Source: an uncultured Fodinibius sp.
GTDB lineage: Bacteria; Bacteroidota; Rhodothermia; Balneolales; Balneolaceae
NCBI GenBank assembly: GCA_913057775.1
Contig: CAJXOG010000003.1
Span: 124,001 to 188,000 of the forward strand
Direction of reading: 5' to 3'
DNA: 64,000 nt
The position numbers and the translations under genes were made by a program. Under the pieces are notes generated by a model that saw nothing but the letters and a program-made list of their open reading frames with translations, did not search any database and was not told where the DNA came from. This document shows, one piece after another, positions 1-64,000 of this stretch; position 1 is the stretch's first letter, and every line of letters begins with the position of its first letter.

Positions 1-258
1 TTTTACGTTACCATCGGTGTTGACCAGTATATTGGCCTCCAAAGTAATATTTAATGTTTGTTTTGAGCTATTTGAAGGATAGGTCAACTGCTGATATAGT
101 GCTTCTAATCCGCCAATAATAGCAGGTGTAGTTTCCGTTACCACTTTCAAATTCTCTTTGGTCACTTCCGGTGCTGGCTTTGCTTTATCAGTGGTACTAC
201 AGCTAAATAGTAGAATTAAAAACCCAATCAGAAAAATATGGCTGTAGGAGTATGGCAT
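1..258 (-). CDS. TonB C-terminal-like lipoprotein (partial, 3' end outside window)
   Basis: Only the first 86 codons are inside the window. The start codon at 258 gives MPYSYSHIFLIGFLILLFSC, a lipoprotein signal peptide with lipobox LFSC, followed by a Lys/Pro/Glu linker. The next part (TPAIIGGLEALYQQLTYP, then an NITLEANILVNTDGNVK segment) resembles the start of a TonB C-terminal fold, where P-x-I-x-GG-x-x-x-L and a V-x-V-x-F-x-V-x-x-D-G pattern are usual. It lies 27 bp downstream of the purine nucleoside phosphorylase gene on the same strand, so it may be co-transcribed. Whether it works in energy transduction is unknown; lipid-anchored proteins with this fold are common in Bacteroidota. 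Family call is inference from a fragment. Confidence 0.7.
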   Translation of the reverse strand, partial: MPYSYSHIFLIGFLILLFSCSTTDKAKPAPEVTKENLKVVTETTPAIIGGLEALYQQLTYPSNSSKQTLNITLEANILVNTDGNVK

Positions 259-285
259 TTGAGCTGAATGCTGTGCTTTAGAATT

Positions 286-1122
286 TTAAAGTTGTTGCAA
301 CACACCGGTGATTACCTTGGTCATGTCTGGTTCTGCTTCGCCGGCAGCTTTTAAGACCTTTTCAATATCGACAGGTTCAAGCGCATCGGGGAAACATTCG
401 TCAGTTATTACCGAAATGCCGAGCACATCCATCCCCATATGGACGGCAGCAATTACTTCTGGAACAGTACTCATCCCGACGACATCGGCCCCGATATTTC
501 GAAGAAATCGATATTCGGCCTTTGTTTCCATCGTTGGTCCACTGAGGGCCAGATAAACTCCTTCATGCATTTTGATTCCTTTTTCTAAGGCAACTTTTTC
601 AGCTACTTTCCGCAGGCTTTCGGTATAGGGATCACTCATATCAGGAAAACGCGGTCCGAGTTCATCATCATTGGGTCCTATTAATGGATTGTCCCCAAAC
701 ATATTAATATGATCGTTAATCAGCATGATGTCGCCACGGGAATAATTGGGATTCATGCCGCCGCTGGCATTGCTCACAATGAGCGTTTCGGCACCCATAG
801 CATTAAGCACGCGAGGGGGAAAGGCGATCTCCTGCATGGTGTAGCCTTCGTAATAGTGAAAACGTCCCTGCATGGCCACAACATTTTTTCCGCTTAGAGA
901 TCCAAAAAGAAGTTTACCGGCATGGCCCTCAACTGTTGAATCAGGAAAGTGTGGTATATCGGAATAGGCAATACTGTCAACAACATCGATCTCATCAGCC
1001 AGACTACCAAGACCGGTTCCGAGGATGATTAAATAATCCGGTTGTTCATCAGTTTGTTTTTTAAGAAAAGAAAGGGCTTCTTCGCGTTTCTTCCGGAACT
1101 TTTTGACGGTTTCTCTTTGCAT
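286..1122 (-). CDS. punA: Purine nucleoside phosphorylase, trimeric (class I) type
   Basis: 278 residues, the usual length of trimeric PNP, which splits purine (deoxy)ribonucleosides with phosphate into base and pentose-1-phosphate for salvage. Visible family features are the phosphate-site LGTGLGS (34-40), GRFHYYEGY (86-94), the SNASGG stretch (117-122), SGPTMET (194-200) with Glu199, and GMSTVPE (216-222). By alignment with the human enzyme, Glu199 matches Glu201, Met217 matches Met219, and Asp241 in ITDEC matches Asn243, the residue that helps select 6-oxopurines. An Asp there suggests altered base preference. Start at 1122 is the only in-frame ATG before the conserved core. It is followed after 27 bp by a lipoprotein gene. 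Confidence 0.93.
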   Translation of the reverse strand: MQRETVKKFRKKREEALSFLKKQTDEQPDYLIILGTGLGSLADEIDVVDSIAYSDIPHFPDSTVEGHAGKLLFGSLSGKNVVAMQGRFHYYEGYTMQEIAFPPRVLNAMGAETLIVSNASGGMNPNYSRGDIMLINDHINMFGDNPLIGPNDDELGPRFPDMSDPYTESLRKVAEKVALEKGIKMHEGVYLALSGPTMETKAEYRFLRNIGADVVGMSTVPEVIAAVHMGMDVLGISVITDECFPDALEPVDIEKVLKAAGEAEPDMTKVITGVLQQL

Positions 1123-1238
1123 AAGTACAGTAAGCTTAATGGTTCAAATAAGTTACAGAAAATATAAAAAGCCTATATAGATAGGAAATCACATTTTGGG
1201 AAAGATATTACTAAGAGTAGTGGCAAATGGGCGGAAAG

Positions 1239-1865
1239 TTAGTCGAGCTCGTCAATTAAATCGTCGATATTTTCACTGCCGGGGGGCATGTTCTGGCCTT
1301 CCTCATCGAGTTGGTTGTCATCTTCATCGAAGAGAGCTTTGCTGCGGCGGTTGGCCTGTTCGCTTAATTTTTCAGAAATTTCATCGTCTTCGGCGGGCAG
1401 ATCAAAAAGATGAGCTTCATCCTTAGAAAATTGTTCCAGTGATTCCTGCGCCATTTCCAGATAGGATCGGATGCCTCCGATAATCTCTTTGCGTCGGTCA
1501 AGCAGCCGGATAATACTCTGCCGTACCTGTTGACGCTGTTGGGTAGCTTCGCGAATAATAGATTCAGCCTCCATTTCAGCTTTTTCAATTTTGTTGCGGG
1601 CATCTTTACGGGCCCCTGTAAGTTTTTGCTCTGCTGACTCTTTCGCCGTTTGCAGTGTTTCGTGAAGGGCCTCTTCAACACGCTCGTAATGCTTGAGCTT
1701 TTCTTCCAGCTCTTCGATGCGCTTTTCGAGCTCACGGTTTTTCGCTACCATGTGTTCCCACTCATTAGACATCAGGTTTAGAAATGCTTGTACTTCGTCT
1801 TTGTCGTAACCACGCAGCGACTTATCAAATTCCTGCTGTTTTATTTCAAGGGCTGTTAATTTCAT
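1239..1865 (-). CDS. DivIVA-domain coiled-coil protein
   Basis: 208 residues. The N-terminus (MKLTALEIKQQEFDKSLRGY, then DKDEVQAFLNLM) is the classic DivIVA lipid-binding domain: an 'I-x-x-x-x-F-x-x-x-x-x-G-Y-x-x-x-E-V-x-x-F-L' pattern. Residues 30-110 form a long charged coiled coil, and the C-terminal tail (about 155-208) is acidic and probably disordered. DivIVA proteins bind strongly curved membrane at poles or septa and act as scaffolds for division, chromosome or envelope factors in Gram-positive bacteria; the role in this Gram-negative lineage is not established. The neighbour yggS and the intervening PspB-like membrane proteins suggest an envelope function. Separated from the upstream gene by 45 bp. 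Confidence 0.9.
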   Translation of the reverse strand: MKLTALEIKQQEFDKSLRGYDKDEVQAFLNLMSNEWEHMVAKNRELEKRIEELEEKLKHYERVEEALHETLQTAKESAEQKLTGARKDARNKIEKAEMEAESIIREATQQRQQVRQSIIRLLDRRKEIIGGIRSYLEMAQESLEQFSKDEAHLFDLPAEDDEISEKLSEQANRRSKALFDEDDNQLDEEGQNMPPGSENIDDLIDELD

Positions 1866-1910
1866 GATATATATAGGCTGTCTGTCAAATAAAGTGGTTA
1901 GTTTAACATG

Positions 1911-2288
1911 CTATTCCCGCAGCATGTTCCGCAGATTATTTTTGTTATTATCGTTAGATTCTGATTCTTCAGATACATTCTCGGAGTCATCAAACTCTAT
2001 ACTTTCTTTGGGAGCTTCAATTTGTTTTGATGATTCTTCCTGTTGTAAACTTTCTGTGGAATCATCTTCGGAAATAATGGCTTCTAAATTTTGAATGCGG
2101 CGTTGTGTATCTTTTTTGTGTTCCATAAACGCGCGGGCCAGCCGGTTGAATTCTTCTTCAGGTACTCCACTTTTGTTTCGATTAATCCATGTTTTAATCA
2201 GACCAAAGACTTTGGCTGATAAATATCCAACTAAAGCAAAAGCACCTATTGCTCCTACCAGCGCCACTACCATCTCTTCAAAACTCAT
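1911..2288 (-). CDS. PspB-like small membrane protein, copy A
   Basis: 125 residues: one membrane helix at about 7-30, a basic patch, then a short coiled coil ending in RRIQNLEAI (63-71) and a long acidic Ser/Glu/Asn-rich tail. The helix plus R-x-x-R-I-Q-x-L-E-x-I arrangement is that of phage shock protein B (E. coli PspB has RERIQALESI in the same place), but the tail is about 50 residues longer. PspB works with PspC at the inner membrane to sense envelope damage; no pspA or pspC is visible here. Third of three consecutive paralogues, starting only 2 bp after copy B ends, so certainly one transcript. The PspB relationship is inference from a short motif. Confidence 0.72.
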   Translation of the reverse strand: MSFEEMVVALVGAIGAFALVGYLSAKVFGLIKTWINRNKSGVPEEEFNRLARAFMEHKKDTQRRIQNLEAIISEDDSTESLQQEESSKQIEAPKESIEFDDSENVSEESESNDNNKNNLRNMLRE

Positions 2289-2290
2289 AA

Positions 2291-2590
2291 CTATACCCTT
2301 TCTTTTTGTTGAAGATCATTACTAAGGCTACTGTCCGATGATGAAGTTTCAATTTGACGATAGTCCGTTTCAATATCTTCATCACCGTCGTCATCAGCAA
2401 CAATAGCCTCAAGATTTTGAACTCGTTTTTGTATTTCTTTTTTGTGTTGTTCAAATGTTTGCTGAAGCTCTTTGAGTTCGTTTTTACGTATTGTATCAGC
2501 ACCACTATACCGATTGTCCATCCACTTTTTTATCAGTCCCGTAATAGAACCAATGGCAACAATTGCTACAATAAATTCAGGTCCACTCAT
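2291..2590 (-). CDS. PspB-like small membrane protein, copy B
   Basis: 99 residues. A membrane helix at about 6-22 precedes KKWMDNRYSG, a predicted coiled coil (36-62) and the paralogue-defining segment HKKEIQKRVQNLEAI (49-63) followed by an acidic Ser/Asp tail. Copy A has the near-identical HKKDTQRRIQNLEAI, so the two derive from a recent duplication. The ATG overlaps the stop of copy C by one base (TAATG on the coding strand), a typical translational-coupling arrangement, and copy A follows 2 bp later. No catalytic residues are visible; a structural or sensory role at the membrane is likely. Confidence 0.72.
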   Translation of the reverse strand: MSGPEFIVAIVAIGSITGLIKKWMDNRYSGADTIRKNELKELQQTFEQHKKEIQKRVQNLEAIVADDDGDEDIETDYRQIETSSSDSSLSNDLQQKERV

Positions 2591-2904
2591 TATTGATTTC
2601 GTTTTTTATCTGCAAGATTAGAGACTTCCTGTTTATTCTCTTTAACGGTAGACGATTCATCGACTTCAATTTCTTCCATTCCTCGTCCCGCACCGGTAGA
2701 AAAATCATCAGGTTCACCAGCAGCGATAGCTTCAAGGTTTTCAATCCGACCTTTTAAGGAATTGACTAATTTTCGGAGATCTTCGACTTCTTCCTCATTC
2801 TGTCGACTTTTATTCATCATCGTCATCTTGTTTTTTTGATACTCGATGATAAAGGCCCCAATAATTGCCACCAGCGGTATAAGTACCCAGATCCATGCTG
2901 CCAT
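2590..2904 (-). CDS. PspB-like small membrane protein, copy C
   Basis: 104 residues. The N-terminus MAAWIWVLIPLVAIIGAFII is a membrane helix; it is followed by a Met/Lys/Asn-rich stretch, a coiled coil (36-58) with GRIENLEAI (52-60), then an acidic tail. It shares the R-I-x-N-L-E-A-I signature with copies A and B but is the most diverged of the three and lacks the HKK segment. First gene of the three-gene set, 79 bp downstream of yggS. Because it is closest to canonical PspB in length and helix-coil spacing it may be the ancestral copy (inference). Confidence 0.7.
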   Translation of the reverse strand: MAAWIWVLIPLVAIIGAFIIEYQKNKMTMMNKSRQNEEEVEDLRKLVNSLKGRIENLEAIAAGEPDDFSTGAGRGMEEIEVDESSTVKENKQEVSNLADKKRNQ

Positions 2905-2983
2905 AATAAGCGTAATTTTAGTTAACCTTTTGTAATGTACTAAATCTCAATAAAGTTGAAAGGTTTTATAACGATATTTTTGC

Positions 2984-3688
2984 TTAGTAGTTACGTTCGC
3001 CAAATATAGCCCGACCCACTCTCAGCATAGTAGAACCCTCCTGAATAGCAATTTCCATATCGTTTGTCATCCCCATAGAAAGTTCATCGAGCTGTACATT
3101 TTCTGATTCATAACCTCGATGTTCATCTCGTATATCTTTAAGCATCTTAAACTCGGGACGGATTTTTTCGACTTCTTCGGGATCTACAAACGTTGCCATC
3201 CCCATAAGTCCGCGCACTCGCACGTGGTCAAGGCCTTGAGCATATTCAAGGATCTCTTTTAAGTCTTCAGGCTCACAGCCACTTTTTTGGTCTTCTCCGC
3301 TGATATTAATCTGTATCAACGTGTTGATAACGCGATCAATACGGGAAGCCCGTTTTTCTATTTCGCGCAGGTATTTGCTCTTTTCGATGGAGTGAATCCA
3401 GTTTACCCGCTCTACCATATATTTTATTTTGTTGGTTTGCAGATTACCAACCATGTGCCACTGGACTTCTTCATTCTCATATTCATCCATTTTGTCCTGC
3501 AATTCTTTTGCCCGGTTTTCACCAAAATGAATTTGTCCGCAGCCATAAGCTGTTTTAATATCCTCAAGTGGCTTCATTTTACTGACAGCAACAAGCGTTA
3601 TTTTATCTGCATCTCTTCCCGTGCCTTCGCAAGCCTGGGCTATTCTATTTTGTAGTTCTTTAATATTATGACAAATATCTTCGGGCAT
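2984..3688 (-). CDS. YggS/PLPBP family pyridoxal-phosphate homeostasis protein
   Basis: 234 residues, normal for the single-domain PLP-binding barrel family (YggS, YlmE, PROSC). The PLP lysine is Lys37 in the conserved LVAVSKMKP segment; further family blocks are HFGENRAKEL, WHMVGNLQTNKIKYM, and the C-terminal LSMGMTNDMEIAIQEGSTMLRVGRAIFG. Members carry PLP and balance vitamin B6 and amino-acid pools; no catalytic turnover is known. In Firmicutes and Actinobacteria the orthologue YlmE sits in a cluster with sepF and divIVA; here it heads a minus-strand run that reaches a DivIVA gene, with three PspB-like genes between. The facing promoter region is 3689-3939. Confidence 0.95.
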   Translation of the reverse strand: MPEDICHNIKELQNRIAQACEGTGRDADKITLVAVSKMKPLEDIKTAYGCGQIHFGENRAKELQDKMDEYENEEVQWHMVGNLQTNKIKYMVERVNWIHSIEKSKYLREIEKRASRIDRVINTLIQINISGEDQKSGCEPEDLKEILEYAQGLDHVRVRGLMGMATFVDPEEVEKIRPEFKMLKDIRDEHRGYESENVQLDELSMGMTNDMEIAIQEGSTMLRVGRAIFGERNY

Positions 3689-3939
3689 AACTTTCCAATT
3701 TTCAGGGATGTTTTAATTAAACTATATGTTCATATTGATTGATCAACAACCAAGAATCACTTTAAAAATAAGCTTTTAAGAAAGGTATTAAAATGGTATT
3801 TTGTGAGTCTGAATTAAAGAATCGAAGGTAAATTGATAGTTCACACACTGAGTATTTTTTATTTCGACTCTGATATATTTTTCCATCGCCTCAGGTGCTG
3901 TAGAACCGCAACTTTAAAGCACGGAGGCCGATAGCCCAA

Positions 3940-4995
3940 ATGAATATTCAGGTTCGGCATATATCCACCTTCCTAAATCAATGGGCTCCGCCCAGCACAA
4001 AACTCGACTACGATAATGTAGGTTTGCTTGTCGGCGATCCGCAGCAGAAAGTTACGAGAGCGCTTACCTGTCTCGATGTCACCTTAGATGTTGTTGATGA
4101 AGCGATCGAAAACGGCTGCGACCTGATTGTCGCACACCATCCCCTCATTTTCAAAAGTATTGATCGGATAAACCCGACCAATGAGCAGGGTAAAATCATC
4201 TTTAAGCTTATTAAAAACGATATAGGATTGATTGCCGCCCATACTAATCTCGATGCGGCTCTTGATGGGGTATCTTTTGTGCTGGCTAAAGAGCTGGGAC
4301 TCGAAAATCTGAAGTTTCTCGATAACAGCTACAACATTAGCCGAAAAATTGTGTTGACCACCGGTCACTCTGAAAGTGATTCCGTGCTTAAATTATTGAA
4401 CTACTATTCCGCTGAGGAGGCTCATTACTATAAGGTAGAGGGCAAAAAGGATGATCAATATAAGTATGAAGCTATTATTGATGAACACCATGTTGCTGAT
4501 TTAGAGAAAGAGCTCGAAAAGAACGGGCTGTTGCGTCACGGCAATTTTCAAGTGATGGATGTGGCCAGTCCCTCCAAAAATGTAGGTATGGGAGTCGTTG
4601 GCTTTTATCGCGATAAAGGATTAACCCAGCAGCAATTTTTGAATACGGTAGCTGAGGCCCTCGATGTAAAAGCCGTTCGATTTTCGGGATCCGTTGACCG
4701 CATTAAAAAAGTAGCAGTTTGTGGCGGCGCGGGTGTTTCACTTACCGGTAATGCTATCAGCGAAGGGGCCCAAGCATTTGTTACCGCCGATATTAAATAT
4801 CACGATTATTTTACTGATACAGAGAATTTTTTACTGGTCGATGTAGGCCATTACGAAAGCGAAGTGCCGGTGGTGACGGCGCTTCAGCAAGAACTTACCG
4901 AGGCGTTTGAGGAGCTGGAAGTTCTTGAAACCGAAGTAATAACCAATCCAATGCAGGTGTATTTGCCTGATGCTAAACAAAATCCGCAGGAATAA
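3940..4995 (+). CDS. Nif3-like dinuclear metal centre protein (DUF34)
   Basis: 351 residues, the long Nif3 form in which a PII-like domain (about 125-225) is inserted into the metal-binding core. Metal-site motifs are visible: AHHPLIFK (His66, His67), AAHTNLDAA and the C-terminal DVGHYESE (Asp301 to Glu308). The family forms toroidal hexamers with a two-metal centre; GTP cyclohydrolase-like and other hydrolase roles have been proposed but none is settled. It is followed 17 bp later by the coiled-coil protein at 5013, a pairing seen in many Bacteroidota, so the two are probably one operon ending at the hairpin at 5776. Confidence 0.92.
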   Translation: MNIQVRHISTFLNQWAPPSTKLDYDNVGLLVGDPQQKVTRALTCLDVTLDVVDEAIENGCDLIVAHHPLIFKSIDRINPTNEQGKIIFKLIKNDIGLIAAHTNLDAALDGVSFVLAKELGLENLKFLDNSYNISRKIVLTTGHSESDSVLKLLNYYSAEEAHYYKVEGKKDDQYKYEAIIDEHHVADLEKELEKNGLLRHGNFQVMDVASPSKNVGMGVVGFYRDKGLTQQQFLNTVAEALDVKAVRFSGSVDRIKKVAVCGGAGVSLTGNAISEGAQAFVTADIKYHDYFTDTENFLLVDVGHYESEVPVVTALQQELTEAFEELEVLETEVITNPMQVYLPDAKQNPQE

Positions 4996-5012
4996 ACGAC
5001 GTAATCTAATTT

Positions 5013-5747
5013 ATGGAAGAAGTACTACAACAATTAGCAAATCTTCAATATATCGACAGCAGAATAGACGAGCTTAAACAGCTGCGTGGTGATCTGCCGG
5101 AAGAGATTCTGGATATTGAAACCGACATCAACCGCCTGGAAGCCAAAATCAGTCGTCTTGAGGAAGAGAAGAAAGAACTGAAGGTGGAAAGAGATAACCT
5201 TGAGCTCGAGATCAAGGATGCTGAAAACAAGATGGAGAAATATGAAGAACAGCAGATGTCGGTGCGTAACAATCGCGAATACGATGCGCTGACTAAAGAG
5301 ATTGAATCTCAAAAGCAGGTGATCGAAAACTCAGAATCTCGGTTAGAAGAGATCGAAAAGCGTCTTGAAGAAGTTGATCCTGAGATGGAAGAGCTTCAAG
5401 AAAAACTTGACGATGTTGAAGAGTTGCACGAAGAGAAAAAAGAGAACCTTGAGGAGGTAAAGAAGAATACCCAGAAAGAGGAAGATATGCTTTTGGACAA
5501 GCGCGAAGAGGTTGAGGAAAACATTGATGAGCGCTACCTGAAAAGCTATAAACGCCTTCGTAACGGACTTTCAAACGGTCTGGCGGTTGTACCGATGGAG
5601 CGTGGTGCGGCACTGGGCATGGCATTGCCTCCGCAGACACAAGTAGAAGTTCGCAAAAAGAATAAAATTATTATCGATGAAAACAGTGGACGTATTGTTG
5701 TTCATCCGTCCTTTTTCGAAAATGCCAAAGAGGAGCTCACGCTGTAG
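5013..5747 (+). CDS. Coiled-coil protein of the zf-RING_7 (C4 zinc ribbon) family with degenerate ribbon
   Basis: 244 residues. Residues 1-175 are an almost uninterrupted Glu/Lys-rich coiled coil. The C-terminus follows the family pattern (RLRNGLSNGLAVVPMERGAA, PPQTQVEVRKKNKIII, SGRIVVHPSFF), where normal members have a CxxC knuckle in each half. Here the first knuckle position reads ERGAALGM (196-203) and the second reads IDENSGRI (221-228): all four cysteines are gone, and I find no cysteine anywhere in the protein. The rest of the ribbon is well kept, so the fold is probably held without zinc. Function of the family is poorly defined; it is coupled to the Nif3 gene upstream. Confidence 0.85.
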   Translation: MEEVLQQLANLQYIDSRIDELKQLRGDLPEEILDIETDINRLEAKISRLEEEKKELKVERDNLELEIKDAENKMEKYEEQQMSVRNNREYDALTKEIESQKQVIENSESRLEEIEKRLEEVDPEMEELQEKLDDVEELHEEKKENLEEVKKNTQKEEDMLLDKREEVEENIDERYLKSYKRLRNGLSNGLAVVPMERGAALGMALPPQTQVEVRKKNKIIIDENSGRIVVHPSFFENAKEELTL

Positions 5748-5775
5748 AACGTTTTTTGTTGGCTGACTGTTAATT

Positions 5776-5814
5776 AAGATGTACAACACTATTACAATGT
5801 TGTGCATCTTTTTC
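5776..5814 (+). terminator. Rho-independent terminator after the Nif3 operon
   Basis: A 13-bp stem (5776-5788 with 5798-5810, one G.U pair) closes a 9-base loop and is followed by TTTTTC. It lies 28 bp after the stop at 5747 and directly before rnpB, separating the two transcripts. Confidence 0.85.
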
Positions 5815-5858
5815 GTTTATAAGTAGATATTACTGTTCTTTAAAATTAAGGAACTTTT

Positions 5859-6216
5859 GGGATGATCGGGCAATCGCCTCCCGATACGTCGGGAAGAGGA
5901 AAGTCCGAACACCAGCGAGCACCGTACTTCCTAACAGGAAGATCCCGAACTTTCGGGATAGCAAGTGCCACAGAAAACAAACTACCTTCGAGCAATCGGG
6001 GGCAAAGGTGAAAAGGTGAGGTAAGAGCTCACCGCTCCGGTGGTAACATTCGGAGGCAGGGCAAACTCTTACGGGGTGCAAGCTCATGCAGGCTGTGCGT
6101 CGCTCGTCGCCATACAGCCGGGTAGAGTGCTCGAGCCTCAAAGTGATTTGGGGACCAGATAAATGATTGCCATCCCGATACAGTCGGGATACAGAATTCG
6201 GCTTACAGATCATCCC
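5859..6216 (+). ncRNA. rnpB: RNase P RNA (bacterial class A-like)
   Basis: The catalytic RNA that matures the 5' ends of tRNAs. The universally conserved blocks are present in order: GAGGAAAGTCCGAACACC (P4 5' side and J3/4 region, about 5892-5909), ACAGAAAACAAACTACC, GGTAAGAGCTCACCG, GAGGCAGGGCAAACTC, and near the 3' end ATAAATGATTGCC with ACAGAATTCGGCTTACAGAT. The ends were set by the P1 helix, GGGATGATC at 5859-5867 pairing perfectly with GATCATCCC at 6208-6216. Length of about 358 bases is normal. Three variable helices carry near-identical CCCGA...TCGGG hairpins. A strong terminator follows at 6230. Open reading frames across this RNA on either strand are not genes. Confidence 0.96.
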
Positions 6217-6229
6217 GCGAAACTACATC

Positions 6230-6265
6230 AAAAGGTCGTCCGAACAGGGCGGCCTTTTGTCTTTT
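6230..6265 (+). terminator. Rho-independent terminator of rnpB
   Basis: A 12-bp stem (6230-6241 with 6247-6258, including G.U pairs) with a 5-base loop runs directly into a T-rich tract (TTTTGTCTTTT). It is 14 bases after the 3' end of RNase P RNA. Confidence 0.88.
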
Positions 6266-6275
6266 AGGCTGTTAG

Positions 6276-7400
6276 TTAAGTTTTTGACCAAATTCGGGTA
6301 TTCAGGTTAAAGTCTTCGACAATACCTAGCAGAAAGTTGATATCCTGGAAGTAAGTAAAGATCTCTTCATTGTTCAGTATGTTACTAAGATCAGGTTCCT
6401 GGCGCAGACTTTCGCTTAAAATATCAGGATCGAAAAGGTCTTTTTTGTAAGGGATGGTCAAGTGCATACTAGAGTTTTTAAAACAGAAGAAAAGCTTTTT
6501 GTTCGTTCGGTTAGAAAATTGTTTGATTCGCTCCATCATCGTTGTAGATAAAATATATCGGGCTTCTTGCTGGTCGGTACTGTAAAAATTATAGGTTGAT
6601 TCCAATACCGGATCCTCCAAGTGAACTTGTTCAAAACTGTCATCAAGGCGCTTATTTACTTTATATGGCTCGGCCGTTTCCTCATTGTGGTGATCGTTCC
6701 AGGTAAATTCAGTTGGACGTATGAGAACGTTAGCCTGAAAACTTTTGTGGAAATCAGCGACAAAGTAAATGCCCCGGTAAAATTCGCTGATCTCATGTCT
6801 CATCTTTGCAAGCATGGATCGGGACATTTTCTGAAACCCTTTTTGTTCGTTGCTGATCTGATAAACTTTCCTTTCTTCAACCATAGAAGCTGAAGCAATT
6901 ATTTCACAAAAGGATATATCAGTATCTCCAACTGTGCCAGAAACGTAGTCTTCGGATTTCACCCCTTTGGCTTTTCGCGGTAGTATGAAACTATCATTAA
7001 GTTTTTCTTTGGCCAATCCTTCAGTTGGATTATAACTGAATTGATTCCCCAAAAAGCGAATAATACTGCCCATTATCTGTTGTTTGAATGCAGTTTTAAA
7101 CTGGGCTTTTTCTTGAAAATTATTTTGCAGAATACCTCTGGACACGATATGACTTGTGAGAACGCCTATTATAGTCCAGAAAAAAGGGAAGCTGCCCTTA
7201 CTAATCCACAGCAATCCAACAATGGGTATACCAAATATCATAAAGAGGATCGCTGCGATAATAAGAGTGGAAAGATCTATTTTGAGAAAATCTTTTATCT
7301 CAAGTCTGGTAAATATATTCGGGTTATCTTTCCGGAGTTTTTTAACGTTCTCTTGTAGTTCTTCCCGATAGAATTGCTTGAACTCATCCAACGACTTCAT
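6276..7400 (-). CDS. DUF3137 domain membrane protein
   Basis: 374 residues from the ATG at 7400 (MKSLDEFKQFY); a TTG nine bases upstream is an alternative. Two membrane helices lie at about 45-65 and 70-90, followed by a soluble domain with the DUF3137 features: DTDISFCEII after a GTVGDT turn, then RGIYFVADF, and a C-terminal FCFKNSSMHLTIPYKKDLFDP block. Function unknown. It directly follows lemA on the same strand with a 23-bp gap, a pairing that recurs in many bacteria and suggests joint action at the membrane. Family recognition is by motif; the biochemical role cannot be inferred. Confidence 0.85.
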   Translation of the reverse strand: MKSLDEFKQFYREELQENVKKLRKDNPNIFTRLEIKDFLKIDLSTLIIAAILFMIFGIPIVGLLWISKGSFPFFWTIIGVLTSHIVSRGILQNNFQEKAQFKTAFKQQIMGSIIRFLGNQFSYNPTEGLAKEKLNDSFILPRKAKGVKSEDYVSGTVGDTDISFCEIIASASMVEERKVYQISNEQKGFQKMSRSMLAKMRHEISEFYRGIYFVADFHKSFQANVLIRPTEFTWNDHHNEETAEPYKVNKRLDDSFEQVHLEDPVLESTYNFYSTDQQEARYILSTTMMERIKQFSNRTNKKLFFCFKNSSMHLTIPYKKDLFDPDILSESLRQEPDLSNILNNEEIFTYFQDINFLLGIVEDFNLNTRIWSKT

Positions 7401-7423
7401 CTCGAGCAAACTTTTTGAACAAA

Positions 7424-8002
7424 TTAATTGTCAAGGAGGGAGCCAACATCCGGTGTTTTATGTTCATGAACTTCGGCGTTAAACATCTCTCTGGAGCTAA
7501 AGTCAAATAGTGCCGCAATTACATTACCCGGAAATGTTTCAATGCTATCGTTAAACTGCTTTACGGCCGAGTTGAAAAATCGCCGGGAGGCTGAGAGCTG
7601 CTCTTCGACTTCATTGAGTGATTGCTGTAGCTGAATAAAGTTTTCGCTGGCTTTTAAATCCGGATAGTCTTCGACTTGCACCATCAGCTTATCAAGTGCC
7701 TGGGTCATCTGACTTTCGATTTCTTCTTGTTTTTTTGTGGAGAGATCATCCGACCGGGCCATATTTCGGAGTTCTACAATTTGTTGCAACGTATCACTCT
7801 CATAATCCATGTATTGTTTTACCGAGGAAATAAGATTGGGTATGAGGTCATGCCGTTTTTTAAGGTTGGCCTCTATGCTGCCATATGCATTGTCAATTTC
7901 ATTTTCACGGCGAACAATGCGGTTGTACAATGCTACAAGATATCCTGTGCCGATAATGAAAATCGCAAGAGCTATAATCACTGCTATTGTTGCTATTAAC
8001 AT
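7424..8002 (-). CDS. LemA family protein
   Basis: 192 residues, the standard LemA size. An N-terminal membrane anchor (about 3-24) is followed by YNRIVRRENEIDNAYGSIEANLKKRHDLIPNLI (the LemA hallmark: alternating helix with 'R-x-x-x-d-x-a-x-s-x-i-x-x-x-l-k-R-R-x-d-L-I-P-N-L'), then a three-helix bundle ending in RRFFNSAVKQFNDSIETFPGN (split here: RRFFNSAVKQFND, SIETFPGN). LemA proteins are exposed outside the inner membrane; their function is unknown, though several accompany TPM-domain or DUF3137 proteins. Here the DUF3137 gene follows after 23 bp. Confidence 0.93.
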   Translation of the reverse strand: MLIATIAVIIALAIFIIGTGYLVALYNRIVRRENEIDNAYGSIEANLKKRHDLIPNLISSVKQYMDYESDTLQQIVELRNMARSDDLSTKKQEEIESQMTQALDKLMVQVEDYPDLKASENFIQLQQSLNEVEEQLSASRRFFNSAVKQFNDSIETFPGNVIAALFDFSSREMFNAEVHEHKTPDVGSLLDN

Positions 8003-8260
8003 AAAGTGGTTTCCCGTTTGTATTAATAGTTAGCATGTTTTATAGCCCTGGTCTGAAATATTAATACTCAACAAAATTAAACGTAATTTTTGTATTAATT
8101 GAGGAAAGTTCAAATACCGGGTTGTTATGCCGGATGAAAACAAAGGAAGTAAAAAGAATTTTCCAGAGGCTATTCTATCAGAAAGATAAAATGCGTAATA
8201 TTTTTCAGCCGGTGACTATAAACTAAGAGTAGGGGTCATTTAACCGGACAACATCAATTA

Positions 8261-8267
8261 AAAGGAG
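8261..8267 (+). promoter_or_regulatory. Strong Shine-Dalgarno sequence that sets the start of the cytochrome gene
   Basis: AAAGGAG at 8261-8267 lies 8 bases before the ATG at 8276. Strong SD sequences are rare in this window, so this one argues that translation of the cytochrome gene begins at 8276 and not at the in-frame ATG at 8295, which has no SD. Confidence 0.7.
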
Positions 8268-8275
8268 TGAGAGAT

Positions 8276-8798
8276 ATGAAAGCATTAATAGGTTATGCAG
8301 GTGTGCTGCTGTGTAGTTTTGGTAGTAGGATGTACAGTAAAAGCTGAGAGAGAAGATTCAGTAATGCCACACGTTAAATGGGATAACCCAATAGAGGCTG
8401 GTAAATACCTAGTAACTGTTACGGGATGTAACGATTGTCACACCGATGGTTATCTGATGACCGGAGGAAATATACCTGAAGAGAATTGGCTGATGGGATC
8501 TGCGCTGGGATGGCAAGGTCCGTGGGGTACAACCTATCCCACAAATTTACGTTTACGTGTTCAGGAGTGGGATGAGCAAACTTGGGTAAATACGTTGAAG
8601 AATCGCAAAGATTTACCGCCTATGCCGTGGATGAATGTGAATAAGATGAGCGAGAAGGATATGCGGTCTGTTTATGCGTATGTAAGGTCACTCGGTCCTA
8701 AGGGTGAGCACGTTCCCAACGCTGTTGCTCCGGGCGTTGAGCCCAAAACCCCATATTTATCGATGTTTCCGCAAAACATGCCTGTGGCTATAGATTAA
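8276..8798 (+). CDS. Single-haem c-type cytochrome lipoprotein, apparent frameshift in signal peptide
   Basis: The body (frame of 8295-8798) has one haem site, GCNDCHTDG, with Cys45, Cys48 and His49 counted from 8295, and C-terminal helix KMSEKDMRSVYAYVRSLGP, as in periplasmic or lipid-anchored cytochrome c domains that feed electrons to oxidases or dehydrogenases. The ribosome-binding site points to ATG 8276, whose frame stops after 23 codons. Removing one T from the TTTT run at 8317-8320 would join MKALIGYAGVLLC to SLVVGC and produce a perfect lipoprotein signal peptide with lipobox VVGC. So either the assembly has a one-base insertion or the gene is newly damaged. Unbroken translation is possible only from 8295 or a later ATG at about 8364. 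No dehydrogenase partner lies beside it. Confidence 0.75.
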
Positions 8799-8870
8799 TT
8801 TATTTAAGGATAGTTGGGAACGGGTTTGTCTATCAAACGCTAAAGAACAATTCGAAGCTGAGTACTGGTA

Positions 8871-9647
8871 TCAATATTTGAAATAAGCCGCAGGATCTTG
8901 TTGATAAAAATCCTTGAGCTGGTTGTACAGTTTTGGATGTTTGCTTTTTAGCTCTTTTGGTTTTTCGAAAAACAGTTCTGTAACTACGGCAAAAAATTCA
9001 GCGGGATTCGTGGCACCATATTCATCAATAAGGGTCTGCTGGTTTTGTTCGATGGATTTGAGAAATTGTTGGTATTCGCTACCTATGATTCGGGCCCAGG
9101 ATAAAAAATGAGATTCCTCATAGTCCTGCTCGATCTGATCGGTTGCTCCGTATTCGTAATCGAGTTGATGGGCAAATTCGTGGAATACGAGGTTTTCGCC
9201 GTCGCGGATGTCGGAGGCCCCTTGCTGAACTTCATTCCAGGCTAAAATAACATAGCCATGCGACCACGCTTCGCCGTGACGTTGCTCAAACCCCTCCTCT
9301 ACAAAAATGCCATTATTTCGCTGTTTTACTTTGGCTACATATGTTTTGGGATATACAAGAACCGACCGTAAATCCTCATAAAAGTAGGAGAGATCTTCTG
9401 TTCCCAGCAGAAGTATGGAGGCTTGGGCAGCGATGCTGACTCGAATATCGTCTGTAATTTCAAGGCCGGCACACCCTTCAAAACGTTTCTCGTCCAGGAA
9501 AATTTGCGTTAACCCAACCAGCTTTTTCTGTAGATGAGCCGGTAAATGTTGGTAGTAGGGAACGTTTTTTTTTAGGCTTATAAGCTGGTCATCAGAAAAG
9601 CTTTTATTGAGCAGACGTTTTCGCCGCCACTTTTTAAACCCGAACAT
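8871..9647 (-). CDS. MtfA-like zinc peptidase (M90 family)
   Basis: 258 residues, matching MtfA. The zinc motif is HEFAHQLD with His156, Glu157 and His160; a downstream block (NPAEFFAVVTELFFEKPKEL) holds the third ligand Glu within FFAVVTE. Also typical are WRRKRLL at the start and VYPKTYV before the motif. In E. coli MtfA binds the repressor Mlc and derepresses ptsG, and it has aminopeptidase activity; no Mlc or PTS gene is in this window, so its target here is unknown. No signal peptide, hence cytoplasmic. It is followed by nothing on its strand until lemA, and lies 11 bp after smpB, probably in the same transcript. Confidence 0.92.
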   Translation of the reverse strand: MFGFKKWRRKRLLNKSFSDDQLISLKKNVPYYQHLPAHLQKKLVGLTQIFLDEKRFEGCAGLEITDDIRVSIAAQASILLLGTEDLSYFYEDLRSVLVYPKTYVAKVKQRNNGIFVEEGFEQRHGEAWSHGYVILAWNEVQQGASDIRDGENLVFHEFAHQLDYEYGATDQIEQDYEESHFLSWARIIGSEYQQFLKSIEQNQQTLIDEYGATNPAEFFAVVTELFFEKPKELKSKHPKLYNQLKDFYQQDPAAYFKY

Positions 9648-9658
9648 GGCATTTCCGG

Positions 9659-10129
9659 TTACATATTAACTTTGTAAGTACCTTTGTACTTACGTTCCAG
9701 CTCGCGCCTGGTATCGCGTTCTTTAATATCTTCGCGCTTATCGTGTTTTTGTTTACCACGCGCAATACCGAGCAGAATTTTGGCGTACCCTTTTTTAAAA
9801 TAAAGCTTAAGTGGTACAATAGTGTATCCTTTTTGAGAAACTGCTTTATCGAGATCGGCAATTTCTCGTTTGTTCAGCAGTAGCTTGCGTTCACGCCGCT
9901 CATCATGATTGGTGTACGAAGCCTCTTTATATGGTTTGATATACATGTCTCGCAGCCAGACCTCTCCATCTTGTAAATAGGCAAATGATTCACTGAGGCT
10001 GGCATTACCATCACGGAGTGATTTTACCTCACTACCTCGCAAAACAATACCGGCTTCGTAGGTTTCCTCGATATGATAATCGTGCCGTGCCTTACGGTTT
10101 TTTATAGTTGGATTGGAGTTTTTGGACAT
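9659..10129 (-). CDS. smpB: SsrA-binding protein
   Basis: 156 residues from the ATG at 10129; an in-frame ATG at 10219 would add 30 residues that match nothing in the family, so I reject it. SmpB binds tmRNA and the ribosome to rescue stalled translation. The family blocks are NRKARHDYHIEETYEAGIVL, GSEVKSLR, ASLSESFAYLQDGEVWL, GYTIVPLKLYFKKG and KILLGIARGKQKHDKRE, followed by the basic C-terminal tail (RRELERKYKG) that enters the mRNA channel. tmRNA itself (ssrA) is not visible in this window. Followed after 11 bp by the MtfA-like gene. Confidence 0.97.
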   Translation of the reverse strand: MSKNSNPTIKNRKARHDYHIEETYEAGIVLRGSEVKSLRDGNASLSESFAYLQDGEVWLRDMYIKPYKEASYTNHDERRERKLLLNKREIADLDKAVSQKGYTIVPLKLYFKKGYAKILLGIARGKQKHDKREDIKERDTRRELERKYKGTYKVNM

Positions 10130-10273
10130 GTTTTGGTTTGATTGATCTGCTTTTATTGAGAAAAGCTTATTTAATAAAATATAAGCTTTAGCTGGGTCGT
10201 GTAAAAAGGCAAATGGCAAAAGTGAAGCGAAAGGTTATTTCTGTTTTATCGGCCATTTTCTGCCTGCCTTTAG

Positions 10274-10693
10274 TTAATAATCAAAACCTAACTCATTAAG
10301 CTCACTGACGATATCTTCTCCAGGCGATTTGTCGGGCATAGTGTTGTAAATACCCATAATTTGCTGGATCTCTTTTCGTGCTTTTTCGTTATCAGGATTT
10401 AATTTGAGCACCTCTATAAACTGTTCCAGCGCAGAAGTCATTCGGTCGCGCATGGTACTGTCTTCAGGTCCCCGATACTCGAGATAAAGCCCATAATTGA
10501 GATAAGTCTTTTCTTTGAGTGTAGGAAGATCTGCTTCTGTTTGTTCGGAATCAGCATTTTCTAAGATATCTAAAGCTTGGGTATAATTGTCCTCGGCAAT
10601 AAGTTGGTTTACCCGATCAGATATATTTTCAGGAGTTTCGTTGGAGCATGAAATAAAAAGTAAGGCAATGATTGAGAGAAATAGGTAACGCAT
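10274..10693 (-). CDS. TPR-like lipoprotein
   Basis: 139 residues from ATG 10693 (a TTG one codon upstream is possible). MRYLFLSIIALLFISC is a lipoprotein signal peptide with the cysteine at residue 16. The rest is helical with two TPR-like pairs: DNYTQALDILENADSE and SALEQFIEVLKLNPDNEKARK, the latter having the common 'A-x-x-x-x-x-x-x-L-x-x-x-P-x-n-x-x-A' form. No enzyme motif. It probably serves as a small periplasm-facing scaffold. It lies between the site-2-protease gene and smpB on the same strand, with a 51-bp gap to the former. Confidence 0.75.
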   Translation of the reverse strand: MRYLFLSIIALLFISCSNETPENISDRVNQLIAEDNYTQALDILENADSEQTEADLPTLKEKTYLNYGLYLEYRGPEDSTMRDRMTSALEQFIEVLKLNPDNEKARKEIQQIMGIYNTMPDKSPGEDIVSELNELGFDY

Positions 10694-10744
10694 CAAAATA
10701 GAGAAGTTAGGTTTTGCGGTTAAAGCGACTAAAGATAACGATTT

Positions 10745-11974
10745 TTAAATTAAATAAAGTGGGTTGGGGCTGATGCAGAGAATGAAAATAGCCATACTGA
10801 GCCATCCCAGGAATTTTCGGGTGGGATCAAGCTCGCGTTCTCTAAGTGCCGGCGGATGTTCAATCCCAACAAAATAGGCAATGAAGAATGACCAAACGAC
10901 CCAAATTAGTGAGCCGGATGTGGTGATATTACCCACAATAAAGAATAGGTAAAATGCGGTGGCCGCTAATGAGATGATCCAGACAGGTAAAATCCAGTCG
11001 ATATCATCCCGAAAGGCTTTGCGGAGCAGCATCATTAACACGCCGCCCCAAATTACCCAGCTTAATAAGCCATAGCTGTAATCAAATTCGCCAAGAGATA
11101 GATGGATGAACGGAATGGCTTCGATTCCGCCAAGAGTAATGAGCACAGCAAAAAAGATGCGTGCTACGGTTTTGTGTTTTTCAAATCCGATTAGCGAGTA
11201 TAAAATATGTCCGCCGTCGAGCTGACCAATGGGTGTCAGATTAAGTGCTGTAAAGAAGAGTCCCAGCCATCCCGCAAATAGGAAGGGGTAGTGATACATT
11301 TCCCACATGGGCGGTACGTTCTCAAAAAAAGAAGCCAGGAAGCTATAGAGCAGGGTGTCGCCGACAATTAAAACATTACCGTTTGTTTCTTGGGGCGGGT
11401 TTTCGGGAAAGATCCCGTATTGTGCGACGTATTCCTTGACGGCTTCGTGTCCCGCGAAATTCTGTATAAATGCGGGATCGGGCAGGGTCGAAAATCCATA
11501 GAGTAAAACGCCCAGTGAGACGACGAAACCAGCCAGTGGTCCGGCGGCTCCCACATCAAACATTTTATAGGTGTCGTTTATTTTTTGTTTGATGCGGATT
11601 ACGGCCCCTACCGTGCCGATACCCAGTGGAATAGGAATAAAATAGGGCAGCGTTACTTTAATATGATGATAGAGCGCGGCAAAATAGTGACCAAATTCGT
11701 GCACGCCCAAAAATCCCAAAAGGAGTCCGGCGAAAAGAAGGCCGCGATAAAAATCGGACATGGAGGGCAATGCTAAAGGAAACAATGAGGGTTCGAAACC
11801 TACAAAGCCGGCTCCGGCCAGCGAAACTGTAAGAACAGTAATTAAAAATAAAGCTAGGTGCTTAATTACCGTTTGGGGATCAAGATCGCGCTGCATGGTT
11901 TCCCAAATGGTAGGGTTTGCAGTAAAGTCGCTGATTTGAAATCTGGTTGTCTCGGTGGTGGGTTTGTTATCCAA
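10745..11974 (-). CDS. Site-2 protease family membrane metallopeptidase (M50)
   Basis: 409 residues as drawn from a TTG at 11974, 15 bp after the arginine deiminase stop; the next in-frame ATG is at 11896 (residue 27), still before the first membrane helix. The active site is in a membrane segment: VHEFGHYFAA (His92, Glu93, His96) with the second motif TPIGQLDGGH that supplies the aspartate ligand. Seven or eight hydrophobic helices are visible. Such S2P homologues (related to yeast/plant EGY proteins by the long soluble loop between the motifs) cut transmembrane substrates during regulated proteolysis. There is no PDZ domain and no anti-sigma partner nearby, so the substrate is unknown. Confidence 0.9.
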   Translation of the reverse strand: MDNKPTTETTRFQISDFTANPTIWETMQRDLDPQTVIKHLALFLITVLTVSLAGAGFVGFEPSLFPLALPSMSDFYRGLLFAGLLLGFLGVHEFGHYFAALYHHIKVTLPYFIPIPLGIGTVGAVIRIKQKINDTYKMFDVGAAGPLAGFVVSLGVLLYGFSTLPDPAFIQNFAGHEAVKEYVAQYGIFPENPPQETNGNVLIVGDTLLYSFLASFFENVPPMWEMYHYPFLFAGWLGLFFTALNLTPIGQLDGGHILYSLIGFEKHKTVARIFFAVLITLGGIEAIPFIHLSLGEFDYSYGLLSWVIWGGVLMMLLRKAFRDDIDWILPVWIISLAATAFYLFFIVGNITTSGSLIWVVWSFFIAYFVGIEHPPALRERELDPTRKFLGWLSMAIFILCISPNPLYLI

Positions 11975-11989
11975 AGGTGCTGCTGTGTT

Positions 11990-13213
11990 TTAGGATTTTC
12001 TTGCTAAGGGCATAGTCATGCATCGAGCGCCGCCGCGACCGCGACAGAGTTCGTGCCCTAAAAAGCTGATGGCAATTTTTTTGTCTGTAGGATTAAATGG
12101 AGCGTCGCTGTATTCCTCAATGAATTCATATTGATTCATGAGTTGATAACCATGTTCCTTCAACTCATTAAAGGTATTTGTGTTTCGTTCGTAGCCTATA
12201 ATAACTCCGGGCGCTATTGCAAAAACGTTGGCACCGTCGGTCCATTGTTCGCGAAATTGATTGGTGCGGTGGGACCCTCCGCAATTGATAAACGTCAAGT
12301 CGCGATCCAACAGTTCCTCAAGGGCTATTTGTAAAGAAGGTTTTGATTCCGAAATGATCGCTCCGTTTTGTGATCGAAGGGCAACCACGTTGTTACTGCG
12401 CTCGGTGATTGCCGGCGGAAAGGCTACGCATTCGGTTTCGCTGGCAAAGGTAAAAATGGTATCCAGATGCATAGAGGAACGTTGTTTGGGGATATCGACA
12501 GCAAGAACATGTTCAACGCCTTGCTCCAATAAACCTTCGGTGGCATTCATTAACCCACTGAATGAAGTCCGCTCACTCATACCTATAAGCACGACCTTAT
12601 CAGAGGCAACAAGCACATCGCCTCCCTCAATGGATTCTTGGTCCGAAATTTTTATCGTATTCTCTTTAATATCATCAAATAGCGGATGAAATCTGATAAG
12701 TGTCTCCATAAGCACTGCTTCCCGAAATCGGGCTTTTTTGGCAGGGCGTGACAATAGAATACTTTCGTTGACGACAGCAGCCAGATCCCGGGTAAACAAG
12801 AGGTTGGGTGTGGGATGCATATTATAATCAGAAATGGAAGGTGTTGCACCGTCAATCACAAAGCGCAGCAGTTCATCACCCGAAAGATTATGCAAATCTT
12901 GCTCAATAGCTTTCAGATTTTCTTCTGGTAGTCGGTCGATCAGCTGCTCAATAAAATGTCCTTGTGCATCCTCGGTATTTAGGGCTTCGCCAAACAGATC
13001 CGTAATTTCATGGATTTCTCCATCCTCGGGCATGGCGGCTTTAAAGACTTTGAGCATGTCCAGATGTTCTTGACGGGCGTCATTTTCAAAAATGATATCA
13101 TCAAAAAGGAGCTCGTCTTTGAGCTCAGGGTTAACTAGCGAGACCTCTTTGCCGGGAGTATGGACAATGACGCTTTGTAATAATCCGGTTTCGGATGTAA
13201 CGGATAGCTTCAT
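11990..13213 (-). CDS. arcA: Arginine deiminase
   Basis: 407 residues, standard for the enzyme that hydrolyses arginine to citrulline and ammonia. Family signatures: FTRDLAAVV (substrate Arg/Asp region), ESIEGGDVLV, SMHLDTIFTF (catalytic His and Asp), and the C-terminal CRGRGGARCMTMP with the nucleophile Cys398. All expected catalytic residues are present. The usual arginine-fermentation partners (arcB carbamoyltransferase, arcC carbamate kinase, arcD antiporter) are absent from this window, so the role may be arginine catabolism for nitrogen or pH control with other enzymes encoded elsewhere. The site-2-protease gene begins 15 bp downstream on the same strand. Confidence 0.95.
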   Translation of the reverse strand: MKLSVTSETGLLQSVIVHTPGKEVSLVNPELKDELLFDDIIFENDARQEHLDMLKVFKAAMPEDGEIHEITDLFGEALNTEDAQGHFIEQLIDRLPEENLKAIEQDLHNLSGDELLRFVIDGATPSISDYNMHPTPNLLFTRDLAAVVNESILLSRPAKKARFREAVLMETLIRFHPLFDDIKENTIKISDQESIEGGDVLVASDKVVLIGMSERTSFSGLMNATEGLLEQGVEHVLAVDIPKQRSSMHLDTIFTFASETECVAFPPAITERSNNVVALRSQNGAIISESKPSLQIALEELLDRDLTFINCGGSHRTNQFREQWTDGANVFAIAPGVIIGYERNTNTFNELKEHGYQLMNQYEFIEEYSDAPFNPTDKKIAISFLGHELCRGRGGARCMTMPLARKS

Positions 13214-13416
13214 GGATATTGTTATTAAATAGATTAAAAAAATTGGCCGATAAGCTTATTACACAAGGCCAAATATACGTTTTGAACAGGCAATATTTAA
13301 ATTGAGATTTAGGTAGATACTTCGAAAACTTTTTCTCTATTTTATTTGCACGATTTAATGGTTAAAGCTGTTTCAAAAAGTAAACAGATGGAAAAAAGAA
13401 TTTATCCCCTAAAATA

Positions 13417-14274
13417 ATGTCAGTTAAGAAGTCAGAAATAGAATCGCTTGTTTATCTTTTGGATGACCCCGATCCATTTGTGAAATCACAGGTCCGTAAC
13501 CGTTTGTTTGAACTTGGTGAAACAGCGGTGCCGCTGCTCGATCAGCAGAAAAGTGAAACCAATGATGCGGAATCGCGGGAGCTTATCAATGAAATAATTC
13601 AGCATATTACCTTCGGGAGTGTTGAGCAGGATTTTATGGATGTGCTCGAAGGCGGGCTATCGAGTTTGGAGCAACTGGAAAATGCCGTATTTATTTTATC
13701 ACGATTTGATAACCCCACACTGCGCGAAAGGGAGTACAAGAAAAAGCTTGATCGTTTTACTGAGATGATTGCTGATGATGTCCGGTATTCGCTTAGTGAG
13801 ACACAGAAAATGCACAAGGTTCTTAGTTTGGTATTTGAGGATCTGGAATTCAGCGGAAGCACGAGCGACTATTATAATCCCCACAATTCATACTTGAATC
13901 GTGTGATCGACCGCCGGGAGGGATTACCTATTTCGCTGGCTCTAATTGTGCTGTTTATTGGACGCCGTCTGGATCTTCCGTTTTATGGGATTAATATGCC
14001 GATTCATTTTATGATGAAGTACAAAACGGCAAACGAAGAGATCTTGATTGATCCTTTTGACCACGGAAAAGTGGTAACCTATGATCAATGTTATTACTTT
14101 TTGAAGCAGAACGGTGTAGAACCCAGGAGCGAACATTTTAAGAACAGCAGTGAAGAAGATATCCTCGCTCGATGTATTCGGAATCTCATCAACAGCTATG
14201 AAAAAAGAGATAAACTGGATACCGTAGAAAGCTTAAAGAAATTATTGAATACCGTTGAAATCATGGTTCGTTGA
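13417..14274 (+). CDS. SirB1-like transglutaminase-fold protein
   Basis: 285 residues. The N-terminal 60 residues look like a HEAT-repeat pair (DDPDPFVKSQVRNRLFELGE, then AVPLLDQQ). The central domain has the Transglut_core2/SirB1 pattern: NSYLNRVIDRREGLPISLAL, then LPFYGINMPIHFMMKY with the conserved His, and ILIDPFDHGKVVT with the Asp. The usual Cys before the Asn-x-x-L segment is not obvious, so catalytic activity is doubtful. SirB1-like proteins are often fused to or beside TPR domains and have no firm function. Single gene with its own terminator at 14375. Confidence 0.8.
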   Translation: MSVKKSEIESLVYLLDDPDPFVKSQVRNRLFELGETAVPLLDQQKSETNDAESRELINEIIQHITFGSVEQDFMDVLEGGLSSLEQLENAVFILSRFDNPTLREREYKKKLDRFTEMIADDVRYSLSETQKMHKVLSLVFEDLEFSGSTSDYYNPHNSYLNRVIDRREGLPISLALIVLFIGRRLDLPFYGINMPIHFMMKYKTANEEILIDPFDHGKVVTYDQCYYFLKQNGVEPRSEHFKNSSEEDILARCIRNLINSYEKRDKLDTVESLKKLLNTVEIMVR

Positions 14275-14374
14275 TAAAACTTTTACGAATTTAACCGTAA
14301 TAATATTTTGAACTCTATACATAATTAGTCATTTTACAAGGCGCCTTTTTAGGCGTCTCTCTTGATGAATAGTG

Positions 14375-14411
14375 GAGGCCCTACCTTGATCGGTGGGGTC
14401 TTTCTTTTTTT
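14375..14411 (+). terminator. Rho-independent terminator after the SirB1-like gene
   Basis: Stem of at least 9 bp (14377-14385 with 14392-14400, extended by A-T and G-T pairs), 6-base loop, then TTTCTTTTTTT. A second, weaker hairpin (GGCGCC/GGCGTC) lies just upstream at about 14340-14356. Confidence 0.85.
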
Positions 14412-14444
14412 AACCCTTTCTTTTCGCTTAGAAGCAATTTTTGT

Positions 14445-16739
14445 TTAGAGTTTAAACCCAAACGCATCTTTCTCTTCGTTGGCAAACTCAAAAGGATTGA
14501 TTTGTTCTGCCAGATCGTAAAATGAGATTGCCTCTTCCTTGTTGCCGCTAAATTTGTGGATATCCCCGGCCAGTTTATAGAGCATTGGATTTGCTGGAGC
14601 GTGATCCATTAGTTCTTTTAGCATGGGTATAGCCCCGTCGAGGTCTTTGTTCTCAACAAGGATAGCTAAACGATACAACTCGGCACGCAGCGATTCATTT
14701 TGTGGTTTAAGTTGATTGAGGTAGTGCGTACAGCGCGAGTAAATATTGCGGTTGAAATAAAATCGCACCAGTTGATAAATGAGGGATGCAGGGATATCAA
14801 CATTGTTGAGTTTGTCTTCGAGACGACGCATAATTTCACGCTCTTCCATCACCATAAACAGATGCACAAGCTTACAGAGTGTTTCCTCATCGTGTTGGGT
14901 GTTTAAAATTTCTGTTTTCAGCTCATCGGTAAAAAGCTGATCAAACTGTTGCTGAACTTTGGGTTCGGGAAATAACGGGTTTACCAGATCGTCGAGGGCC
15001 AACAGCTGATCGAATGTGCTGAGTGATTTTAGTTCATCCTCGGAAAAGACTTCGATATTCCACTTTTCATTAAAGTAGGATACGTTTTTCCAGTACTGTT
15101 CGCTTTCTGTATCCAGATCCAATGAAAATGTGGTAGTGCCGAAATGGTGTTTAACCTGCACATGTGGAGCAATACCGACTCTGAAGTCTTTGGCCCGTGC
15201 CTGAAAACAAAGATCAATATCCTCAAAAAATGCCAGCTGGAAGGCCTCATCCATTTTTAAGTTTGCATCGGCTCGCAGCATCATACAAAAGCTATCAAGG
15301 TATTCGGCTCGAATAAGATCAGGATCACCTTCTTGAACGTTCTGGGTTGACTGATCAGGATTGAGGGTTTTGTTTGTTGTGGGACCGATAACAGCATATT
15401 TGGGATGAGACTCCATCAAGTCCTGAAGCTGAGTAATGGCGTCATCAACAAACTCAATGTCATTGTGGATGATACAAGCATAATCCCCGTTCACCATCTC
15501 TATAGCTTGATTCACAGATGCGGCAAAACCGGCATTCTTTTGATTAGTAATTACCCGGCAATTCAAAAAGTTCCTTTCTTTGAGTTCATCCAAATAGTCA
15601 TGGGTGTTATCAAGACTGGCATTATCAATAACAATGAGCTCGAGTTGGGACGTATCGCAATGTTCCGAAACCGAAAGCAGGCAGTGTTCAAGGGCGGGTT
15701 TACCGTATGTAGTGGTTGGAATAATCAGACTTACAGTTACATCTTCGGGATCAGGTGGATTATGTGTTTTAGGGGCTGTTTGTTGTTGCTGTATCTCCTG
15801 TTCTTGGTCTTTTTGAGATTTTGAAACCTGGTGTTTGAGCTCCGATGCCTCTACATAACGGCGCTTTTTTTCGAGGATTTCAATTTTGAGATTGCGCGCC
15901 CCACTGTGATTTGGATTATTTTCCAGCACCTCCTCAATTAGCTCCAGTGCTGAATTAAATCGGCCATCCTGTTTCACTTGCACTGCTTCGTTAAGCAGGT
16001 CGTTGTCGTACGATTTTTTTGATTTGGCAGGTAGCTTTTGAAGGGTTTCAAGAATCGTTTCCCGCATTTGTCCGCCGTAATCAGCTCGGCGAAGCAGGGT
16101 TAGTAACAGCTCTTGACGAAGATTGAAGTCGGGTTCGGGGGCTTCAAAAAGGCTGCTTGGGGTGAACCAGCTTTTTGTACTTTTAACTGATGAAATATCC
16201 CCGAGCCGGGCCGCCAGCTCAAGTCCGTGAAATTCCCTTAAATAGGGGTTAAAGAACCTGTTAGCAGTTGAAAGGGCTGATAAATCCCAGATAAAGGAAC
16301 CGTTTTGTGGCCAGTTCTTTTGCCGAATAAGGTCAACCCACTCTTTGTAACTGGTGGGCAGCGTTTGGTTTTGAAGCGCCAGAACACTATCGGTTGATTC
16401 GGTAAGCTGCTCCAGTCGGAGACTTAATTGTTCGGTATCAATTTTAGAAATAGTCTGTGGTGCCCAGAAAAGTCGTCCGTTCCGTTGCGATAAGATTTCA
16501 TTTAGAGAGTTACCTAATCCCGCCGGTTTTTTATGGGTAAAATAGAAGGTTTGTTCGTGTTGGTAGTAGTCCAGGACTGACTGAATAACTTCATCACTTT
16601 TGTCGGTAGATCCGTCATCAACAACAAAAAGTTCATAGGGAATGCCCGAAATTTCATAGAGTGATGTCAGGGTGGACTCAATAACATCCCGATGATTTTG
16701 CACTACGATAGATACCGTAAGCAGCGGCTTTTTTGGCAT
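14445..16739 (-). CDS. Two-domain glycosyltransferase family 2 protein with TPR segments
   Basis: 764 residues. Domain 1 (about 7-200) begins as a GT2 fold with VVDDGSTDKS (39-48) but has no acidic D-x-D triad where expected (NGRLFWAPQT), so it may be inactive. A TPR-like helical linker spans 245-305. Domain 2 (about 334-560) is a complete GT2: VIDNASLDNT (370-379), AGFAASVNQAI, the metal motif variant HNDIEF, and LAFFEDIDLCFQARAKD with KHHFGTTT, as in rhamnosyl- and other O-antigen-type transferases. The C-terminus (640-764) is again TPR-like. No membrane helix, so cytoplasmic; it probably adds sugars to a surface glycan or glycoprotein. No other glycan genes lie beside it. Confidence 0.88.
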   Translation of the reverse strand: MPKKPLLTVSIVVQNHRDVIESTLTSLYEISGIPYELFVVDDGSTDKSDEVIQSVLDYYQHEQTFYFTHKKPAGLGNSLNEILSQRNGRLFWAPQTISKIDTEQLSLRLEQLTESTDSVLALQNQTLPTSYKEWVDLIRQKNWPQNGSFIWDLSALSTANRFFNPYLREFHGLELAARLGDISSVKSTKSWFTPSSLFEAPEPDFNLRQELLLTLLRRADYGGQMRETILETLQKLPAKSKKSYDNDLLNEAVQVKQDGRFNSALELIEEVLENNPNHSGARNLKIEILEKKRRYVEASELKHQVSKSQKDQEQEIQQQQTAPKTHNPPDPEDVTVSLIIPTTTYGKPALEHCLLSVSEHCDTSQLELIVIDNASLDNTHDYLDELKERNFLNCRVITNQKNAGFAASVNQAIEMVNGDYACIIHNDIEFVDDAITQLQDLMESHPKYAVIGPTTNKTLNPDQSTQNVQEGDPDLIRAEYLDSFCMMLRADANLKMDEAFQLAFFEDIDLCFQARAKDFRVGIAPHVQVKHHFGTTTFSLDLDTESEQYWKNVSYFNEKWNIEVFSEDELKSLSTFDQLLALDDLVNPLFPEPKVQQQFDQLFTDELKTEILNTQHDEETLCKLVHLFMVMEEREIMRRLEDKLNNVDIPASLIYQLVRFYFNRNIYSRCTHYLNQLKPQNESLRAELYRLAILVENKDLDGAIPMLKELMDHAPANPMLYKLAGDIHKFSGNKEEAISFYDLAEQINPFEFANEEKDAFGFKL

Positions 16740-16923
16740 AATTATGCAACCCGAAATTGATTATTAATTCGCTGAAATATACGAGGTGAGAGATAAAAGG
16801 CGAAAAGTATTCATCGTCGAATGTACGTCAGAAATACAAAAGTTTGAGATACGGCTCAATTTACTGGATATATTTTTTTATACTGAATTTTGTAAAAATA
16901 AATACAATCCAAGGTTGGTTCAT

Positions 16924-17340
16924 ATGAATACTCTTAAAAAACAATTACTTATAATACTAACTATTGTAGTAATAGTCTTTTTACAAGGTTGTGGGTCGCT
17001 GGAGACCACCTCGGGAGATCGATCTATTACTTATGATCATGGTTTTAACACGATGATCAAAACAGTAGAACAGGCAATTAAAAGCAGTTCACTTGATATA
17101 AGTTTTACCCAAGAGTCGGATAATGGAAATAAATATACCCTCCTTTTTAATTCTCAGGTAGCTGTTTATAACCAGTCGGTTCAGCAAGATCAGGGAAAAG
17201 TTGTTGTGGAACGTGTGGGAGATAAACAAACCAAAGTGATTATTACAAATCCTGAATACCATTTTTCTATCCCTTCCCACCAACGAAAAGAATATGATAG
17301 ACAATTAAAGAATCGCATTGATGATATCTTGGATAATTAA
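16924..17340 (+). CDS. Small lipoprotein of unknown function
   Basis: 138 residues from ATG 16924. An earlier in-frame ATG at 16786 would place 46 hydrophilic residues before the signal peptide, which is implausible. The signal peptide MNTLKKQLLIILTIVVIVFL ends at lipobox LQGC. The mature part is predicted mixed alpha/beta: YDHGFNTMIKTVEQAI, then alternating beta strands, resembling small 'DUF3568-like' envelope lipoproteins, though I would not assign it firmly. It stands alone between the glycosyltransferase (divergent) and the ABC exporter operon, with 159 bp to the latter. Confidence 0.7.
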   Translation: MNTLKKQLLIILTIVVIVFLQGCGSLETTSGDRSITYDHGFNTMIKTVEQAIKSSSLDISFTQESDNGNKYTLLFNSQVAVYNQSVQQDQGKVVVERVGDKQTKVIITNPEYHFSIPSHQRKEYDRQLKNRIDDILDN

Positions 17341-17499
17341 TCTTGGAACTGACAAGATAATTCGATGTTCATTTGCTGACAATTGTTTGTAACAAATAGG
17401 TTCTCAGAAACTCCTGTTTAACTTAGTGGCTTATAGGAGAAGTATATTTGGCATACTGGGTTAATAATATTGAAAGTGAAAACAGTTTAGGGCTTAATA

Positions 17500-18789
17500 A
17501 TGGCCATCGAGAATAGTTCGCGCATTTCCAGTGAGGGAATGGATAAAAAAATTGAGAAAATCACCTGGAATAAGAAGCAGCTGGGAATGCTTGTCGGTGG
17601 AATGGCTATTATTGCGATTTTTATATATAGCTTTGTTTTTATGGATACACGGTCCACCCTAAATGTGGATCGGGAAATCATAAATATTAGTACGGTTAAG
17701 CAAGAATCCTTTCAAGAGTTTATTCAGGTTACGGGTACGGTTCAACCCATCGAGACAATGTATTTGGACGCGGTAGAAGGTGGAGTAGTTGATGAGATTT
17801 ATAAAGAGTCTGGAGCAATGGTAGAACGGGGAGACACGATTGTTGCCCTTTCTAATTCTGATTTGCGTCTTAACGTTTTGCAACAAACCTCCGCTATTTA
17901 TGACCAGATCAACCAAACGCGAAATTCTCGTCTGAATATTGAAAAAAATACGCTGAGTCTGAAAGAGCGGTTAGCGGAGGCAAAAAATCAGTTGGAAATA
18001 ACGAAATCGAATTATGAGCGCGAGAAGAAGTTATTTGACCAAAACCTTATTGCCGAGCAGCAGTTTTTGGAAACGCAAGAGAACTATGAATATCAGCAAA
18101 AGCGGTACGATTTAATTTATGAATCCTTTAAACAGGATTCTATAAAGTCGAGTCAACAGCTTCACCAGATCGATCAGTCGCTGGAACGAATGTGGACGAG
18201 CTTGGGAGCGGTGCAAAATATTTTAGATCGCTTGGTGGTAATGGCTCCCATATCGGGACAACTGTCTACTATCGAGCTTAATCCGGGGCAATCCATCTCA
18301 TCCAGCGAGCGCATTGGTCAGGTCGATATTTTGGACAACTATAAGGTTCGCGTGCAAATAGATGAGTATCACCTTTCCAGGATTACCCAGGGATTAAAAG
18401 GTACATTCGATTACAACGGACAAACCCACCAGCTGGAAATTACCAAGGTATATCCGGTTGTGGAAAATGGTCAATTTAAGGTGGATATGGAATTTACCGA
18501 GCAGGTTCCCAGTGATCTTACTCGTGGACAGACGCTTCGCATTCAGCTTATGCTGGGTGAATCAGGATCGACATTGGTATTAGCCAGGGGTGGATTTTAT
18601 CAAAAGACCGGTGGTAATTGGATATATAAAATTACAGAAGATGGTGATAGAGCAGTGAGGCATGACATTCGGTTGGGGCGACAAAACCCTAATTATTTTG
18701 AAGTACTTTCCGGGCTTGACGAGGGAGATCAAGTGATAGTTTCTGATTACGGTTCTTTTGGCGAAAATGAGGTACTAAACATAGAGTAA
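17500..18789 (+). CDS. MacA-like periplasmic adaptor (HlyD/RND-type membrane fusion protein)
   Basis: 429 residues. A membrane anchor at about 29-48 is followed by a biotinyl/lipoyl half-motif (TVQPIETMYLDAVEGGVVDE), a long coiled-coil hairpin (about 125-230, very Gln/Glu/Lys rich), the second lipoyl half (VVMAPISGQLSTIELNPGQS) and beta-barrel and membrane-proximal domains. Such adaptors bridge an inner-membrane ABC transporter of the MacB type to an outer-membrane channel. The ATPase gene begins 34 bp downstream and the permease follows at 20793; no TolC-like gene is in the window. Substrate unknown: antibiotics, peptides and lipoproteins are all handled by this family. Confidence 0.92.
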   Translation: MAIENSSRISSEGMDKKIEKITWNKKQLGMLVGGMAIIAIFIYSFVFMDTRSTLNVDREIINISTVKQESFQEFIQVTGTVQPIETMYLDAVEGGVVDEIYKESGAMVERGDTIVALSNSDLRLNVLQQTSAIYDQINQTRNSRLNIEKNTLSLKERLAEAKNQLEITKSNYEREKKLFDQNLIAEQQFLETQENYEYQQKRYDLIYESFKQDSIKSSQQLHQIDQSLERMWTSLGAVQNILDRLVVMAPISGQLSTIELNPGQSISSSERIGQVDILDNYKVRVQIDEYHLSRITQGLKGTFDYNGQTHQLEITKVYPVVENGQFKVDMEFTEQVPSDLTRGQTLRIQLMLGESGSTLVLARGGFYQKTGGNWIYKITEDGDRAVRHDIRLGRQNPNYFEVLSGLDEGDQVIVSDYGSFGENEVLNIE

Positions 18790-18823
18790 CCTCTAATACT
18801 TGAAAACATTAATGCGTTAGACT

Positions 18824-19513
<690 letters not shown>

Positions 19514-19588
19514 CTCAAAAAATGATCCGGCATCTTTATTTATCTCACAATTGGAACCTTATGATCATATTTATCCTTCAATAATTTG

Positions 19589-20671
19589 ATGCATAAGTGC
19601 AGGAAGACAAAACAAATTATTGAGATTGTGAGAGGATTAGCAAGTTTTATCAAGTGGGGTGGGTATAGCCTGCTCTTAATTTTTTTGATGGGCATTTATA
19701 ATGCTGATGCACGCTCGGTATCTGTGGCAGATTCAGTATCCCTTCAGCAAATCCAGCACAGTGCTTCCTCCATTAACTCTGTTACCAGCTTGTTGATTGA
19801 GCAAGACGACAAGCAATTAGCAGAATTCTATTTTAACGGGATGGAAGAAGGCGAGCCGACAAATATTAAATCTGCATCAAAAAGCATTATTTCGCTGTTG
19901 GTGGGGATCGCGGTTGAGGAAGGGTATATAAAAAATGTCAACCAGCCGATAAGACCCTACTTCGAAGATTATTTTAATGCCAATCCCGATTCTGTAAAGG
20001 AGACGATCACTATTAAAGATTTGCTAACGATGCGATCGGGACTTGAAACCACAAGCTTTCATAACTACGGGCGTTGGGTAGTAAGTGATAACTGGATCGA
20101 GTTCGCTTTGGATCAGCCGATGGAAAAGCAACCTAGCGGTGATATGACTTACAGTACTGGAACTTCACATCTGTTATCGGTAATCATAAGTAAGGCTACA
20201 GGGATGAGCACCCGATTTTTTGCCGAAGAAAATCTGTTTCATCCCCTTGATATAAATTTGGGTGGATGGGATCGCGACCCACAGGGATATTATATGGGCG
20301 GTAATAACATGGCGTTGCCTCCTGAGGATATGATCAAAATTGGCCAAATGATGTTAGGTGGAGGGGTTTATGATGGTCAAAGAATCGTTTCTAAAGATTG
20401 GATTATCGATTCTTTTAAAACCTATACCCGCAGCAACTTTAATCCCTATGATTATGGATATATGTGGTGGAATAAACCGATTGGCAATTATAAAGTTTAT
20501 TTTGCCTGGGGATTTGGCGGACAATATATTTTTATGATTCCTGAACTTGACGCCACTATTGTATTAACCGGGGCACTGGATAATGCAACCCAATCCCGCA
20601 GTTATAAAGAGCCGGTTTTTGACCTGTTGGCCGAACAAATTATTCCCTACCTGCAATATTCAAAAGAATAA
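19589..20671 (+). CDS. Serine hydrolase, class C beta-lactamase / penicillin-binding-protein fold
   Basis: 360 residues from ATG 19589 (a TTG codon directly precedes it). A hydrophobic segment at about 20-38 acts as signal or anchor. The S-x-x-K nucleophile is SASKSIIS (the second Ser and Lys), the Y-x-N-like position is YSTGTSH, and the third element is represented by WGFGGQYI near the C-terminus. This is the 'beta-lactamase-related serine hydrolase' family, which includes esterases, D-aminopeptidases and 6-aminohexanoate hydrolases; the substrate cannot be told. It lies between the ATPase and permease of an ABC exporter on the same strand, 75 bp after the former and 121 bp before the latter. 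Confidence 0.9.
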   Translation: MHKCRKTKQIIEIVRGLASFIKWGGYSLLLIFLMGIYNADARSVSVADSVSLQQIQHSASSINSVTSLLIEQDDKQLAEFYFNGMEEGEPTNIKSASKSIISLLVGIAVEEGYIKNVNQPIRPYFEDYFNANPDSVKETITIKDLLTMRSGLETTSFHNYGRWVVSDNWIEFALDQPMEKQPSGDMTYSTGTSHLLSVIISKATGMSTRFFAEENLFHPLDINLGGWDRDPQGYYMGGNNMALPPEDMIKIGQMMLGGGVYDGQRIVSKDWIIDSFKTYTRSNFNPYDYGYMWWNKPIGNYKVYFAWGFGGQYIFMIPELDATIVLTGALDNATQSRSYKEPVFDLLAEQIIPYLQYSKE

Positions 20672-20792
20672 TTAATAAAAATTGCCTTAATGTGAGGTTA
20701 ATTTTGTAACAAACAGGGACGTTTTAGCTCTTCTATTCTGTGGATGATAATATTCTTGAGAGACAATTGAGTTGTAGATATATAATAGGTAT

Positions 20793-23246
20793 ATGATTAA
20801 AAATTATTTGAAGGTTGCTCTTCGTAATTTGGGCAAGCGAAAAGGGTTTACTTTAATTAATGTATTAGGATTGGCAATAGGCATTGCCAGCTGTTTGCTT
20901 ATTGCAGCCTATGTGTTACATGAGGTTAGTTACGATCAGTTTCATGAAAAATCTGATCGCATATATCGTGTAACGCAAACAACGCAAACTTCATCTAAGA
21001 ACGAATCAGGCGCAACAACCCCCTTTCCCGTAGCTCCAACATTGCAGAATGATTTCTCGGGTCAAATAGAAAAAACGGTTCGCTTTTTTGATATGCAGGA
21101 AGAAGTGCGAACTATTATGAATGCGCAGAACGAAGAATCATTCCGTGTTGATCACTTCTATGTAGTAGATTCTACTTTCTTTGATGTTTTTTCTGCTGAT
21201 CTTGTCCGCGGGAATCCGCAAACGGCGCTCGATGATCCGATGTCGGCGGTCATCACAGAAGAGCAGGCCCGCCGATTTTTTGGGGATGAGAATCCCATCG
21301 GCAAACAGCTGACTTTTAAAGGTGTCGAAGACTTTACGGTGACCGGAGTAATGAGAGCCCTACCCAAAACCTCTCACTTTCAGGTTGATGTGTTGGTGTC
21401 GTTTAACAGCTTGCCCGAGTTATATGGATCTCGTGAATTTTTGGAGCGCTGGTTCTGGAATCCCTGTTGGACATATGTGCTCCTTAAAGACGGGGTTACA
21501 CCACAAGAATTGGAATCGCAACTCCCTGGTTTTGTAGATAAAAACTATGCTGATCGTGAAGAAGGAGAAACAATTACGTTGAGTTTACAATCGCTCACTG
21601 ATATCCACCTGTATTCCAATCTGGACCAAGAGATGGAAGCCAACGGTTCTATTTTTTATGTGTATCTGTTTACGGTGGTAGCTGTGCTGATCTTGATTAT
21701 CGCAACCATTAACTTTATGAACTTGAGTACTGCTCGTTCCACCGAAAGAGCTCGGGAAGTTGGGATGCGAAAGGTGCTTGGAGCACAACGAAACCAGCTT
21801 TTTGGGCAATTTATGGGAGAATCGATGCTAATGACGGGATTAGGATTTTTGGCAGCACTCTTTTTGGTCTATCTGTCATTGCCATGGTTTAATGAATACT
21901 TGGATATTTCGTTGGGAGCCTCAGTTATAACAAATGGGAAGGTACTTGGTGGATTGCTTATTTTATTTATTGTAGTGGCATTGCTCGCGGGCTTATATCC
22001 GGCATTATATTTATCTGGGTTTAACCCTACATCCATTATGCATGGATCCAAGGGTACGCAAAGTGGCGCGGGAGAAAAGTTGTTGCGCAAGGCACTGGTG
22101 GTATTTCAGTTTACTCTTTCGGTGGTTCTGATCATTGGTACTGTTATCGTTTATTTACAGTTGCAGCATCTGCAGAATAAACAGATGGGTTTTAATCAAG
22201 AGCAGATTGTGGTAATGCCGATTACGCAAACGCTTATTGCATGGGAGTTTGATCAGTTTAAGGAAAAAGCACTTCAGAGTCCGCATATTAAGGTTATTTC
22301 CGGAATGAGCAAGGTATTGGGATCTGAGAGCCAGTTCTTTTCAAAGTATTCGCCTGCAAACCAGCCCGATGCGCCGCCCACAAATATGACGCTCCACGTT
22401 AAGCACGATTTTCTTGAAACGTATGATATTAAATTGCTGGCCGGACGTAGTTTCTCCCGCGATTATCCCGCCGATGTGGAGAATTCAATTTTGATTAACA
22501 AGGCGATGTTGAATCAAATTGATGTTGAAACGCCGCGCGATGCGTTGGGAGCCCGATTTTATTTTACTACCGCTGAGAATGAGCGTAAGCCTCTTCAAGT
22601 TATTGGCGTTGTTGATGATTTTTATTATACCTCCATAAAAAAAGAGATATCTCCGCTTGTTATTAACCTGGTGAAGGAGGGACGTCCAACTGTTAGAAGT
22701 ATTGAATTCGCCACCGCGAAATTGGCAGAAGGAGGCACACAAAATGGGATAGAAGATCTCAGAGCGATCTGGAAGGAGGTTAATCATATAGATCCGTTTA
22801 CGTACTTTTTTCAGGATGAAAAGCTGCAAGAAATTTATAAATCAGAAGCACAAATGAGTAATGTTTCCGGCATTTTTACCCTTTTATGTATTTTGGTGGC
22901 GTGTCTGGGGCTTTTTGGACTTGCTTCTTATACGGCATCTCGGCGGACAAAAGAGATTGGAATTCGAAAAACGCTGGGAGCAACCGTTCCCAATATCATG
23001 GCACTTTTATCAAAGGATTACCTAAGGCTAATCGTGATTTCGAATATTATAGCTTGGCCGGTTATCTATTATTTAGCTGTACAATGGTTACAGGATTTTC
23101 CCTACCGGATAGACCTTGGATGGAATCTTGTAGTAATTTTTGTGACGGTTGGAATTGCAACAATCATAATTGGGCTTTTGACCGTAAGTTATCAATCCCT
23201 GCGAGCGGCTCTTATTAATCCTGTTGAAAGCATTCAGCAAGAGTAG
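20793..23246 (+). CDS. FtsX/MacB-type ABC transporter permease
   Basis: 817 residues with the duplicated architecture typical of Bacteroidota: helix at about 20-42 (LINVLGLAIGIASCLLIAAY), a periplasmic MacB-like core (about 50-270), an FtsX helix trio beginning about 285 with NLSTARSTERAREVGMRKVLGA, a second signal-like helix (about 430-455), a second periplasmic core, and a second FtsX trio beginning about 690 with ASRRTKEIGIRKTLGA. Both FtsX units keep the R-x-K-E-I/V-G-x-R-K-x-L-G-A contact helix that couples to the ATPase. It should form the exporter core with the adaptor at 17500 and ATPase at 18824. Export cargo unknown. Confidence 0.94.
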   Translation: MIKNYLKVALRNLGKRKGFTLINVLGLAIGIASCLLIAAYVLHEVSYDQFHEKSDRIYRVTQTTQTSSKNESGATTPFPVAPTLQNDFSGQIEKTVRFFDMQEEVRTIMNAQNEESFRVDHFYVVDSTFFDVFSADLVRGNPQTALDDPMSAVITEEQARRFFGDENPIGKQLTFKGVEDFTVTGVMRALPKTSHFQVDVLVSFNSLPELYGSREFLERWFWNPCWTYVLLKDGVTPQELESQLPGFVDKNYADREEGETITLSLQSLTDIHLYSNLDQEMEANGSIFYVYLFTVVAVLILIIATINFMNLSTARSTERAREVGMRKVLGAQRNQLFGQFMGESMLMTGLGFLAALFLVYLSLPWFNEYLDISLGASVITNGKVLGGLLILFIVVALLAGLYPALYLSGFNPTSIMHGSKGTQSGAGEKLLRKALVVFQFTLSVVLIIGTVIVYLQLQHLQNKQMGFNQEQIVVMPITQTLIAWEFDQFKEKALQSPHIKVISGMSKVLGSESQFFSKYSPANQPDAPPTNMTLHVKHDFLETYDIKLLAGRSFSRDYPADVENSILINKAMLNQIDVETPRDALGARFYFTTAENERKPLQVIGVVDDFYYTSIKKEISPLVINLVKEGRPTVRSIEFATAKLAEGGTQNGIEDLRAIWKEVNHIDPFTYFFQDEKLQEIYKSEAQMSNVSGIFTLLCILVACLGLFGLASYTASRRTKEIGIRKTLGATVPNIMALLSKDYLRLIVISNIIAWPVIYYLAVQWLQDFPYRIDLGWNLVVIFVTVGIATIIIGLLTVSYQSLRAALINPVESIQQE

Positions 23247-23580
23247 TTTTTGATCTTTTGTTCTGGATTTTTACAGTGGCGTTTATCCCTCAAAATTTAA
23301 ATATATTTTTTATGCAGGGATTTATGACAGCTTATCTACTATATGCTTCGGTGCATATCGCTGTACGCAAACAGAAAGTGCAGAAGTATTTAAACACAGT
23401 ATCGTCATCCCTCCTTGCATCACTACAAATAATCCTGATAAAGTTTTTGGCGTATCTAATACGTTATGAGGGCGCGTTTTTGGAACCATGCCGACGGAAA
23501 AGTAAATTCAAAAGAACGGTTTTTGGTACTGTTCCGTTTAAGAGGATAGACGGAGTTAATGCTTTACTTAAATTTTTCGC
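23247..23580 (+). other. Intergenic region, no supported gene
   Basis: 334 bases between the ABC permease and the DUF72 gene. An open frame spanning 23258-23626 has a composition unlike the neighbours and overlaps the true DUF72 start. A 27-codon frame at 23466-23549 has no ribosome-binding site. I see no hairpin with a T tract and no RNA motif. Confidence 0.5.
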
Positions 23581-24447
23581 ATGGGAATTCGAAAATATCA
23601 TCTTGGTTGTACCGGTTGGAGTCTGAAAGACTGGGTTGGCAACTTTTTTACCGACGATGCCAAGCCGGATGACTTTTTAAGACAATATTCCTCTGTTTTT
23701 AATGCCGTTGAGGGAAATACGACCTTTTATAACGTGCCTACCAAAGAAACGCTCGAAAAGTGGAAGCGAGCAACGCCCGATGGATTTAAATTTTGCTTTA
23801 AATTCCACCGCTCTATTACACATGAAAAACGTCTTGACGTTGAGGAGAATGAGTTGCTTAACCTTATAGAAACGTTTGATCCCATAGCTGATCGCCTGGG
23901 ACCGTTTCATATTCAGCTGCCGCCCAACTTTTCTCCGGATGAGTTCGGGCGACTGGAAAAAGTGGTTAGCCTTTTACCGAGCTCCTATCATTATGCCGTG
24001 GAAGTTCGACATGACGATTTTTTTAACCATGGACGTGAGGAGCATCGATTGAACCGGCTTCTAAAAAGCTATAGTATGGATCGGGTAATTTTTGATACGC
24101 GAAAATTGCATGGGATGCAATCAAGCGAAAAGACCGTTTTGGAAGCGAAAAAGAAGAAGCCTAAGGTACCCGTACGGTTTAATAATACGGCGGCAAGACC
24201 CTTTGTGCGTTTCGTGGGATCCAACGACCCTATTGGCAATGAACCCTATTTAAAAGAGTGGGCCATTGTAGTAGCCGACTGGATTAAAGAGGGACTGCAT
24301 CCCTATGTGTTCATTCATACCCCTGATAAAGTAAGTCAGCCTAAAAATGCCCGGCGTTTTCATCAATTATTGTCTGATTTAGTTGAGATTGAATCCATGC
24401 CTATTTGGCCTGTTGATAGACAAAGCAAGCAGATGAATCTGTTTTAG
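23581..24447 (+). CDS. DUF72 domain protein
   Basis: 288 residues, a predicted TIM barrel. Features of the DUF72/YecE family: GCTGWSLKDWVGNFF at the N-terminus, YSSVFNAVEGNTTFYNVP, FKFCFKFHRSITHEKRL, FHIQLPPNFSPD, YAVEVRHDDFF, VRFVGSNDP and VFIHTPDK. It has no confirmed biochemical function; comparison with sugar-isomerase-like barrels is only structural. Start at 23581 is chosen because MGIRKYHLGCTGW matches the family N-terminus. It stands about 100 bp before prfC on the same strand. Confidence 0.93.
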   Translation: MGIRKYHLGCTGWSLKDWVGNFFTDDAKPDDFLRQYSSVFNAVEGNTTFYNVPTKETLEKWKRATPDGFKFCFKFHRSITHEKRLDVEENELLNLIETFDPIADRLGPFHIQLPPNFSPDEFGRLEKVVSLLPSSYHYAVEVRHDDFFNHGREEHRLNRLLKSYSMDRVIFDTRKLHGMQSSEKTVLEAKKKKPKVPVRFNNTAARPFVRFVGSNDPIGNEPYLKEWAIVVADWIKEGLHPYVFIHTPDKVSQPKNARRFHQLLSDLVEIESMPIWPVDRQSKQMNLF

Positions 24448-24548
24448 CCTTATAGGAGTGATGCCATTACTAATAGATGGAGGTGATATATGCCCGAAAT
24501 TTCCTTATCTTTACAGGCTTTTTGAATATCCAACTTTGAGATCCTTTC

Positions 24549-26165
24549 ATGTCCAAGACTGATACCAAAACGAAACAGCAGCAAGAAATTATAGAAGAGG
24601 CCAAGCGCCGGCGTACTTTTGCGATTATTTCGCACCCCGATGCGGGTAAAACAACGCTCACTGAGAAGTTACTTCTGTACGGCGGAGCGATACACGAAGC
24701 AGGTTCTATACGTCAACGTAAGGCCAATCGTTATGCGGCATCAGACTGGATGGCCATTGAGAAAGAGCGTGGCATTTCTGTAACGTCATCGGTCCTGCGA
24801 TTCGAAAAAGATGGCATTAAATTTAACTTGTTGGATACTCCGGGACACAAGGATTTTTCTGAGGATACCCTGCGAACGCTGGTTGCCGCCGATACGGCGC
24901 TGATGGTTATTGATGTTGCCAAAGGTGTTGAGGAGCAAACTGAGAAGCTTTTTGAAGTTTGTAAGATGCGTGAAATTCCCATCATAACTTTTGTAAATAA
25001 GTGCGACCGACCGGGACTGGAGCCGCTGGAAGTTATCAGCAATATTGAAAACCAGTTGGGTATTGAGCCTGTTCCGGCTTCTTGGCCATTGGGATATGGA
25101 CGAGACTTTCAGGGCATTTACGATCTGATTGGCAAGAAACTGCATCTGCAGAAAAAAGAAGAGCATGGTGCAAAGAAAGCCGAGACTGAATTGTACGATC
25201 TAGAAGAGGGAATTGAGGAGGCGCGCCTCTCTGATTTTGATAAGGAGAAGTTTCGCGAAGAGGTGATGCTGACCGAAGATATGATGGAGATGATGGACGA
25301 TGAGGCTTTTGCCAACGGAAAGGCAACGCCCGTATTTTTTGGTTCAGCGCTTAATAACTTTGGGCTGGATGTGTTTTTGGATTACTTTGCAGAGTTGGCC
25401 AATCCACCACAACCCTATCAGGATGAAAAGGGAAAAGACCGTGATCTGGATCGCGGATTTTCAGGCTTTGTGTTTAAGATGCAGGCCAACATGAATCCCG
25501 ATCACCGTGATTGTGCAGCCTTTTTTCGTATCACATCCGGGAAGTTTGAGCGCGGAATTCAAGTCACGGAAAGCAATACGGGTAACAAGGTAAAAATGTC
25601 CACGCCCCACACGCTGATGGGGGATGAACGAAATATCCTGGAGGAAGCCTATCCCGGTGATGTAGTGTCATTGTTTAATCCCGGTTCGTTTCGCATTGGA
25701 ACAACAATTTACAGTGACGATCCTGTAAAGTTTGACGTAATTCCGCTCTTTACGCCAGAACACTTTATGAAGGTTTCCACCAAGGATCCCTTTAAGCGGA
25801 AACAGTTGCGCGAAGGACTTAAGCAGTTGGCCGAAGAGGGAGTTGTGCACGTATTTGAGGTGCCTAACGGCGTTGGAAATGAGCTGCTGCTGGGAACGGT
25901 TGGCGCCCTGCAGTTTGATGTGGTAAAACACCGTATGTCAACGGAGTATAATACCGAGCTGCATATGAATTCGGTATCCTATCACGCGGCGCGCTGGCTG
26001 AGTGATGATCAGGAGGTCAGTGATAAGTTAGAGAGCAGCTACTCGACACACGTAACTACAGATATGGAAGGGAACCCTATTGTTCTGTTTGATAGTAAAT
26101 ATGCCCTAAACCAAGCTGAGGAAAAAGTGGGTGCTGAAAACCTATTCAAGTTTAAGCAAGGTTGA
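24549..26165 (+). CDS. prfC: Peptide chain release factor 3
   Basis: 538 residues, the full length of RF3, the GTPase that removes RF1/RF2 from the ribosome after peptide release. G1 is SHPDAGKTT (28-36), G2 region RGISVTSSVLRF, G3 DTPGHKDFSEDTLR, G4 NKCDR, and RF3-specific blocks such as ASDWMAIEKERGIS, FFGSALNNFG and QFDVVKHRMSTEYN near the C-terminus, which separate it from EF-G and TypA. It is a single gene; a 407-bp region carrying a palindromic repeat follows it. Confidence 0.97.
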   Translation: MSKTDTKTKQQQEIIEEAKRRRTFAIISHPDAGKTTLTEKLLLYGGAIHEAGSIRQRKANRYAASDWMAIEKERGISVTSSVLRFEKDGIKFNLLDTPGHKDFSEDTLRTLVAADTALMVIDVAKGVEEQTEKLFEVCKMREIPIITFVNKCDRPGLEPLEVISNIENQLGIEPVPASWPLGYGRDFQGIYDLIGKKLHLQKKEEHGAKKAETELYDLEEGIEEARLSDFDKEKFREEVMLTEDMMEMMDDEAFANGKATPVFFGSALNNFGLDVFLDYFAELANPPQPYQDEKGKDRDLDRGFSGFVFKMQANMNPDHRDCAAFFRITSGKFERGIQVTESNTGNKVKMSTPHTLMGDERNILEEAYPGDVVSLFNPGSFRIGTTIYSDDPVKFDVIPLFTPEHFMKVSTKDPFKRKQLREGLKQLAEEGVVHVFEVPNGVGNELLLGTVGALQFDVVKHRMSTEYNTELHMNSVSYHAARWLSDDQEVSDKLESSYSTHVTTDMEGNPIVLFDSKYALNQAEEKVGAENLFKFKQG

Positions 26166-26262
26166 TTCTAGTAATGAGATATGAAGAGATGTCTTATTAT
26201 TCTCTATTCAGATATATGGTGTCTTCTGTATTTGACATCAATATAAAATCCTGATAGACTTA

Positions 26263-26418
26263 TTAGAGGCCTTTGCAAAACTGCCTCCTGTGTCATTCTG
26301 AACTTGGCGTGTCCCGAACTTTAGGAGTTTCAGAATCTAAAAATTCTTTCAAGAGTATTTAGACACAGATCCTGAAATGAATTCAGGATGACATGTGGGG
26401 TTTTGCAAAGACCCCTTA
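26263..26418. repeat. Imperfect palindromic repeat element (MITE/REP-like)
   Basis: About 155 bp whose two ends are inverted copies of each other: AGGCCTTTGCAAAACTGCC near 26267-26285 and, reversed, AGGGGTCTTTGCAAAACCCC from 26397-26416. Inside these, TGTCATTCTGAAC (26291-26303) pairs with ATTCAGGATGACA (26380-26392), and CAGAATCT faces AGATCCTGA. It encodes nothing. The TGTCATTCTGAAC...TCAGGATGACA arrangement is the style of non-coding dispersed palindromic elements found in many bacteria. It lies in the 407-bp gap 26166-26572, whose remaining sequence I cannot interpret. Confidence 0.75.
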
Positions 26419-26572
26419 TCACTGATTGGTGATCAGGAAATTTAAAAGCAGAGAGTCATGATCGCAGGAAATAGGTTTGGTGCCGAATTGAAATAAATAT
26501 GCGTAGTGAAGCAACCTAAGTTCTACTTCGTTACTCATATACCGGCAAAACTTCTAAGTAATCATAGATATT

Positions 26573-26812
26573 ATGGACCAATCATATATAATACTTAGAT
26601 CTTATTCACATGCCCATCAAGCTGATTTGGCTTTGAATAAACTAAAGAACGAAGGTATTGACGCACATCTTAGTGATACCAATATGGGCGGTTTTAACTA
26701 TATGGGGGTAGCAGGAGGTGTTAAAATTCATGTTGCAGAAGAGGATATACACCGTGCACAAGATATTTTGTCTGCTAACCAATCTGATCTCAATGAGGAT
26801 CAGATGAAATAA
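26573..26812 (+). CDS. DUF2007 (putative signal-transducing protein domain)
   Basis: 79 residues, the usual size. The family fold is a small ferredoxin-like domain related to the regulatory half of GlnB-type proteins: YIILRSYSHAHQADLALNKL, then LKNEGIDAHLSD, then GGVKIHVAEEDIHRAQDIL, where the 'V-x-V-x-x-x-D-x-x-x-A-x-x-I-L' ending is typical. It has no catalytic residues; members often sit beside or are fused to signalling or membrane proteins, but the function is unknown. Single gene after the palindromic element; it converges with the metzincin lipoprotein genes. Confidence 0.85.
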   Translation: MDQSYIILRSYSHAHQADLALNKLKNEGIDAHLSDTNMGGFNYMGVAGGVKIHVAEEDIHRAQDILSANQSDLNEDQMK

Positions 26813-26920
26813 TCAGATAATCTTATTTATGGCTCGGGAATTGCATTCATTACTTAGCCGTACCTACCATGATAATTGATATTGATGAGTAGTGAGATAA
26901 GAGAGGCTCACTACTCAATA

Positions 26921-27697
26921 CTATTTTCCGCCGTTGGCTTGCAGATCGGTAATACAAGCTTCATCAAGTGAAGGTATTTCACCACTCAAGTTTTGAAAGA
27001 TATCACCTGTTCGTACTGAAGGTGCCATTAAACATTCATCTGTTGTGCAATGGGCACTGCCATCTGTTTTATGATCTGACTGGGTAGGTGTGCCATTTCC
27101 AACCAATCCCATGTTATGTCCGACTTCATGACGTAGAACGGTGCTTTCAACTTGTTCTTGGCTTGGATCTGTAGGACCAGATCCGCTTATATTGTTGATG
27201 GTTTCGCCAAAGAGAGCCATTGATGTGTTCCAATAAGCAAAACCCAATACATTAGAGTTTTCGTTAAACTCTCCATCAAGAACTACGATATAGGCGTGGA
27301 GTGTGTTGGTGCCTGCTTCGGTATAGTTATCCCGTTCTTCGTCTTCGATAGTTGTTACCATATCAGTGGAATATGGGCCGTCATTGCGCGCTGGAATTTC
27401 AGAGGTGTTGATAGTGATATCATTTTTATTTAGTCGTTCATTTAAAAACGATTCCAGATTGTTGATGGCTTCTTGAGTTGGTTCATAGCCCTCCATGTAA
27501 TCAAGCTCTACTTCCAGAGAAGAGTACTCCTCATCCCCGAGATATAATTCGGCTGATTCGCCCGGGCCTTGCTGACTGTTAAATTCTTCTTGTGGTGGCG
27601 GATCACCGGGATCAGTACTGGAGTCGGAACAGCTATTAATAGCAACTGCCAGTGAAAAACAAAGAATAAAAAGTGATAGACGTTTAAATACTTTCAT
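26921..27697 (-). CDS. Secreted metzincin-like lipoprotein, copy 1 (third ligand altered)
   Basis: 258 residues. MKVFKRLSLFILCFSLAVAI runs to lipobox INSC, so it is lipid-anchored outside the inner membrane. The zinc motif is RHEVGHNMGLVGNG: H-E-x-x-H-x-x-G is present but the third-ligand position holds Gly, with Asn next, where the paralogue has Asp. Three cysteines (HCTTDECLM and ACITDLQANGGK) are shared with copy 2 and probably form disulfides. An N-terminal domain (about 40-120) with PGESAELYLGDEEYSSLEVE is also shared. It probably is a secreted peptidase or a degenerate relative. It is downstream of copy 2 on the same strand (69 bp). Confidence 0.8.
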   Translation of the reverse strand: MKVFKRLSLFILCFSLAVAINSCSDSSTDPGDPPPQEEFNSQQGPGESAELYLGDEEYSSLEVELDYMEGYEPTQEAINNLESFLNERLNKNDITINTSEIPARNDGPYSTDMVTTIEDEERDNYTEAGTNTLHAYIVVLDGEFNENSNVLGFAYWNTSMALFGETINNISGSGPTDPSQEQVESTVLRHEVGHNMGLVGNGTPTQSDHKTDGSAHCTTDECLMAPSVRTGDIFQNLSGEIPSLDEACITDLQANGGK

Positions 27698-27766
27698 AAA
27701 AGGATACTTGTATAAAATTTGGTTTAAGTTGATTTCATTGACTCAAAATATTCATTAATAATGATA

Positions 27767-28552
27767 CTATTTCCCTCCGTTAGCTTGTAAATCAGCGATG
27801 CAATTGCCATCAAACGGAGTAATTTCTTCATCCCCAACAGTATTGCCGATCAGATCGGTGGTTTGCGTTGCATAGTACATCAGGCACTGATCATTATCAC
27901 AGTGGTTGCCATGTTCTTGATCCCGATGGGGTTCCTGCATTTCGGTACCCGAATTGGGAATATCAACAAGTCCGAAAAGATGCCCAAATTCATGTCGAAA
28001 TGAAATGGCTTCCACTCTATATCGGGAGATCGAGCTGGGTCCGCTGCTGGCTTCATCATAAGCAGGGCCAAAGAAAGCATTAGAGGTATTATAATAAGCA
28101 ATACCCATGAGTTGCCGCTCACTGTATTCACCATCGACAATCATAAAATAGGCTGCCAGGGTATCTCCTTCTGAAAAAGTAGAACGCTCTTCGGATTCAA
28201 TATTTCGAATATCATTGGCACTGTAAGAATTTTGGTTTCGGGATTCAATTTGAGTCGGTTCTTTGATCGTAATTGAATTTTTATGCAGTCGTTGTTCAAA
28301 AAATGCTTTCAAGCTGTCGAGGGCTTCTGCATTGGGTTCATAGCCTGGCATATAATCCACTTCTACAATCAGTTCTGTAAAATTTGAATCAGCCAGAAAG
28401 TCATTGGCAGAAGTCCCCGGATTTTGCACATGGGAATAGATCTGTTCAGGTTCCTCGTTTTCAGGACCTGTTGAATCCAGACAGGATTGGAAAATAAATG
28501 CGACAAAAATTGCTATAATTAATGTTGGTAAATATGATCCACTTCGATTCAT
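27767..28552 (-). CDS. Secreted metzincin-like lipoprotein, copy 2
   Basis: 261 residues from ATG 28552 (MNRSGSYLPT); a longer frame from 28645 would overlap the divergent cupin gene and put a long segment before the signal peptide, so I reject it. The signal peptide ends in lipobox FQSC. The zinc motif is RHEFGHLFGLVDIP, a complete H-E-x-x-H-x-x-G-x-x-D metzincin (snapalysin-like) pattern. Conserved with copy 1 are the FRHE/LRHE entry, HCDNDQCLMYY and the C-terminal NCIADLQANGGK. The identical last eight residues (LQANGGK plus the preceding D) show that the two genes arose by tandem duplication. Substrate unknown. Confidence 0.84.
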   Translation of the reverse strand: MNRSGSYLPTLIIAIFVAFIFQSCLDSTGPENEEPEQIYSHVQNPGTSANDFLADSNFTELIVEVDYMPGYEPNAEALDSLKAFFEQRLHKNSITIKEPTQIESRNQNSYSANDIRNIESEERSTFSEGDTLAAYFMIVDGEYSERQLMGIAYYNTSNAFFGPAYDEASSGPSSISRYRVEAISFRHEFGHLFGLVDIPNSGTEMQEPHRDQEHGNHCDNDQCLMYYATQTTDLIGNTVGDEEITPFDGNCIADLQANGGK

Positions 28553-28627
28553 AAAAAAGTCTAAATCATTAACAATTCGTGAACACTTCTTAAATAGATC
28601 TAAAACAAAAAAGTTTCGAACATAAGT

Positions 28628-29107
28628 ATGGATGATGCAGAACAAATAATTGATAGTTTGGATTTATCTCTCCATCCGGAAGGCGGATACTACCGGGAGA
28701 CGTATAAAAGTGATCAACAAGTGAGGTTACCAGATGAGGTACAACGCCACGCAGGAACGGGAATCTATTTTTTGTTGACGGAGGGCGTTTTATCTGATTG
28801 GCACCGTGTGCGCTGGGATGAGCTCTGGCATTTTTACGACGGCGATCTATTGATTCTTGAAGTGATTGATCAGGATGGGAAATTAAATAAGCTTAAGTTG
28901 GGAAAAGACTTTGACGATGATGTCGAATTTCAACAGCTGGTACCCCAAAACTGCTGGCAGCGTGCTTATAGCACAGGTGATTATTCATTGGTCGGATGCA
29001 CGGTAAGTCCCGGTTTTGAGTTTGAAGATTTTGAGATGATAAAGCCTGAAAATTTAGCCGAAAAATATCCGAATATCAGGGACGAGATTTTAAACAGTCC
29101 AGTATAA
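28628..29107 (+). CDS. DUF985 cupin protein
   Basis: 159 residues. The cupin_5/DUF985 pattern is clear: LHPEGGYYRETYKS at the N-terminus, IYFLLTEGVLSDWHRVRWDELWHFYDGD in the middle (with the sugar-epimerase-like His and Glu), and CTVSPGFEFEDFEM at the end. Members are small beta-barrel proteins with no proven function; similarity to RmlC-type epimerases is structural. Start at 28628 gives the standard N-terminus. It is divergent from the metzincin lipoprotein gene at 28552, with a 75-bp shared promoter region. Confidence 0.9.
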   Translation: MDDAEQIIDSLDLSLHPEGGYYRETYKSDQQVRLPDEVQRHAGTGIYFLLTEGVLSDWHRVRWDELWHFYDGDLLILEVIDQDGKLNKLKLGKDFDDDVEFQQLVPQNCWQRAYSTGDYSLVGCTVSPGFEFEDFEMIKPENLAEKYPNIRDEILNSPV

Positions 29108-29200
29108 AATCGGTTTTTGGGGAAGCTTTTAATATCGCAAAGAAACGTAGAGTAAAGCCTTATATCTCTCATCTATAATTCTTAAATTAGAGAGCTTTTG

Positions 29201-29277
29201 AAAATGGCCGAATGATTGATTTATCAAATTGCTGTTTTTAATGAATTAAGGTTTAAAATCAATCATTCAACCATTTT
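29201..29277. repeat. 22-bp imperfect inverted repeat upstream of lpd
   Basis: The left arm 29201-29222 (AAAATGGCCGAATGATTGATTT) shortened to its key part GAATGATTGATTT is matched in reverse by AAATCAATCATTC in the right arm 29256-29277; over 22 positions only two differ. The arms are 33 bases apart and end 27 bases before the lpd start. It could be an operator, a hairpin in the 5' leader, or a remnant of a small repeat. Confidence 0.55.
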
Positions 29278-29304
29278 TATTCAATAAATAAATCAAGTAA
29301 TCCC

Positions 29305-30711
29305 ATGGCAAAAGAATTTGATGTCTGCGTAATTGGATCGGGCCCCGGTGGATATGTGGCTGCGATTCGTGCTTCACAGTTAGGTTTTAACACAGCAATT
29401 ATTGAAAAGCGTCACCTCGGCGGCGTTTGTTTAAATATTGGATGTATTCCAACTAAAGCGCTGTTGCGCTCGGCCGAAGTATATGAAAGTATTGAACATG
29501 CCGGCGATTATGGTGTGAATGTAGATGGCTTTTCTGCTGATTTTGGCGGTATGATCGACCGCAGCAGAAATGTAGCTAACAAGATGAGCAAGGGTGTTCA
29601 GTTTTTGATGAAGGCCAACAAGATCGAGGTTTTTGAAGGCAAGGGCGTTTTTGCATCCAAGGATCAGGTAAATGTGCTGGATGATAGTGATGAGGTAGTT
29701 GAAGAGATTAAAGCTGATAACTATATCATTGCTACGGGGGCCAGCCCGCGTGAACTACCGAACTTGCCCATTGACGGTGAGATGATTATCGATTCGGAAC
29801 GTGCCATGCAGCTCGAGGAGCAACCTGATAAAATGGTGATAATTGGTGCAGGTGCTATCGGTGTTGAGTTTGCCTATTTCTATAACACCATCGGAACGGA
29901 TGTAACCATTGTTGAGCTTCAGGATTCGCTGGTGCCGGTTGAAGACAAAGATATTGGGAAAGAGTTGGGCAAGATCTACAAGAAAAAAGGCATGGATATC
30001 CGCACCGGAAGTACGGTCGAAAAGGTTGAAAAAGACGGTGACGGTGTAAAGGTTACAATTAAATCCGGAGATGACGAAGAAGTTGTTGAGGCCGATGTGG
30101 TACTTTCTGCCGTTGGGGTAGCCGGAAATGTTGAAGGAATTGGCCTTGATGACATTGGCGTTAAATATGAGAAAGGAGCTATCCAGGTTGATAAGGAGAC
30201 CTATCAAACATCAGTAGAAAATATTTACGCTATCGGTGATGTGGCCGGCGGACCTTGGCTGGCACATAAGGCAAGCCATGAAGGAATTATTTGTGTAGAA
30301 AATCTGGCGGGAGAAAATCCTCAGCCAATGAACTATAATAACATTCCTGGATGTACGTACTGTGAGCCGCAGATTGCTTCGGTAGGATATACAGAAGAGC
30401 AGGCCAAAGAGGAGGGATACGATATAAAAGTTGGTAAATTTCCGTTCTCTGCCAGCGGCAAGGCAACAGGGCTCGGTCACGAGGAAGGCTTTGTGAAAGT
30501 CGTTTTTGATGAGAAATACGGCGAATGGTTGGGCTGCCATATGATCGGTTCTCATGTTACCGAACTAATCGCTGAAGTAGTAGTTGCTCGTGATCTGGAA
30601 ACAACTGGACACGAAATTATCAGCGCTGTACATCCGCATCCAACAATGTCAGAAGCGGTGATGGAAGCGGCCGCGGAAGCTTATGGCGAAGGAGTACATT
30701 TGGGCTCGTAA
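29305..30711 (+). CDS. lpdA: Dihydrolipoyl dehydrogenase (E3)
   Basis: 468 residues, normal for E3, the FAD enzyme that reoxidises dihydrolipoyl groups of 2-oxo-acid dehydrogenase or glycine-cleavage complexes with NAD+. Visible are the FAD motif GSGPGGYVAA (11-20), the redox pair GGVCLNIGCIPTKAL with Cys42 and Cys47, the NAD motif VIIGAGAIGVEFAYF, a second FAD motif YAIGDVAGGPWLAHKA, and the active-site dyad HPHPTMSE at the C-terminus. The lipB and lipA genes follow, so the cofactor supply is grouped with this enzyme. A long inverted repeat lies upstream, and a strong terminator follows at 30738. Confidence 0.97.
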   Translation: MAKEFDVCVIGSGPGGYVAAIRASQLGFNTAIIEKRHLGGVCLNIGCIPTKALLRSAEVYESIEHAGDYGVNVDGFSADFGGMIDRSRNVANKMSKGVQFLMKANKIEVFEGKGVFASKDQVNVLDDSDEVVEEIKADNYIIATGASPRELPNLPIDGEMIIDSERAMQLEEQPDKMVIIGAGAIGVEFAYFYNTIGTDVTIVELQDSLVPVEDKDIGKELGKIYKKKGMDIRTGSTVEKVEKDGDGVKVTIKSGDDEEVVEADVVLSAVGVAGNVEGIGLDDIGVKYEKGAIQVDKETYQTSVENIYAIGDVAGGPWLAHKASHEGIICVENLAGENPQPMNYNNIPGCTYCEPQIASVGYTEEQAKEEGYDIKVGKFPFSASGKATGLGHEEGFVKVVFDEKYGEWLGCHMIGSHVTELIAEVVVARDLETTGHEIISAVHPHPTMSEAVMEAAAEAYGEGVHLGS

Positions 30712-30737
30712 CTTTACAAGTTAGTTAATAGAGTTAG

Positions 30738-30810
30738 AAACCCACAGGTTTTCCATTAGCAGTCAAATCATTAATAATTGTCTGCTGTGAAAACCTGTGG
30801 GTTTTGTTTT
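30738..30810 (+). terminator. Rho-independent terminator after lpdA
   Basis: AAACCCACAGGTTTTC (30738-30753) pairs without mismatch with GAAAACCTGTGGGTTT (30789-30804), followed by a T-rich tail; the 35-base loop contains a second small helix (GCAG/CTGC). The lpdA transcript therefore probably ends before lipB. Confidence 0.85.
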
Positions 30811-30898
30811 GATATAGCTTATAATATTTGCGACTTAGCGCTTATGTGTGAGGTTCACCGATAGTTATTTACTCTGAGCTTTTGTACATTTAGGAGCT

Positions 30899-31663
30899 AT
30901 GAACACGGTTAGTTTTTATGATTTGGGGCATGCTTCCTACCAACCGGTATGGGACCTGCAAACGGCTATTCAACAGCGCTTGGTGGATGAAAAACTAAGC
31001 CGCCGTAAAAAACAGAAGCTTTACAAGCCGGGTGATGAAAGCAATGATGTTTTTCTTTTTGTAGAACATCCCCATGTGTATACACTGGGCAAAAGTGGGG
31101 ATAAAGGACATTTGCTGAAAGGAATGGCCGAGCTGTCCAATATTGATGCCGAATTTATTGAAATAGATCGCGGTGGTGATATTACCTACCACGGTCCCGG
31201 GCAAATCGTTGGGTACCCCATCTTGGATCTCGATCGCCATTTTACCGATATCCACAAATATCTTCGCTATCTCGAGGAGGTTATTATCCGTACCTGTGCT
31301 GAATATAACATAGAAGCCGGACGCATCGAAGGCTTAACCGGTGTTTGGGTGGGGGAGCAGAAGATATGTGCCATGGGTATTCGTTGCAGCCGGTGGGTAA
31401 CAATGCACGGCTTTGCGTTTAACGTAAACACTGATCTTAGCTATTTTAATAATATTGTCCCCTGCGGTATTTCGGATAAAGAAGTGACTAGCCTTGAAGA
31501 TTTACTGGGGCGCCGAATAGATGAATCCCAGGTTAAAGAACATCTACTCACGCATTTTCAGGAGGTTTTTGATGTATCTATAACAAAGGTAGATTCCCTG
31601 CCTGAACTGGACGATCAATTTTCGTATCTTAAGAACTCTGGTAAAAAAGCAGCATCGCAATAA
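30899..31663 (+). CDS. lipB: Lipoyl(octanoyl) transferase
   Basis: 254 residues. LipB moves octanoate from acyl carrier protein to the lipoyl domains of 2-oxo-acid dehydrogenases or GcvH. Active-site features: HPHVYTLGKSGDKGHLL, RGGDITYHGPGQIVGYPIL, the lysine in VGEQKICAMGIR and the nucleophilic cysteine in IVPCGISDKEVTSL. The first 50 residues contain a charged insertion (VDEKLSRRKKQKLYKPGDES), longer than in E. coli. lipA begins 18 bp after the stop, so both steps of lipoate assembly are co-transcribed. Confidence 0.97.
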   Translation: MNTVSFYDLGHASYQPVWDLQTAIQQRLVDEKLSRRKKQKLYKPGDESNDVFLFVEHPHVYTLGKSGDKGHLLKGMAELSNIDAEFIEIDRGGDITYHGPGQIVGYPILDLDRHFTDIHKYLRYLEEVIIRTCAEYNIEAGRIEGLTGVWVGEQKICAMGIRCSRWVTMHGFAFNVNTDLSYFNNIVPCGISDKEVTSLEDLLGRRIDESQVKEHLLTHFQEVFDVSITKVDSLPELDDQFSYLKNSGKKAASQ

Positions 31664-31681
31664 CTTTTTGATTTTAGTTCC

Positions 31682-32560
31682 ATGATTAAAGAACTCAATG
31701 TTGTAGATCGAAACGAAACCACTCAGCGTCGCCCGGATTGGCTGCGCGTGAAATTGCCCTCCGGCGAAAAGTTTAAAGAGGTTTCGGAGACGGTACGGAA
31801 CAAGTCACTAAACACCGTTTGTTCGGAGGCTCGCTGCCCAAATATGGGAGAATGCTGGGGCAACGGAACGGCAACCTTCATGATTTTGGGTGACGTTTGT
31901 ACGCGGTCATGTTCGTTTTGTGCGGTTAAAACAGGTAGGCCGGTGCAGGGTTTGGATTGGGATGAGCCACGGCGCGTTACTGAAGCGGCCAAAGAAATGG
32001 ATCTGAAACATGTAGTACTAACGTCGGTCAATCGTGATGAGCGTGAGGACGGTGGCGCGCCAATTTTTGCTGAGTGTCATAAACAGCTTCGCGAAGCGAT
32101 TGATGGGGTAACGATTGAATCTCTTATTCCCGACTTCCGAGGAGTTTGGGAAGCCCTGCAAATTGTGATTGATACTCCGCCGGATGTGTTGAGTCACAAC
32201 TTGGAAACAGTACCCGATCTGTATCGTACCATCCGCCCACAGGCTAAATATGAGCGTTCACTCGAATTGTTACAGCGCGTCAAGGATCAAGGTATTCGTA
32301 CAAAAACGGGAATCATGGTGGGCTTTGGCGAAAAGCGTGAACAAGTTATTGAGCTTATGAAAGACTGCGTGGATCACGAAGTTGATGTCCTCACCATCGG
32401 GCAATATATGCAGCCTACAAAAATGCATCAGCCGGTAGAAGAGTGGGTACATCCCGACCAATTTGCGGAGTATAAAGAGATTGGAGAAGAACTTGGTATT
32501 GAGCATGTTGAAAGTGGTCCCTTGGTTCGTTCTTCATATCATGCTGAGAAGCACGTATAA
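31682..32560 (+). CDS. lipA: Lipoyl synthase (radical SAM)
   Basis: 292 residues. LipA inserts two sulfurs into octanoyl groups using two 4Fe-4S clusters. The auxiliary-cluster cysteines are in CSEARCPNMGECW (C-x4-C-x5-C) and the radical-SAM cluster in CTRSCSFC (C-x3-C-x2-C); the serine that ligates the sacrificial cluster is in the C-terminal RSSYHAE. All are present, so the enzyme should be active. It follows lipB by 18 bp and precedes plsY by about 92 bp. Confidence 0.98.
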   Translation: MIKELNVVDRNETTQRRPDWLRVKLPSGEKFKEVSETVRNKSLNTVCSEARCPNMGECWGNGTATFMILGDVCTRSCSFCAVKTGRPVQGLDWDEPRRVTEAAKEMDLKHVVLTSVNRDEREDGGAPIFAECHKQLREAIDGVTIESLIPDFRGVWEALQIVIDTPPDVLSHNLETVPDLYRTIRPQAKYERSLELLQRVKDQGIRTKTGIMVGFGEKREQVIELMKDCVDHEVDVLTIGQYMQPTKMHQPVEEWVHPDQFAEYKEIGEELGIEHVESGPLVRSSYHAEKHV

Positions 32561-32652
32561 AACTTTTTAGATTCGTCACAGGTTTAGCCTCGAGATTTTC
32601 TTGTGATCTTTTATATTTCAACCGGTTAGCATTTCTCACTTAATTGAAAAAT

Positions 32653-33357
32653 ATGATAGCACTTGGAGTTGTTTTACTATTGAGTTATTTGGTGGGATCT
32701 ATTCCCTCATCAATATGGGTTGGAAAAATTGTCAAGGGAGTTGATATTCGTAATCACGGCAGTGGAAATGCCGGGGCCACTAATACTTTTCGATTATTGG
32801 GATGGCAGCCGGGTGTTGCTGTATTGGCGATTGACTTTTTTAAAGGATTCGCCAGTTCGTACTGGATTAGCCAGTTGGCATATCATATCGGATCTGGCCC
32901 GGTAAGTATGTTCGAATTCTGGAGTTTGGCGTCCTTTCTGAGTATCACCTGTGGTATCGCTGCGGTAGTAGGACATATGTTTCCCCTCTATGCCAATTTT
33001 GATGGTGGAAAAGGCATGGCTACAGCTGCTGGCATGCTTTGCGGTATTGAGCCGGTATCGGTGGGAATTGCAGCTGTTTTTTTCTTGATCGTATTGCTTA
33101 CAAGTCGATTTGTATCGTTAGCGTCATTAGTTGCCGCTTTTGTTTATCCGCTAGTGCTTGTGGTTCTTAGATATGGGTACAGCTGGGATATAGATGGAAG
33201 TATTCTCATTTTTGCCGGATTTATTGGATTGGCAATAATCATCAAGCATAAGGGAAATATTAAACGGCTTTTGAATGGAACAGAAAACAAGATAAGTTCT
33301 TTTAAGCCTGCCGTTGGGTGGCTCAATAAAGAAGAAAAACCGCAATCGGGTAACTAA
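32653..33357 (+). CDS. plsY: Acyl-phosphate:glycerol-3-phosphate acyltransferase
   Basis: 234 residues from ATG 32653; a TTG three codons earlier is possible. PlsY makes lysophosphatidate from acyl-phosphate and glycerol-3-phosphate at the inner membrane. The three catalytic motifs are visible: VGSIPSSIWVGK, NHGSGNAGATNTFR, and GHMFPLYANFDGGKGMAT. Five or more hydrophobic helices agree with the known 7-helix topology. The next gene, gpsA, starts 5 bp after the stop and supplies glycerol-3-phosphate, the substrate of PlsY, so the pair is a functional unit. Confidence 0.97.
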   Translation: MIALGVVLLLSYLVGSIPSSIWVGKIVKGVDIRNHGSGNAGATNTFRLLGWQPGVAVLAIDFFKGFASSYWISQLAYHIGSGPVSMFEFWSLASFLSITCGIAAVVGHMFPLYANFDGGKGMATAAGMLCGIEPVSVGIAAVFFLIVLLTSRFVSLASLVAAFVYPLVLVVLRYGYSWDIDGSILIFAGFIGLAIIIKHKGNIKRLLNGTENKISSFKPAVGWLNKEEKPQSGN

Positions 33358-33362
33358 TTGTT

Positions 33363-34373
33363 GTGAAGAAAATAACCATTATTGGTGCCGGTAGTTTTGG
33401 AACGGCGTTATCTATTGTATTGGCTCGGGCTGGAAATAAAGTACAGCTGTGGGCACGCGAAAAAGAAATAGCTTACAGCATTAATAAAAGGCATCGCAAT
33501 CCCGCCTATATTTCTGATGTAACCCTACCGGATTCTATAGAATGTTCAACTGATCCCGAAGAATGCTTTGATGATCCGGAGATGGTTGTTTTTGCAACGC
33601 CATCACATGCCATGCGCAACGTGGCTGCGAATATAAAACCACATCTTAACGGTGATGAAATGGTGGTAAGCGTTGCCAAGGGGATCGAAAATGATACCTT
33701 TATGACGATGTCTCAAGTGTTGAGTGAAGTGCTTGAAGGAACCATTGTTGACGATCATATCGGGGTTTTATCGGGACCAAGTCATGCCGAGGAGGTCAGT
33801 AAATTTAAACCTACAACGGTAGTGGCCAGTGCTAATTCCAAGCGCACCACTCAGATTATACAGGAAACCTTTTTGACCCCGATGTTCCGGGTATATCTCA
33901 ACTATGATATTATCGGCGTTGAAATTGGTGGAGCCGTAAAAAATATTATGGCGATTGCCGCCGGCATTGTCGATGGGGCTGAGCTTGGGGATAATGCAAA
34001 AGCAGCGCTTATGACGCGAGGATTGCATGAAATGAAGCGACTGGGGATGCAGCTGGGGGCTTCGCAGGATACTTTTTCCGGATTGGCCGGCATGGGCGAC
34101 TTGATAGTTACGTGCACCAGTGAGCACAGCCGTAATCGTTTTGTTGGATATAATATTGGTCAGGGAAAGAGTCTGGATGAGGTTATATCAAAAATGAACA
34201 TGGTGGCTGAAGGAGTAAAAACAACGCGCTCAGTTTATGATTGGAGCAATAAACTTGGTATTGAAATGCCGATTACCGGTGCGATATATCGGGTGCTTTT
34301 TGAGCAGGAAGATCCCAAGGATATGCTGTATGACTTGATGACCCGGAATCCCAAAGAGGAAATTGTGATTTAA
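33363..34373 (+). CDS. gpsA: Glycerol-3-phosphate dehydrogenase [NAD(P)+]
   Basis: 336 residues beginning with GTG at 33363 (KKITIIGAGSFGTALSIVLA). It reduces dihydroxyacetone phosphate to glycerol-3-phosphate. Family features are the Rossmann GAGSFGTA, FATPSHAMRNV, VAKGIEND, LSGPSHAEEV, the catalytic lysine in EIGGAVKNIMAIAAGI, and SGLAGMGDLIVTCTS with EHSRNRFVGYNIGQG. It is complete. Five bases after plsY, in the same operon. Confidence 0.97.
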   Translation: MKKITIIGAGSFGTALSIVLARAGNKVQLWAREKEIAYSINKRHRNPAYISDVTLPDSIECSTDPEECFDDPEMVVFATPSHAMRNVAANIKPHLNGDEMVVSVAKGIENDTFMTMSQVLSEVLEGTIVDDHIGVLSGPSHAEEVSKFKPTTVVASANSKRTTQIIQETFLTPMFRVYLNYDIIGVEIGGAVKNIMAIAAGIVDGAELGDNAKAALMTRGLHEMKRLGMQLGASQDTFSGLAGMGDLIVTCTSEHSRNRFVGYNIGQGKSLDEVISKMNMVAEGVKTTRSVYDWSNKLGIEMPITGAIYRVLFEQEDPKDMLYDLMTRNPKEEIVI

Positions 34374-34412
34374 AGTGCAAAAGGATAGAATGGTATAAGT
34401 TCGGGAAGTTCA

Positions 34413-34442
34413 TTTGAACTTAATATTTTGTTCTTATCTTCG
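34413..34442 (+). promoter_or_regulatory. Candidate Bacteroidota-type promoter
   Basis: TTTG at 34413-34416 and TATCTTCG at 34435-34442 are separated by 18 bases. This is close to the Bacteroidota consensus TTTG-N19-TAnnTTTG, and would start transcription about 15 to 20 bases before the AlbA_2-domain gene. Motif match only. Confidence 0.45.
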
Positions 34443-34468
34443 TTTGTACTAAAAAAGATTGAGTGGCT

Positions 34469-35152
34469 ATGTATTCTCAAAATCACAGCACGGCCTCGCT
34501 TTCTGAGATGGATTACCTTGATGTGAAGAATCTTGCTCAGACGGGTGAAGGAATGTATCTGGAATTTAAGCGAACAATCCCATCAGCCTATAAAATTGCA
34601 CGAGAAATTGCCGCTTTTGCTAACACCAAAGGGGGAACCCTGCTTATTGGTGTGGATGATGACAAGTCGCTCGTGGGCGTAATGGGATATCAGGAAGAAG
34701 AATTTTTACTTGATAAAGCTGCTAAAAAGCTATGCAAGCCTGCTGTGGATATCAAAATTGAGATCGTGCACTTTGGTGATCGCGATCTTCTGGTAATCAA
34801 AGTGCCGGAAGTAATTGATAAACCGGTATATGTGAAAGGGGATGATGAACAGATCGTGTTTATGCGCGAGAAGGATCAGAACAAGGTAGCCAGCAAGGAA
34901 CTTATTGAGATTATAAAGAAGCGAAATTCGGATGAAGGGGTAACCTTTGAATATGGTCCCGATGAGCAAAAACTGTTTCGTTACTTGAATGAATATGGTG
35001 AAATAACCGTTAAAAAATTTGCACACATTGTGGATATTCCCCGGGAAAAAGCTTCCGCAACTTTGGTGAACCTGGTTGCAGCCGAAATATTAAATTTGAC
35101 CCGGAAGGATAACACAGATTATTTTACGTATTCACAGAAAAGTGAAGGTTAA
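34469..35152 (+). CDS. AlbA_2 (Schlafen-type) domain protein with C-terminal winged helix
   Basis: 227 residues from ATG 34469 (GTG 34463 also possible). The N-terminal half is an AlbA_2/Schlafen domain: EGMYLEFKRTIPSAYKIARE, then IAAFANTKGGTLLIGVDDDKSLVGV, the usual 'E-F-K-x-n-x-x-x-i-x-x-e-I-x-A-f-A-N-x-x-G-G-x-l-i-i-G-v-x-d'. The C-terminus (about 160-225) resembles a winged helix (YLNEYGEITVKKFAHIVDIP). Such proteins are often called ATP-binding transcription regulators, but their action is mostly unknown. Located between gpsA and the Fe-S carrier gene; the stop is 18 bp before the latter, so the two may be co-transcribed. Confidence 0.82.
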   Translation: MYSQNHSTASLSEMDYLDVKNLAQTGEGMYLEFKRTIPSAYKIAREIAAFANTKGGTLLIGVDDDKSLVGVMGYQEEEFLLDKAAKKLCKPAVDIKIEIVHFGDRDLLVIKVPEVIDKPVYVKGDDEQIVFMREKDQNKVASKELIEIIKKRNSDEGVTFEYGPDEQKLFRYLNEYGEITVKKFAHIVDIPREKASATLVNLVAAEILNLTRKDNTDYFTYSQKSEG

Positions 35153-35170
35153 TTTTTAAGTATTGTTATA

Positions 35171-35635
35171 ATGCCTGCAGAACCGGAAGATAATTTAGAT
35201 AGTGTCATCGCTGATCTTGTTGACGAGGATGAAGATGAGAGTACTGAACAGAATGGTGCTTCTCCATTGGAAGAAATGCAGGCGTCTGCTGAGGTAGAGT
35301 TCAGTGGTCCTGCTGTACAACTTACCGAGCGGGCCGCTGATCAGGTTCGTCATATTCGGGAGGATGAAGACCTGGACGACGATCTCTGCTTACGTGTTGC
35401 AGTAGAGGGAGGTGGTTGTTCGGGATTGAGCTATAAACTTGGCTTTGATTATGAATCTGAAGAGGATGAAGTGATCATCAGCGAGGGCATTAAGATTATC
35501 GTTGATCCCAAACACATGATGTATCTGAAAGGCATTTCAGTGGATTATCCCGATGGTTTGGATGCCCGGGGCTTCACCTTTGATAATCCCAATGCCAGCG
35601 AAACCTGTGGTTGTGGTTCTTCTTTTGCCACCTGA
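35171..35635 (+). CDS. erpA: A-type Fe-S cluster carrier with acidic N-terminal extension
   Basis: 154 residues; canonical ErpA/IscA carriers have about 107-115. The conserved core starts at about residue 47 (PAVQLTERAADQV) and has the three cluster cysteines Cys83 (GGGCSGLSY), Cys146 and Cys148 (ETCGCGSSF). The first 45 residues are strongly acidic and Ser/Glu rich with no known motif. The protein delivers Fe-S clusters to target enzymes; lipA in the same region needs two clusters. I use the name ErpA for the family; it could equally be IscA/SufA. Confidence 0.88.
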   Translation: MPAEPEDNLDSVIADLVDEDEDESTEQNGASPLEEMQASAEVEFSGPAVQLTERAADQVRHIREDEDLDDDLCLRVAVEGGGCSGLSYKLGFDYESEEDEVIISEGIKIIVDPKHMMYLKGISVDYPDGLDARGFTFDNPNASETCGCGSSFAT

Positions 35636-35697
35636 TTACTTGAACTAGTAGGGCATTTCGGGATAATTCTTGTGTCCTCCGAGACTTGGTTCAGGAT

Positions 35698-36834
35698 CTA
35701 TTCCCCATCTTTTCCATATTTCTCCATTATTTTAAGTACCTCATCTACCGGCAGTTCCTCAACGGTATGTCCATCTCTGCCTGTCATCGTTTCGGCATGA
35801 AATAGTGAGTTGATAATAGCCTCCTCAGTAGCTTCATTAACTGCCATAAAGAGCGGTGACATGGCGCTGTTGCGAAGTACATCTTGCTTTTTAAAGTCTT
35901 GGTCTGACCGATAAGGTACGCGGACTGATTCAGCTGTTGAAAAAGCAATGACATAGTCGCCACTTCCGTTAGAGGCAATGCCGCCCGTTTTTCCCAGGCC
36001 CAGCATTGCGCGTTTGGCCAGCCGTTTTAAATTGCGCGCATCCAGCGGAGCGTCAGTGGCAACGATAATCATGCAGGAACCATTGGGCGTTTTATTCAGT
36101 TCGTCGCTCAAATAGTATTGGTCGACCTCTTTCCCGATAGGGACGCCCGCAATTTGCAGTACGCCTCCAAAGTTGGATTGAACAAGGGCTCCTACCGAAT
36201 ATCCGCCTAAATCTTCTGGCAGCTTCCGAGAAGAGGTACCAATTCCACCTTTAAATCCAAATGCAATAGTTCCGGTTCCGGCTCCCACATTACCCTGTTC
36301 AACTTCCCCTGACTTTGCATTATCAATAGCATCGAGGACATTACTTTTGGATATATGTCGCCCGCGGATATCATTTAAATAGCCGTCGTTGGTTTCACCC
36401 ACAACGGAATTTACAGAATAGACATTATCATTTTCTGAAAAACTGAATGTATAGTCTATGAGTGCATCAGCGGCTGTAGGTACGCTCAACGTATTCGTTA
36501 AAATAACGGGTGTTTCCAGATTGCCAAGCTCCTCGATTTGGGTGGAACCGGCTAGCTTCCCAAATCCATTGCCAACATACACCGCAGCCGGCACTTTTTG
36601 CTGAAAAATGTTTCCGCCATGAGGAAGGATAGCTGTAACTCCGGTTCGGATATTATTGCCTTCAATGATTGTTTGATGCCCCACTCGAACACCTTGTACA
36701 TCAGTGATCGCATTGTGTTCACCCGGCTGCAGCACACCAATTTCAATTCCATAATCTCGAATATTTTGATCTTGAGCCGAAAGGGTTATTGGTGCTAAAA
36801 TCAGTACAAAAAGAAGCAGGTATAGATATTTCAT
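35698..36834 (-). CDS. P1 family peptidase (DmpA/BapA-like aminopeptidase), secreted
   Basis: 378 residues from ATG 36834, which puts the signal peptide MKYLYLLLFVLILAPITLSA at the N-terminus; an earlier ATG at 36861 adds nine residues. Family blocks: GVLQPGEHNAITDVQGVRVGH, GVTAILPHGG, GFGKLAGSTQIEELG, VGAGTGTIAFGFKGGIGTSS, and the nucleophile serine in NGSCMIIVATDAPLD, the self-cleavage point (Gly-Ser) of DmpA. In the family the precursor is autocleaved into two chains and releases N-terminal beta- or D/L-amino acids. Here it is exported, probably periplasmic. Single gene, ending about 72 bp before Ndh? No: Ndh lies upstream on the same strand, with its stop 72 bp before this start. Confidence 0.9.
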   Translation of the reverse strand: MKYLYLLLFVLILAPITLSAQDQNIRDYGIEIGVLQPGEHNAITDVQGVRVGHQTIIEGNNIRTGVTAILPHGGNIFQQKVPAAVYVGNGFGKLAGSTQIEELGNLETPVILTNTLSVPTAADALIDYTFSFSENDNVYSVNSVVGETNDGYLNDIRGRHISKSNVLDAIDNAKSGEVEQGNVGAGTGTIAFGFKGGIGTSSRKLPEDLGGYSVGALVQSNFGGVLQIAGVPIGKEVDQYYLSDELNKTPNGSCMIIVATDAPLDARNLKRLAKRAMLGLGKTGGIASNGSGDYVIAFSTAESVRVPYRSDQDFKKQDVLRNSAMSPLFMAVNEATEEAIINSLFHAETMTGRDGHTVEELPVDEVLKIMEKYGKDGE

Positions 36835-36906
36835 AGGACTAAAATTAGTTTTGGATCGCACTTAAATTGGAGATAGGAGAGGGAAGTTGCAAAGGCAATC
36901 AGCTTT

Positions 36907-38172
36907 TTAGCTATTCTCATTTTCACTAAAACGATCAGTAATAAGGCGAACGCCACGCTTAAAGGTGAAGTAGTGCCACATCCATTCAACAAAAACGCGA
37001 AAGCGATTGCGAAAGCCAATCAAAAAGAAAATGTGAACAACTGACCAAAGTATCCATGCAAAAAAGCCGCTGAATTTGAACCCTCGAATATCGGCAACTG
37101 CTTTGGCCCGTCCGATTGTTGCCATAGTGCCTTTGTCCACATAATGGAAATCTTCCCGCTCTTCTTCGTTAATTTCATTCTGAATCATTTTTCCTAGAAA
37201 TTCTCCTTGCTGGATGGCAACAGGAGCCAGGGCCGGTAATGGATTTCCAGCGTCGTCTTCTTTATGAGCCGCATCCCCAATGACAAAAATGTCATCGTGA
37301 TCAGGAATCGAAAGGTCATTCTCGACAAAAACCCGGCCCGTACGATCTTGTTTGGTTTCGAGAGATGACAACAGAGGCGATGCCGCTACACCTGCTGCCC
37401 AGATGATGTTGGGCGTATCGATAGCGCCTTCCGAAAATGAAACTTCACCCTGGCTAATGCCGGTGACAGGCGTATCCGTTAGCACACGAACACCCATATC
37501 TTCTAAGGATTCGCGTGCACGTTCGGATAGTGAATCAGGATAGCCATTTAAAATCTTGGGTGCTGCTTCGACCAGGAAAATACGGGTCTCATTTTTGCTG
37601 AATGTATTATAGTCGCGCATCATGTTACGCTTGGCAATTTCACCGATAGCACCGGCCATTTCGACGCCGGTTGGCCCACCTCCAATAACTACAAAGGTCA
37701 GATAGGGTTCGCGCAGTTTGGGATCTTCCAGCTGTTCAGCTTTTTCGAGGGAGAGTAAAATGCGTTCACGAATTTGGAGGGCATCACCTACCGATTTAAG
37801 TCCGGGAGCGTGTTGCTTCCAGTCATCATTACCAAAGTAATTGTATTGCGCTCCGGGGGCAAGTACCAGGTAGTCAAAGTTGATTTGCCGGCCACTTTCT
37901 AAAGAAACGATTTTTTCGGTTTTATCAACGCCGGTAACTTTACCGAGCAACACTTTTAAACCTTTTCGCTGTCCCAAGATAGCACGAATGGGAATAGCAA
38001 TGTCTCCCGGTGAAAGAGCGGCTGTAGCAACCTGATAAAGCAACGGCTGGAAAAGGTGATGGTTGTTTTTGTCGATAATAGTAATATCGACATCAGCTTT
38101 TTTAAGTTTTTTTGCAACGGAAATGCCGCCAAATCCACCCCCGACAATTACAACATGTTTTCGATCTGACAT
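36907..38172 (-). CDS. ndh: Type II NADH:quinone oxidoreductase (NDH-2) family
   Basis: 421 residues. NDH-2 is a peripheral flavoprotein that passes electrons from NADH to the quinone pool without pumping. The N-terminal FAD site is VVIVGGGFGGISVAKKL, followed by the quinone-site HHLFQPLLYQVATAAL (with the AQxxE-type later motif LAPVAIQQGEFLGK); the NAD site is FVVIGGGPTGVEMAGAI and the second FAD site FVIGDAAH. The C-terminal 80 residues hold the amphipathic membrane-binding helix (FFAWILWSVVHIFFLIGF). All catalytic features are complete. The upstream hslO gene ends 21 bp before this start. Confidence 0.95.
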   Translation of the reverse strand: MSDRKHVVIVGGGFGGISVAKKLKKADVDITIIDKNNHHLFQPLLYQVATAALSPGDIAIPIRAILGQRKGLKVLLGKVTGVDKTEKIVSLESGRQINFDYLVLAPGAQYNYFGNDDWKQHAPGLKSVGDALQIRERILLSLEKAEQLEDPKLREPYLTFVVIGGGPTGVEMAGAIGEIAKRNMMRDYNTFSKNETRIFLVEAAPKILNGYPDSLSERARESLEDMGVRVLTDTPVTGISQGEVSFSEGAIDTPNIIWAAGVAASPLLSSLETKQDRTGRVFVENDLSIPDHDDIFVIGDAAHKEDDAGNPLPALAPVAIQQGEFLGKMIQNEINEEEREDFHYVDKGTMATIGRAKAVADIRGFKFSGFFAWILWSVVHIFFLIGFRNRFRVFVEWMWHYFTFKRGVRLITDRFSENENS

Positions 38173-38192
38173 TCCATACCTCAGAAATCTTA

Positions 38193-39095
38193 TCAGTTCA
38201 TCTTTGCCTTGGTCTCCATCAACAATTCTTCAATTTCATCTTTCCTGATATTATAATGTTCGTTGCAATAGTGACATACGAGCTCTTGTCCCTCGTCGCT
38301 AATCTCTTTCAAATCTTCGTAGCCAAGCATGGCGAGGGCATCTTTAAAGCGTTTACGGGTACAGCGACAGAAAAAGTCGACCGGCTGACGATCGAGTTCT
38401 TTTACCTCAAGGGGATCCATTGCCTTTTCCATGATGTCATCAATATAGAGATCGTTGGCAAGCATCTGGCTGATAGAATCGAATTGCAGCATTTTTTCTT
38501 GCAGCTGATCGATCACACCCTCCGGTGCATCCGGCATGCGTTGGATCATCAATCCACCTGCTTCAGTGACTTCCCCATTTTCGTCAATCCCAACATCCAG
38601 CAAAATGGCCGAGGGTATTTGTTCGGACTGCACCATATAGTAGGCCAGGTCATCAGTGATGTTACCATTGATGAGTTCAATACTGCTGTTCCGCGGTTCT
38701 GCTTCGTTGTATAGGGTTTTGCTGACCGTCATTACGCCCACACCTAATCCATCGCCAATGTTGGTATCACCATTATAATTGATTTCCGCCTCAGGATTTT
38801 GAACGTATCCGCGAACTTCGCCTACACGATTAGCTTCGGCTACAAGCAGTTTTACGGGACCTTGTCCCTCGACTCGCATTTTAATACGTTCTTCACCCTT
38901 TAATTCTGATGCCATAAGCATAGTACCGGTAAGAGCGCGCCCGAGCAAAACAGTATTTAGCAAAGACAACCCATGTTTTTTACGGGCTGCTTTAACCAAA
39001 TCAGTAGTTTTAACTACAGATATTTTAAGGGTTCCGTCTTTTGCGATGCCTTTTATAAGGCGATCTTTCTGTAAAAAATCTTCTTTTGAAATCAT
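38193..39095 (-). CDS. hslO: Redox-regulated chaperone Hsp33
   Basis: 300 residues. Hsp33 becomes an active holdase when oxidised. The zinc-thiol switch has the family cysteines Cys243 and Cys245 (FFCRCTRKRF) and Cys274 and Cys277 (LVCHYCNEHY), the C-x-C + C-x2-C arrangement. Core blocks are LLGRALTGTMLMASELKGEERI, GGLMIQRMPDAP and FDSISQMLAND. It is followed 21 bp later by ndh, an interesting pairing because Hsp33 responds to oxidative stress; whether they are co-transcribed has to be inferred from spacing. Confidence 0.97.
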   Translation of the reverse strand: MISKEDFLQKDRLIKGIAKDGTLKISVVKTTDLVKAARKKHGLSLLNTVLLGRALTGTMLMASELKGEERIKMRVEGQGPVKLLVAEANRVGEVRGYVQNPEAEINYNGDTNIGDGLGVGVMTVSKTLYNEAEPRNSSIELINGNITDDLAYYMVQSEQIPSAILLDVGIDENGEVTEAGGLMIQRMPDAPEGVIDQLQEKMLQFDSISQMLANDLYIDDIMEKAMDPLEVKELDRQPVDFFCRCTRKRFKDALAMLGYEDLKEISDEGQELVCHYCNEHYNIRKDEIEELLMETKAKMN

Positions 39096-39133
39096 AACCG
39101 TCTAAATTTTTACCTGATTGATCAAGGTATAAC

Positions 39134-39165
39134 AAAAAAGGCGGCCCAAAAATTTGAGCCGCCTT
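39134..39165 (-). terminator. Rho-independent terminator after the leucine-type dehydrogenase
   Basis: AAGGCGGC at 39138-39145 pairs with GCCGCCTT at 39158-39165 around a 12-base loop, and on the minus strand is followed directly by TTTTTT (39134-39139). It lies 24 bp after the stop at 39190 and before hslO. Confidence 0.9.
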
Positions 39166-39189
39166 AATATACGATTTTAAATATTGGTT

Positions 39190-40362
39190 CTACAGGTTGG
39201 CATGTTTATAAAGATCGCCAATGTGACCTGTAAAGCTACTCTGCGACGTATATATATTGTGGATTTTGCCCACATTGTCCATACGCTGTTCGGCAAGGAT
39301 ATTTGAAGCAGTAAAGGTAGGGGTATCGTTTTCTTCAGAATAATTCAGGATATCCAGAATGGTATCATAAATTTTTTCAGCTTGTCCTTCTGCACGTTCC
39401 TCATTATATCCTTCCAGTTCGCTGGCAACGTTGATAAGGCCACCAGCATTGATTACATAATCGGGAGCATACAGGATACCTTTATCCAACAACATCTGCC
39501 CGTGCTTATCTTCCTCATCAAGTACGTTATTTGCTGCACCGGCAATAATATCACAGTTGAACTGATCCATGGTATCGTCGTTAATAATACCGCCAAGGGC
39601 ACAGGGACTAAAGATATCAACATCCAGTCCGTAAATATCATCGGGATCAACAACTTCGGCGCCAACTTTTTCGGCTAGATCATTAACTTTATCCTCATAA
39701 ATATCACAGATAAATAGTTCAGCTCCTTCTTTTTCCAGAAATTCAGCAAGGTAAGAGCTGACGTGCCCAGCGCCCTGAATAGAAATACGCTTTCCTTCCA
39801 GGGAATCAGATCCGTAAGCTTTTTTGGCGCAGGCTTTCATTCCTTGATATACACCGTAAGCGGTAACCGGAGATGGATCACCGCTGCCACCAATTGCTTT
39901 TGGTAAACCGGTTACATACTTGGTTTCCATGCGAACCCATTCCATTGCTTGAACATCCGTTCCTACATCTTCAGCAGTAATATAACGTCCACCGAGGCTG
40001 TCAACATACCGACCAAAAGCACGAAATAGGGCTTCGTTTTTTTCTTTACGGGGATCTCCAATAATTACAGCTTTACCGCCACCTAAGTTAAGACCGGAAA
40101 TAGCTGCTTTATAAGTCATTCCACGAGAAAGGCGAAGCACGTCCCGAATGGCTTCCTGTTCATTATTATAGGGCCACATCCGCACGCCACCCAATGCAGG
40201 ACCCAAGGTCGTATCGTGAACGGCGATAATGGCTTTGAGCCCCATCGTAGGTTCAGAGCATACTACAATTTGTTCGTGATCATAGCTTTGCAGCTTATCG
40301 AACAGCGGAAAATCTTCGCTTAGGTCGGTAGCTGTATTTTTTTCTAAAGTTGTTGATTCCAT
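39190..40362 (-). CDS. Leucine/valine/phenylalanine-type dehydrogenase
   Basis: 390 residues from ATG 40362 (MESTTLEKNT); an upstream in-frame codon at 40398 would add 12 residues of unlikely sequence. It reversibly deaminates a branched-chain (or aromatic) amino acid to its 2-oxo acid with NAD+. Family segments: GPALGGVRMWPYNNEQEAIRD, MTYKAAISGLNLGGGKAVI with the catalytic lysine, the Rossmann motif QGAGHVSSYLAEFL and CALGGIINDDT with NNVLDEE. The exact substrate cannot be read from the sequence; glutamate dehydrogenases differ in length. It is a single transcript with terminator at 39134. Confidence 0.93.
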   Translation of the reverse strand: MESTTLEKNTATDLSEDFPLFDKLQSYDHEQIVVCSEPTMGLKAIIAVHDTTLGPALGGVRMWPYNNEQEAIRDVLRLSRGMTYKAAISGLNLGGGKAVIIGDPRKEKNEALFRAFGRYVDSLGGRYITAEDVGTDVQAMEWVRMETKYVTGLPKAIGGSGDPSPVTAYGVYQGMKACAKKAYGSDSLEGKRISIQGAGHVSSYLAEFLEKEGAELFICDIYEDKVNDLAEKVGAEVVDPDDIYGLDVDIFSPCALGGIINDDTMDQFNCDIIAGAANNVLDEEDKHGQMLLDKGILYAPDYVINAGGLINVASELEGYNEERAEGQAEKIYDTILDILNYSEENDTPTFTASNILAEQRMDNVGKIHNIYTSQSSFTGHIGDLYKHANL

Positions 40363-40754
40363 GATTATATGGTTTAAATCATTAAAACTATTGTTCAAAA
40401 AAATCAGTCATTTTTCAAAAACCCCGACAGCACAAAATTCTCGTTTGCCAAAAAACTTGTCGAATTACCACAGTGGATTATATGTAAACAATGAAGTCTG
40501 AATAGTCGGTTTAACCAAAGTATGGGAAGGTACAAAAAATGGCGCAAATTTAGTAGTATTTTGAGGTTGATCAGGGTATCCGGTAGTTAAAATTAAGTTG
40601 GAATGTGCTTAGTTTTCATGATGAATTTTATTCCGGATATTGTATTTTAAATAATAATCATTGAGAACCCCTGCCTTTTATGGCCGGGCAGTATGGCTAT
40701 CAGGTTTGACCGCCGGTACGCTGTTTATGACAAAAAAGAAAAAAACAGATAACT
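40363..40754. other. Intergenic region between divergent dehydrogenase and recJ
   Basis: 392 bases. It separates the dehydrogenase (minus) from recJ (plus) and should hold both promoters. Frames inside it (for example at 40661-40870) overlap recJ out of frame and lack ribosome-binding sites. I see no RNA motif or long repeat; no promoter is named because none fits well. Confidence 0.45.
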
Positions 40755-42464
40755 ATGTCTTTTCGCTGGGTTTTTACTACGCCAGAGAACGAAGAAGCTG
40801 TATCCGATTTACAAGATCAGTTGGGAGTTCCCCCCAAAATAGCCCGCCTTCTTGTACTGCGGGGTATTGATACTTATGATAAAGCCGAATCGTTTTTCCG
40901 TTCCGATTTGAGTCAGCTCCATGATCCTTTTTTAATGAAGGATATGGATAAGGCGACAACCCGATTGGCAGAGGCGATTCGCAATGGAGAGCGAATCCTT
41001 ATCTATGGGGATTATGATGTGGACGGAACCACTTCCACCGCCATTTTATATATTTTTCTTGAAGAGTTTGGTGTTGATGTGGATTTCTATATCCCTCACC
41101 GTTTTAAGGAGGGGTACGGCATTAATCAGGAGGGAATACAGTATGCTATTGATACCAATACGGATCTGATCGTATCGGTGGATTGCGGAATTACGGCGGT
41201 TAAGGAAACGGAGCAGGCCAAGGAGCAAGGTATTGATGTTATCATTTGTGATCACCATAACGTAGGTGATACCATTCCAGATGCAGTGGGAGTGCTCGAT
41301 CCCAAGCGAAGCGACTGTAATTATCCTTTTAAAGGGCTTTCGGGAGCAGGCGTTGGTTTTAAGCTGATCCAGGGCACCATAAAAAAACTTGGCTTGGCAG
41401 ATCGCATTGCCTTTAAGCTATTGGATCTGGTAGCTATTTCTATTGCTTCGGATATTGTACCTATCGAAGATGAAAATCGAATTTTGATGCGCGAAGGACT
41501 TAGGCGAATTAATTCCGAACCCCGGATAGGTGTTAAAGCATTACTGGATCTTATAAATCTAAGTATCGGATCCATAACAACGTCTAATATTGTATTCTCT
41601 ATAGGTCCGCGTATCAATGCTGCCGGACGCATGGGAGATGCCACGAAAGCTGTTAAGCTTCTTATTTCTGATACGCCCGTGGAAGCAAAGTCCAGAGCCC
41701 ATGAACTGGAAAGTATTAATGTAGCACGCCGTGATAAAGACTCAGAAACCATGGAGGAGGCTAAGGCCATGGTGGATAAAAATTACAACTTGGATAAAAT
41801 TTCGTCGATGGTGCTGCACCATCCCGATTGGCATTTGGGCGTGATCGGAATAGTGGCTTCTCGGTTGGTAGATACCTATGGTCGTCCTGCTGTAATGCTA
41901 AGTACGGTGGATGGCAAAATTAAGGGATCGGCACGAAGTATTGATGGCTTCAATATTTACGAGGCTTTCAAGGAATGTGAAGATCTACTAGAGCAGTTTG
42001 GGGGACACGAATATGCTGCGGGCTTAACGATCGCCAAAGAAAATCTCGAAGAGTTTCGGCAACGTATTAATAATATCGCTGCGGAACGACTGTCTGATGA
42101 GGATTTTAAGCCTGAATTGAAAATTGATTGCGCACTCGATCTCAGTGATGTGAATATGCGCTTTTGGAAACTTTTAAGCCAGTTTGAGCCATTTGGCCCC
42201 GGGAATCTGCGTCCTATTTTTGTCAGCCGCGATGTGGAAGTGGTAGGGGTGCCTACGATTGTGGGTAAGGGACATCTTAAGATGAAGGTCAAGCAAAATG
42301 GGTCCGGTGCTTTTGATGTCATTGGATTTAATATGCACGAATACCTGCCGGTAATCCGAAATGGAGATGAAAACCAGCTAAATATTGCCTACTCGCTGGA
42401 GGAAAATGAATGGAATGGGCGACGCACGCTGCAGATCCGTTTACGGGATGTTGAAGTAGAGTAA
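40755..42464 (+). CDS. recJ: Single-stranded-DNA-specific 5'-3' exonuclease RecJ
   Basis: 569 residues, normal for RecJ, which trims 5' ssDNA ends in recombination and repair. DHH-family motifs: GDYDVDGTTSTAI (85-97, motif I), VSVDCGITA (motif II), CDHHNVGDTIPDAVGVLDPKR (motif III) and LSGAGVGFKL (motif IV); the DHHA1 domain follows with GRPAVML, KGSARSIDGFN and QFGGHEYAAGLTI. The C-terminal OB fold (about 455-569) is present (QFEPFGPGNLRPIF). Complete and apparently active. Single gene, with tRNA-Phe following. Confidence 0.97.
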   Translation: MSFRWVFTTPENEEAVSDLQDQLGVPPKIARLLVLRGIDTYDKAESFFRSDLSQLHDPFLMKDMDKATTRLAEAIRNGERILIYGDYDVDGTTSTAILYIFLEEFGVDVDFYIPHRFKEGYGINQEGIQYAIDTNTDLIVSVDCGITAVKETEQAKEQGIDVIICDHHNVGDTIPDAVGVLDPKRSDCNYPFKGLSGAGVGFKLIQGTIKKLGLADRIAFKLLDLVAISIASDIVPIEDENRILMREGLRRINSEPRIGVKALLDLINLSIGSITTSNIVFSIGPRINAAGRMGDATKAVKLLISDTPVEAKSRAHELESINVARRDKDSETMEEAKAMVDKNYNLDKISSMVLHHPDWHLGVIGIVASRLVDTYGRPAVMLSTVDGKIKGSARSIDGFNIYEAFKECEDLLEQFGGHEYAAGLTIAKENLEEFRQRINNIAAERLSDEDFKPELKIDCALDLSDVNMRFWKLLSQFEPFGPGNLRPIFVSRDVEVVGVPTIVGKGHLKMKVKQNGSGAFDVIGFNMHEYLPVIRNGDENQLNIAYSLEENEWNGRRTLQIRLRDVEVE

Positions 42465-42541
42465 GATTCGGCAGAAAATCCGGCATATCCTCTTTGTATA
42501 AAGTTCAAAAGATTTTATATTTGGCAACTCTTATTCGAGTT

Positions 42542-42614
42542 GGGACTGTAGCTCAGTAGGTAGAGCACGCGACTGAAAATCGCGGTGTCGGCGGTTCGAT
42601 TCCGCCCGGTCCCA
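42542..42614 (+). tRNA. tRNA-Phe (anticodon GAA)
   Basis: 73 bases. The acceptor pairs GGGACTG with CGGTCCC (one G.U), the D arm GCTC/GAGC, anticodon stem CGCGA/TCGCG with loop CTGAAAA holding GAA, a 5-base variable loop, and T arm GGCGG/CCGCC with TTCGATT loop. The discriminator is A. CCA is not encoded; the sequence continues CGC, so CCA must be added after transcription. Confidence 0.97.
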
Positions 42615-42617
42615 CGC

Positions 42618-42667
42618 AAAGCCTTGCATCCCGAAAACATTCGAGGATGCAGGGCTTTTTGTTTTTA
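42618..42667 (+). terminator. Rho-independent terminator of tRNA-Phe
   Basis: GCCTTGCATCC (42621-42631) pairs with GGATGCAGGGC (42645-42655) over 11 bp with one G.U, then TTTTTGTTTTT. It begins 4 bases after the tRNA, so the tRNA is transcribed alone. Confidence 0.9.
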
Positions 42668-42842
42668 TCCTACCCAATTTTAAATACGGATGATATTGGC
42701 AACGCAAACTACCGCTTAAGCGAATTTCTTTAACTAATTTGGAGATAAGCCACTTGTAACATTAAAATTTTTTAATTAAATTATATTAAGAAAAATTAAT
42801 ATTCGTTAGAGCTTTTTAAGTTCTTCAGGCTTGGTGATCAAT

Positions 42843-43265
42843 ATGGGAAACAGTTCAAAGGGTAAAGTACTAATAGTTGAAGATGATATGTTGCTTTCGA
42901 TGGTGGAAGAGCGCCTTATCAAACGACTTGGTTTTGAAGTGGTTGGAAAAGTCACAAAAGGGGCTGATGCTATAAAAAAGCAAGAAGAGCTTAATCCCGA
43001 TATTATTGTGATGGATATTTCCCTGAAGGGAGACATGGATGGTATTGAAGCGATGGAAGCTATTCGTAAAAAGTCGGATGTGCCGGTTATTTATTTGTCT
43101 GGAAGTGGTGATCGCTATTCGCTGGAACGAGCAAAGAAAACAAGTTTTACTGATTTCTTAACAAAGCCGGTTACCGGTGGTGATTTAAAGGACCCGCTCT
43201 ACTCTGCAATGAATGCCCATAATGCAAAGTCTGAAAATGATAGTCAGATATTGAAATCTGCTTAA
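42843..43265 (+). CDS. Stand-alone response regulator receiver (CheY-like)
   Basis: 140 residues from ATG 42843 (a GTG four codons earlier is possible). The receiver has the acidic pair in LIVEDD, the phosphoacceptor Asp in IVMDISLKGDMDGIEA, the conserved Ser in IYLSGSGDR and the lysine in DFLTKPVTGGDL, so it should be phosphorylatable. No output domain follows. The ISLKGDMDGIEAMEAIRKK wording is that of receivers found on hybrid PAS/GAF kinases and of single-domain regulators. No kinase gene is near. Its stop shares bases with the stop of the convergent yhdH-like gene (43262-43265). Confidence 0.9.
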   Translation: MGNSSKGKVLIVEDDMLLSMVEERLIKRLGFEVVGKVTKGADAIKKQEELNPDIIVMDISLKGDMDGIEAMEAIRKKSDVPVIYLSGSGDRYSLERAKKTSFTDFLTKPVTGGDLKDPLYSAMNAHNAKSENDSQILKSA

Positions 43266-44257
43266 TCAGTAAGGTTGACAAGCACCCTGCCCACTTGTTT
43301 TCCGTTTAAAATCCGATCGATCTCATTATCCAATTCTCCTAAAGAGCACTCTCTGGCTAACCGTTCTATATTTTTTGGTTTCCATTCGCTAGCCAATTTC
43401 CTCCACAATTTTTTTCGCAATTCCATCTTGCAATTTCCGCTGTCCATCCCTGCTAAATGGACGCCGCGCAAGATAAATGGATAAACATTCGTATGAAGTT
43501 CATGTCCCAATACATTGCCGCAACAGGCAACAGTGCCATTATGTTGTGTTTGTCGCAATGTGGTGTCTAACATGATACCGCCAACCGTATCGATCGCACC
43601 GGCCCATTTGCTGCTCAACAGGGGACGTGAAGATTCATCTTGTACTTCATCCCGATGGATTACAGTGGTGGCACCGGTATCGGTTAAAAATTCCTTTTGA
43701 TTCATCTTCCCCGTGGCGGCTGTTACCTTATATCCCAGTTTGGATAGAATAGCAATGGCCATAATCCCTACGCCTCCGGTAGCTCCGGTCACTAAGATAT
43801 CACCACTGTCAGCATTGATATTATTGTGTCGAAGGTGATTGATCCCGATTGCGGCTGTAAATCCGGCCGTGCCCATGATCATGCTATCCCGCAGCGATAG
43901 ATTCTTCGGCAGGGGTACAATCCAGTCTGAAGGCACTCGAATATACTGTCCGAAACCACCCAAGGTATTTTGACCCAGGTCGTAGCCGGTTACAATTACC
44001 TTATCGCCGGGCGAAAATTGAGCATCACTGCTTTCGGCCACAAAACCCGCGGCATCAATTCCGGGAATATGAGGATAGTTTTTGGTAACACCTTTATTGC
44101 CTGAAGCGGAAAGTGCATCTTTATAGTTTAAAGAGGAATACTTAACCTCAATTAGCACGTCATGGTCGGGTAGTTTGTCAGCAGGCCATTGTTTGACGGA
44201 ACGATCAAATGAACTATCCGATTTTTCTTCTACAACCAGTGCCTTAAACGTACTCAT
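43262..44257 (-). CDS. YhdH/YhfP-type quinone oxidoreductase (acrylyl-CoA reductase-like)
   Basis: 331 residues, the size of AcuI/YhdH in the medium-chain reductase family. Features: SLNYKDALSASGNKGVTKNY, then PHIPGIDAAG, the NADPH Rossmann VTGATGGVGIMAIAILSKLG and CGNVLGHELHTNVYPFILRG with VHLAGMDS, which separate YhdH/AcuI from other quinone reductases. AcuI reduces acryloyl-CoA to propanoyl-CoA with NADPH; physiological substrate here unproven. The ATG overlaps the stop of the ALDH gene by four bases (ATGA), so translation is coupled. Confidence 0.92.
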   Translation of the reverse strand: MSTFKALVVEEKSDSSFDRSVKQWPADKLPDHDVLIEVKYSSLNYKDALSASGNKGVTKNYPHIPGIDAAGFVAESSDAQFSPGDKVIVTGYDLGQNTLGGFGQYIRVPSDWIVPLPKNLSLRDSMIMGTAGFTAAIGINHLRHNNINADSGDILVTGATGGVGIMAIAILSKLGYKVTAATGKMNQKEFLTDTGATTVIHRDEVQDESSRPLLSSKWAGAIDTVGGIMLDTTLRQTQHNGTVACCGNVLGHELHTNVYPFILRGVHLAGMDSGNCKMELRKKLWRKLASEWKPKNIERLARECSLGELDNEIDRILNGKQVGRVLVNLTD

Positions 44258-45621
44258 AAGAATTTAGTAAGTTTTTTTAACCACTTGAGTTTTTCCTTGT
44301 AGGGCGGATATCGCATTGGAATGTCCAACCAATTGCTTTTCTTCATGATGCTTTTGGGATGGGTAAAGGTATCAAAACTTGTTTTACCATGATACAGCCC
44401 AAAACCACTATTACCAATACCACCAAAGGGAAGTTCTGTATTTCCCAGGTGGGCGACGGTATCATTGATGCAGCCACCGCCAAACTGAAGATTGCGGATA
44501 ACTTTTTTCTGATTTTTGTTGTTTGTTGAGAAAAGGTAAAGCGCCAGTGGTTTCGATTTATTTTGAAGTGTTGAAATAATTTCACTCAAATCATCAAATT
44601 GTAATATTGGGAGAATGGGTCCAAAAATTTCTTCCTGCATGACAGGGTCATCCCAGGAAACACTCGTCAAGATTGTAGGTTCAATATACCGGGTATCAGG
44701 ATCTGTATTTCCCCCGTGAAAAACCTTCTCAGGCGTAATGAGATTGGCAAGCCGATCAAAATGTTTGTCGTTAATGATCCGTGCAAAATCATCACTTTGG
44801 CTGGGATCATCACCATAAAAAGAACGAATTTCCTTCTGAATAAGACGACAAAGTTCTGTATGCTTAGAAGTATGAACATATACGTAATCAGGGCTTACGC
44901 AGGTTTGTCCGGCATTGATAAACTTGCCCCAGGCAATGCGCTTGGCCGCCAGAGTTAAATCAGCGGATTGATCAACGATGGCGGGAGATTTTCCTCCCAG
45001 CTCAAGGGTAAGTGGGGTGAGCTGGTCAGCTGCTGATTTCATAATGATCTTGCCAACGTGGGTGCTTCCGGTAAAGAAAATATAGTCCAATGGCTCAGAA
45101 AGGAGCGATTGCGTTGTTTCTGCATCCCCCTCAACCGCACGAAAAAAACCGGAATCAAAGTTGGTGTTGATAAAATCTGCGAGAAGCCGGGAGGTATGCG
45201 GTGCGTTCTCGGACGGTTTGAGAATTACGGTGTTTCCGGCTGCAATAGCACCTAAAACAGGGTTAAGTGCCAACTGGACGGGATAGTTCCAGGGAGCAAT
45301 GACAAGCACTACGCCATAGGGTTGGGGCTTGATATAGCTTTTCGACGGAAAATTGATAAGAGAACTTTTAACCTTTTTGGTTTTCGCCCAGCGGTCGATA
45401 TTTGCAAGTAGGTGATCGATTTCTTGATAGAGGACGAAGAGTTCGGTTGCGTGAGATTCAAACGGTGGCTTTCGAAAATCCTCATTCAGTGCTTCATAAA
45501 TTTCGTCCTCGTGTTCTTTTAAGATGTTCTTTAATTTCTGCAGCTGTTGCTTGCGGAAAGAGATCTTCAGTGTTTTTCCTGAATTAAAAAATTGCTGCTG
45601 CTTTTTAACTACTTGTTCCAT
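44254..45621 (-). CDS. Aldehyde dehydrogenase, ALDH3-like (fatty aldehyde type)
   Basis: 455 residues, shorter than ALDH1/2 and typical of ALDH3. It oxidises aldehydes to carboxylic acids with NAD(P)+. Motifs: APWNYPVQLALNPVLGAIAAGN (cofactor/oxyanion Asn), FTGSTHVGKIIM, catalytic Glu in LELGGKSPAIV, catalytic Cys in NAGQTCVSPDYVYV, and EEIFGPILPIL. The C-terminus (about 435-455) is Lys-rich with aromatic residues and might bind membrane, as in ALDH3A2. It is preceded 21 bp upstream by an SDR gene and coupled to the reductase downstream. Confidence 0.94.
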   Translation of the reverse strand: MEQVVKKQQQFFNSGKTLKISFRKQQLQKLKNILKEHEDEIYEALNEDFRKPPFESHATELFVLYQEIDHLLANIDRWAKTKKVKSSLINFPSKSYIKPQPYGVVLVIAPWNYPVQLALNPVLGAIAAGNTVILKPSENAPHTSRLLADFINTNFDSGFFRAVEGDAETTQSLLSEPLDYIFFTGSTHVGKIIMKSAADQLTPLTLELGGKSPAIVDQSADLTLAAKRIAWGKFINAGQTCVSPDYVYVHTSKHTELCRLIQKEIRSFYGDDPSQSDDFARIINDKHFDRLANLITPEKVFHGGNTDPDTRYIEPTILTSVSWDDPVMQEEIFGPILPILQFDDLSEIISTLQNKSKPLALYLFSTNNKNQKKVIRNLQFGGGCINDTVAHLGNTELPFGGIGNSGFGLYHGKTSFDTFTHPKSIMKKSNWLDIPMRYPPYKEKLKWLKKLTKFL

Positions 45622-45642
45622 TTTGGAAAATATTAGATAGGT

Positions 45643-46452
45643 TTATGTTCGTCCCTTGAACGTATCCATAGAGTGATAAACCTGAAACAGCCGTCCGGCT
45701 AAAAAATCAAAAAACCGGGTGGGCAGTATCCCTTTTAAAAAGGGAAGGATTTTGACCATAAAGGGTTCCCGCAGGTGAATTTTATCTTTCTGTACAGCAG
45801 AAATAATCTTTTTGGCGATCTTTTCTGCATCTAACAATGGGGTAAGCACAGGTGGACTTACGCCTTCGAAAAGTCCCGTATTAATATAGCTGGGTTCTAC
45901 CGTGGTAACATTAATATTGGGATGTGGTTCGAGTTCTAGTCGCAACGATTCCGACCATCCAATAACCCCCCATTTGCTGCCGGCATAAACCGACATCTTT
46001 GGGTTGGCCATGCGTCCGGCTGCCGAAGAAATATTGACAATATGCCCCTTTCTCCGATTAATCATTGAATTTATAAAGGTTCGCGTGGTATGCATGGTAC
46101 CCAGAAGGTTAATTTGGATAAGGCGTTCTATATCAACGCGATCATGAGTACTAAAATCACCACCTACCACTGTGCCGGCGTTATTAATCAGAATGTCGAT
46201 ATGGTGGTGATCTGCCAGTACTTGTTCGGCTGTCTGATAAACCTGGTCTGGATTAGAAATATCAACCTTGTAAATAAACACTCTGTTGGAGTAATCAGAA
46301 AGTGAGTTCTGGCAATTTGAAATATTATCTTCGCTTATATCCCAGATAATCAGTTTTTTGGCATTACATTCTAAAGCTTCTCTACCCATGAGAAACCCAA
46401 TGCCGCCGGCGCCGCCCGTAATTAAAATGTGTTTGTTTTTAAAGGTGCTCAT
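45643..46452 (-). CDS. Short-chain dehydrogenase/reductase
   Basis: 269 residues from ATG 46452 (a TTG two codons upstream is possible). A classical SDR: coenzyme motif TGGAGGIGFLMG, structural NNAGTV, and the catalytic Ser-Tyr-Lys set (NISSAAGRM and YAGSKWGV). The helix IAKKIISAVQKDKIHLREPF and the C-terminal hydrophobic stretch (LPFLKGILPTRFFDFLAG) resemble lipid- or sterol-processing SDRs such as YqjQ/ DHRS-like. Being first of the SDR-ALDH-reductase operon, it is likely to act on an alcohol/aldehyde of the same pathway (inference). Confidence 0.92.
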   Translation of the reverse strand: MSTFKNKHILITGGAGGIGFLMGREALECNAKKLIIWDISEDNISNCQNSLSDYSNRVFIYKVDISNPDQVYQTAEQVLADHHHIDILINNAGTVVGGDFSTHDRVDIERLIQINLLGTMHTTRTFINSMINRRKGHIVNISSAAGRMANPKMSVYAGSKWGVIGWSESLRLELEPHPNINVTTVEPSYINTGLFEGVSPPVLTPLLDAEKIAKKIISAVQKDKIHLREPFMVKILPFLKGILPTRFFDFLAGRLFQVYHSMDTFKGRT

Positions 46453-46550
46453 AAACAAATTGTGATATTGCTAGAAGTATAGTTATAAATGTAAACGAAG
46501 GATAAAAAAATATTTGCGCATAGAAACTAATCTTTTGGATTATCAAACTT

Positions 46551-48236
46551 ATGCCTGACCAAAGTTACGACAAGTTACAAAATAGGATTGAGCGGCTAGA
46601 AAGCCGGGTAAAGGAGTTGGAGAATGAGTTAAAACAAACAGGGCAAGGTAAAATAGCATCAAAAAAGCAGAAGGAACAGGCGGTTCAAGGAAGTAAGGAC
46701 AGCAGCTGGGATGCGTTACAGTTGGGAGAAAAATGGTTGAATAACATTGGCATTGCTTTGTTGCTTATTGGTATTGTATTTCTTTTCAAGTATTCGATTG
46801 ATCAGGGTTGGCTAATCCCCGAGGTGCGCAGTGCAGTGGGACTAATCTCTGGGATACTACTTCTCGGATTTGGCCTTAGAATGGATGAGACCTTAAAACC
46901 ATTTAGGCAAATGATGATGGGCGGAGGAATCGCCGCTTTCTATATAACCGGTTTTGCGACCTTTCAGCTCTTTACTTTTATGCCTTCAACCATTGTTTGG
47001 TTGTTTATGATCGCGGTAACAGTACTGTCATTCTTGCTTTCGTTGCAGCAGGATGAAGCAATACTTGCGGTTATTGGTACGCTTGGTGCACTGGGTACGC
47101 CGTTTATGCTTTACTCGGGTGATGGAGAGATTGTTGGACTCATGATTTACTTTGCTATGATTGTCGGACCCGCGTCTATACTCTATATCAGAAAAGAATG
47201 GCAATCTCTGCTTTGGAGTATAGCGGTTGGTGGCCTGTTGGTTCTTGCTGCTGCGATAATCACAAATCTTGTTAGTACGGATGATATTACTTCTTTTGAG
47301 CGATGGACAATGCTTGGCGGAATAATAGTTTGGATATTGGCAAGCTGGCTGGTCCCTGTTTTTAAAGAGATGAGGGAAAGTCGGATATTAGAAGTTAATA
47401 ATGTGCCAGGAAGTTCTGATGAAGGTATTGGAAGTTCGATCCATATCATGGCATTAGGAGTACCCGTAATTGGAGTGCTGTTGAGCGCAGGAGTTTGGGA
47501 ATGGACAATGAATGAAGCCGGCATAGCGTCGATGGTTATGGCTGTTCTGGGTGGTGGTTTTTATTCGTTTTCAAAAACTCAGAAGCTGCCGGGGCTTGCT
47601 TCAACGCATGCTTTCTTGGGGTTGGTGCTGCTAACGGCAGGATTATTTCTGATACTGGAAGGAAATGTACTTTTTGCAGTATTTATCGTCGAATTAATTG
47701 CACTTCGCTATTTGGCGCACCATTCGGGAGATAAAAAAATAAGTATAGCATCACACCTGTTATTTGGAATTACTGTATGGTGGCTTATAAATCGCTTACA
47801 GATGAGTGGGGAAACTGCTTATTTGCTAAATCTTTCCACGCTGTCAGAGTTAACACTTATTTTAGCAGGAGGGTTATGGATTCCACAATACTTGCATAGG
47901 AACGACAGTCAAAACATCTATCAGGTGCTTTCACATCTGTTATTGTTGTATTGGCTGTATCAGAAATTGATATTATTCGAAAACGGGCAGGCATGGATCA
48001 GCCTTGCTTGGGGACTCTACGCTATTTTACTAATTGTATTGGGACTTGTGCGTTTTGGAAAAGAAATAAGGATGGCGGGTCTTGTCACCATGTTGGTAGT
48101 TGTGATAAAATTGTTTTTGGTTGATTTAGCCCAGTTGCAAGCTATCTGGCGCATTCTTTTGTTTATGGGATTTGGATCTGTTTTGTTGTTAGTAGGATAT
48201 CTGATTCAATCAAAATTCTTGGAGAGGAGCAGTTGA
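46551..48236 (+). CDS. DUF2339 multi-pass membrane protein
   Basis: 561 residues. A coiled coil (about 5-38) comes first, then WDALQLGEKWLNNIGIALLLIGI (read as LGEKWLNNIGIALLLIGIVF), the DUF2339 signature, and about 15 to 16 hydrophobic helices to the C-terminus. It lacks enzymatic motifs I can recognise. Relatives are very long and were once called 'predicted membrane proteins'; no function is known. Single gene, divergent from the SDR operon, with 84 bp to the peptidase gene downstream. Confidence 0.85.
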   Translation: MPDQSYDKLQNRIERLESRVKELENELKQTGQGKIASKKQKEQAVQGSKDSSWDALQLGEKWLNNIGIALLLIGIVFLFKYSIDQGWLIPEVRSAVGLISGILLLGFGLRMDETLKPFRQMMMGGGIAAFYITGFATFQLFTFMPSTIVWLFMIAVTVLSFLLSLQQDEAILAVIGTLGALGTPFMLYSGDGEIVGLMIYFAMIVGPASILYIRKEWQSLLWSIAVGGLLVLAAAIITNLVSTDDITSFERWTMLGGIIVWILASWLVPVFKEMRESRILEVNNVPGSSDEGIGSSIHIMALGVPVIGVLLSAGVWEWTMNEAGIASMVMAVLGGGFYSFSKTQKLPGLASTHAFLGLVLLTAGLFLILEGNVLFAVFIVELIALRYLAHHSGDKKISIASHLLFGITVWWLINRLQMSGETAYLLNLSTLSELTLILAGGLWIPQYLHRNDSQNIYQVLSHLLLLYWLYQKLILFENGQAWISLAWGLYAILLIVLGLVRFGKEIRMAGLVTMLVVVIKLFLVDLAQLQAIWRILLFMGFGSVLLLVGYLIQSKFLERSS

Positions 48237-48320
48237 TTTTAGCTTAGCAATCATGAAAAAAAGTATTACTTTCAAGTCAATTAAGGTTTGATTTTATATT
48301 CAACTTAAACATGTAAAAGT

Positions 48321-49979
48321 ATGAAGAGATTTTTAATAATAGCGTTGCTGGTAGGCGCTTTTGTGGGATGTATGAATTCACCTATTGATCAGGTGGCTGA
48401 AACAATTACCGAGAAAAGCTTGATGGAGCCCATTACGAAACTTTCTTCGGATGAGTTTATGGGGCGCGCAACGGGGACAATTGGTGAATTACGAACGGTT
48501 GATTACTTGGTTAGTCAATTAGAGGAATACGGGTTACAAGGCGGTGCAAAAGATAGCGGGTTCGTTCAGGATGTTCCTCTTGTTGGTCAAAAGACGGGTC
48601 AGGACACACAGGTGAGGATCGAAAAAGATGGAAATGTAATCCATCAGTTTGATTATTATTCTGATTTTATGGCATGGCCGTCTAACCTGGAAGAAGAAGT
48701 ATCTATCGAGGATGCCGATCTTGTTTATGTTGGATATGGGATACAGGCTCCGGAAGAAAATTGGGATGATTTCAAAGATACGGACGTGGAGGGTAAAATC
48801 TTGGTTGTAAAGAATAATGATCCCAGTGACGATCCCGATTTATTTGGCGGAGATACACGACTGTATTATGGTCGTTATGATTATAAATATGAGAAGGCTA
48901 AAGAGCTGGGGGCCGCAGGGGTATTGATTGTGCATACTACACCTTCAGCCGGATACGGATGGGAGGTTGTTGCCAACAGCTGGAGCCGTGAGCGATTTTA
49001 TCTGCGCGGAAATGACGCTATGGAAGACTCCCCTACAAAATTCAATGGGTGGCTGACAAAAGATGCAAGTACCAACTTATTTGAAAGTGCAGGACTGAAT
49101 CTTGAGGATCAGCTTGAAGCAGCTGAAAATCGAGACTTTGAACCGGTGCCATTGGAGGGATTATCACTTACCCTGAATCTGGAAGCTCAGTATCGCCAGC
49201 AAGATGCTAAAAATGTTCTTGGTGTTATTGAGGGCAGCAGCGATCGATTGAAAGATGAATACGTCGTATTTACTGCTCACCATGATCATCTTGGAGTAAC
49301 AAGTCCGGTAGAGGGTGACTCAATTAATAATGGAGCGCTTGACAATGCGGCAGGTGTGAGTGCAGTGCTGAATATGGCCAGAGCATATAAAGAAATTCAG
49401 CCACAGTTAAAGCGAAGTATACTGTTTTTATTTGTTGGTGCAGAGGAAGTAGGACTGCTTGGATCGCAATATTGGGCCGAAAATCCTACGGTACATCCCG
49501 GAAAAGTTACGGCTAATATCAACCTGGACGGAATGAATGTCTACGGTAAGACGAAAGATTTAGTACTTATTGGCTACGATCGAAATAGTGTGAGCGATGT
49601 AATTGAGAATGTTGCAGAGGAGCGGGGAAGAGTTGTCAAACCCGATCCTCATCCCGACCGAGGCTATTTTTATCGGTCCGATCATTTTTCTCTTGCTAAA
49701 AAAGGAATACCGGCCATATTTCCCAATCGGGGTAACGAGTTTATTGATAAGCCGGAAGGCTACGCCGCTATGGTTGACAGCCTCCAAGATGCCAACTACC
49801 ATAATGTCAATGATGAAATAAATAAGCATTGGGATCTTTCAGGAATGAAAGCAGATGTCCGCCTGTTTTTTGATGCAGGTTATCGCATTGCCAATGCTGA
49901 TGAACTGCAGACATGGCGGCAGGGCAATGAGTTTAAGCAAACTCGCTTGGATATGATTGAGGACGCCTCATCAAATTAA
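48321..49979 (+). CDS. M28 family aminopeptidase-type lipoprotein with PA domain
   Basis: 552 residues. MKRFLIIALLVGAFVGC is a lipoprotein signal peptide with cysteine at 17. A PA-type insert (about 110-215, VEGKILVVKNNDP and GAAGVLIVHT) sits inside the peptidase. Zinc ligands and catalytic residues of M28 are visible: TAHHDHLG (His), NGALDNAAGVSAV (bridging Asp), VGAEEVGLLGS (catalytic Glu and ligand Glu), NINLDGMN (Asp) and SDHFSLAKKGIPA (His). It is probably a periplasm-facing exopeptidase. Single gene with a 54-bp gap to the thioredoxin-like gene. Confidence 0.94.
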   Translation: MKRFLIIALLVGAFVGCMNSPIDQVAETITEKSLMEPITKLSSDEFMGRATGTIGELRTVDYLVSQLEEYGLQGGAKDSGFVQDVPLVGQKTGQDTQVRIEKDGNVIHQFDYYSDFMAWPSNLEEEVSIEDADLVYVGYGIQAPEENWDDFKDTDVEGKILVVKNNDPSDDPDLFGGDTRLYYGRYDYKYEKAKELGAAGVLIVHTTPSAGYGWEVVANSWSRERFYLRGNDAMEDSPTKFNGWLTKDASTNLFESAGLNLEDQLEAAENRDFEPVPLEGLSLTLNLEAQYRQQDAKNVLGVIEGSSDRLKDEYVVFTAHHDHLGVTSPVEGDSINNGALDNAAGVSAVLNMARAYKEIQPQLKRSILFLFVGAEEVGLLGSQYWAENPTVHPGKVTANINLDGMNVYGKTKDLVLIGYDRNSVSDVIENVAEERGRVVKPDPHPDRGYFYRSDHFSLAKKGIPAIFPNRGNEFIDKPEGYAAMVDSLQDANYHNVNDEINKHWDLSGMKADVRLFFDAGYRIANADELQTWRQGNEFKQTRLDMIEDASSN

Positions 49980-50051
49980 ATCCGGATTGTTTCGTTAGCA
50001 TTACAATAAGATTAAATTTGAAATCAATTTTTAATGTATACCCCTAATCAA

Positions 50052-50633
50052 ATGAAAAAAATAGCTATTACCTGCGTTCTAATTGCTGGATTAATTTTTG
50101 GGATGGGAACGTGGAGTCAAACAACCGCACAAGAAAATTCGAGTAATCAGCCGATAACTATTGTTGAATACAGTGATTATCAATGCCCGGCATGTGCCTA
50201 TTTTCATCCTATAGTAGAAAAATTGAAAGACAAATATAGCGATCAGGTTCAGTTCGAAATGAAATATTTTCCGCTGAATTCACACCGGTATGCGGCACTG
50301 GCGGCGCGTGCGGCACAAGCAGCTAAAAATCAGGGCAAATTTTATGAGATGCATAGCCTGTTGTTTGAAAACCAGAAGCGTTGGTCCAGCTCGGGTAGTC
50401 CCACGTCCATATTTGTAAATTATGCTCGAGAGTTGGATTTGGATATTGATCAGTTTAAGAACGATCTTAATGCCACCGAGACCCAGAAGGTTGTGATGGA
50501 ACAGCGACAAGAAGGTCGCAGCGCAGGAGTTGATGCCACGCCTACCTTTTTCATTGAAGGAGAGAAAGTTGATCCCCTGCCCCGAAATTTCCAGGAGTTC
50601 GATCAGTTGGTCCAACAATATATTGGAGAGTGA
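50052..50633 (+). CDS. Secreted DsbA-family thioredoxin-fold oxidoreductase
   Basis: 193 residues from ATG 50052; an ATG at 50034 would add six residues. MKKIAITCVLIAGLIFGMGT is a signal peptide ending near SQTTAQE. The active site is YQCPACAYFHP with Cys45 and Cys48, the C-P-A-C of DsbA/DsbG-like proteins, the DVTPTFFIE-like cis-Pro position being GVDATPTFFIEGE, and the helical insertion QAAKNQGKFYEMHSLLFENQ. This is the thioredoxin_4 (DsbA/BdbD) family, which forms or isomerises periplasmic disulfides. The gamma carbonic anhydrase gene follows after 21 bp. Confidence 0.92.
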   Translation: MKKIAITCVLIAGLIFGMGTWSQTTAQENSSNQPITIVEYSDYQCPACAYFHPIVEKLKDKYSDQVQFEMKYFPLNSHRYAALAARAAQAAKNQGKFYEMHSLLFENQKRWSSSGSPTSIFVNYARELDLDIDQFKNDLNATETQKVVMEQRQEGRSAGVDATPTFFIEGEKVDPLPRNFQEFDQLVQQYIGE

Positions 50634-50654
50634 AAATTATAGTGTGCTTATACA

Positions 50655-51203
50655 ATGATTTATGAATTTCTTGACAAAAAGCCGGATTATCCCGATTCGG
50701 CATTTGTAGCACCCAGCGCTGATATTATCGGTGATGTTTCGATCGGACAAGAGAGCAGCATTTGGTTTAATGTTACTATTCGTGGGGATGTAAACTGGAT
50801 TAAGATCGGAGAGCGATCCAATATTCAGGACAATACGTGCATTCATGTGAGGAATCAGACCGGTCCAACTGAGATTGGAAATGAAGTAACCATTGGTCAC
50901 AACGCTATGATTCACGGCTGCACCATCCATGATCGGGTGCTTATTGGTATTCATGCCACGGTGCTGGATAAGGCCGTAATTGAATCAGATGTAATCGTTG
51001 CAGCAGGAAGCTTGGTGCCGCCGGGCAAACTGTTAGAGTCGGGCTATCTGTATATGGGATCGCCTGTGAAGCAAAAACGAAGGCTTTCGGATGAAGAAAT
51101 TGCTTCTATCAAAGAACACTCCAACAATTACGTAAAGTATGCCCGCGCTTATATGCAGAAGGATACGTATGAGTCCAATCCGTTTTATGATGCGGATGAA
51201 TAA
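50655..51203 (+). CDS. Gamma-class carbonic anhydrase family protein
   Basis: 182 residues, a left-handed beta-helix of hexapeptide repeats (V-x-I-G-x-x-t-x-I pattern). The three zinc histidines are visible in CIHVRN, IGHNAMIHG (two of them in IGHN and MIHG). Active-site-flanking residues are RGDVNWIKIGERSNIQD and SLVPPGK. At the usual 'IGMGATVLD' site, this protein has IGIHATVLD, so a His replaces the conserved Met/Gly turn. Members (YrdA, CaiE, CamH-like) reversibly hydrate CO2 or are inactive. It follows the DsbA-like gene by 21 bp and precedes hemW by about 70 bp. Confidence 0.92.
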   Translation: MIYEFLDKKPDYPDSAFVAPSADIIGDVSIGQESSIWFNVTIRGDVNWIKIGERSNIQDNTCIHVRNQTGPTEIGNEVTIGHNAMIHGCTIHDRVLIGIHATVLDKAVIESDVIVAAGSLVPPGKLLESGYLYMGSPVKQKRRLSDEEIASIKEHSNNYVKYARAYMQKDTYESNPFYDADE

Positions 51204-51273
51204 CTTAATAAAGGGATTAGGGATTAAACTTTTCTGCTTGATTATTCTTATTAATTTGTAATTCCTAATTCAC

Positions 51274-52398
51274 ATGTCTGGAATTTACCTCCATATTCCT
51301 TTTTGTAAGCAGGCCTGTTCGTACTGTGATTTCTATTTCGTGACGAGAACCTCGGAACGGGAGCATTTTGTGCAGCGGTTGGTAGAGAATATTGAAAGCT
51401 ATCGCGATTTAAGGTTTGTCCGGGAAACGGTAGAGACGATCTATTTTGGCGGAGGAACGCCTTCGCTGCTGGAACCGATGCAATTAGAACAAATCATGGA
51501 AGCGCTTTATGATGTGTTTGATATCGATGCGCGTGAAATTACGCTGGAGATGAATCCCGATGATGTTTCGGCTCAATTTCTGGCAGATTTAAAATCTCTA
51601 GGTATCAGTCGGGCTAGCATGGGGGTTCAAAGTTTTGAGCCGGAGTTGTTGGAATTTATGCACCGTGCCCATTCCAGTGAGGAAGCATTGCAGTGCTTGA
51701 AACTGCTTAGCGCATCTGATTTTAAATCGTTTACCGTTGATCTTATTTACGGGAATCCGGGCCAGTCTGTAGAGCAGCTCGAGCGCGATGTCAAAAAGCT
51801 TCTTGCATTTGACCCCCCGCATATTTCGGCCTACTCGCTTACTATTGAACCGAAAACACGGTTGGGCAAACAGGTTGAGCTCGGACGTATTGCTCCGCCC
51901 GAAGATGACAAGGTTGCAAAGCACTTTGATCTTATTAATCGGCTGTTTAGTAGTCAGGGTATAGAGCGTTATGAAGTGAGTAACTACAGCTTGCCGGGCA
52001 GAGAAGCTATCCATAATAGCAATTATTGGGAGCACAAAAATTATTTGGGATTAGGTCCCGGTGCGCATTCGTTTTGGTGGGATGATAGTGCCGAACGATG
52101 GGAAAATGAGAAGGATTTACGGAAATATTTGCGTGAAGAAGATCAGCCCGAAAAAGAAGAACTTTCGCTTAAACAGTTGGCAGAGGAACGATTAATGATG
52201 GGATTGCGCACAAAAAAGGGAGTTGGAATAGTAGAACTTTCGCGGCAATATGATTATGTGCTGAGTAATCGCCAGCTGGATTATCTTGAAAGCCGTGAGC
52301 AAGAGGGTAAGGTTATAGTTGATGAGAGAATTACCTTGACTGACGAAGGAATAAAAATTGCTGATGCGATAATTTTGGATTTAGTAACGTTGCATTAG
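51274..52398 (+). CDS. hemW: Radical SAM haem chaperone HemW
   Basis: 374 residues. The radical-SAM cysteines are Cys11, Cys15 and Cys18 (CKQACSYCDF); the residue after the third is Asp then Phe, as in HemW, not the extra Cys of true coproporphyrinogen dehydrogenase HemN. SAM-binding blocks are ETIYFGGGTPSLL, SRASMGVQSFEPELL and GNPGQSVEQ; the C-terminal HemW domain has YEVSNYSLPGREAIHNSNYW and GPGAHSF. HemW binds haem and hands it to membrane respiratory enzymes. Confidence 0.95.
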   Translation: MSGIYLHIPFCKQACSYCDFYFVTRTSEREHFVQRLVENIESYRDLRFVRETVETIYFGGGTPSLLEPMQLEQIMEALYDVFDIDAREITLEMNPDDVSAQFLADLKSLGISRASMGVQSFEPELLEFMHRAHSSEEALQCLKLLSASDFKSFTVDLIYGNPGQSVEQLERDVKKLLAFDPPHISAYSLTIEPKTRLGKQVELGRIAPPEDDKVAKHFDLINRLFSSQGIERYEVSNYSLPGREAIHNSNYWEHKNYLGLGPGAHSFWWDDSAERWENEKDLRKYLREEDQPEKEELSLKQLAEERLMMGLRTKKGVGIVELSRQYDYVLSNRQLDYLESREQEGKVIVDERITLTDEGIKIADAIILDLVTLH

Positions 52399-52451
52399 AT
52401 TGCTTATCTATAGCAGGTGAAACAAATTATTACCAATCGAATATCAGGCTG

Positions 52452-53432
52452 ATGAAAGCAAGTTTTAAAGCATTTATGCGGAAGATTATTGATTATGCCG
52501 GGCTGTTTCCACCGGCTGACCTTTCACTTGATACTTCTCTCCAAAAGTATAGCAAATATCGGAGAAATGAGGACGCATGGATGCTCTCGCGTTATATTGT
52601 TCCGGCCAGTCGGCTGGCTGAGCTAAAGCCTTATGGGGAAACGCTTTTTGCTGGAGGTGAGCCCTTTGGTTTTTCGATTCTGGGGAAAAGAACAGAGACC
52701 ATTTCTGATTATAAGGAACATCTGCAGGATATCGTGAAGGAATTGGAGCGGTTTCATGAAGATCATGGAGGGCGTGTGCAAACGGATGTAATGGAAATTA
52801 AGCTTCCGCGAGAAGCTGTTTTTGCCAATGATGTTGACCTTCTTGCTGATATTTATAGAGAGACGGCCCATTATTTTGGAGAGGTACCTGAGTTCCCGGA
52901 CGATATTTTCTTTGAAGGGATCTTTGATAAAAACTGGGAAAAGGAGATTTCGGTAATTTTGGAATCAATGAATCATTATAATGATAACACATCATTGGAT
53001 AGCGGAATTAAAGCTGGTTTTAAGTTGCGATGCGGTGGAGTAGAAGCTTCGATGTTTCCGTCAGTTGAACAGGTGGCTTTTACGTTGAATAAGGTTCGAG
53101 AACAGAATTTAGCTTTAAAATGTACTGCTGGATTGCATCATCCCATTCGCCATTATGATCATACGGTAAAGACGAAAATGCATGGATTTTTAAACGTGTT
53201 CGGTGGAGCAATGCTTGGATATGCGCATGATTTTTCGACAGACCAGATAGCCGAAGTCATAAAAGAAGAGGATAAAGAACATTTTTCCTTTACTGATTCC
53301 GGTTTCCGATGGAAGGATTATGAAGTATCAACGGAAGATATTGAAGAACTGCGCGAAGTGGCACTTATTTCGTTTGGCAGCTGCAGTTTCGACGAACCGC
53401 GTGATGATCTACAGCAACTCGGACTTTTATAG
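52452..53432 (+). CDS. Uncharacterised protein, probable TIM-barrel-like, next to fahA
   Basis: 326 residues that I do not recognise as a named family. N-terminus: IDYAGLFPPADLSLDTSLQK. In the middle are FFEGIFDKNWEKE and KAGFKLRCGGVEASMFPS; then the best-conserved-looking part, ALKCTAGLHHPIRHYDHT (with two His), MHGFLNVFGGAM. The C-terminus is acidic with FGSCSFDEP. The spacing of a His-His pair after CTAGL and of acidic residues resembles a metal-dependent enzyme, but that is inference. The fumarylacetoacetase gene follows 77 bp downstream on the same strand, so a role in aromatic amino acid catabolism is possible. Confidence 0.8.
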   Translation: MKASFKAFMRKIIDYAGLFPPADLSLDTSLQKYSKYRRNEDAWMLSRYIVPASRLAELKPYGETLFAGGEPFGFSILGKRTETISDYKEHLQDIVKELERFHEDHGGRVQTDVMEIKLPREAVFANDVDLLADIYRETAHYFGEVPEFPDDIFFEGIFDKNWEKEISVILESMNHYNDNTSLDSGIKAGFKLRCGGVEASMFPSVEQVAFTLNKVREQNLALKCTAGLHHPIRHYDHTVKTKMHGFLNVFGGAMLGYAHDFSTDQIAEVIKEEDKEHFSFTDSGFRWKDYEVSTEDIEELREVALISFGSCSFDEPRDDLQQLGLL

Positions 53433-53508
53433 ATTATATCCTGACGTTGTCAATGAGTATATGAGAAAACAATTCATCATTCAGAATTTATAACTCAAAG
53501 TTTACAAT

Positions 53509-54804
53509 ATGCATCCTACAAACGATCCCAATTTAGAATCATTTATCGAGGTAGATTCCGGTTCGCACTTTCCCATCCAAAATTTGCCCTATGGAGTAGC
53601 TCGGTCAAAAGATGACGGGGAAGTATTTATTTGTACCGCCATCGGCGATTATGTAGTAAATTTGGCCGAACTAGATGCTGCCGGTGTTTTTGACGGTCCG
53701 GAGCTGGATGGCAAGCCGGTGTTTCGTGAGCGGACGCTGAATAGTTTTATGGAACTTGGACGATCGGCATGGGCTGAGGCACGGTCGTACATCAGCACGC
53801 TGTTGAGTGCCGACGAACCAGCCTTGCGGGATAATAAGCCGCTCCAGGAACGCGTGCTTAAGCCTATAGATGAGGTTGAGATGATGTTACCGGTAGATAT
53901 TGGAGATTATACCGATTTTTATTCATCCGAGCAGCATGCGACAAATGTGGGAAGTATGTTCCGTGATCCTGAAAATGCGCTGAAGCCCAATTGGAAACAT
54001 CTGCCGGTCGGGTATCATGGACGAGCAAGCTCGGTGGTAATAAGCGGTACTGATCTGCATCGCCCACAAGGACAGATTCTTCCTCCGGACAGTGACGATA
54101 CACCTATTTTTAACGCCTGTAAGCTCTGTGATTTCGAACTTGAGATGGGTTTTCTGACCGGACCCGGAAATGAACTCGGGAATCCTATTTCAGTAACAGA
54201 TGCCGAAGATCATATTTTTGGATTGATGTTGGTAAACGACTGGAGTGCACGTGATATTCAAAAATGGGAGTATCAACCACTTGGACCGTTTTTAGCGAAG
54301 AACTGGGCTACTTCGGTATCGCCGTGGATCGTAACGCTGGATGCGCTGGATCCCTTTCGTACTGAGGGTCCGGACCAAGACCCGGAGCCGTTGTCATACC
54401 TACAATCCGAAGGAAAGTGGACTTTTGATATTAACCTGGATGTGTATCTGCAGGGCGAAAATATGGATGAGCCGCACAAGATTTGTGCATCCAATGCCAA
54501 GAACTTGTACTGGAATATTGCACAGCAGCTGGCCCATCAGAGTATAACCGGCTGCAACATTCGTCCCGGTGACCTATATGCATCGGGCACCATCAGTGGA
54601 AAAGAAAAATCGTCGTATGGAAGTATGCTGGAACTTAGCTGGAAGGGTACCGACCCAATTGAATTTCCTAACGGTGAAACCCGAACGTTTCTCGAAGATG
54701 GCGATGAGGTGACGATGACCGGCTATGCCGATACTGATAGCTACCGCATTGGATTCGGTGAAGTGACAGGTAAGATACTTCCGGCGAAAGAGTTAGATCT
54801 ATAG
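53509..54804 (+). CDS. fahA: Fumarylacetoacetase
   Basis: 431 residues. It hydrolyses fumarylacetoacetate to fumarate and acetoacetate, the last step of tyrosine/homogentisate breakdown. Features match the long eukaryote-like FAH: NLPYGVARSKDDG, DFYSSEQHATNVGSMFRDPE (catalytic His), KHLPVGYHGRASSVVISGT, CDFELEMGFL, LMLVNDWSARDIQKWEYQPL and SYGSMLELSW. No hmgA, hppD or maiA is in this window, so the pathway is split or located elsewhere. It converges with the T9SS-sorted protease gene. Confidence 0.97.
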   Translation: MHPTNDPNLESFIEVDSGSHFPIQNLPYGVARSKDDGEVFICTAIGDYVVNLAELDAAGVFDGPELDGKPVFRERTLNSFMELGRSAWAEARSYISTLLSADEPALRDNKPLQERVLKPIDEVEMMLPVDIGDYTDFYSSEQHATNVGSMFRDPENALKPNWKHLPVGYHGRASSVVISGTDLHRPQGQILPPDSDDTPIFNACKLCDFELEMGFLTGPGNELGNPISVTDAEDHIFGLMLVNDWSARDIQKWEYQPLGPFLAKNWATSVSPWIVTLDALDPFRTEGPDQDPEPLSYLQSEGKWTFDINLDVYLQGENMDEPHKICASNAKNLYWNIAQQLAHQSITGCNIRPGDLYASGTISGKEKSSYGSMLELSWKGTDPIEFPNGETRTFLEDGDEVTMTGYADTDSYRIGFGEVTGKILPAKELDL

Positions 54805-54824
54805 GGAAACGGCAGATGGGAGAG

Positions 54825-54846
54825 GGCAGAGTAAAAGTACTCTGCC
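54825..54846. terminator. Perfect hairpin between convergent genes
   Basis: GGCAGAGTA (54825-54833) and TACTCTGCC (54838-54846) form a perfect 9-bp stem with a 4-base loop between fahA and the convergent protease gene. There is no T tract on either strand, so termination is only a suggestion; it may also be a small repeat. Confidence 0.35.
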
Positions 54847-54865
54847 GATTCACGCAACACCGCTT

Positions 54866-56602
54866 CTACTTGATGAGCGTCATCTTTTTTGTGGTAACTT
54901 TACCATCAAGGATAATACGATAAAAATAAATCCCTGAAGCATAATTACGGCCGTCAAAGGTTTCTTTATAAATACCTTCAGTTTTTGAGCCATTAACAAG
55001 TGTGGCAACCTTGCGTCCCAGTACATCAAAGATTTCAAGTTGAACATCTTTCTGCTCAGGAATGCTATAGCGTATGGTCGTTTGTTCACGAAATGGATTG
55101 GGAAAATTCTGCTCTATACGCACCATCTGTGGATCGATTGACTGTATCCCCAAAGCGTATTTTGTTTGCTGTTGATAAGATCCGTTGGCTGCAACTATTC
55201 CCAGTTTTTCGATCTCATCCCAACTCCAATTGGTTTCGGAAAATACAGATTCTTGTTGGTTATTATATATGATAAGAGGTTCAACGCCTCCATCATTAAA
55301 AAAGGCCAGAACACCCATTCCTGCATGTGGGTCAAGCAATTCTGAAAGGTTAAATGCAATATTTCCCGGAAAAGGGGATGGAGCGCTTTCAAAGTATTTT
55401 GCCGAAAGAACATTGAGAGTATCAGCAGGTTGAGATACATCTCCGGTGAAGTTTTCACTGGTGTTGGGCGTCGGGTATAAAGCACGTTCCTCAAAGCCAA
55501 ATCCCTGATTGGCATTATTACCAGAGGCATAGTGCCAAAGTTGTGATTCGATATAATTTCGATTGAAGGAATCAGGTCCACCGAGCTGTGTTGTGATGGC
55601 ATCGACCAGAGAAATGAATGGATTATTTTTGATGACTTCCCAGACATCGACCCAAAACTGTGAGCCGAATTTTTCTTCAAAAAAGAGTGCCCAGGTGATT
55701 TCAGCATACGAACCGGGATAAAATCCGCCTGAAGGATTATTAAAAATAGAGTTTTCAGAGTTAATGTAGTTGTAATAGTCATTAACATTATCGTAAACGA
55801 CCTCTTCCATCAGGGTTGCATCCATCTCCAGCCAATTACCTGTTTCACCCTGCCATTCGTTGGCTTCGTACTGTACGGCATGTTTAAACTCGTGGGCAAC
55901 TGTCACCTTAATGGCACCAATTTGGTTTCCATCGGGATCATTATTGGGCGGAAATTCCTCAGAAAAATCATTTTCAATATCGATATAGGTAGTGCCATCT
56001 CCGGGTGCTACCGTTCGGCCATAAATATTTTCAAGATTTAGAATTTGTATTTCATAGGTTTGGCCTTGGGGAATAGGATCGGTGTATCCCAGTCGTTGAA
56101 CTTCGTGTTGATATGAGGAGTCAGCTGCAGCGGCTACTTCTTCTACGTAATCGGGTATCCCATCGCTGTCAGAGTCTTCGGGTGGAACTGCGTGGCTTCC
56201 CGAAGTTTCGTAATGAATGGTAAAGTTTCCATCCGGTGATTCGTAGGTTTCGGAAGCCTGTATAGAAGGCGAAGATAGTACTGATTTAATACGGTTTACA
56301 GTGGATGCGGAAAGCTCGGATCTATGCCGATAGAAGTCAGAGGTGGCCGGGGTACCGCATTTATGAGGATGATCAATGTTTATGATATCATCATCAGGCA
56401 GAGTCCCCTTTGCCTTGGAAGGGAAAAATTTATAAAGCACTTTTTGATCCAAATTTATATTTCCTTGCTGATAGGCATGATCAATTTTTTGGAACAAATT
56501 GACCTTTTGGGGTGTGGACCGCTCTTGCGATTTGGCAGTACTGATACCAAGAATTAATAAAAATGAGCTCAAAAAAAAGAGCTGAAGTAAATACTTAATC
56601 AA
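54866..56602 (-). CDS. Secreted metalloprotease-like protein with T9SS type A sorting domain
   Basis: 578 residues, starting at a TTG (56602) with signal peptide MIKYLLQLFFLSSFLLILGI. The zinc motif is TVAHEFKHAVQYEANEW, followed by a Glu in MEEVVYD, the arrangement of the MXAN_6640-type putative metalloproteases. The C-terminal 85 residues are a classic T9SS type A sorting domain: QNFPNPFREQTTIRYSIPE, then LEIFDVLGRKVATL, FYRIILDGKV and KKMTLIK at the end. It should be carried across the outer membrane by T9SS; the regulator PorX is encoded at 59287. Catalysis is expected but not shown. Confidence 0.9.
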   Translation of the reverse strand: MIKYLLQLFFLSSFLLILGISTAKSQERSTPQKVNLFQKIDHAYQQGNINLDQKVLYKFFPSKAKGTLPDDDIINIDHPHKCGTPATSDFYRHRSELSASTVNRIKSVLSSPSIQASETYESPDGNFTIHYETSGSHAVPPEDSDSDGIPDYVEEVAAAADSSYQHEVQRLGYTDPIPQGQTYEIQILNLENIYGRTVAPGDGTTYIDIENDFSEEFPPNNDPDGNQIGAIKVTVAHEFKHAVQYEANEWQGETGNWLEMDATLMEEVVYDNVNDYYNYINSENSIFNNPSGGFYPGSYAEITWALFFEEKFGSQFWVDVWEVIKNNPFISLVDAITTQLGGPDSFNRNYIESQLWHYASGNNANQGFGFEERALYPTPNTSENFTGDVSQPADTLNVLSAKYFESAPSPFPGNIAFNLSELLDPHAGMGVLAFFNDGGVEPLIIYNNQQESVFSETNWSWDEIEKLGIVAANGSYQQQTKYALGIQSIDPQMVRIEQNFPNPFREQTTIRYSIPEQKDVQLEIFDVLGRKVATLVNGSKTEGIYKETFDGRNYASGIYFYRIILDGKVTTKKMTLIK

Positions 56603-56678
56603 TGGAACAATATTTTAAGACAAATGAGGTTCATTTCTTGCAAAATTACCCTTATTTTTGGCATCTGCAAAATAGTTC

Positions 56679-56763
56679 ACCACTAAGACACTAAGTTTAC
56701 TAAGAAATACCTGCAAAGATTAAGATGGAAAACTTGTTTTAGTGCTCTCAGTGACTTAGTGGT
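56679..56763. repeat. Imperfect inverted repeat ACCACTAAG-type upstream of trhO
   Basis: ACCACTAAGACACTAAG (56679-56695) is matched in reverse by CTCAGTGACTTAGTGGT (56747-56763): 15 of 17 positions pair, over a 51-base interval. The right arm overlaps the GTG at 56759. Repeats with this type of short A-C-C-A-C-T-A-A-G phrase are scattered between genes in many bacterial genomes. Confidence 0.6.
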
Positions 56764-56767
56764 AAAA

Positions 56768-57742
56768 ATGAAAAACATAATTATGTACGAAGTAGTACTC
56801 TATTACAAATTTACTCCTATTGAAGATCCCGAAACGTTTTGCGAAGAGCATAAACAATTTTGTAAGGATCTTGGGATTAAAGGACGTATTTATATCAACG
56901 AAGAAGGTATCAACGGAACTGTGGGAGGCACGGCCGAACAGGTATCAAAATATAAAGAAGCGCTGACGAGCATTCCCGGGTTTGACGGAATCGATTTTAA
57001 GTCTGATACCAGTGAGTATATACCTTTTCCGAAGTTAAAATGTAAGACTCGGGATGAGTTGGTTTCCATTCATGAAGAGGATGTTGATCCTGAAGATGGC
57101 GGGAGATACCTGGAGCCGCATGAGTGGAAAGAAGTGCTCGAAAATGAAGACGACTATGTGCTGATTGATGTGCGGAATGATTATGAATCAAAGATCGGTC
57201 ATTTTGAAGGAGCGATTACCCCTGATGTGGAAAACTTCTACAATTTTCCCGACTGGCTTGAGCAGGTCGAAGAAGAAATTAGTAAAGACAAAAAAGTGCT
57301 GATGTACTGTACCGGTGGTATCCGCTGCGAAAAGTTCTCGGTACTCATGAAAGAAAAAGGCTGGGATGATGTAAATCAGCTGCACGGCGGTATTTTACGC
57401 TATGCCAAGGAAGAAGGCGGCGAACATTATAAGGGTAAATGCTTTGTGTTTGACGATCGCCTGGTGGTACCGGTAAATGAGGATAACCTGGAGCCCATAG
57501 CACGTTGTGAAATCACCGGAAAGCCGGCCGATACCTATATTAACTGTGCGAATATGGAGTGTAACAAACTTTTTGTTTGCTCTGAGGAAGGCGCTCGAAA
57601 AATGGAGGGGTGCTGCAGTGAGGAATGCCGCCAGAGCGAATACAAGCGCCCTTTCGACCCCGAAAATGCCTTTCGCCCGTTTCGCAAATGGTATAATTAC
57701 TTTGGTGAAGGTTTTAAAGAGCGGCAGTTAGAAGAAGAGTAG
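56768..57742 (+). CDS. trhO: tRNA uridine-34 hydroxylase TrhO (UPF0176, rhodanese domain)
   Basis: 324 residues from ATG 56768. An earlier GTG at 56759 lies inside the right arm of an inverted repeat and is unlikely. Family order: MYEVVLYYKFTPIEDPE, GRIYINEEGINGTVGG, then a rhodanese domain with VLIDVRNDYES and the active-site loop MYCTGGIRCEKFS (Cys181), and a C-terminal zinc-like Cys cluster (CEITGKPADTYINCANMECN, then CSEECRQ). TrhO hydroxylates uridine 34 of tRNAs, the first step to 5-methoxyuridine; the activity uses oxygen. Single gene. Confidence 0.95.
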   Translation: MKNIIMYEVVLYYKFTPIEDPETFCEEHKQFCKDLGIKGRIYINEEGINGTVGGTAEQVSKYKEALTSIPGFDGIDFKSDTSEYIPFPKLKCKTRDELVSIHEEDVDPEDGGRYLEPHEWKEVLENEDDYVLIDVRNDYESKIGHFEGAITPDVENFYNFPDWLEQVEEEISKDKKVLMYCTGGIRCEKFSVLMKEKGWDDVNQLHGGILRYAKEEGGEHYKGKCFVFDDRLVVPVNEDNLEPIARCEITGKPADTYINCANMECNKLFVCSEEGARKMEGCCSEECRQSEYKRPFDPENAFRPFRKWYNYFGEGFKERQLEEE

Positions 57743-57806
57743 ATAGCTAGTTTTTGTCTTAAAATTTGGCAAATCTTCCAAATTAATAAGGATGACATTT
57801 AATTAT

Positions 57807-58607
57807 TTATCCCTCAAAAAAGGCTTTGGCAATGGATGCAAAGTGAGAAGGGCGATCCAGAAAGGCATAATGCCCCGCGTGATCGATAACCACCAGCTCA
57901 GCATGTTCGATGCCTTGTTCCATGCGTTTGGCCTGATATTGTGGCGCGGTCTCATCATTTTCTCCCCATAACAGTAAAACCTCGTGAGGAATATTTGGAA
58001 GACATGGTTCCAGATATTCTGTAACAGTTTTTACGAATGTTTTGCGCATGACGCCATCCAGTTTACTGTAGTCGCTGGATCCCAATGCTTTCCAAACGGA
58101 GGTTTGGCGAAGTGAGGCAAGTGCTTTTTCTCGAAGTGATGAGGGCAGTATCAAAAAGGGAGCTTTAAGTAACTTGGCGGTATACTTTTTGAAGTAATAT
58201 TTCCCACCTCGTTTGGGTTTCATACCTGCGCCCCCGGTAATGAGTACTTTTTGAACAAGTTGTTTGGCAATGGGACGTGCACATAATTTCAGCGCAATGC
58301 GTCCACCAAACGAGTGGACAAGCAAATCGACCGAATCAAACTCTTTGTCTTGAATAAACTGCTGGATTAGATCAGTATAATCATCTACACTCCAAGCTGT
58401 ATTGGGCACTGAGGAATTGCCAAACCCGGGCAGATCAAAAACGTAGCAATCGCGGATGTCTGAAAGCTGCTTGGCCAGCGGCATCATCACCTGCTTACTG
58501 CTGCCCCAGCCGTGTAAGATAATCAGCGGTCGTTTATCCTGAACACCTACACGATTGTAGGAAATAGACAGATTGTTGTAGTGATATATTTTGGTAGATT
58601 CTATCAT
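57807..58607 (-). CDS. Alpha/beta hydrolase
   Basis: 266 residues. The fold begins ILHGWGSSKQVMMPL (oxyanion hole HGWG), the nucleophile elbow is VHSFGGR with Ser99, the catalytic Asp lies in LLWGENDETAP and the His in IDHAGHYAFLD. Three residues of the triad are present, so it is likely active. No specific substrate motif; it is in the broad group with esterases and C-C hydrolases. It lies divergent from the ComEA-like gene. Confidence 0.93.
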   Translation of the reverse strand: MIESTKIYHYNNLSISYNRVGVQDKRPLIILHGWGSSKQVMMPLAKQLSDIRDCYVFDLPGFGNSSVPNTAWSVDDYTDLIQQFIQDKEFDSVDLLVHSFGGRIALKLCARPIAKQLVQKVLITGGAGMKPKRGGKYYFKKYTAKLLKAPFLILPSSLREKALASLRQTSVWKALGSSDYSKLDGVMRKTFVKTVTEYLEPCLPNIPHEVLLLWGENDETAPQYQAKRMEQGIEHAELVVIDHAGHYAFLDRPSHFASIAKAFFEG

Positions 58608-58716
58608 CAGAAGCCAAACATCGAATTATTTTCTCCATCAAACAAGAGCGATTTTTGTAAGGATTCTTTAGTTGAAGGGTCTTACTTGTACTTAATAATA
58701 ATTAGGGGAGAAGATC

Positions 58717-59271
58717 ATGAAGAGACGATTATTTTTCTGGCTGGAAAAATTAAAAATTGCACCGGGCGAACGAAAAGCGATATCGGGATTGCTTGTTCTA
58801 CTTGTAATATTGGGCGGATTAAATTTAGCGTTGTCGCCGTCAGTTCCATTTGAGGATGGAGACTATCTCGAACTTGAGCGCCAGTTTGACGAACGCACAG
58901 CCATGCTCGAGGCCGAGGAAGAAAAGTTGATGGCACAGTATTTTCCAAGATCCGAAAAGCAAATTGCGGGGGCCCAGATCGATACGGTATCGGACGATTC
59001 CACCTCAAATGAAGAAGCCGATGATACGGAGAAAAAAGTTGAGGAAACGAATGATAACGTGGATACTGAGCGGATAAACGTTAATAAAGCCAATCGGGAG
59101 GCGCTTGAAGCGTTGCCGGGTATTGGTCCTACCTATGCAAAACGGATCATAAAATACCGTGATGAAAATGGAGAATTTGAGTCGTTTGAGGAGCTTAAAA
59201 ATATTAAGGGGATAGCCCAAAAACGATTGGACAAATTGATACCATTTATCAAACTTAAGGATTCAGAATAA
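58717..59271 (+). CDS. Helix-hairpin-helix (ComEA-like) membrane-anchored protein
   Basis: 184 residues. A single membrane segment at about 23-45 (LVLLVILGGLNLALSPS) anchors it, followed by a long acidic linker (50-120) and a C-terminal HhH_3 domain: INVNKANREALEALPGIGPT, then YAKRIIKYRDENGEFESFEE, then GIAQKRLDKL. The domain is the DNA-binding part of ComEA, so periplasmic DNA uptake or another DNA role is possible. No other competence genes are adjacent. The PorX gene begins 15 bp after the stop. Confidence 0.87.
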   Translation: MKRRLFFWLEKLKIAPGERKAISGLLVLLVILGGLNLALSPSVPFEDGDYLELERQFDERTAMLEAEEEKLMAQYFPRSEKQIAGAQIDTVSDDSTSNEEADDTEKKVEETNDNVDTERINVNKANREALEALPGIGPTYAKRIIKYRDENGEFESFEELKNIKGIAQKRLDKLIPFIKLKDSE

Positions 59272-59286
59272 TGCAACCGAATCTTG

Positions 59287-60840
59287 ATGGCAACACGTAT
59301 TTTATGGGCGGATGATGAGATCGATCAGCTGAAGCCGCACATTATTTTTTTAGAGAATAAAGATTTTGAAGTCACTCCTGTAACTAACGGCGAAGATGCA
59401 ATTACGCTGATCCGGGAACAACCTTTTGATATTGTTTTTTTGGATGAGCAGATGCCCGGCATGGATGGGTTGGCCACGTTAAATCGAATCAAAACCATTA
59501 AGGCGGGTTTGCCGGTGGTAATGATTACGAAGAGTGAGGAAGAGTCGATTATGGAAGATGCGATCGGCGGTAAGATTTCGGATTATTTGATTAAGCCGGT
59601 GAATCCCAACCAGATTGTGCTTACGATCAAGCGCATTCTGGAACGCCGTCGCATTCGGAATGAAAAGTTTGCACAGTCGTATCTGCGAAATTTCAATGAA
59701 ATATCCGGGCGGATTCACGAAGAGACCGGCTGGGAAGAGTGGATCGAGATTTATAAGCAGCTTACACAATGGGATATCGATTTGGAGTCGGGCGATGAAT
59801 CATTGCGTCAAGTGTTGGCCGATCAATATCAGGAAGCCAATAAAATGTTTGGACGATTTGTTGCGCGGAATTATAAATCATGGCTTAGTCAATCAACCCC
59901 GCAGCGCCCGGCACTTTCCACGGATATTGTGGGCGAATACGTACTTCCGCATGTCAAAAATGGTCAGACCACGCTCTTTTTGGTGATTGATTGCATGCGG
60001 TACGATCAGTGGCTGTTGTTCCAAAGCCTGTTGAATGAAGATTATGCAATTGATACTGATTTTTACTACTCCATACTTCCAACGGCAACCCCCTACTCGC
60101 GGAATGCTATTTTCTCGGGATTATTTCCACTCGAAATTGAAGATATCTATCCCGATTTATGGAGTCAGGGTGAAGATGAGAGTTCATTAAATCAGTTCGA
60201 GGAAGAATTATTTGCCAAGCAGTTAAGCCGAAAGGGCATTGACAAAAAAGTGAAGTACGAGAAAGTTTTACGAACGGATGAGGGAAGGGATCTTGCTGAT
60301 AAGATACATAACTATCTGCAGGTTCCGCTGAGCACTTTTGTATATAATTTTGTAGATACGCTGGTGCACTCGCGGTCCGACTCTGATGTTCTTAAAGAAA
60401 TAGCACCAGATGTGCCGGCTTTCCGATCCCTGACCAAAACCTGGTTCCAGCACTCTACCTTGTATGAAATATTTAAACTCTTGGCTGATGAGGAAGTGGT
60501 TATTGTGGTGACAAGCGATCACGGTGCGGTGCGTGCGTTGCGTGATACGAAGGTATTCGGGGACCGTGAAACATCTACAAGCTTGCGATACAAATACGGT
60601 CGCAATTTATCTGCCAATGATGATGCAGCAATGATTATTGAAGATCCTGCCGAATATAAATTGCCAACGCCGGGCCACTCCAATAATTATATTATTGCCA
60701 AAGAGGATTATTACTTTGTATATCCCACCAACTACCATCGTTATCAGAACCGCTATCGGGATACCTTTTTACACGGCGGAACCAGCATGGAAGAGATGAT
60801 TCTACCTATTGCCACATTGCGACCCAAGTCAATGTTGTGA
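59287..60840 (+). CDS. porX: PorX-type response regulator with PglZ phosphodiesterase domain
   Basis: 517 residues from ATG 59287 (a TTG directly precedes it). Residues 1-120 are a receiver: DD at 9-10, phosphoacceptor Asp53 in [11 protein letters not shown] and Lys103 in DYLIKPVNP. Residues 200-500 are the PglZ/alkaline-phosphatase domain: [11 protein letters not shown] (Asp235), [16 protein letters not shown] with the nucleophile Thr, [20 protein letters not shown] and PGHSNNYI. This is PorX, which with PorY controls type IX secretion, and its PglZ domain has been shown to be a phosphodiesterase in P. gingivalis. tsaE follows after 57 bp. Confidence 0.94.
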
Positions 60841-60896
60841 TAGATTTCTCACTCAAGAGCTTGTATCTTCTTACTCTTTTTGATTAACAGCTGTTT

Positions 60897-61325
60897 ATGG
60901 AAAAGGATTTTACAACGACATCTCCTGACGAAACCATTGCCAAGGGAAAAGAATTTGTTACCTCTTTGGAAACAGGAGATATTGTTTGCCTTCAGGGTGA
61001 TCTCGGTGCGGGAAAAACGCACTTTGTAAAGGGTATGGCGGAAGGATTGGGCATTGACAGTAACGATGTCAGTTCGCCCACTTTTACACTCATCAATGAG
61101 TATGGTGGTGATAAGTTGCTCTATCATTTTGATTGCTATCGAATGGAATCTCCTCGCGAAGCCCTCGAAATAGGCGCCGAAGAATATTTTTACGGTGATG
61201 GAGTTACGGTGATCGAATGGCCGGAGCGCATTGAGTCGCTCATACCACCCGAGGCTATCTGGATTTCCATTGATGCACCTGACAAGAATACCCGAAAATT
61301 TGTCATTAGAAAAAGGGAGTTGTAA
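60897..61325 (+). CDS. tsaE: tRNA threonylcarbamoyladenosine biosynthesis ATPase TsaE
   Basis: 142 residues. TsaE is the ATPase that resets the TsaB-TsaD complex during t6A formation at position 37 of ANN-decoding tRNAs. P-loop GDLGAGKTH (34-42) with preceding TGDIVCLQ, then SSPTFTLINEY, LYHFDCYRM (Walker-B-like) and VIEWPERIESLIP, all family features. The start gives MEKDFTTTSPDETIAKGKEF. It is followed 20 bp later by an unknown small gene. Confidence 0.96.
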   Translation: MEKDFTTTSPDETIAKGKEFVTSLETGDIVCLQGDLGAGKTHFVKGMAEGLGIDSNDVSSPTFTLINEYGGDKLLYHFDCYRMESPREALEIGAEEYFYGDGVTVIEWPERIESLIPPEAIWISIDAPDKNTRKFVIRKREL

Positions 61326-61344
61326 TCCTGTATATTATGCGACC

Positions 61345-61626
61345 ATGGCAACGAAGAAAAGACTTCCATATCGCTTAGATCGACTGCCGGTTATATACCC
61401 GTATAACCGACGAGCGGATAATAATATCCAGCTTGGAGATCTTGTTTACTATGGGCCTTGTCCCGAGTATTACGGGATCGGTGAAGTAGTTCGGTCGTTT
61501 GATGATTATTGTATTGTGGATTTTCGCCGAACCGGAGAACTGAATATTGAGAAGGACGCTATGGCTATGAAGTACTTGATTCCAATTCACAAATTGAACT
61601 TGGGGCACATCTTAAAAAGCACCTAA
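61345..61626 (+). CDS. Unknown small protein, SH3/CarD-like
   Basis: 93 residues from ATG 61345; the longer frame from 61231 lies mainly inside tsaE, so I reject that start. MATKKRLPYRLDRLPVIYPY is basic. The middle reads IQLGDLVYYGPCPEYYGIGE, then VVRSFDDYCIVDFRRTGELN: alternating hydrophobic strands with a G-D-x-V-x-Y/G-I-G-x-V pattern, as in small SH3-like barrels (CarD, KOW). Similar short genes follow tsaE in related genomes I cannot check. The role is unknown; RNA or protein binding is a guess. Confidence 0.7.
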   Translation: MATKKRLPYRLDRLPVIYPYNRRADNNIQLGDLVYYGPCPEYYGIGEVVRSFDDYCIVDFRRTGELNIEKDAMAMKYLIPIHKLNLGHILKST

Positions 61627-61637
61627 CGACATATATA

Positions 61638-61672
61638 GATCTGATTCTACAGCTCGACTACCAAATCAGATC
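61638..61672. terminator. Perfect hairpin between the unknown small gene and the symporter
   Basis: GATCTGATT (61638-61646) pairs perfectly with AATCAGATC (61664-61672) around a 17-base loop, between two convergent genes. No T tract follows on either strand, so it is only a candidate bidirectional terminator. Confidence 0.35.
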
Positions 61673-61681
61673 CATTCAGTT

Positions 61682-63124
61682 TTATTCCAGCATCTCGTCT
61701 TTGGCAAAATCGGTTTCTTCCAAGAGATCCCCGTCTTTTTTCTTACCGAATATCCACAACATAATACTTGCGGCCAAGCCGGGATAAAATGGCTCAATTC
61801 CCAGGTAGGTATAATTATACATGCCTTCGCTGGTTATGGTACCGAGAATAAGCCAAAGTAATGATACGCCAATGCTGCCGATCATGGTAGGGAGAACCCA
61901 TTGTTTTTTAAGGGTAAAAAATCGAAGGTAGACCCCCATAACCGGAATAAGCAGGCCGGGAATCATCACTGAACCGATAACGTACCACAGATCAATAACA
62001 CTGGGATAAATAATGATTAATAAGATCCCCAGCAATGCAGCAGCCAGTGTGCTGATTCGAGTTAGAGTATTGTTTTGTGTATTCGGAAAGATCTTTACCA
62101 GCAGATCACGCCCAAGTGTTTGTCCGGATAAAAACAGGTAACTGTCAAGTGTTGACATGATGGTAGCAAGCAATGCTACAAAGAACAAACCCTTTAATCC
62201 GATTGGTAAAATCTCGTTCGCCAGGTATGGATAAACCATGATGGGTTCGGCTAAGGAATCGCCCAAGATAGCAAAGCCGTACATCCCGCTAAACACTGTC
62301 AGGAAATCAAAAACTGACCATAATAAGATGGAAATGAAGATTCCTTTCTTAGCGGTTTCAGGAGATTTTGCTGCCGCGGCGCGTTGATGAAAGCTGGGAT
62401 CTACAAAAGTCCAAAGCGCAATAAAAAACCAAACAAGAATATATTGGACGTCTTGGCCGCCGGTGATATCCCTGAAGTCGGGTGGTACAAAAGACCATAA
62501 CTTTCCAAAGCCTCCGAACTCCATGCCGGCAAAAATAATCAAAACGGTAAATCCACCGAACATGAGAGCGATTTGCAGCATATCGGTGTGGACAACGGCA
62601 TTAAATCCTCCAAAGATAACATAGGCAACAGAAAATAGTGCTACAGCGCTGGCATACCATAGAAAATGCCCGGCGCCTCCGGTGAGGTATTGGAAAATTA
62701 ATCCGAGCATGAGAATGTAGGGAGCCGGACTCACGAGAATAAAAATGGGAATAGCAGAGAAGCGACCGGCAGTATCCCCATAGAAATTACCAACAGCTTC
62801 GGGCAGCGATAGAGCTTTATTCATACGTATTTTGCCGGCAAGCAGCCAGGCAAAAAGAGCGGAAAACACATAAAAGGGGAACCCTAAAATAAGCCAGGTA
62901 GAGATCCCATTTTGGTAGCTGTATTCTCCAATGCCCAGAATGCCGCCATACCAGGTTGAAACCAGCGTGGCTACAAAAGCAGCCAGACTCATTTTTCGTC
63001 CCGATAGCAAAAACGACTCTTCATCGGTTTCTTCCCAGTCGCGTTGCCAGGTGAGATAAACCAAGAGTGCAAAATAACATAGAATCAGGCTCCAGTCGAA
63101 CAGCGTAAATTGTAGTTCAGTCAA
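61682..63124 (-). CDS. Sodium:solute symporter family transporter
   Basis: 480 residues starting with TTG at 63124; no ATG precedes the first helix. About 13 membrane helices with SSS-family landmarks: LSGRKMSLAAFVATLVSTWYGGI (split as LSGRKMSLAAFVATLV and STWYGG), IFGGFNAVVHTDMLQ, VDPSFHQRAAAAKSPETA and SGQTLGRDLL near the end. The ligand (sugar, amino acid, pantothenate, organic acid) cannot be told. It has a 53-bp gap to thiN upstream, so the two may be co-transcribed. Confidence 0.92.
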   Translation of the reverse strand: MTELQFTLFDWSLILCYFALLVYLTWQRDWEETDEESFLLSGRKMSLAAFVATLVSTWYGGILGIGEYSYQNGISTWLILGFPFYVFSALFAWLLAGKIRMNKALSLPEAVGNFYGDTAGRFSAIPIFILVSPAPYILMLGLIFQYLTGGAGHFLWYASAVALFSVAYVIFGGFNAVVHTDMLQIALMFGGFTVLIIFAGMEFGGFGKLWSFVPPDFRDITGGQDVQYILVWFFIALWTFVDPSFHQRAAAAKSPETAKKGIFISILLWSVFDFLTVFSGMYGFAILGDSLAEPIMVYPYLANEILPIGLKGLFFVALLATIMSTLDSYLFLSGQTLGRDLLVKIFPNTQNNTLTRISTLAAALLGILLIIIYPSVIDLWYVIGSVMIPGLLIPVMGVYLRFFTLKKQWVLPTMIGSIGVSLLWLILGTITSEGMYNYTYLGIEPFYPGLAASIMLWIFGKKKDGDLLEETDFAKDEMLE

Positions 63125-63177
63125 CGGTCAATGATTATTTCAAAATGGGTGGAAGATATCTGAATAAGTATAGGTGG

Positions 63178-63804
63178 TCAATCGTTATTATGTTTTACAA
63201 ACATCAACAAGTCTCCTTCTTCATGATTGATCTGGACCGGGTTTTCAATGACTTCATTAGAGGATCCGTCTCGCACGCCATTTTCAAGGAATTCATTTTC
63301 GAGCGGATATTTTAATCCTTGTGTGGTAATGCCGGCTACTTTTCCCGATAGGGGGAATAGCGACAACTGCGTTCCAATAGCAAAATCATCTGAGAAAGAC
63401 GGAGGCAGTAATCTCGTTTCACCAAAATTGTCAGCTATACGGATCTGCTGGAATTGTGGAGAAAATTGTTTGAGGACGGATAGGTTTTTGAGCGTTTGAT
63501 CAAGCCGGTGTCCGGTAGCACCTAAAATGTAAATATGTGTACCATCCTTTTTTCGGGCGTGCTGCAGTGCTTTTTCCAAATCGTTGAACTCTTGGCTCGG
63601 CCGAAAGATAATTTCCGATTGCTCCTTTTCTGACCCGTTATAACTGTCCAGGTCGCCAATAATTACATCGGGTATGGCACCCAGCTTTAGTGCTATATTG
63701 GCTCCTCCATCAGCAGCAATAAAGCGATCTGTTTTCGCTCGATATTTGCTAAATAATTGTTCTGATGGCGGACTGCCATTACAGAGAATTAAAATCGATT
63801 TCAT
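63178..63804 (-). CDS. thiN: Thiamine diphosphokinase
   Basis: 208 residues. ThiN transfers diphosphate from ATP to thiamine. The catalytic region is the N-terminal domain with FIAADGGANIALKLG, then PDVIIGDLDSYNGS, and NDLEKALQHARKKDGTHIYIL (NDLEKAL) with ILGATGHRLDQTLKNL; the C-terminal thiamine-binding domain has QGLKYPLENEFLENG and SNEVIENPVQI. Thiamine diphosphate is the cofactor of the 2-oxo-acid dehydrogenases that use LpdA (29305). The symporter gene follows after 53 bp. Confidence 0.95.
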   Translation of the reverse strand: MKSILILCNGSPPSEQLFSKYRAKTDRFIAADGGANIALKLGAIPDVIIGDLDSYNGSEKEQSEIIFRPSQEFNDLEKALQHARKKDGTHIYILGATGHRLDQTLKNLSVLKQFSPQFQQIRIADNFGETRLLPPSFSDDFAIGTQLSLFPLSGKVAGITTQGLKYPLENEFLENGVRDGSSNEVIENPVQINHEEGDLLMFVKHNND

Positions 63805-63951
63805 GAAAAACGTCTTTAAATGATTTTAAAACTGGTTTGTGCGTTATAATACAGTAAAATGAAGTAAGATTTTGCCAATAAAAAAATATTGCTTTCTTCA
63901 AAGCTATCTACCATTTTATTAGGCTTATTTTTCGCGCTATAAACAGCCATT

Positions 63952-64000
63952 ATGTTTGAAGAACTCATCCAAAAATTACAAGAATTCGACACCGTGGGTG
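63952..64000 (+). CDS. Start of an unidentified gene (partial)
   Basis: ATG at 63952 opens a frame that continues to the end of the window (16 codons, MFEELIQKLQEFDTVG). Too short to assign; the amphipathic N-terminus is shared by many families, including DHH-type phosphoesterases. It is divergent from thiN. Confidence 0.4.
   Translation, partial: MFEELIQKLQEFDTVG

Follow-up and report, generated by a model that had tools for sequence, protein, structure and literature searches.

Tandem lipoproteins of a Fodinibius genome are predicted to be archaemetzincin-like zinc proteases with a displaced third histidine ligand

Introduction

The 64,000-nucleotide stretch of Fodinibius DNA analyzed here (the window) carries two adjacent genes for lipoproteins with a metzincin-type domain, copy 1 and copy 2, which differ in the residue that directly follows the GLV of the active-site motif, Gly in the former and Asp in the latter. 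Does this difference separate a dead protein from its active partner, or are both copies enzymes that take their third metal ligand from further along the chain? The preliminary description of the locus had started from the premise that the third ligand of metzincins, a His or an Asp, lies exactly at this position, three residues after the motif Gly (Gly+3). It thus considered copy 1 a possible pseudoprotease, with the pair acting as enzyme and partner or inhibitor, and mentioned a ligand supplied by the loop as an alternative. The premise has a precedent, as Asp at Gly+3 is a zinc ligand in some metzincins (excerpt of PMC3427221). We compared the two proteins with their relatives, with profiles of known peptidase families, and with known structures to determine which reading the sequences support.

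Results

Two diverged copies of the same lipoprotein gene. Both genes are on the minus strand, as are all coordinates given for them below, and are separated by 69 bases. Copy 2, the upstream one, is an open reading frame of 261 amino acids at 27767..28552, which an in-frame TTG would lengthen to 28645 in the list of open reading frames; copy 1, downstream, encodes 258 amino acids at 26921..27697. The products are identical at 108 of 259 positions (42%; BLASTP, E 4e-62), which together with their common motifs argues for duplication and against chance resemblance. Both were modeled with AlphaFold2 (mean pLDDT of 93.4 for copy 1 and 90.9 for copy 2). The signal of copy 1 points to the lipobox residue Cys23 (codon at 27629..27631) as the putative lipid-anchored residue, a Cys in 121 of 124 relatives and a gap in the other 3; its counterpart in copy 2 is C24. 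Each protein has the HExxHxxG metzincin motif, in the form HEVGHNMGLV in copy 1 (HEVGH with His190, Glu191, and His194, at 27116..27130) and HEFGHLFGLV in copy 2 (HEFGH with His187, Glu188, and His191, at 27980..27994, invariant in 63 alignment rows). Further along copy 1 come Gly200 (27098..27100), the supposed ligand position after GLV, then His209 (27071..27073), the block HCTTDECLM with His216, Cys217, Cys222, and Met224 (27026..27052), and Cys248 (26954..26956). The corresponding block of copy 2 is HCDNDQCLM (27878..27904), with His217, Cys218, Cys223, and Met225. The lipoprotein signals, the HE-x-GH-x2-GLV motif, the three common cysteines, the shared C terminus, the duplication, and the Gly/Asp difference had all been correctly described before, with two details to amend: the second block reads HC-x4-CLM in both proteins, and copy 2 ends in IADLQANGGK, not ITDLQANGGK.

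The C-terminal tail, L-x-A-N-G-G-K/R (residues 252 to 258 of copy 1 and 255 to 261 of copy 2), forms the very end of most relatives, with the glycines G256 and G257 present in 111 and 112 of 124, and is modeled with high confidence in copy 1. An inverted repeat of 18 nucleotides at 26879-26924 (83% complementary, 10 nucleotides between the arms) overlaps the stop codon of copy 1 and is a possible transcription end; a scan for promoters and terminators gave no more signals than shuffled sequences did. A search of the same genome at E <= 0.1 returned the two copies and one weak match (E 0.024), another lipoprotein. Elsewhere in the window, the product of the minus-strand gene at 54866-56602 has a Por_Secre_tail secretion domain along with an HEFKH motif and is possibly another secreted metalloprotease, and the gene at 8871-9647, also on the minus strand, encodes a Peptidase_M90 family protein.

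The residue after GLV varies freely. The residue that immediately follows GLV (or GLT, GLI) was counted without alignment, in preference to the position-200 column of the census described below, which depends on alignment. Among 177 of 178 sequences it is Asn in 109, Asp in 45, Gly in 18, Ala in 4, and Lys in 1. The variation extends to the closest relatives: Gly in 12 and Asp in 2 of the 14 copy-1 rows, and Asn in 9, Asp in 5, and Ala in 1 of the 15 copy-2 rows (clade support 100/99). The family thus does not keep a His or Asp directly at Gly+3, and the Gly of copy 1 is exchanged among orthologues, the outcome that the preliminary description had named as refuting its inference. Since Gly+3 varies freely, Asp is an unlikely ligand in copy 2, just as Gly cannot be one in copy 1, and from the sequences it is very unlikely that this position binds the metal in either copy. 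Moreover, His190, Glu191, His194, His216, and Met224 are all retained in the 14 copy-1 relatives. We reject a pseudoprotease through Gly200 on the basis of this free variation among orthologues.

Copies of the pair occur together or singly. In a sample of 12 draft genomes of the genus, both copies stand in tandem in 6, copy 1 is found alone in 5, and copy 2 alone in 1, although some of these absences may be gaps in the drafts; both are also present in G021, a genome from a different genus. It thus appears probable that one copy or the other can be lost, and this speaks against an obligate enzyme/inhibitor pair. Where dS was finite, dN/dS was 0.063 and 0.113 for copy 1 and 0.021 to 0.047 for copy 2. 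These values are rough, as saturation affected 4 of the 10 comparisons and several of the finite dS values were above 1; they indicate purifying selection on both copies. Altogether, a copy 2 completed by Asp at Gly+3 with copy 1 as its dead partner or inhibitor now seems hardly credible: the Gly/Asp difference is real and the ligand role of Asp has its precedent, but the Asn of most relatives, the swaps within each group, the single-copy genomes, and the intact active-site residues of copy 1 all speak against it. Nothing suggests that one window copy inhibits the other.

A Glu-to-Gln partner in a sister genus. A tandem of the supposed kind does exist in two other Balneolaceae genomes, G052 and G039, drafts of another genus that are 74% and 90% complete. 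In both, a copy with HQFGH precedes an intact HEFGH copy on the same strand. The HQFGH copy of G052 (L053) lies at 2182-2934 of contig C14 on the minus strand, and that of G039 (L057), cut by the contig end, runs from the start of contig C162 to about 465 on the plus strand. Each has Gln in place of the catalytic Glu and keeps the metal ligands and the other conserved census positions, which would be the expected look of a metal-binding but inactive partner. Searched against 92 genomes of the family Balneolaceae, the G052 copy matched the G039 copy first (56% over 146 residues) and then intact-type genes at 51% identity or less, as read in all newly found matches but G1108. It is 51% identical to its own neighbor versus 38 to 41% to the window copies, so the HQ pair looks like a separate duplication.

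Conservation across the family. Named homologous loci had been collected with the patterns HExGH[ILN][LMF]GLV and [VL]LG[IFV]AYxNTS. For the census, a hidden Markov model of the family alignment was run on every open frame of at least 60 residues in the collected loci, archaemetzincin loci apart. It gave 186 distinct matches, of which an unrelated open frame matching only model positions 1-63 (L249) was removed. Among the remaining 185, the catalytic motif is kept almost throughout (His190 in 183, Glu191 in 181, and His194 in 183), as are His209 (184), His216 (184), Cys217 (185), Cys222 (184), Met224 (184), Cys248 (184), and Asp251 (183). The exceptions are the two HQ copies, a degenerate gene (L054), two decayed fragments (L217 and L218), L276, which a stop cuts short, and L244, in which Asp251 is replaced by Val and His209 is shifted, with a His two residues earlier; in the smaller alignments G002 is the sole exception at His209 and likewise has a His nearby, at a distance of a few residues. 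The earlier sets of 124, 146, and 177 sequences had been selected by a pattern requiring HE and so left out the two HQ copies, a bias from which the census is free; L217 and L218 are counted in the census and left out of the sets of 146 and 177, the latter of which also leaves out L249.

The block [His/Tyr]C-x4-C-x-M has identical spacing in 146 of 146 relatives, while the stretch from Gly197 to the His216 position ranges in length from 17 to 35 residues in the same set, with variable spacing on both sides of His209. Exactly three cysteines follow the lipobox Cys in 113 of 124 sequences; being odd, this number fits metal binding better than disulfide pairing. The degenerate L054 (contig C32 of G085, minus strand) reads HSLGR, with Glu191, His194, and His216 changed to Ser, Arg, and Tyr, and retains His209 and all three cysteines. 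We found no further degenerate member among low scorers in 21 genomes and 14 further regions, where every family member read keeps HExxH.

Profiles and structures point to archaemetzincins. In a Pfam and NCBIfam scan, only Reprolysin_5 (PF13688, M12) attained its cut-off of 27 bits, for copy 2 alone (29.7 bits, versus 22.0 for copy 1). At E <= 0.1, Reprolysin_5 matched 47 and Reprolysin_3 43 of 63 members, the NCBIfam archmetzin model 55 (best E 1.5e-9), and the fragilysin model 25 (best E 8.9e-7). The archmetzin model (NF033823) gave the window proteins 17.4 and 17.9 bits against a cut-off of 145. PF07998 had no match in the Fodinibius genome at E <= 0.01; elsewhere in the phylum it was found in 44 of 296 genomes, 43 of them over the cut-off. 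Among 35 archaemetzincin loci fetched, 29 showed the motif, and these 29 are without an insertion before HC. Nine archaemetzincins (L159, L160, L162, L164, L165, L167, L171, L174, and L175) combine intact HCx4CxM and CxxC with lipoprotein-like N termini.

Compared by hhalign with 18 aligned archaemetzincins of the same phylum, the family scored 94.4% in local mode (E 8.9e-8) and 97.9% in global mode. In the alignment, His216-Cys217, Cys222, and Met224 fall on the archaemetzincin HC-x4-C-x-M, and the second Cys of CxxC is matched by Cys248; residues 200-215 face a gap and form an insertion relative to archaemetzincins. The contiguous M54 pattern HExxHxxGxxHCx4CxMx17CxxC is therefore interrupted in the family by the insertion before HC, and it lacks CxxC in all but one (G073, with a Cys at position 245) of 124 members; the four-Cys feature of the second M54 zinc is reduced to three conserved cysteines.

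Structural comparison of the models supports the metzincin fold: in the Foldseek and VIA searches they matched structures of archaemetzincins, fragilysin, venom proteases, and matrix metalloproteases (MMPs). The top Foldseek match of both models was the archaemetzincin 2x7m of Methanopyrus kandleri (TM-score by target of 0.70 and 0.69). Next came fragilysins, structures of the Bacteroides fragilis toxin with a related metzincin fold, which occupied most of ranks 2 to 26 for copy 1. VIA-align superposed the copy 1 model on 2x7m with Z 13.9 and an rmsd of 3.3 over 169 residues. Other archaemetzincins ranked 3, 4, and 5 (Z 12.3, 11.7, and 11.7), tied with venom proteases of up to Z 12.3, so that the archaemetzincin lead in this list comes from one structure. 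A sequence search of the PDB returned nothing for copy 2 and one implausible match (E 0.49) for copy 1. The best structural match and the clear profile match together indicate that the family, as modeled and aligned, has its closest relatives among the archaemetzincins, from which an insertion ahead of His-Cys sets it apart.

Discussion

We consider it likely that the two lipoproteins, probably exposed at the cell surface, are anchored zinc endopeptidases from an archaemetzincin-like family of Bacteroidota and Balneolota, both of them working, with an insertion-displaced His as third ligand (His216 in copy 1, His217 in copy 2) and a second, cysteine-based zinc site. In the proposed active site, the catalytic zinc would be held by His190, His194, and His216 (His187, His191, and His217 in copy 2), with Glu191 or Glu188 as the base and Met224 or Met225 as the Met-turn. 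An insertion of some 15 to 33 residues would have shifted the third ligand along the chain and so released Gly+3 from constraint. Leishmanolysin, with 62 residues inserted between the motif Gly and its third His, offers a precedent (excerpt of PMC4580569). The loop ligand, which the preliminary description had entertained for copy 1, is thus the alternative that the evidence favors, for both copies. With a displaced His as the most likely third ligand, neither copy looks dead. We propose that the duplication is old and that both paralogues have been retained as working enzymes, probably with differences in their substrate loops.

The choice between His216 and His209 rests on alignments and on one degenerate gene. 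The coordinates of the NCBIfam archmetzin model put His217 of copy 2 at the third-His column, as the profile-profile alignment does for His216 of copy 1, His216 keeps a constant distance from Met224, and L054 has lost His216 along with its catalytic residues and kept His209, all of which favors His216 as the ligand. When leucurolysin-A, a venom protease, is aligned by hidden Markov model (E 0.044), its third His is instead paired with His209. M12B proteases have a disulfide at the equivalent Cys pair. A reprolysin-like arrangement, with His209 as third catalytic ligand, a Cys217/Cys222 disulfide, and another role for His216, would agree with that alignment, with the Reprolysin_5 matches, and with a His209 conserved as strongly as His216; it appears unlikely in view of the archaemetzincin alignments, the variable spacing around His209, the odd number of cysteines, L054, and the score of copy 1 below the Reprolysin_5 cut-off. 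We therefore regard His216 as quite probably the third ligand, as far as alignments can tell.

With His216 as the displaced catalytic ligand, the remaining conserved residues can be accommodated. Archaemetzincins have the HC-x4-C-x-M block with the same spacing, their four cysteines hold a structural zinc directly beneath the catalytic zinc, and a related archaemetzincin with a mutated Cys proved unstable (excerpt of PMC3427221). Cys217, Cys222, and Cys248 would keep three quarters of this Cys4 site below the active site, and His209, contributed by the insertion, would be the best candidate for its fourth ligand, with Asp251 as the other candidate.

Could both proteins bind zinc without protease activity, as binding or sensing lipoproteins, or be latent? 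The HQxxH and degenerate members suggest that the fold can persist without catalysis, and CarG, a relative of archaemetzincins from Myxococcus, is described as non-catalytic (excerpt of PMC3427221). The retention of Glu191 in nearly all of the census argues against this reading, and so does the modeled fold of copy 1, which begins near residue 48 after a linker with no separate pro-domain seen; we judge it improbable. Among archaemetzincins themselves, activity is proven for AMZ-tk (excerpt of PMC4681839), and some are inactive on standard substrates (excerpt of PMC3427221).

More speculatively, these features could be joined in an evolutionary scenario, possible but rather doubtful, in which the insertion displaced the third His and rebuilt the Cys4 site as Cys3His with His209 as the new ligand, and tandem duplication at least once gave a retained HExxH/HQxxH pair that could be a protease and its regulator.

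Many Flavobacteriaceae carry the family (184 of 397 genomes); its occurrence is patchy among 291 genomes of another order (9) and among 394 drawn evenly from the phylum (55). Of 97 genomes searched, the Fodinibius genome included, 46 have it, and the 80 top-scoring loci kept out of 461 confirmed ones include named homologues in many Bacteroidota families. Such a distribution would fit an accessory nutritional or envelope protease better than a core function. A search for plasmid homologues at E 1e-5 returned none. Clustering of the open reading frames flanking the 80 named loci revealed no partner gene common across lineages among the 18 largest clusters and thus no neighbor that hints at a substrate; apart from family members, these clusters reflected only lineage synteny (13 of the 80 loci have RF3, and 12 a gene that we take to be a methyltransferase). 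Acidic residues outnumber basic ones in the stretch after the lipobox Cys in 120 of 143 sequences. In Capnocytophaga, residues after the Cys are linked to surface export (excerpt of PMC6414381), and by analogy the lipobox, acidic stretch, and protease fold together suggest a surface-anchored protease.

Our study revises a ligand assignment that was plausible but wrong and provides a common Bacteroidota lipoprotein protease family, of which we recognized no description in the open-license literature searched, with a structural relative, the archaemetzincins, and a predicted active site. The idea of an enzyme with an inactive partner or inhibitor finds no support in the window pair and a better place in the HQxxH partners of the sister genus.

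Comparison with known systems

Among named systems, the elastase FP0506 of Flavobacterium psychrophilum resembles the window proteins as a predicted surface lipoprotein metalloprotease of Bacteroidota, but its authors assign it to the gluzincins (HExxH and ExxA), not the metzincins (excerpt of PMC6414381), which rules it out as a relative. Leishmanolysin (M8), compared by the place of its insertion only, is likewise membrane-anchored (excerpt of PMC4580569); it differs in the length of that insertion and in its other domains and is absent among the matches listed. Reprolysins and adamalysins (M12B) share the metzincin fold, a C-x4-C-I/L-M near the Met-turn, and the model whose cut-off copy 2 passes, whereas the third ligand and the use of the cysteines differ in the favored alignment. 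The archaemetzincins (MEROPS M54, PF07998, NF033823) come closest, with HExxHxxG, His-Cys-x4-Cys-x-Met at the same spacing, and a last Cys near the C terminus. The window family departs from them by its insertion before the third His, which in archaemetzincins stands two residues from the Gly, by a Cys4 site cut to three cysteines with a conserved His and Asp, and by its lipid anchor and scores under the archaemetzincin family cut-offs.
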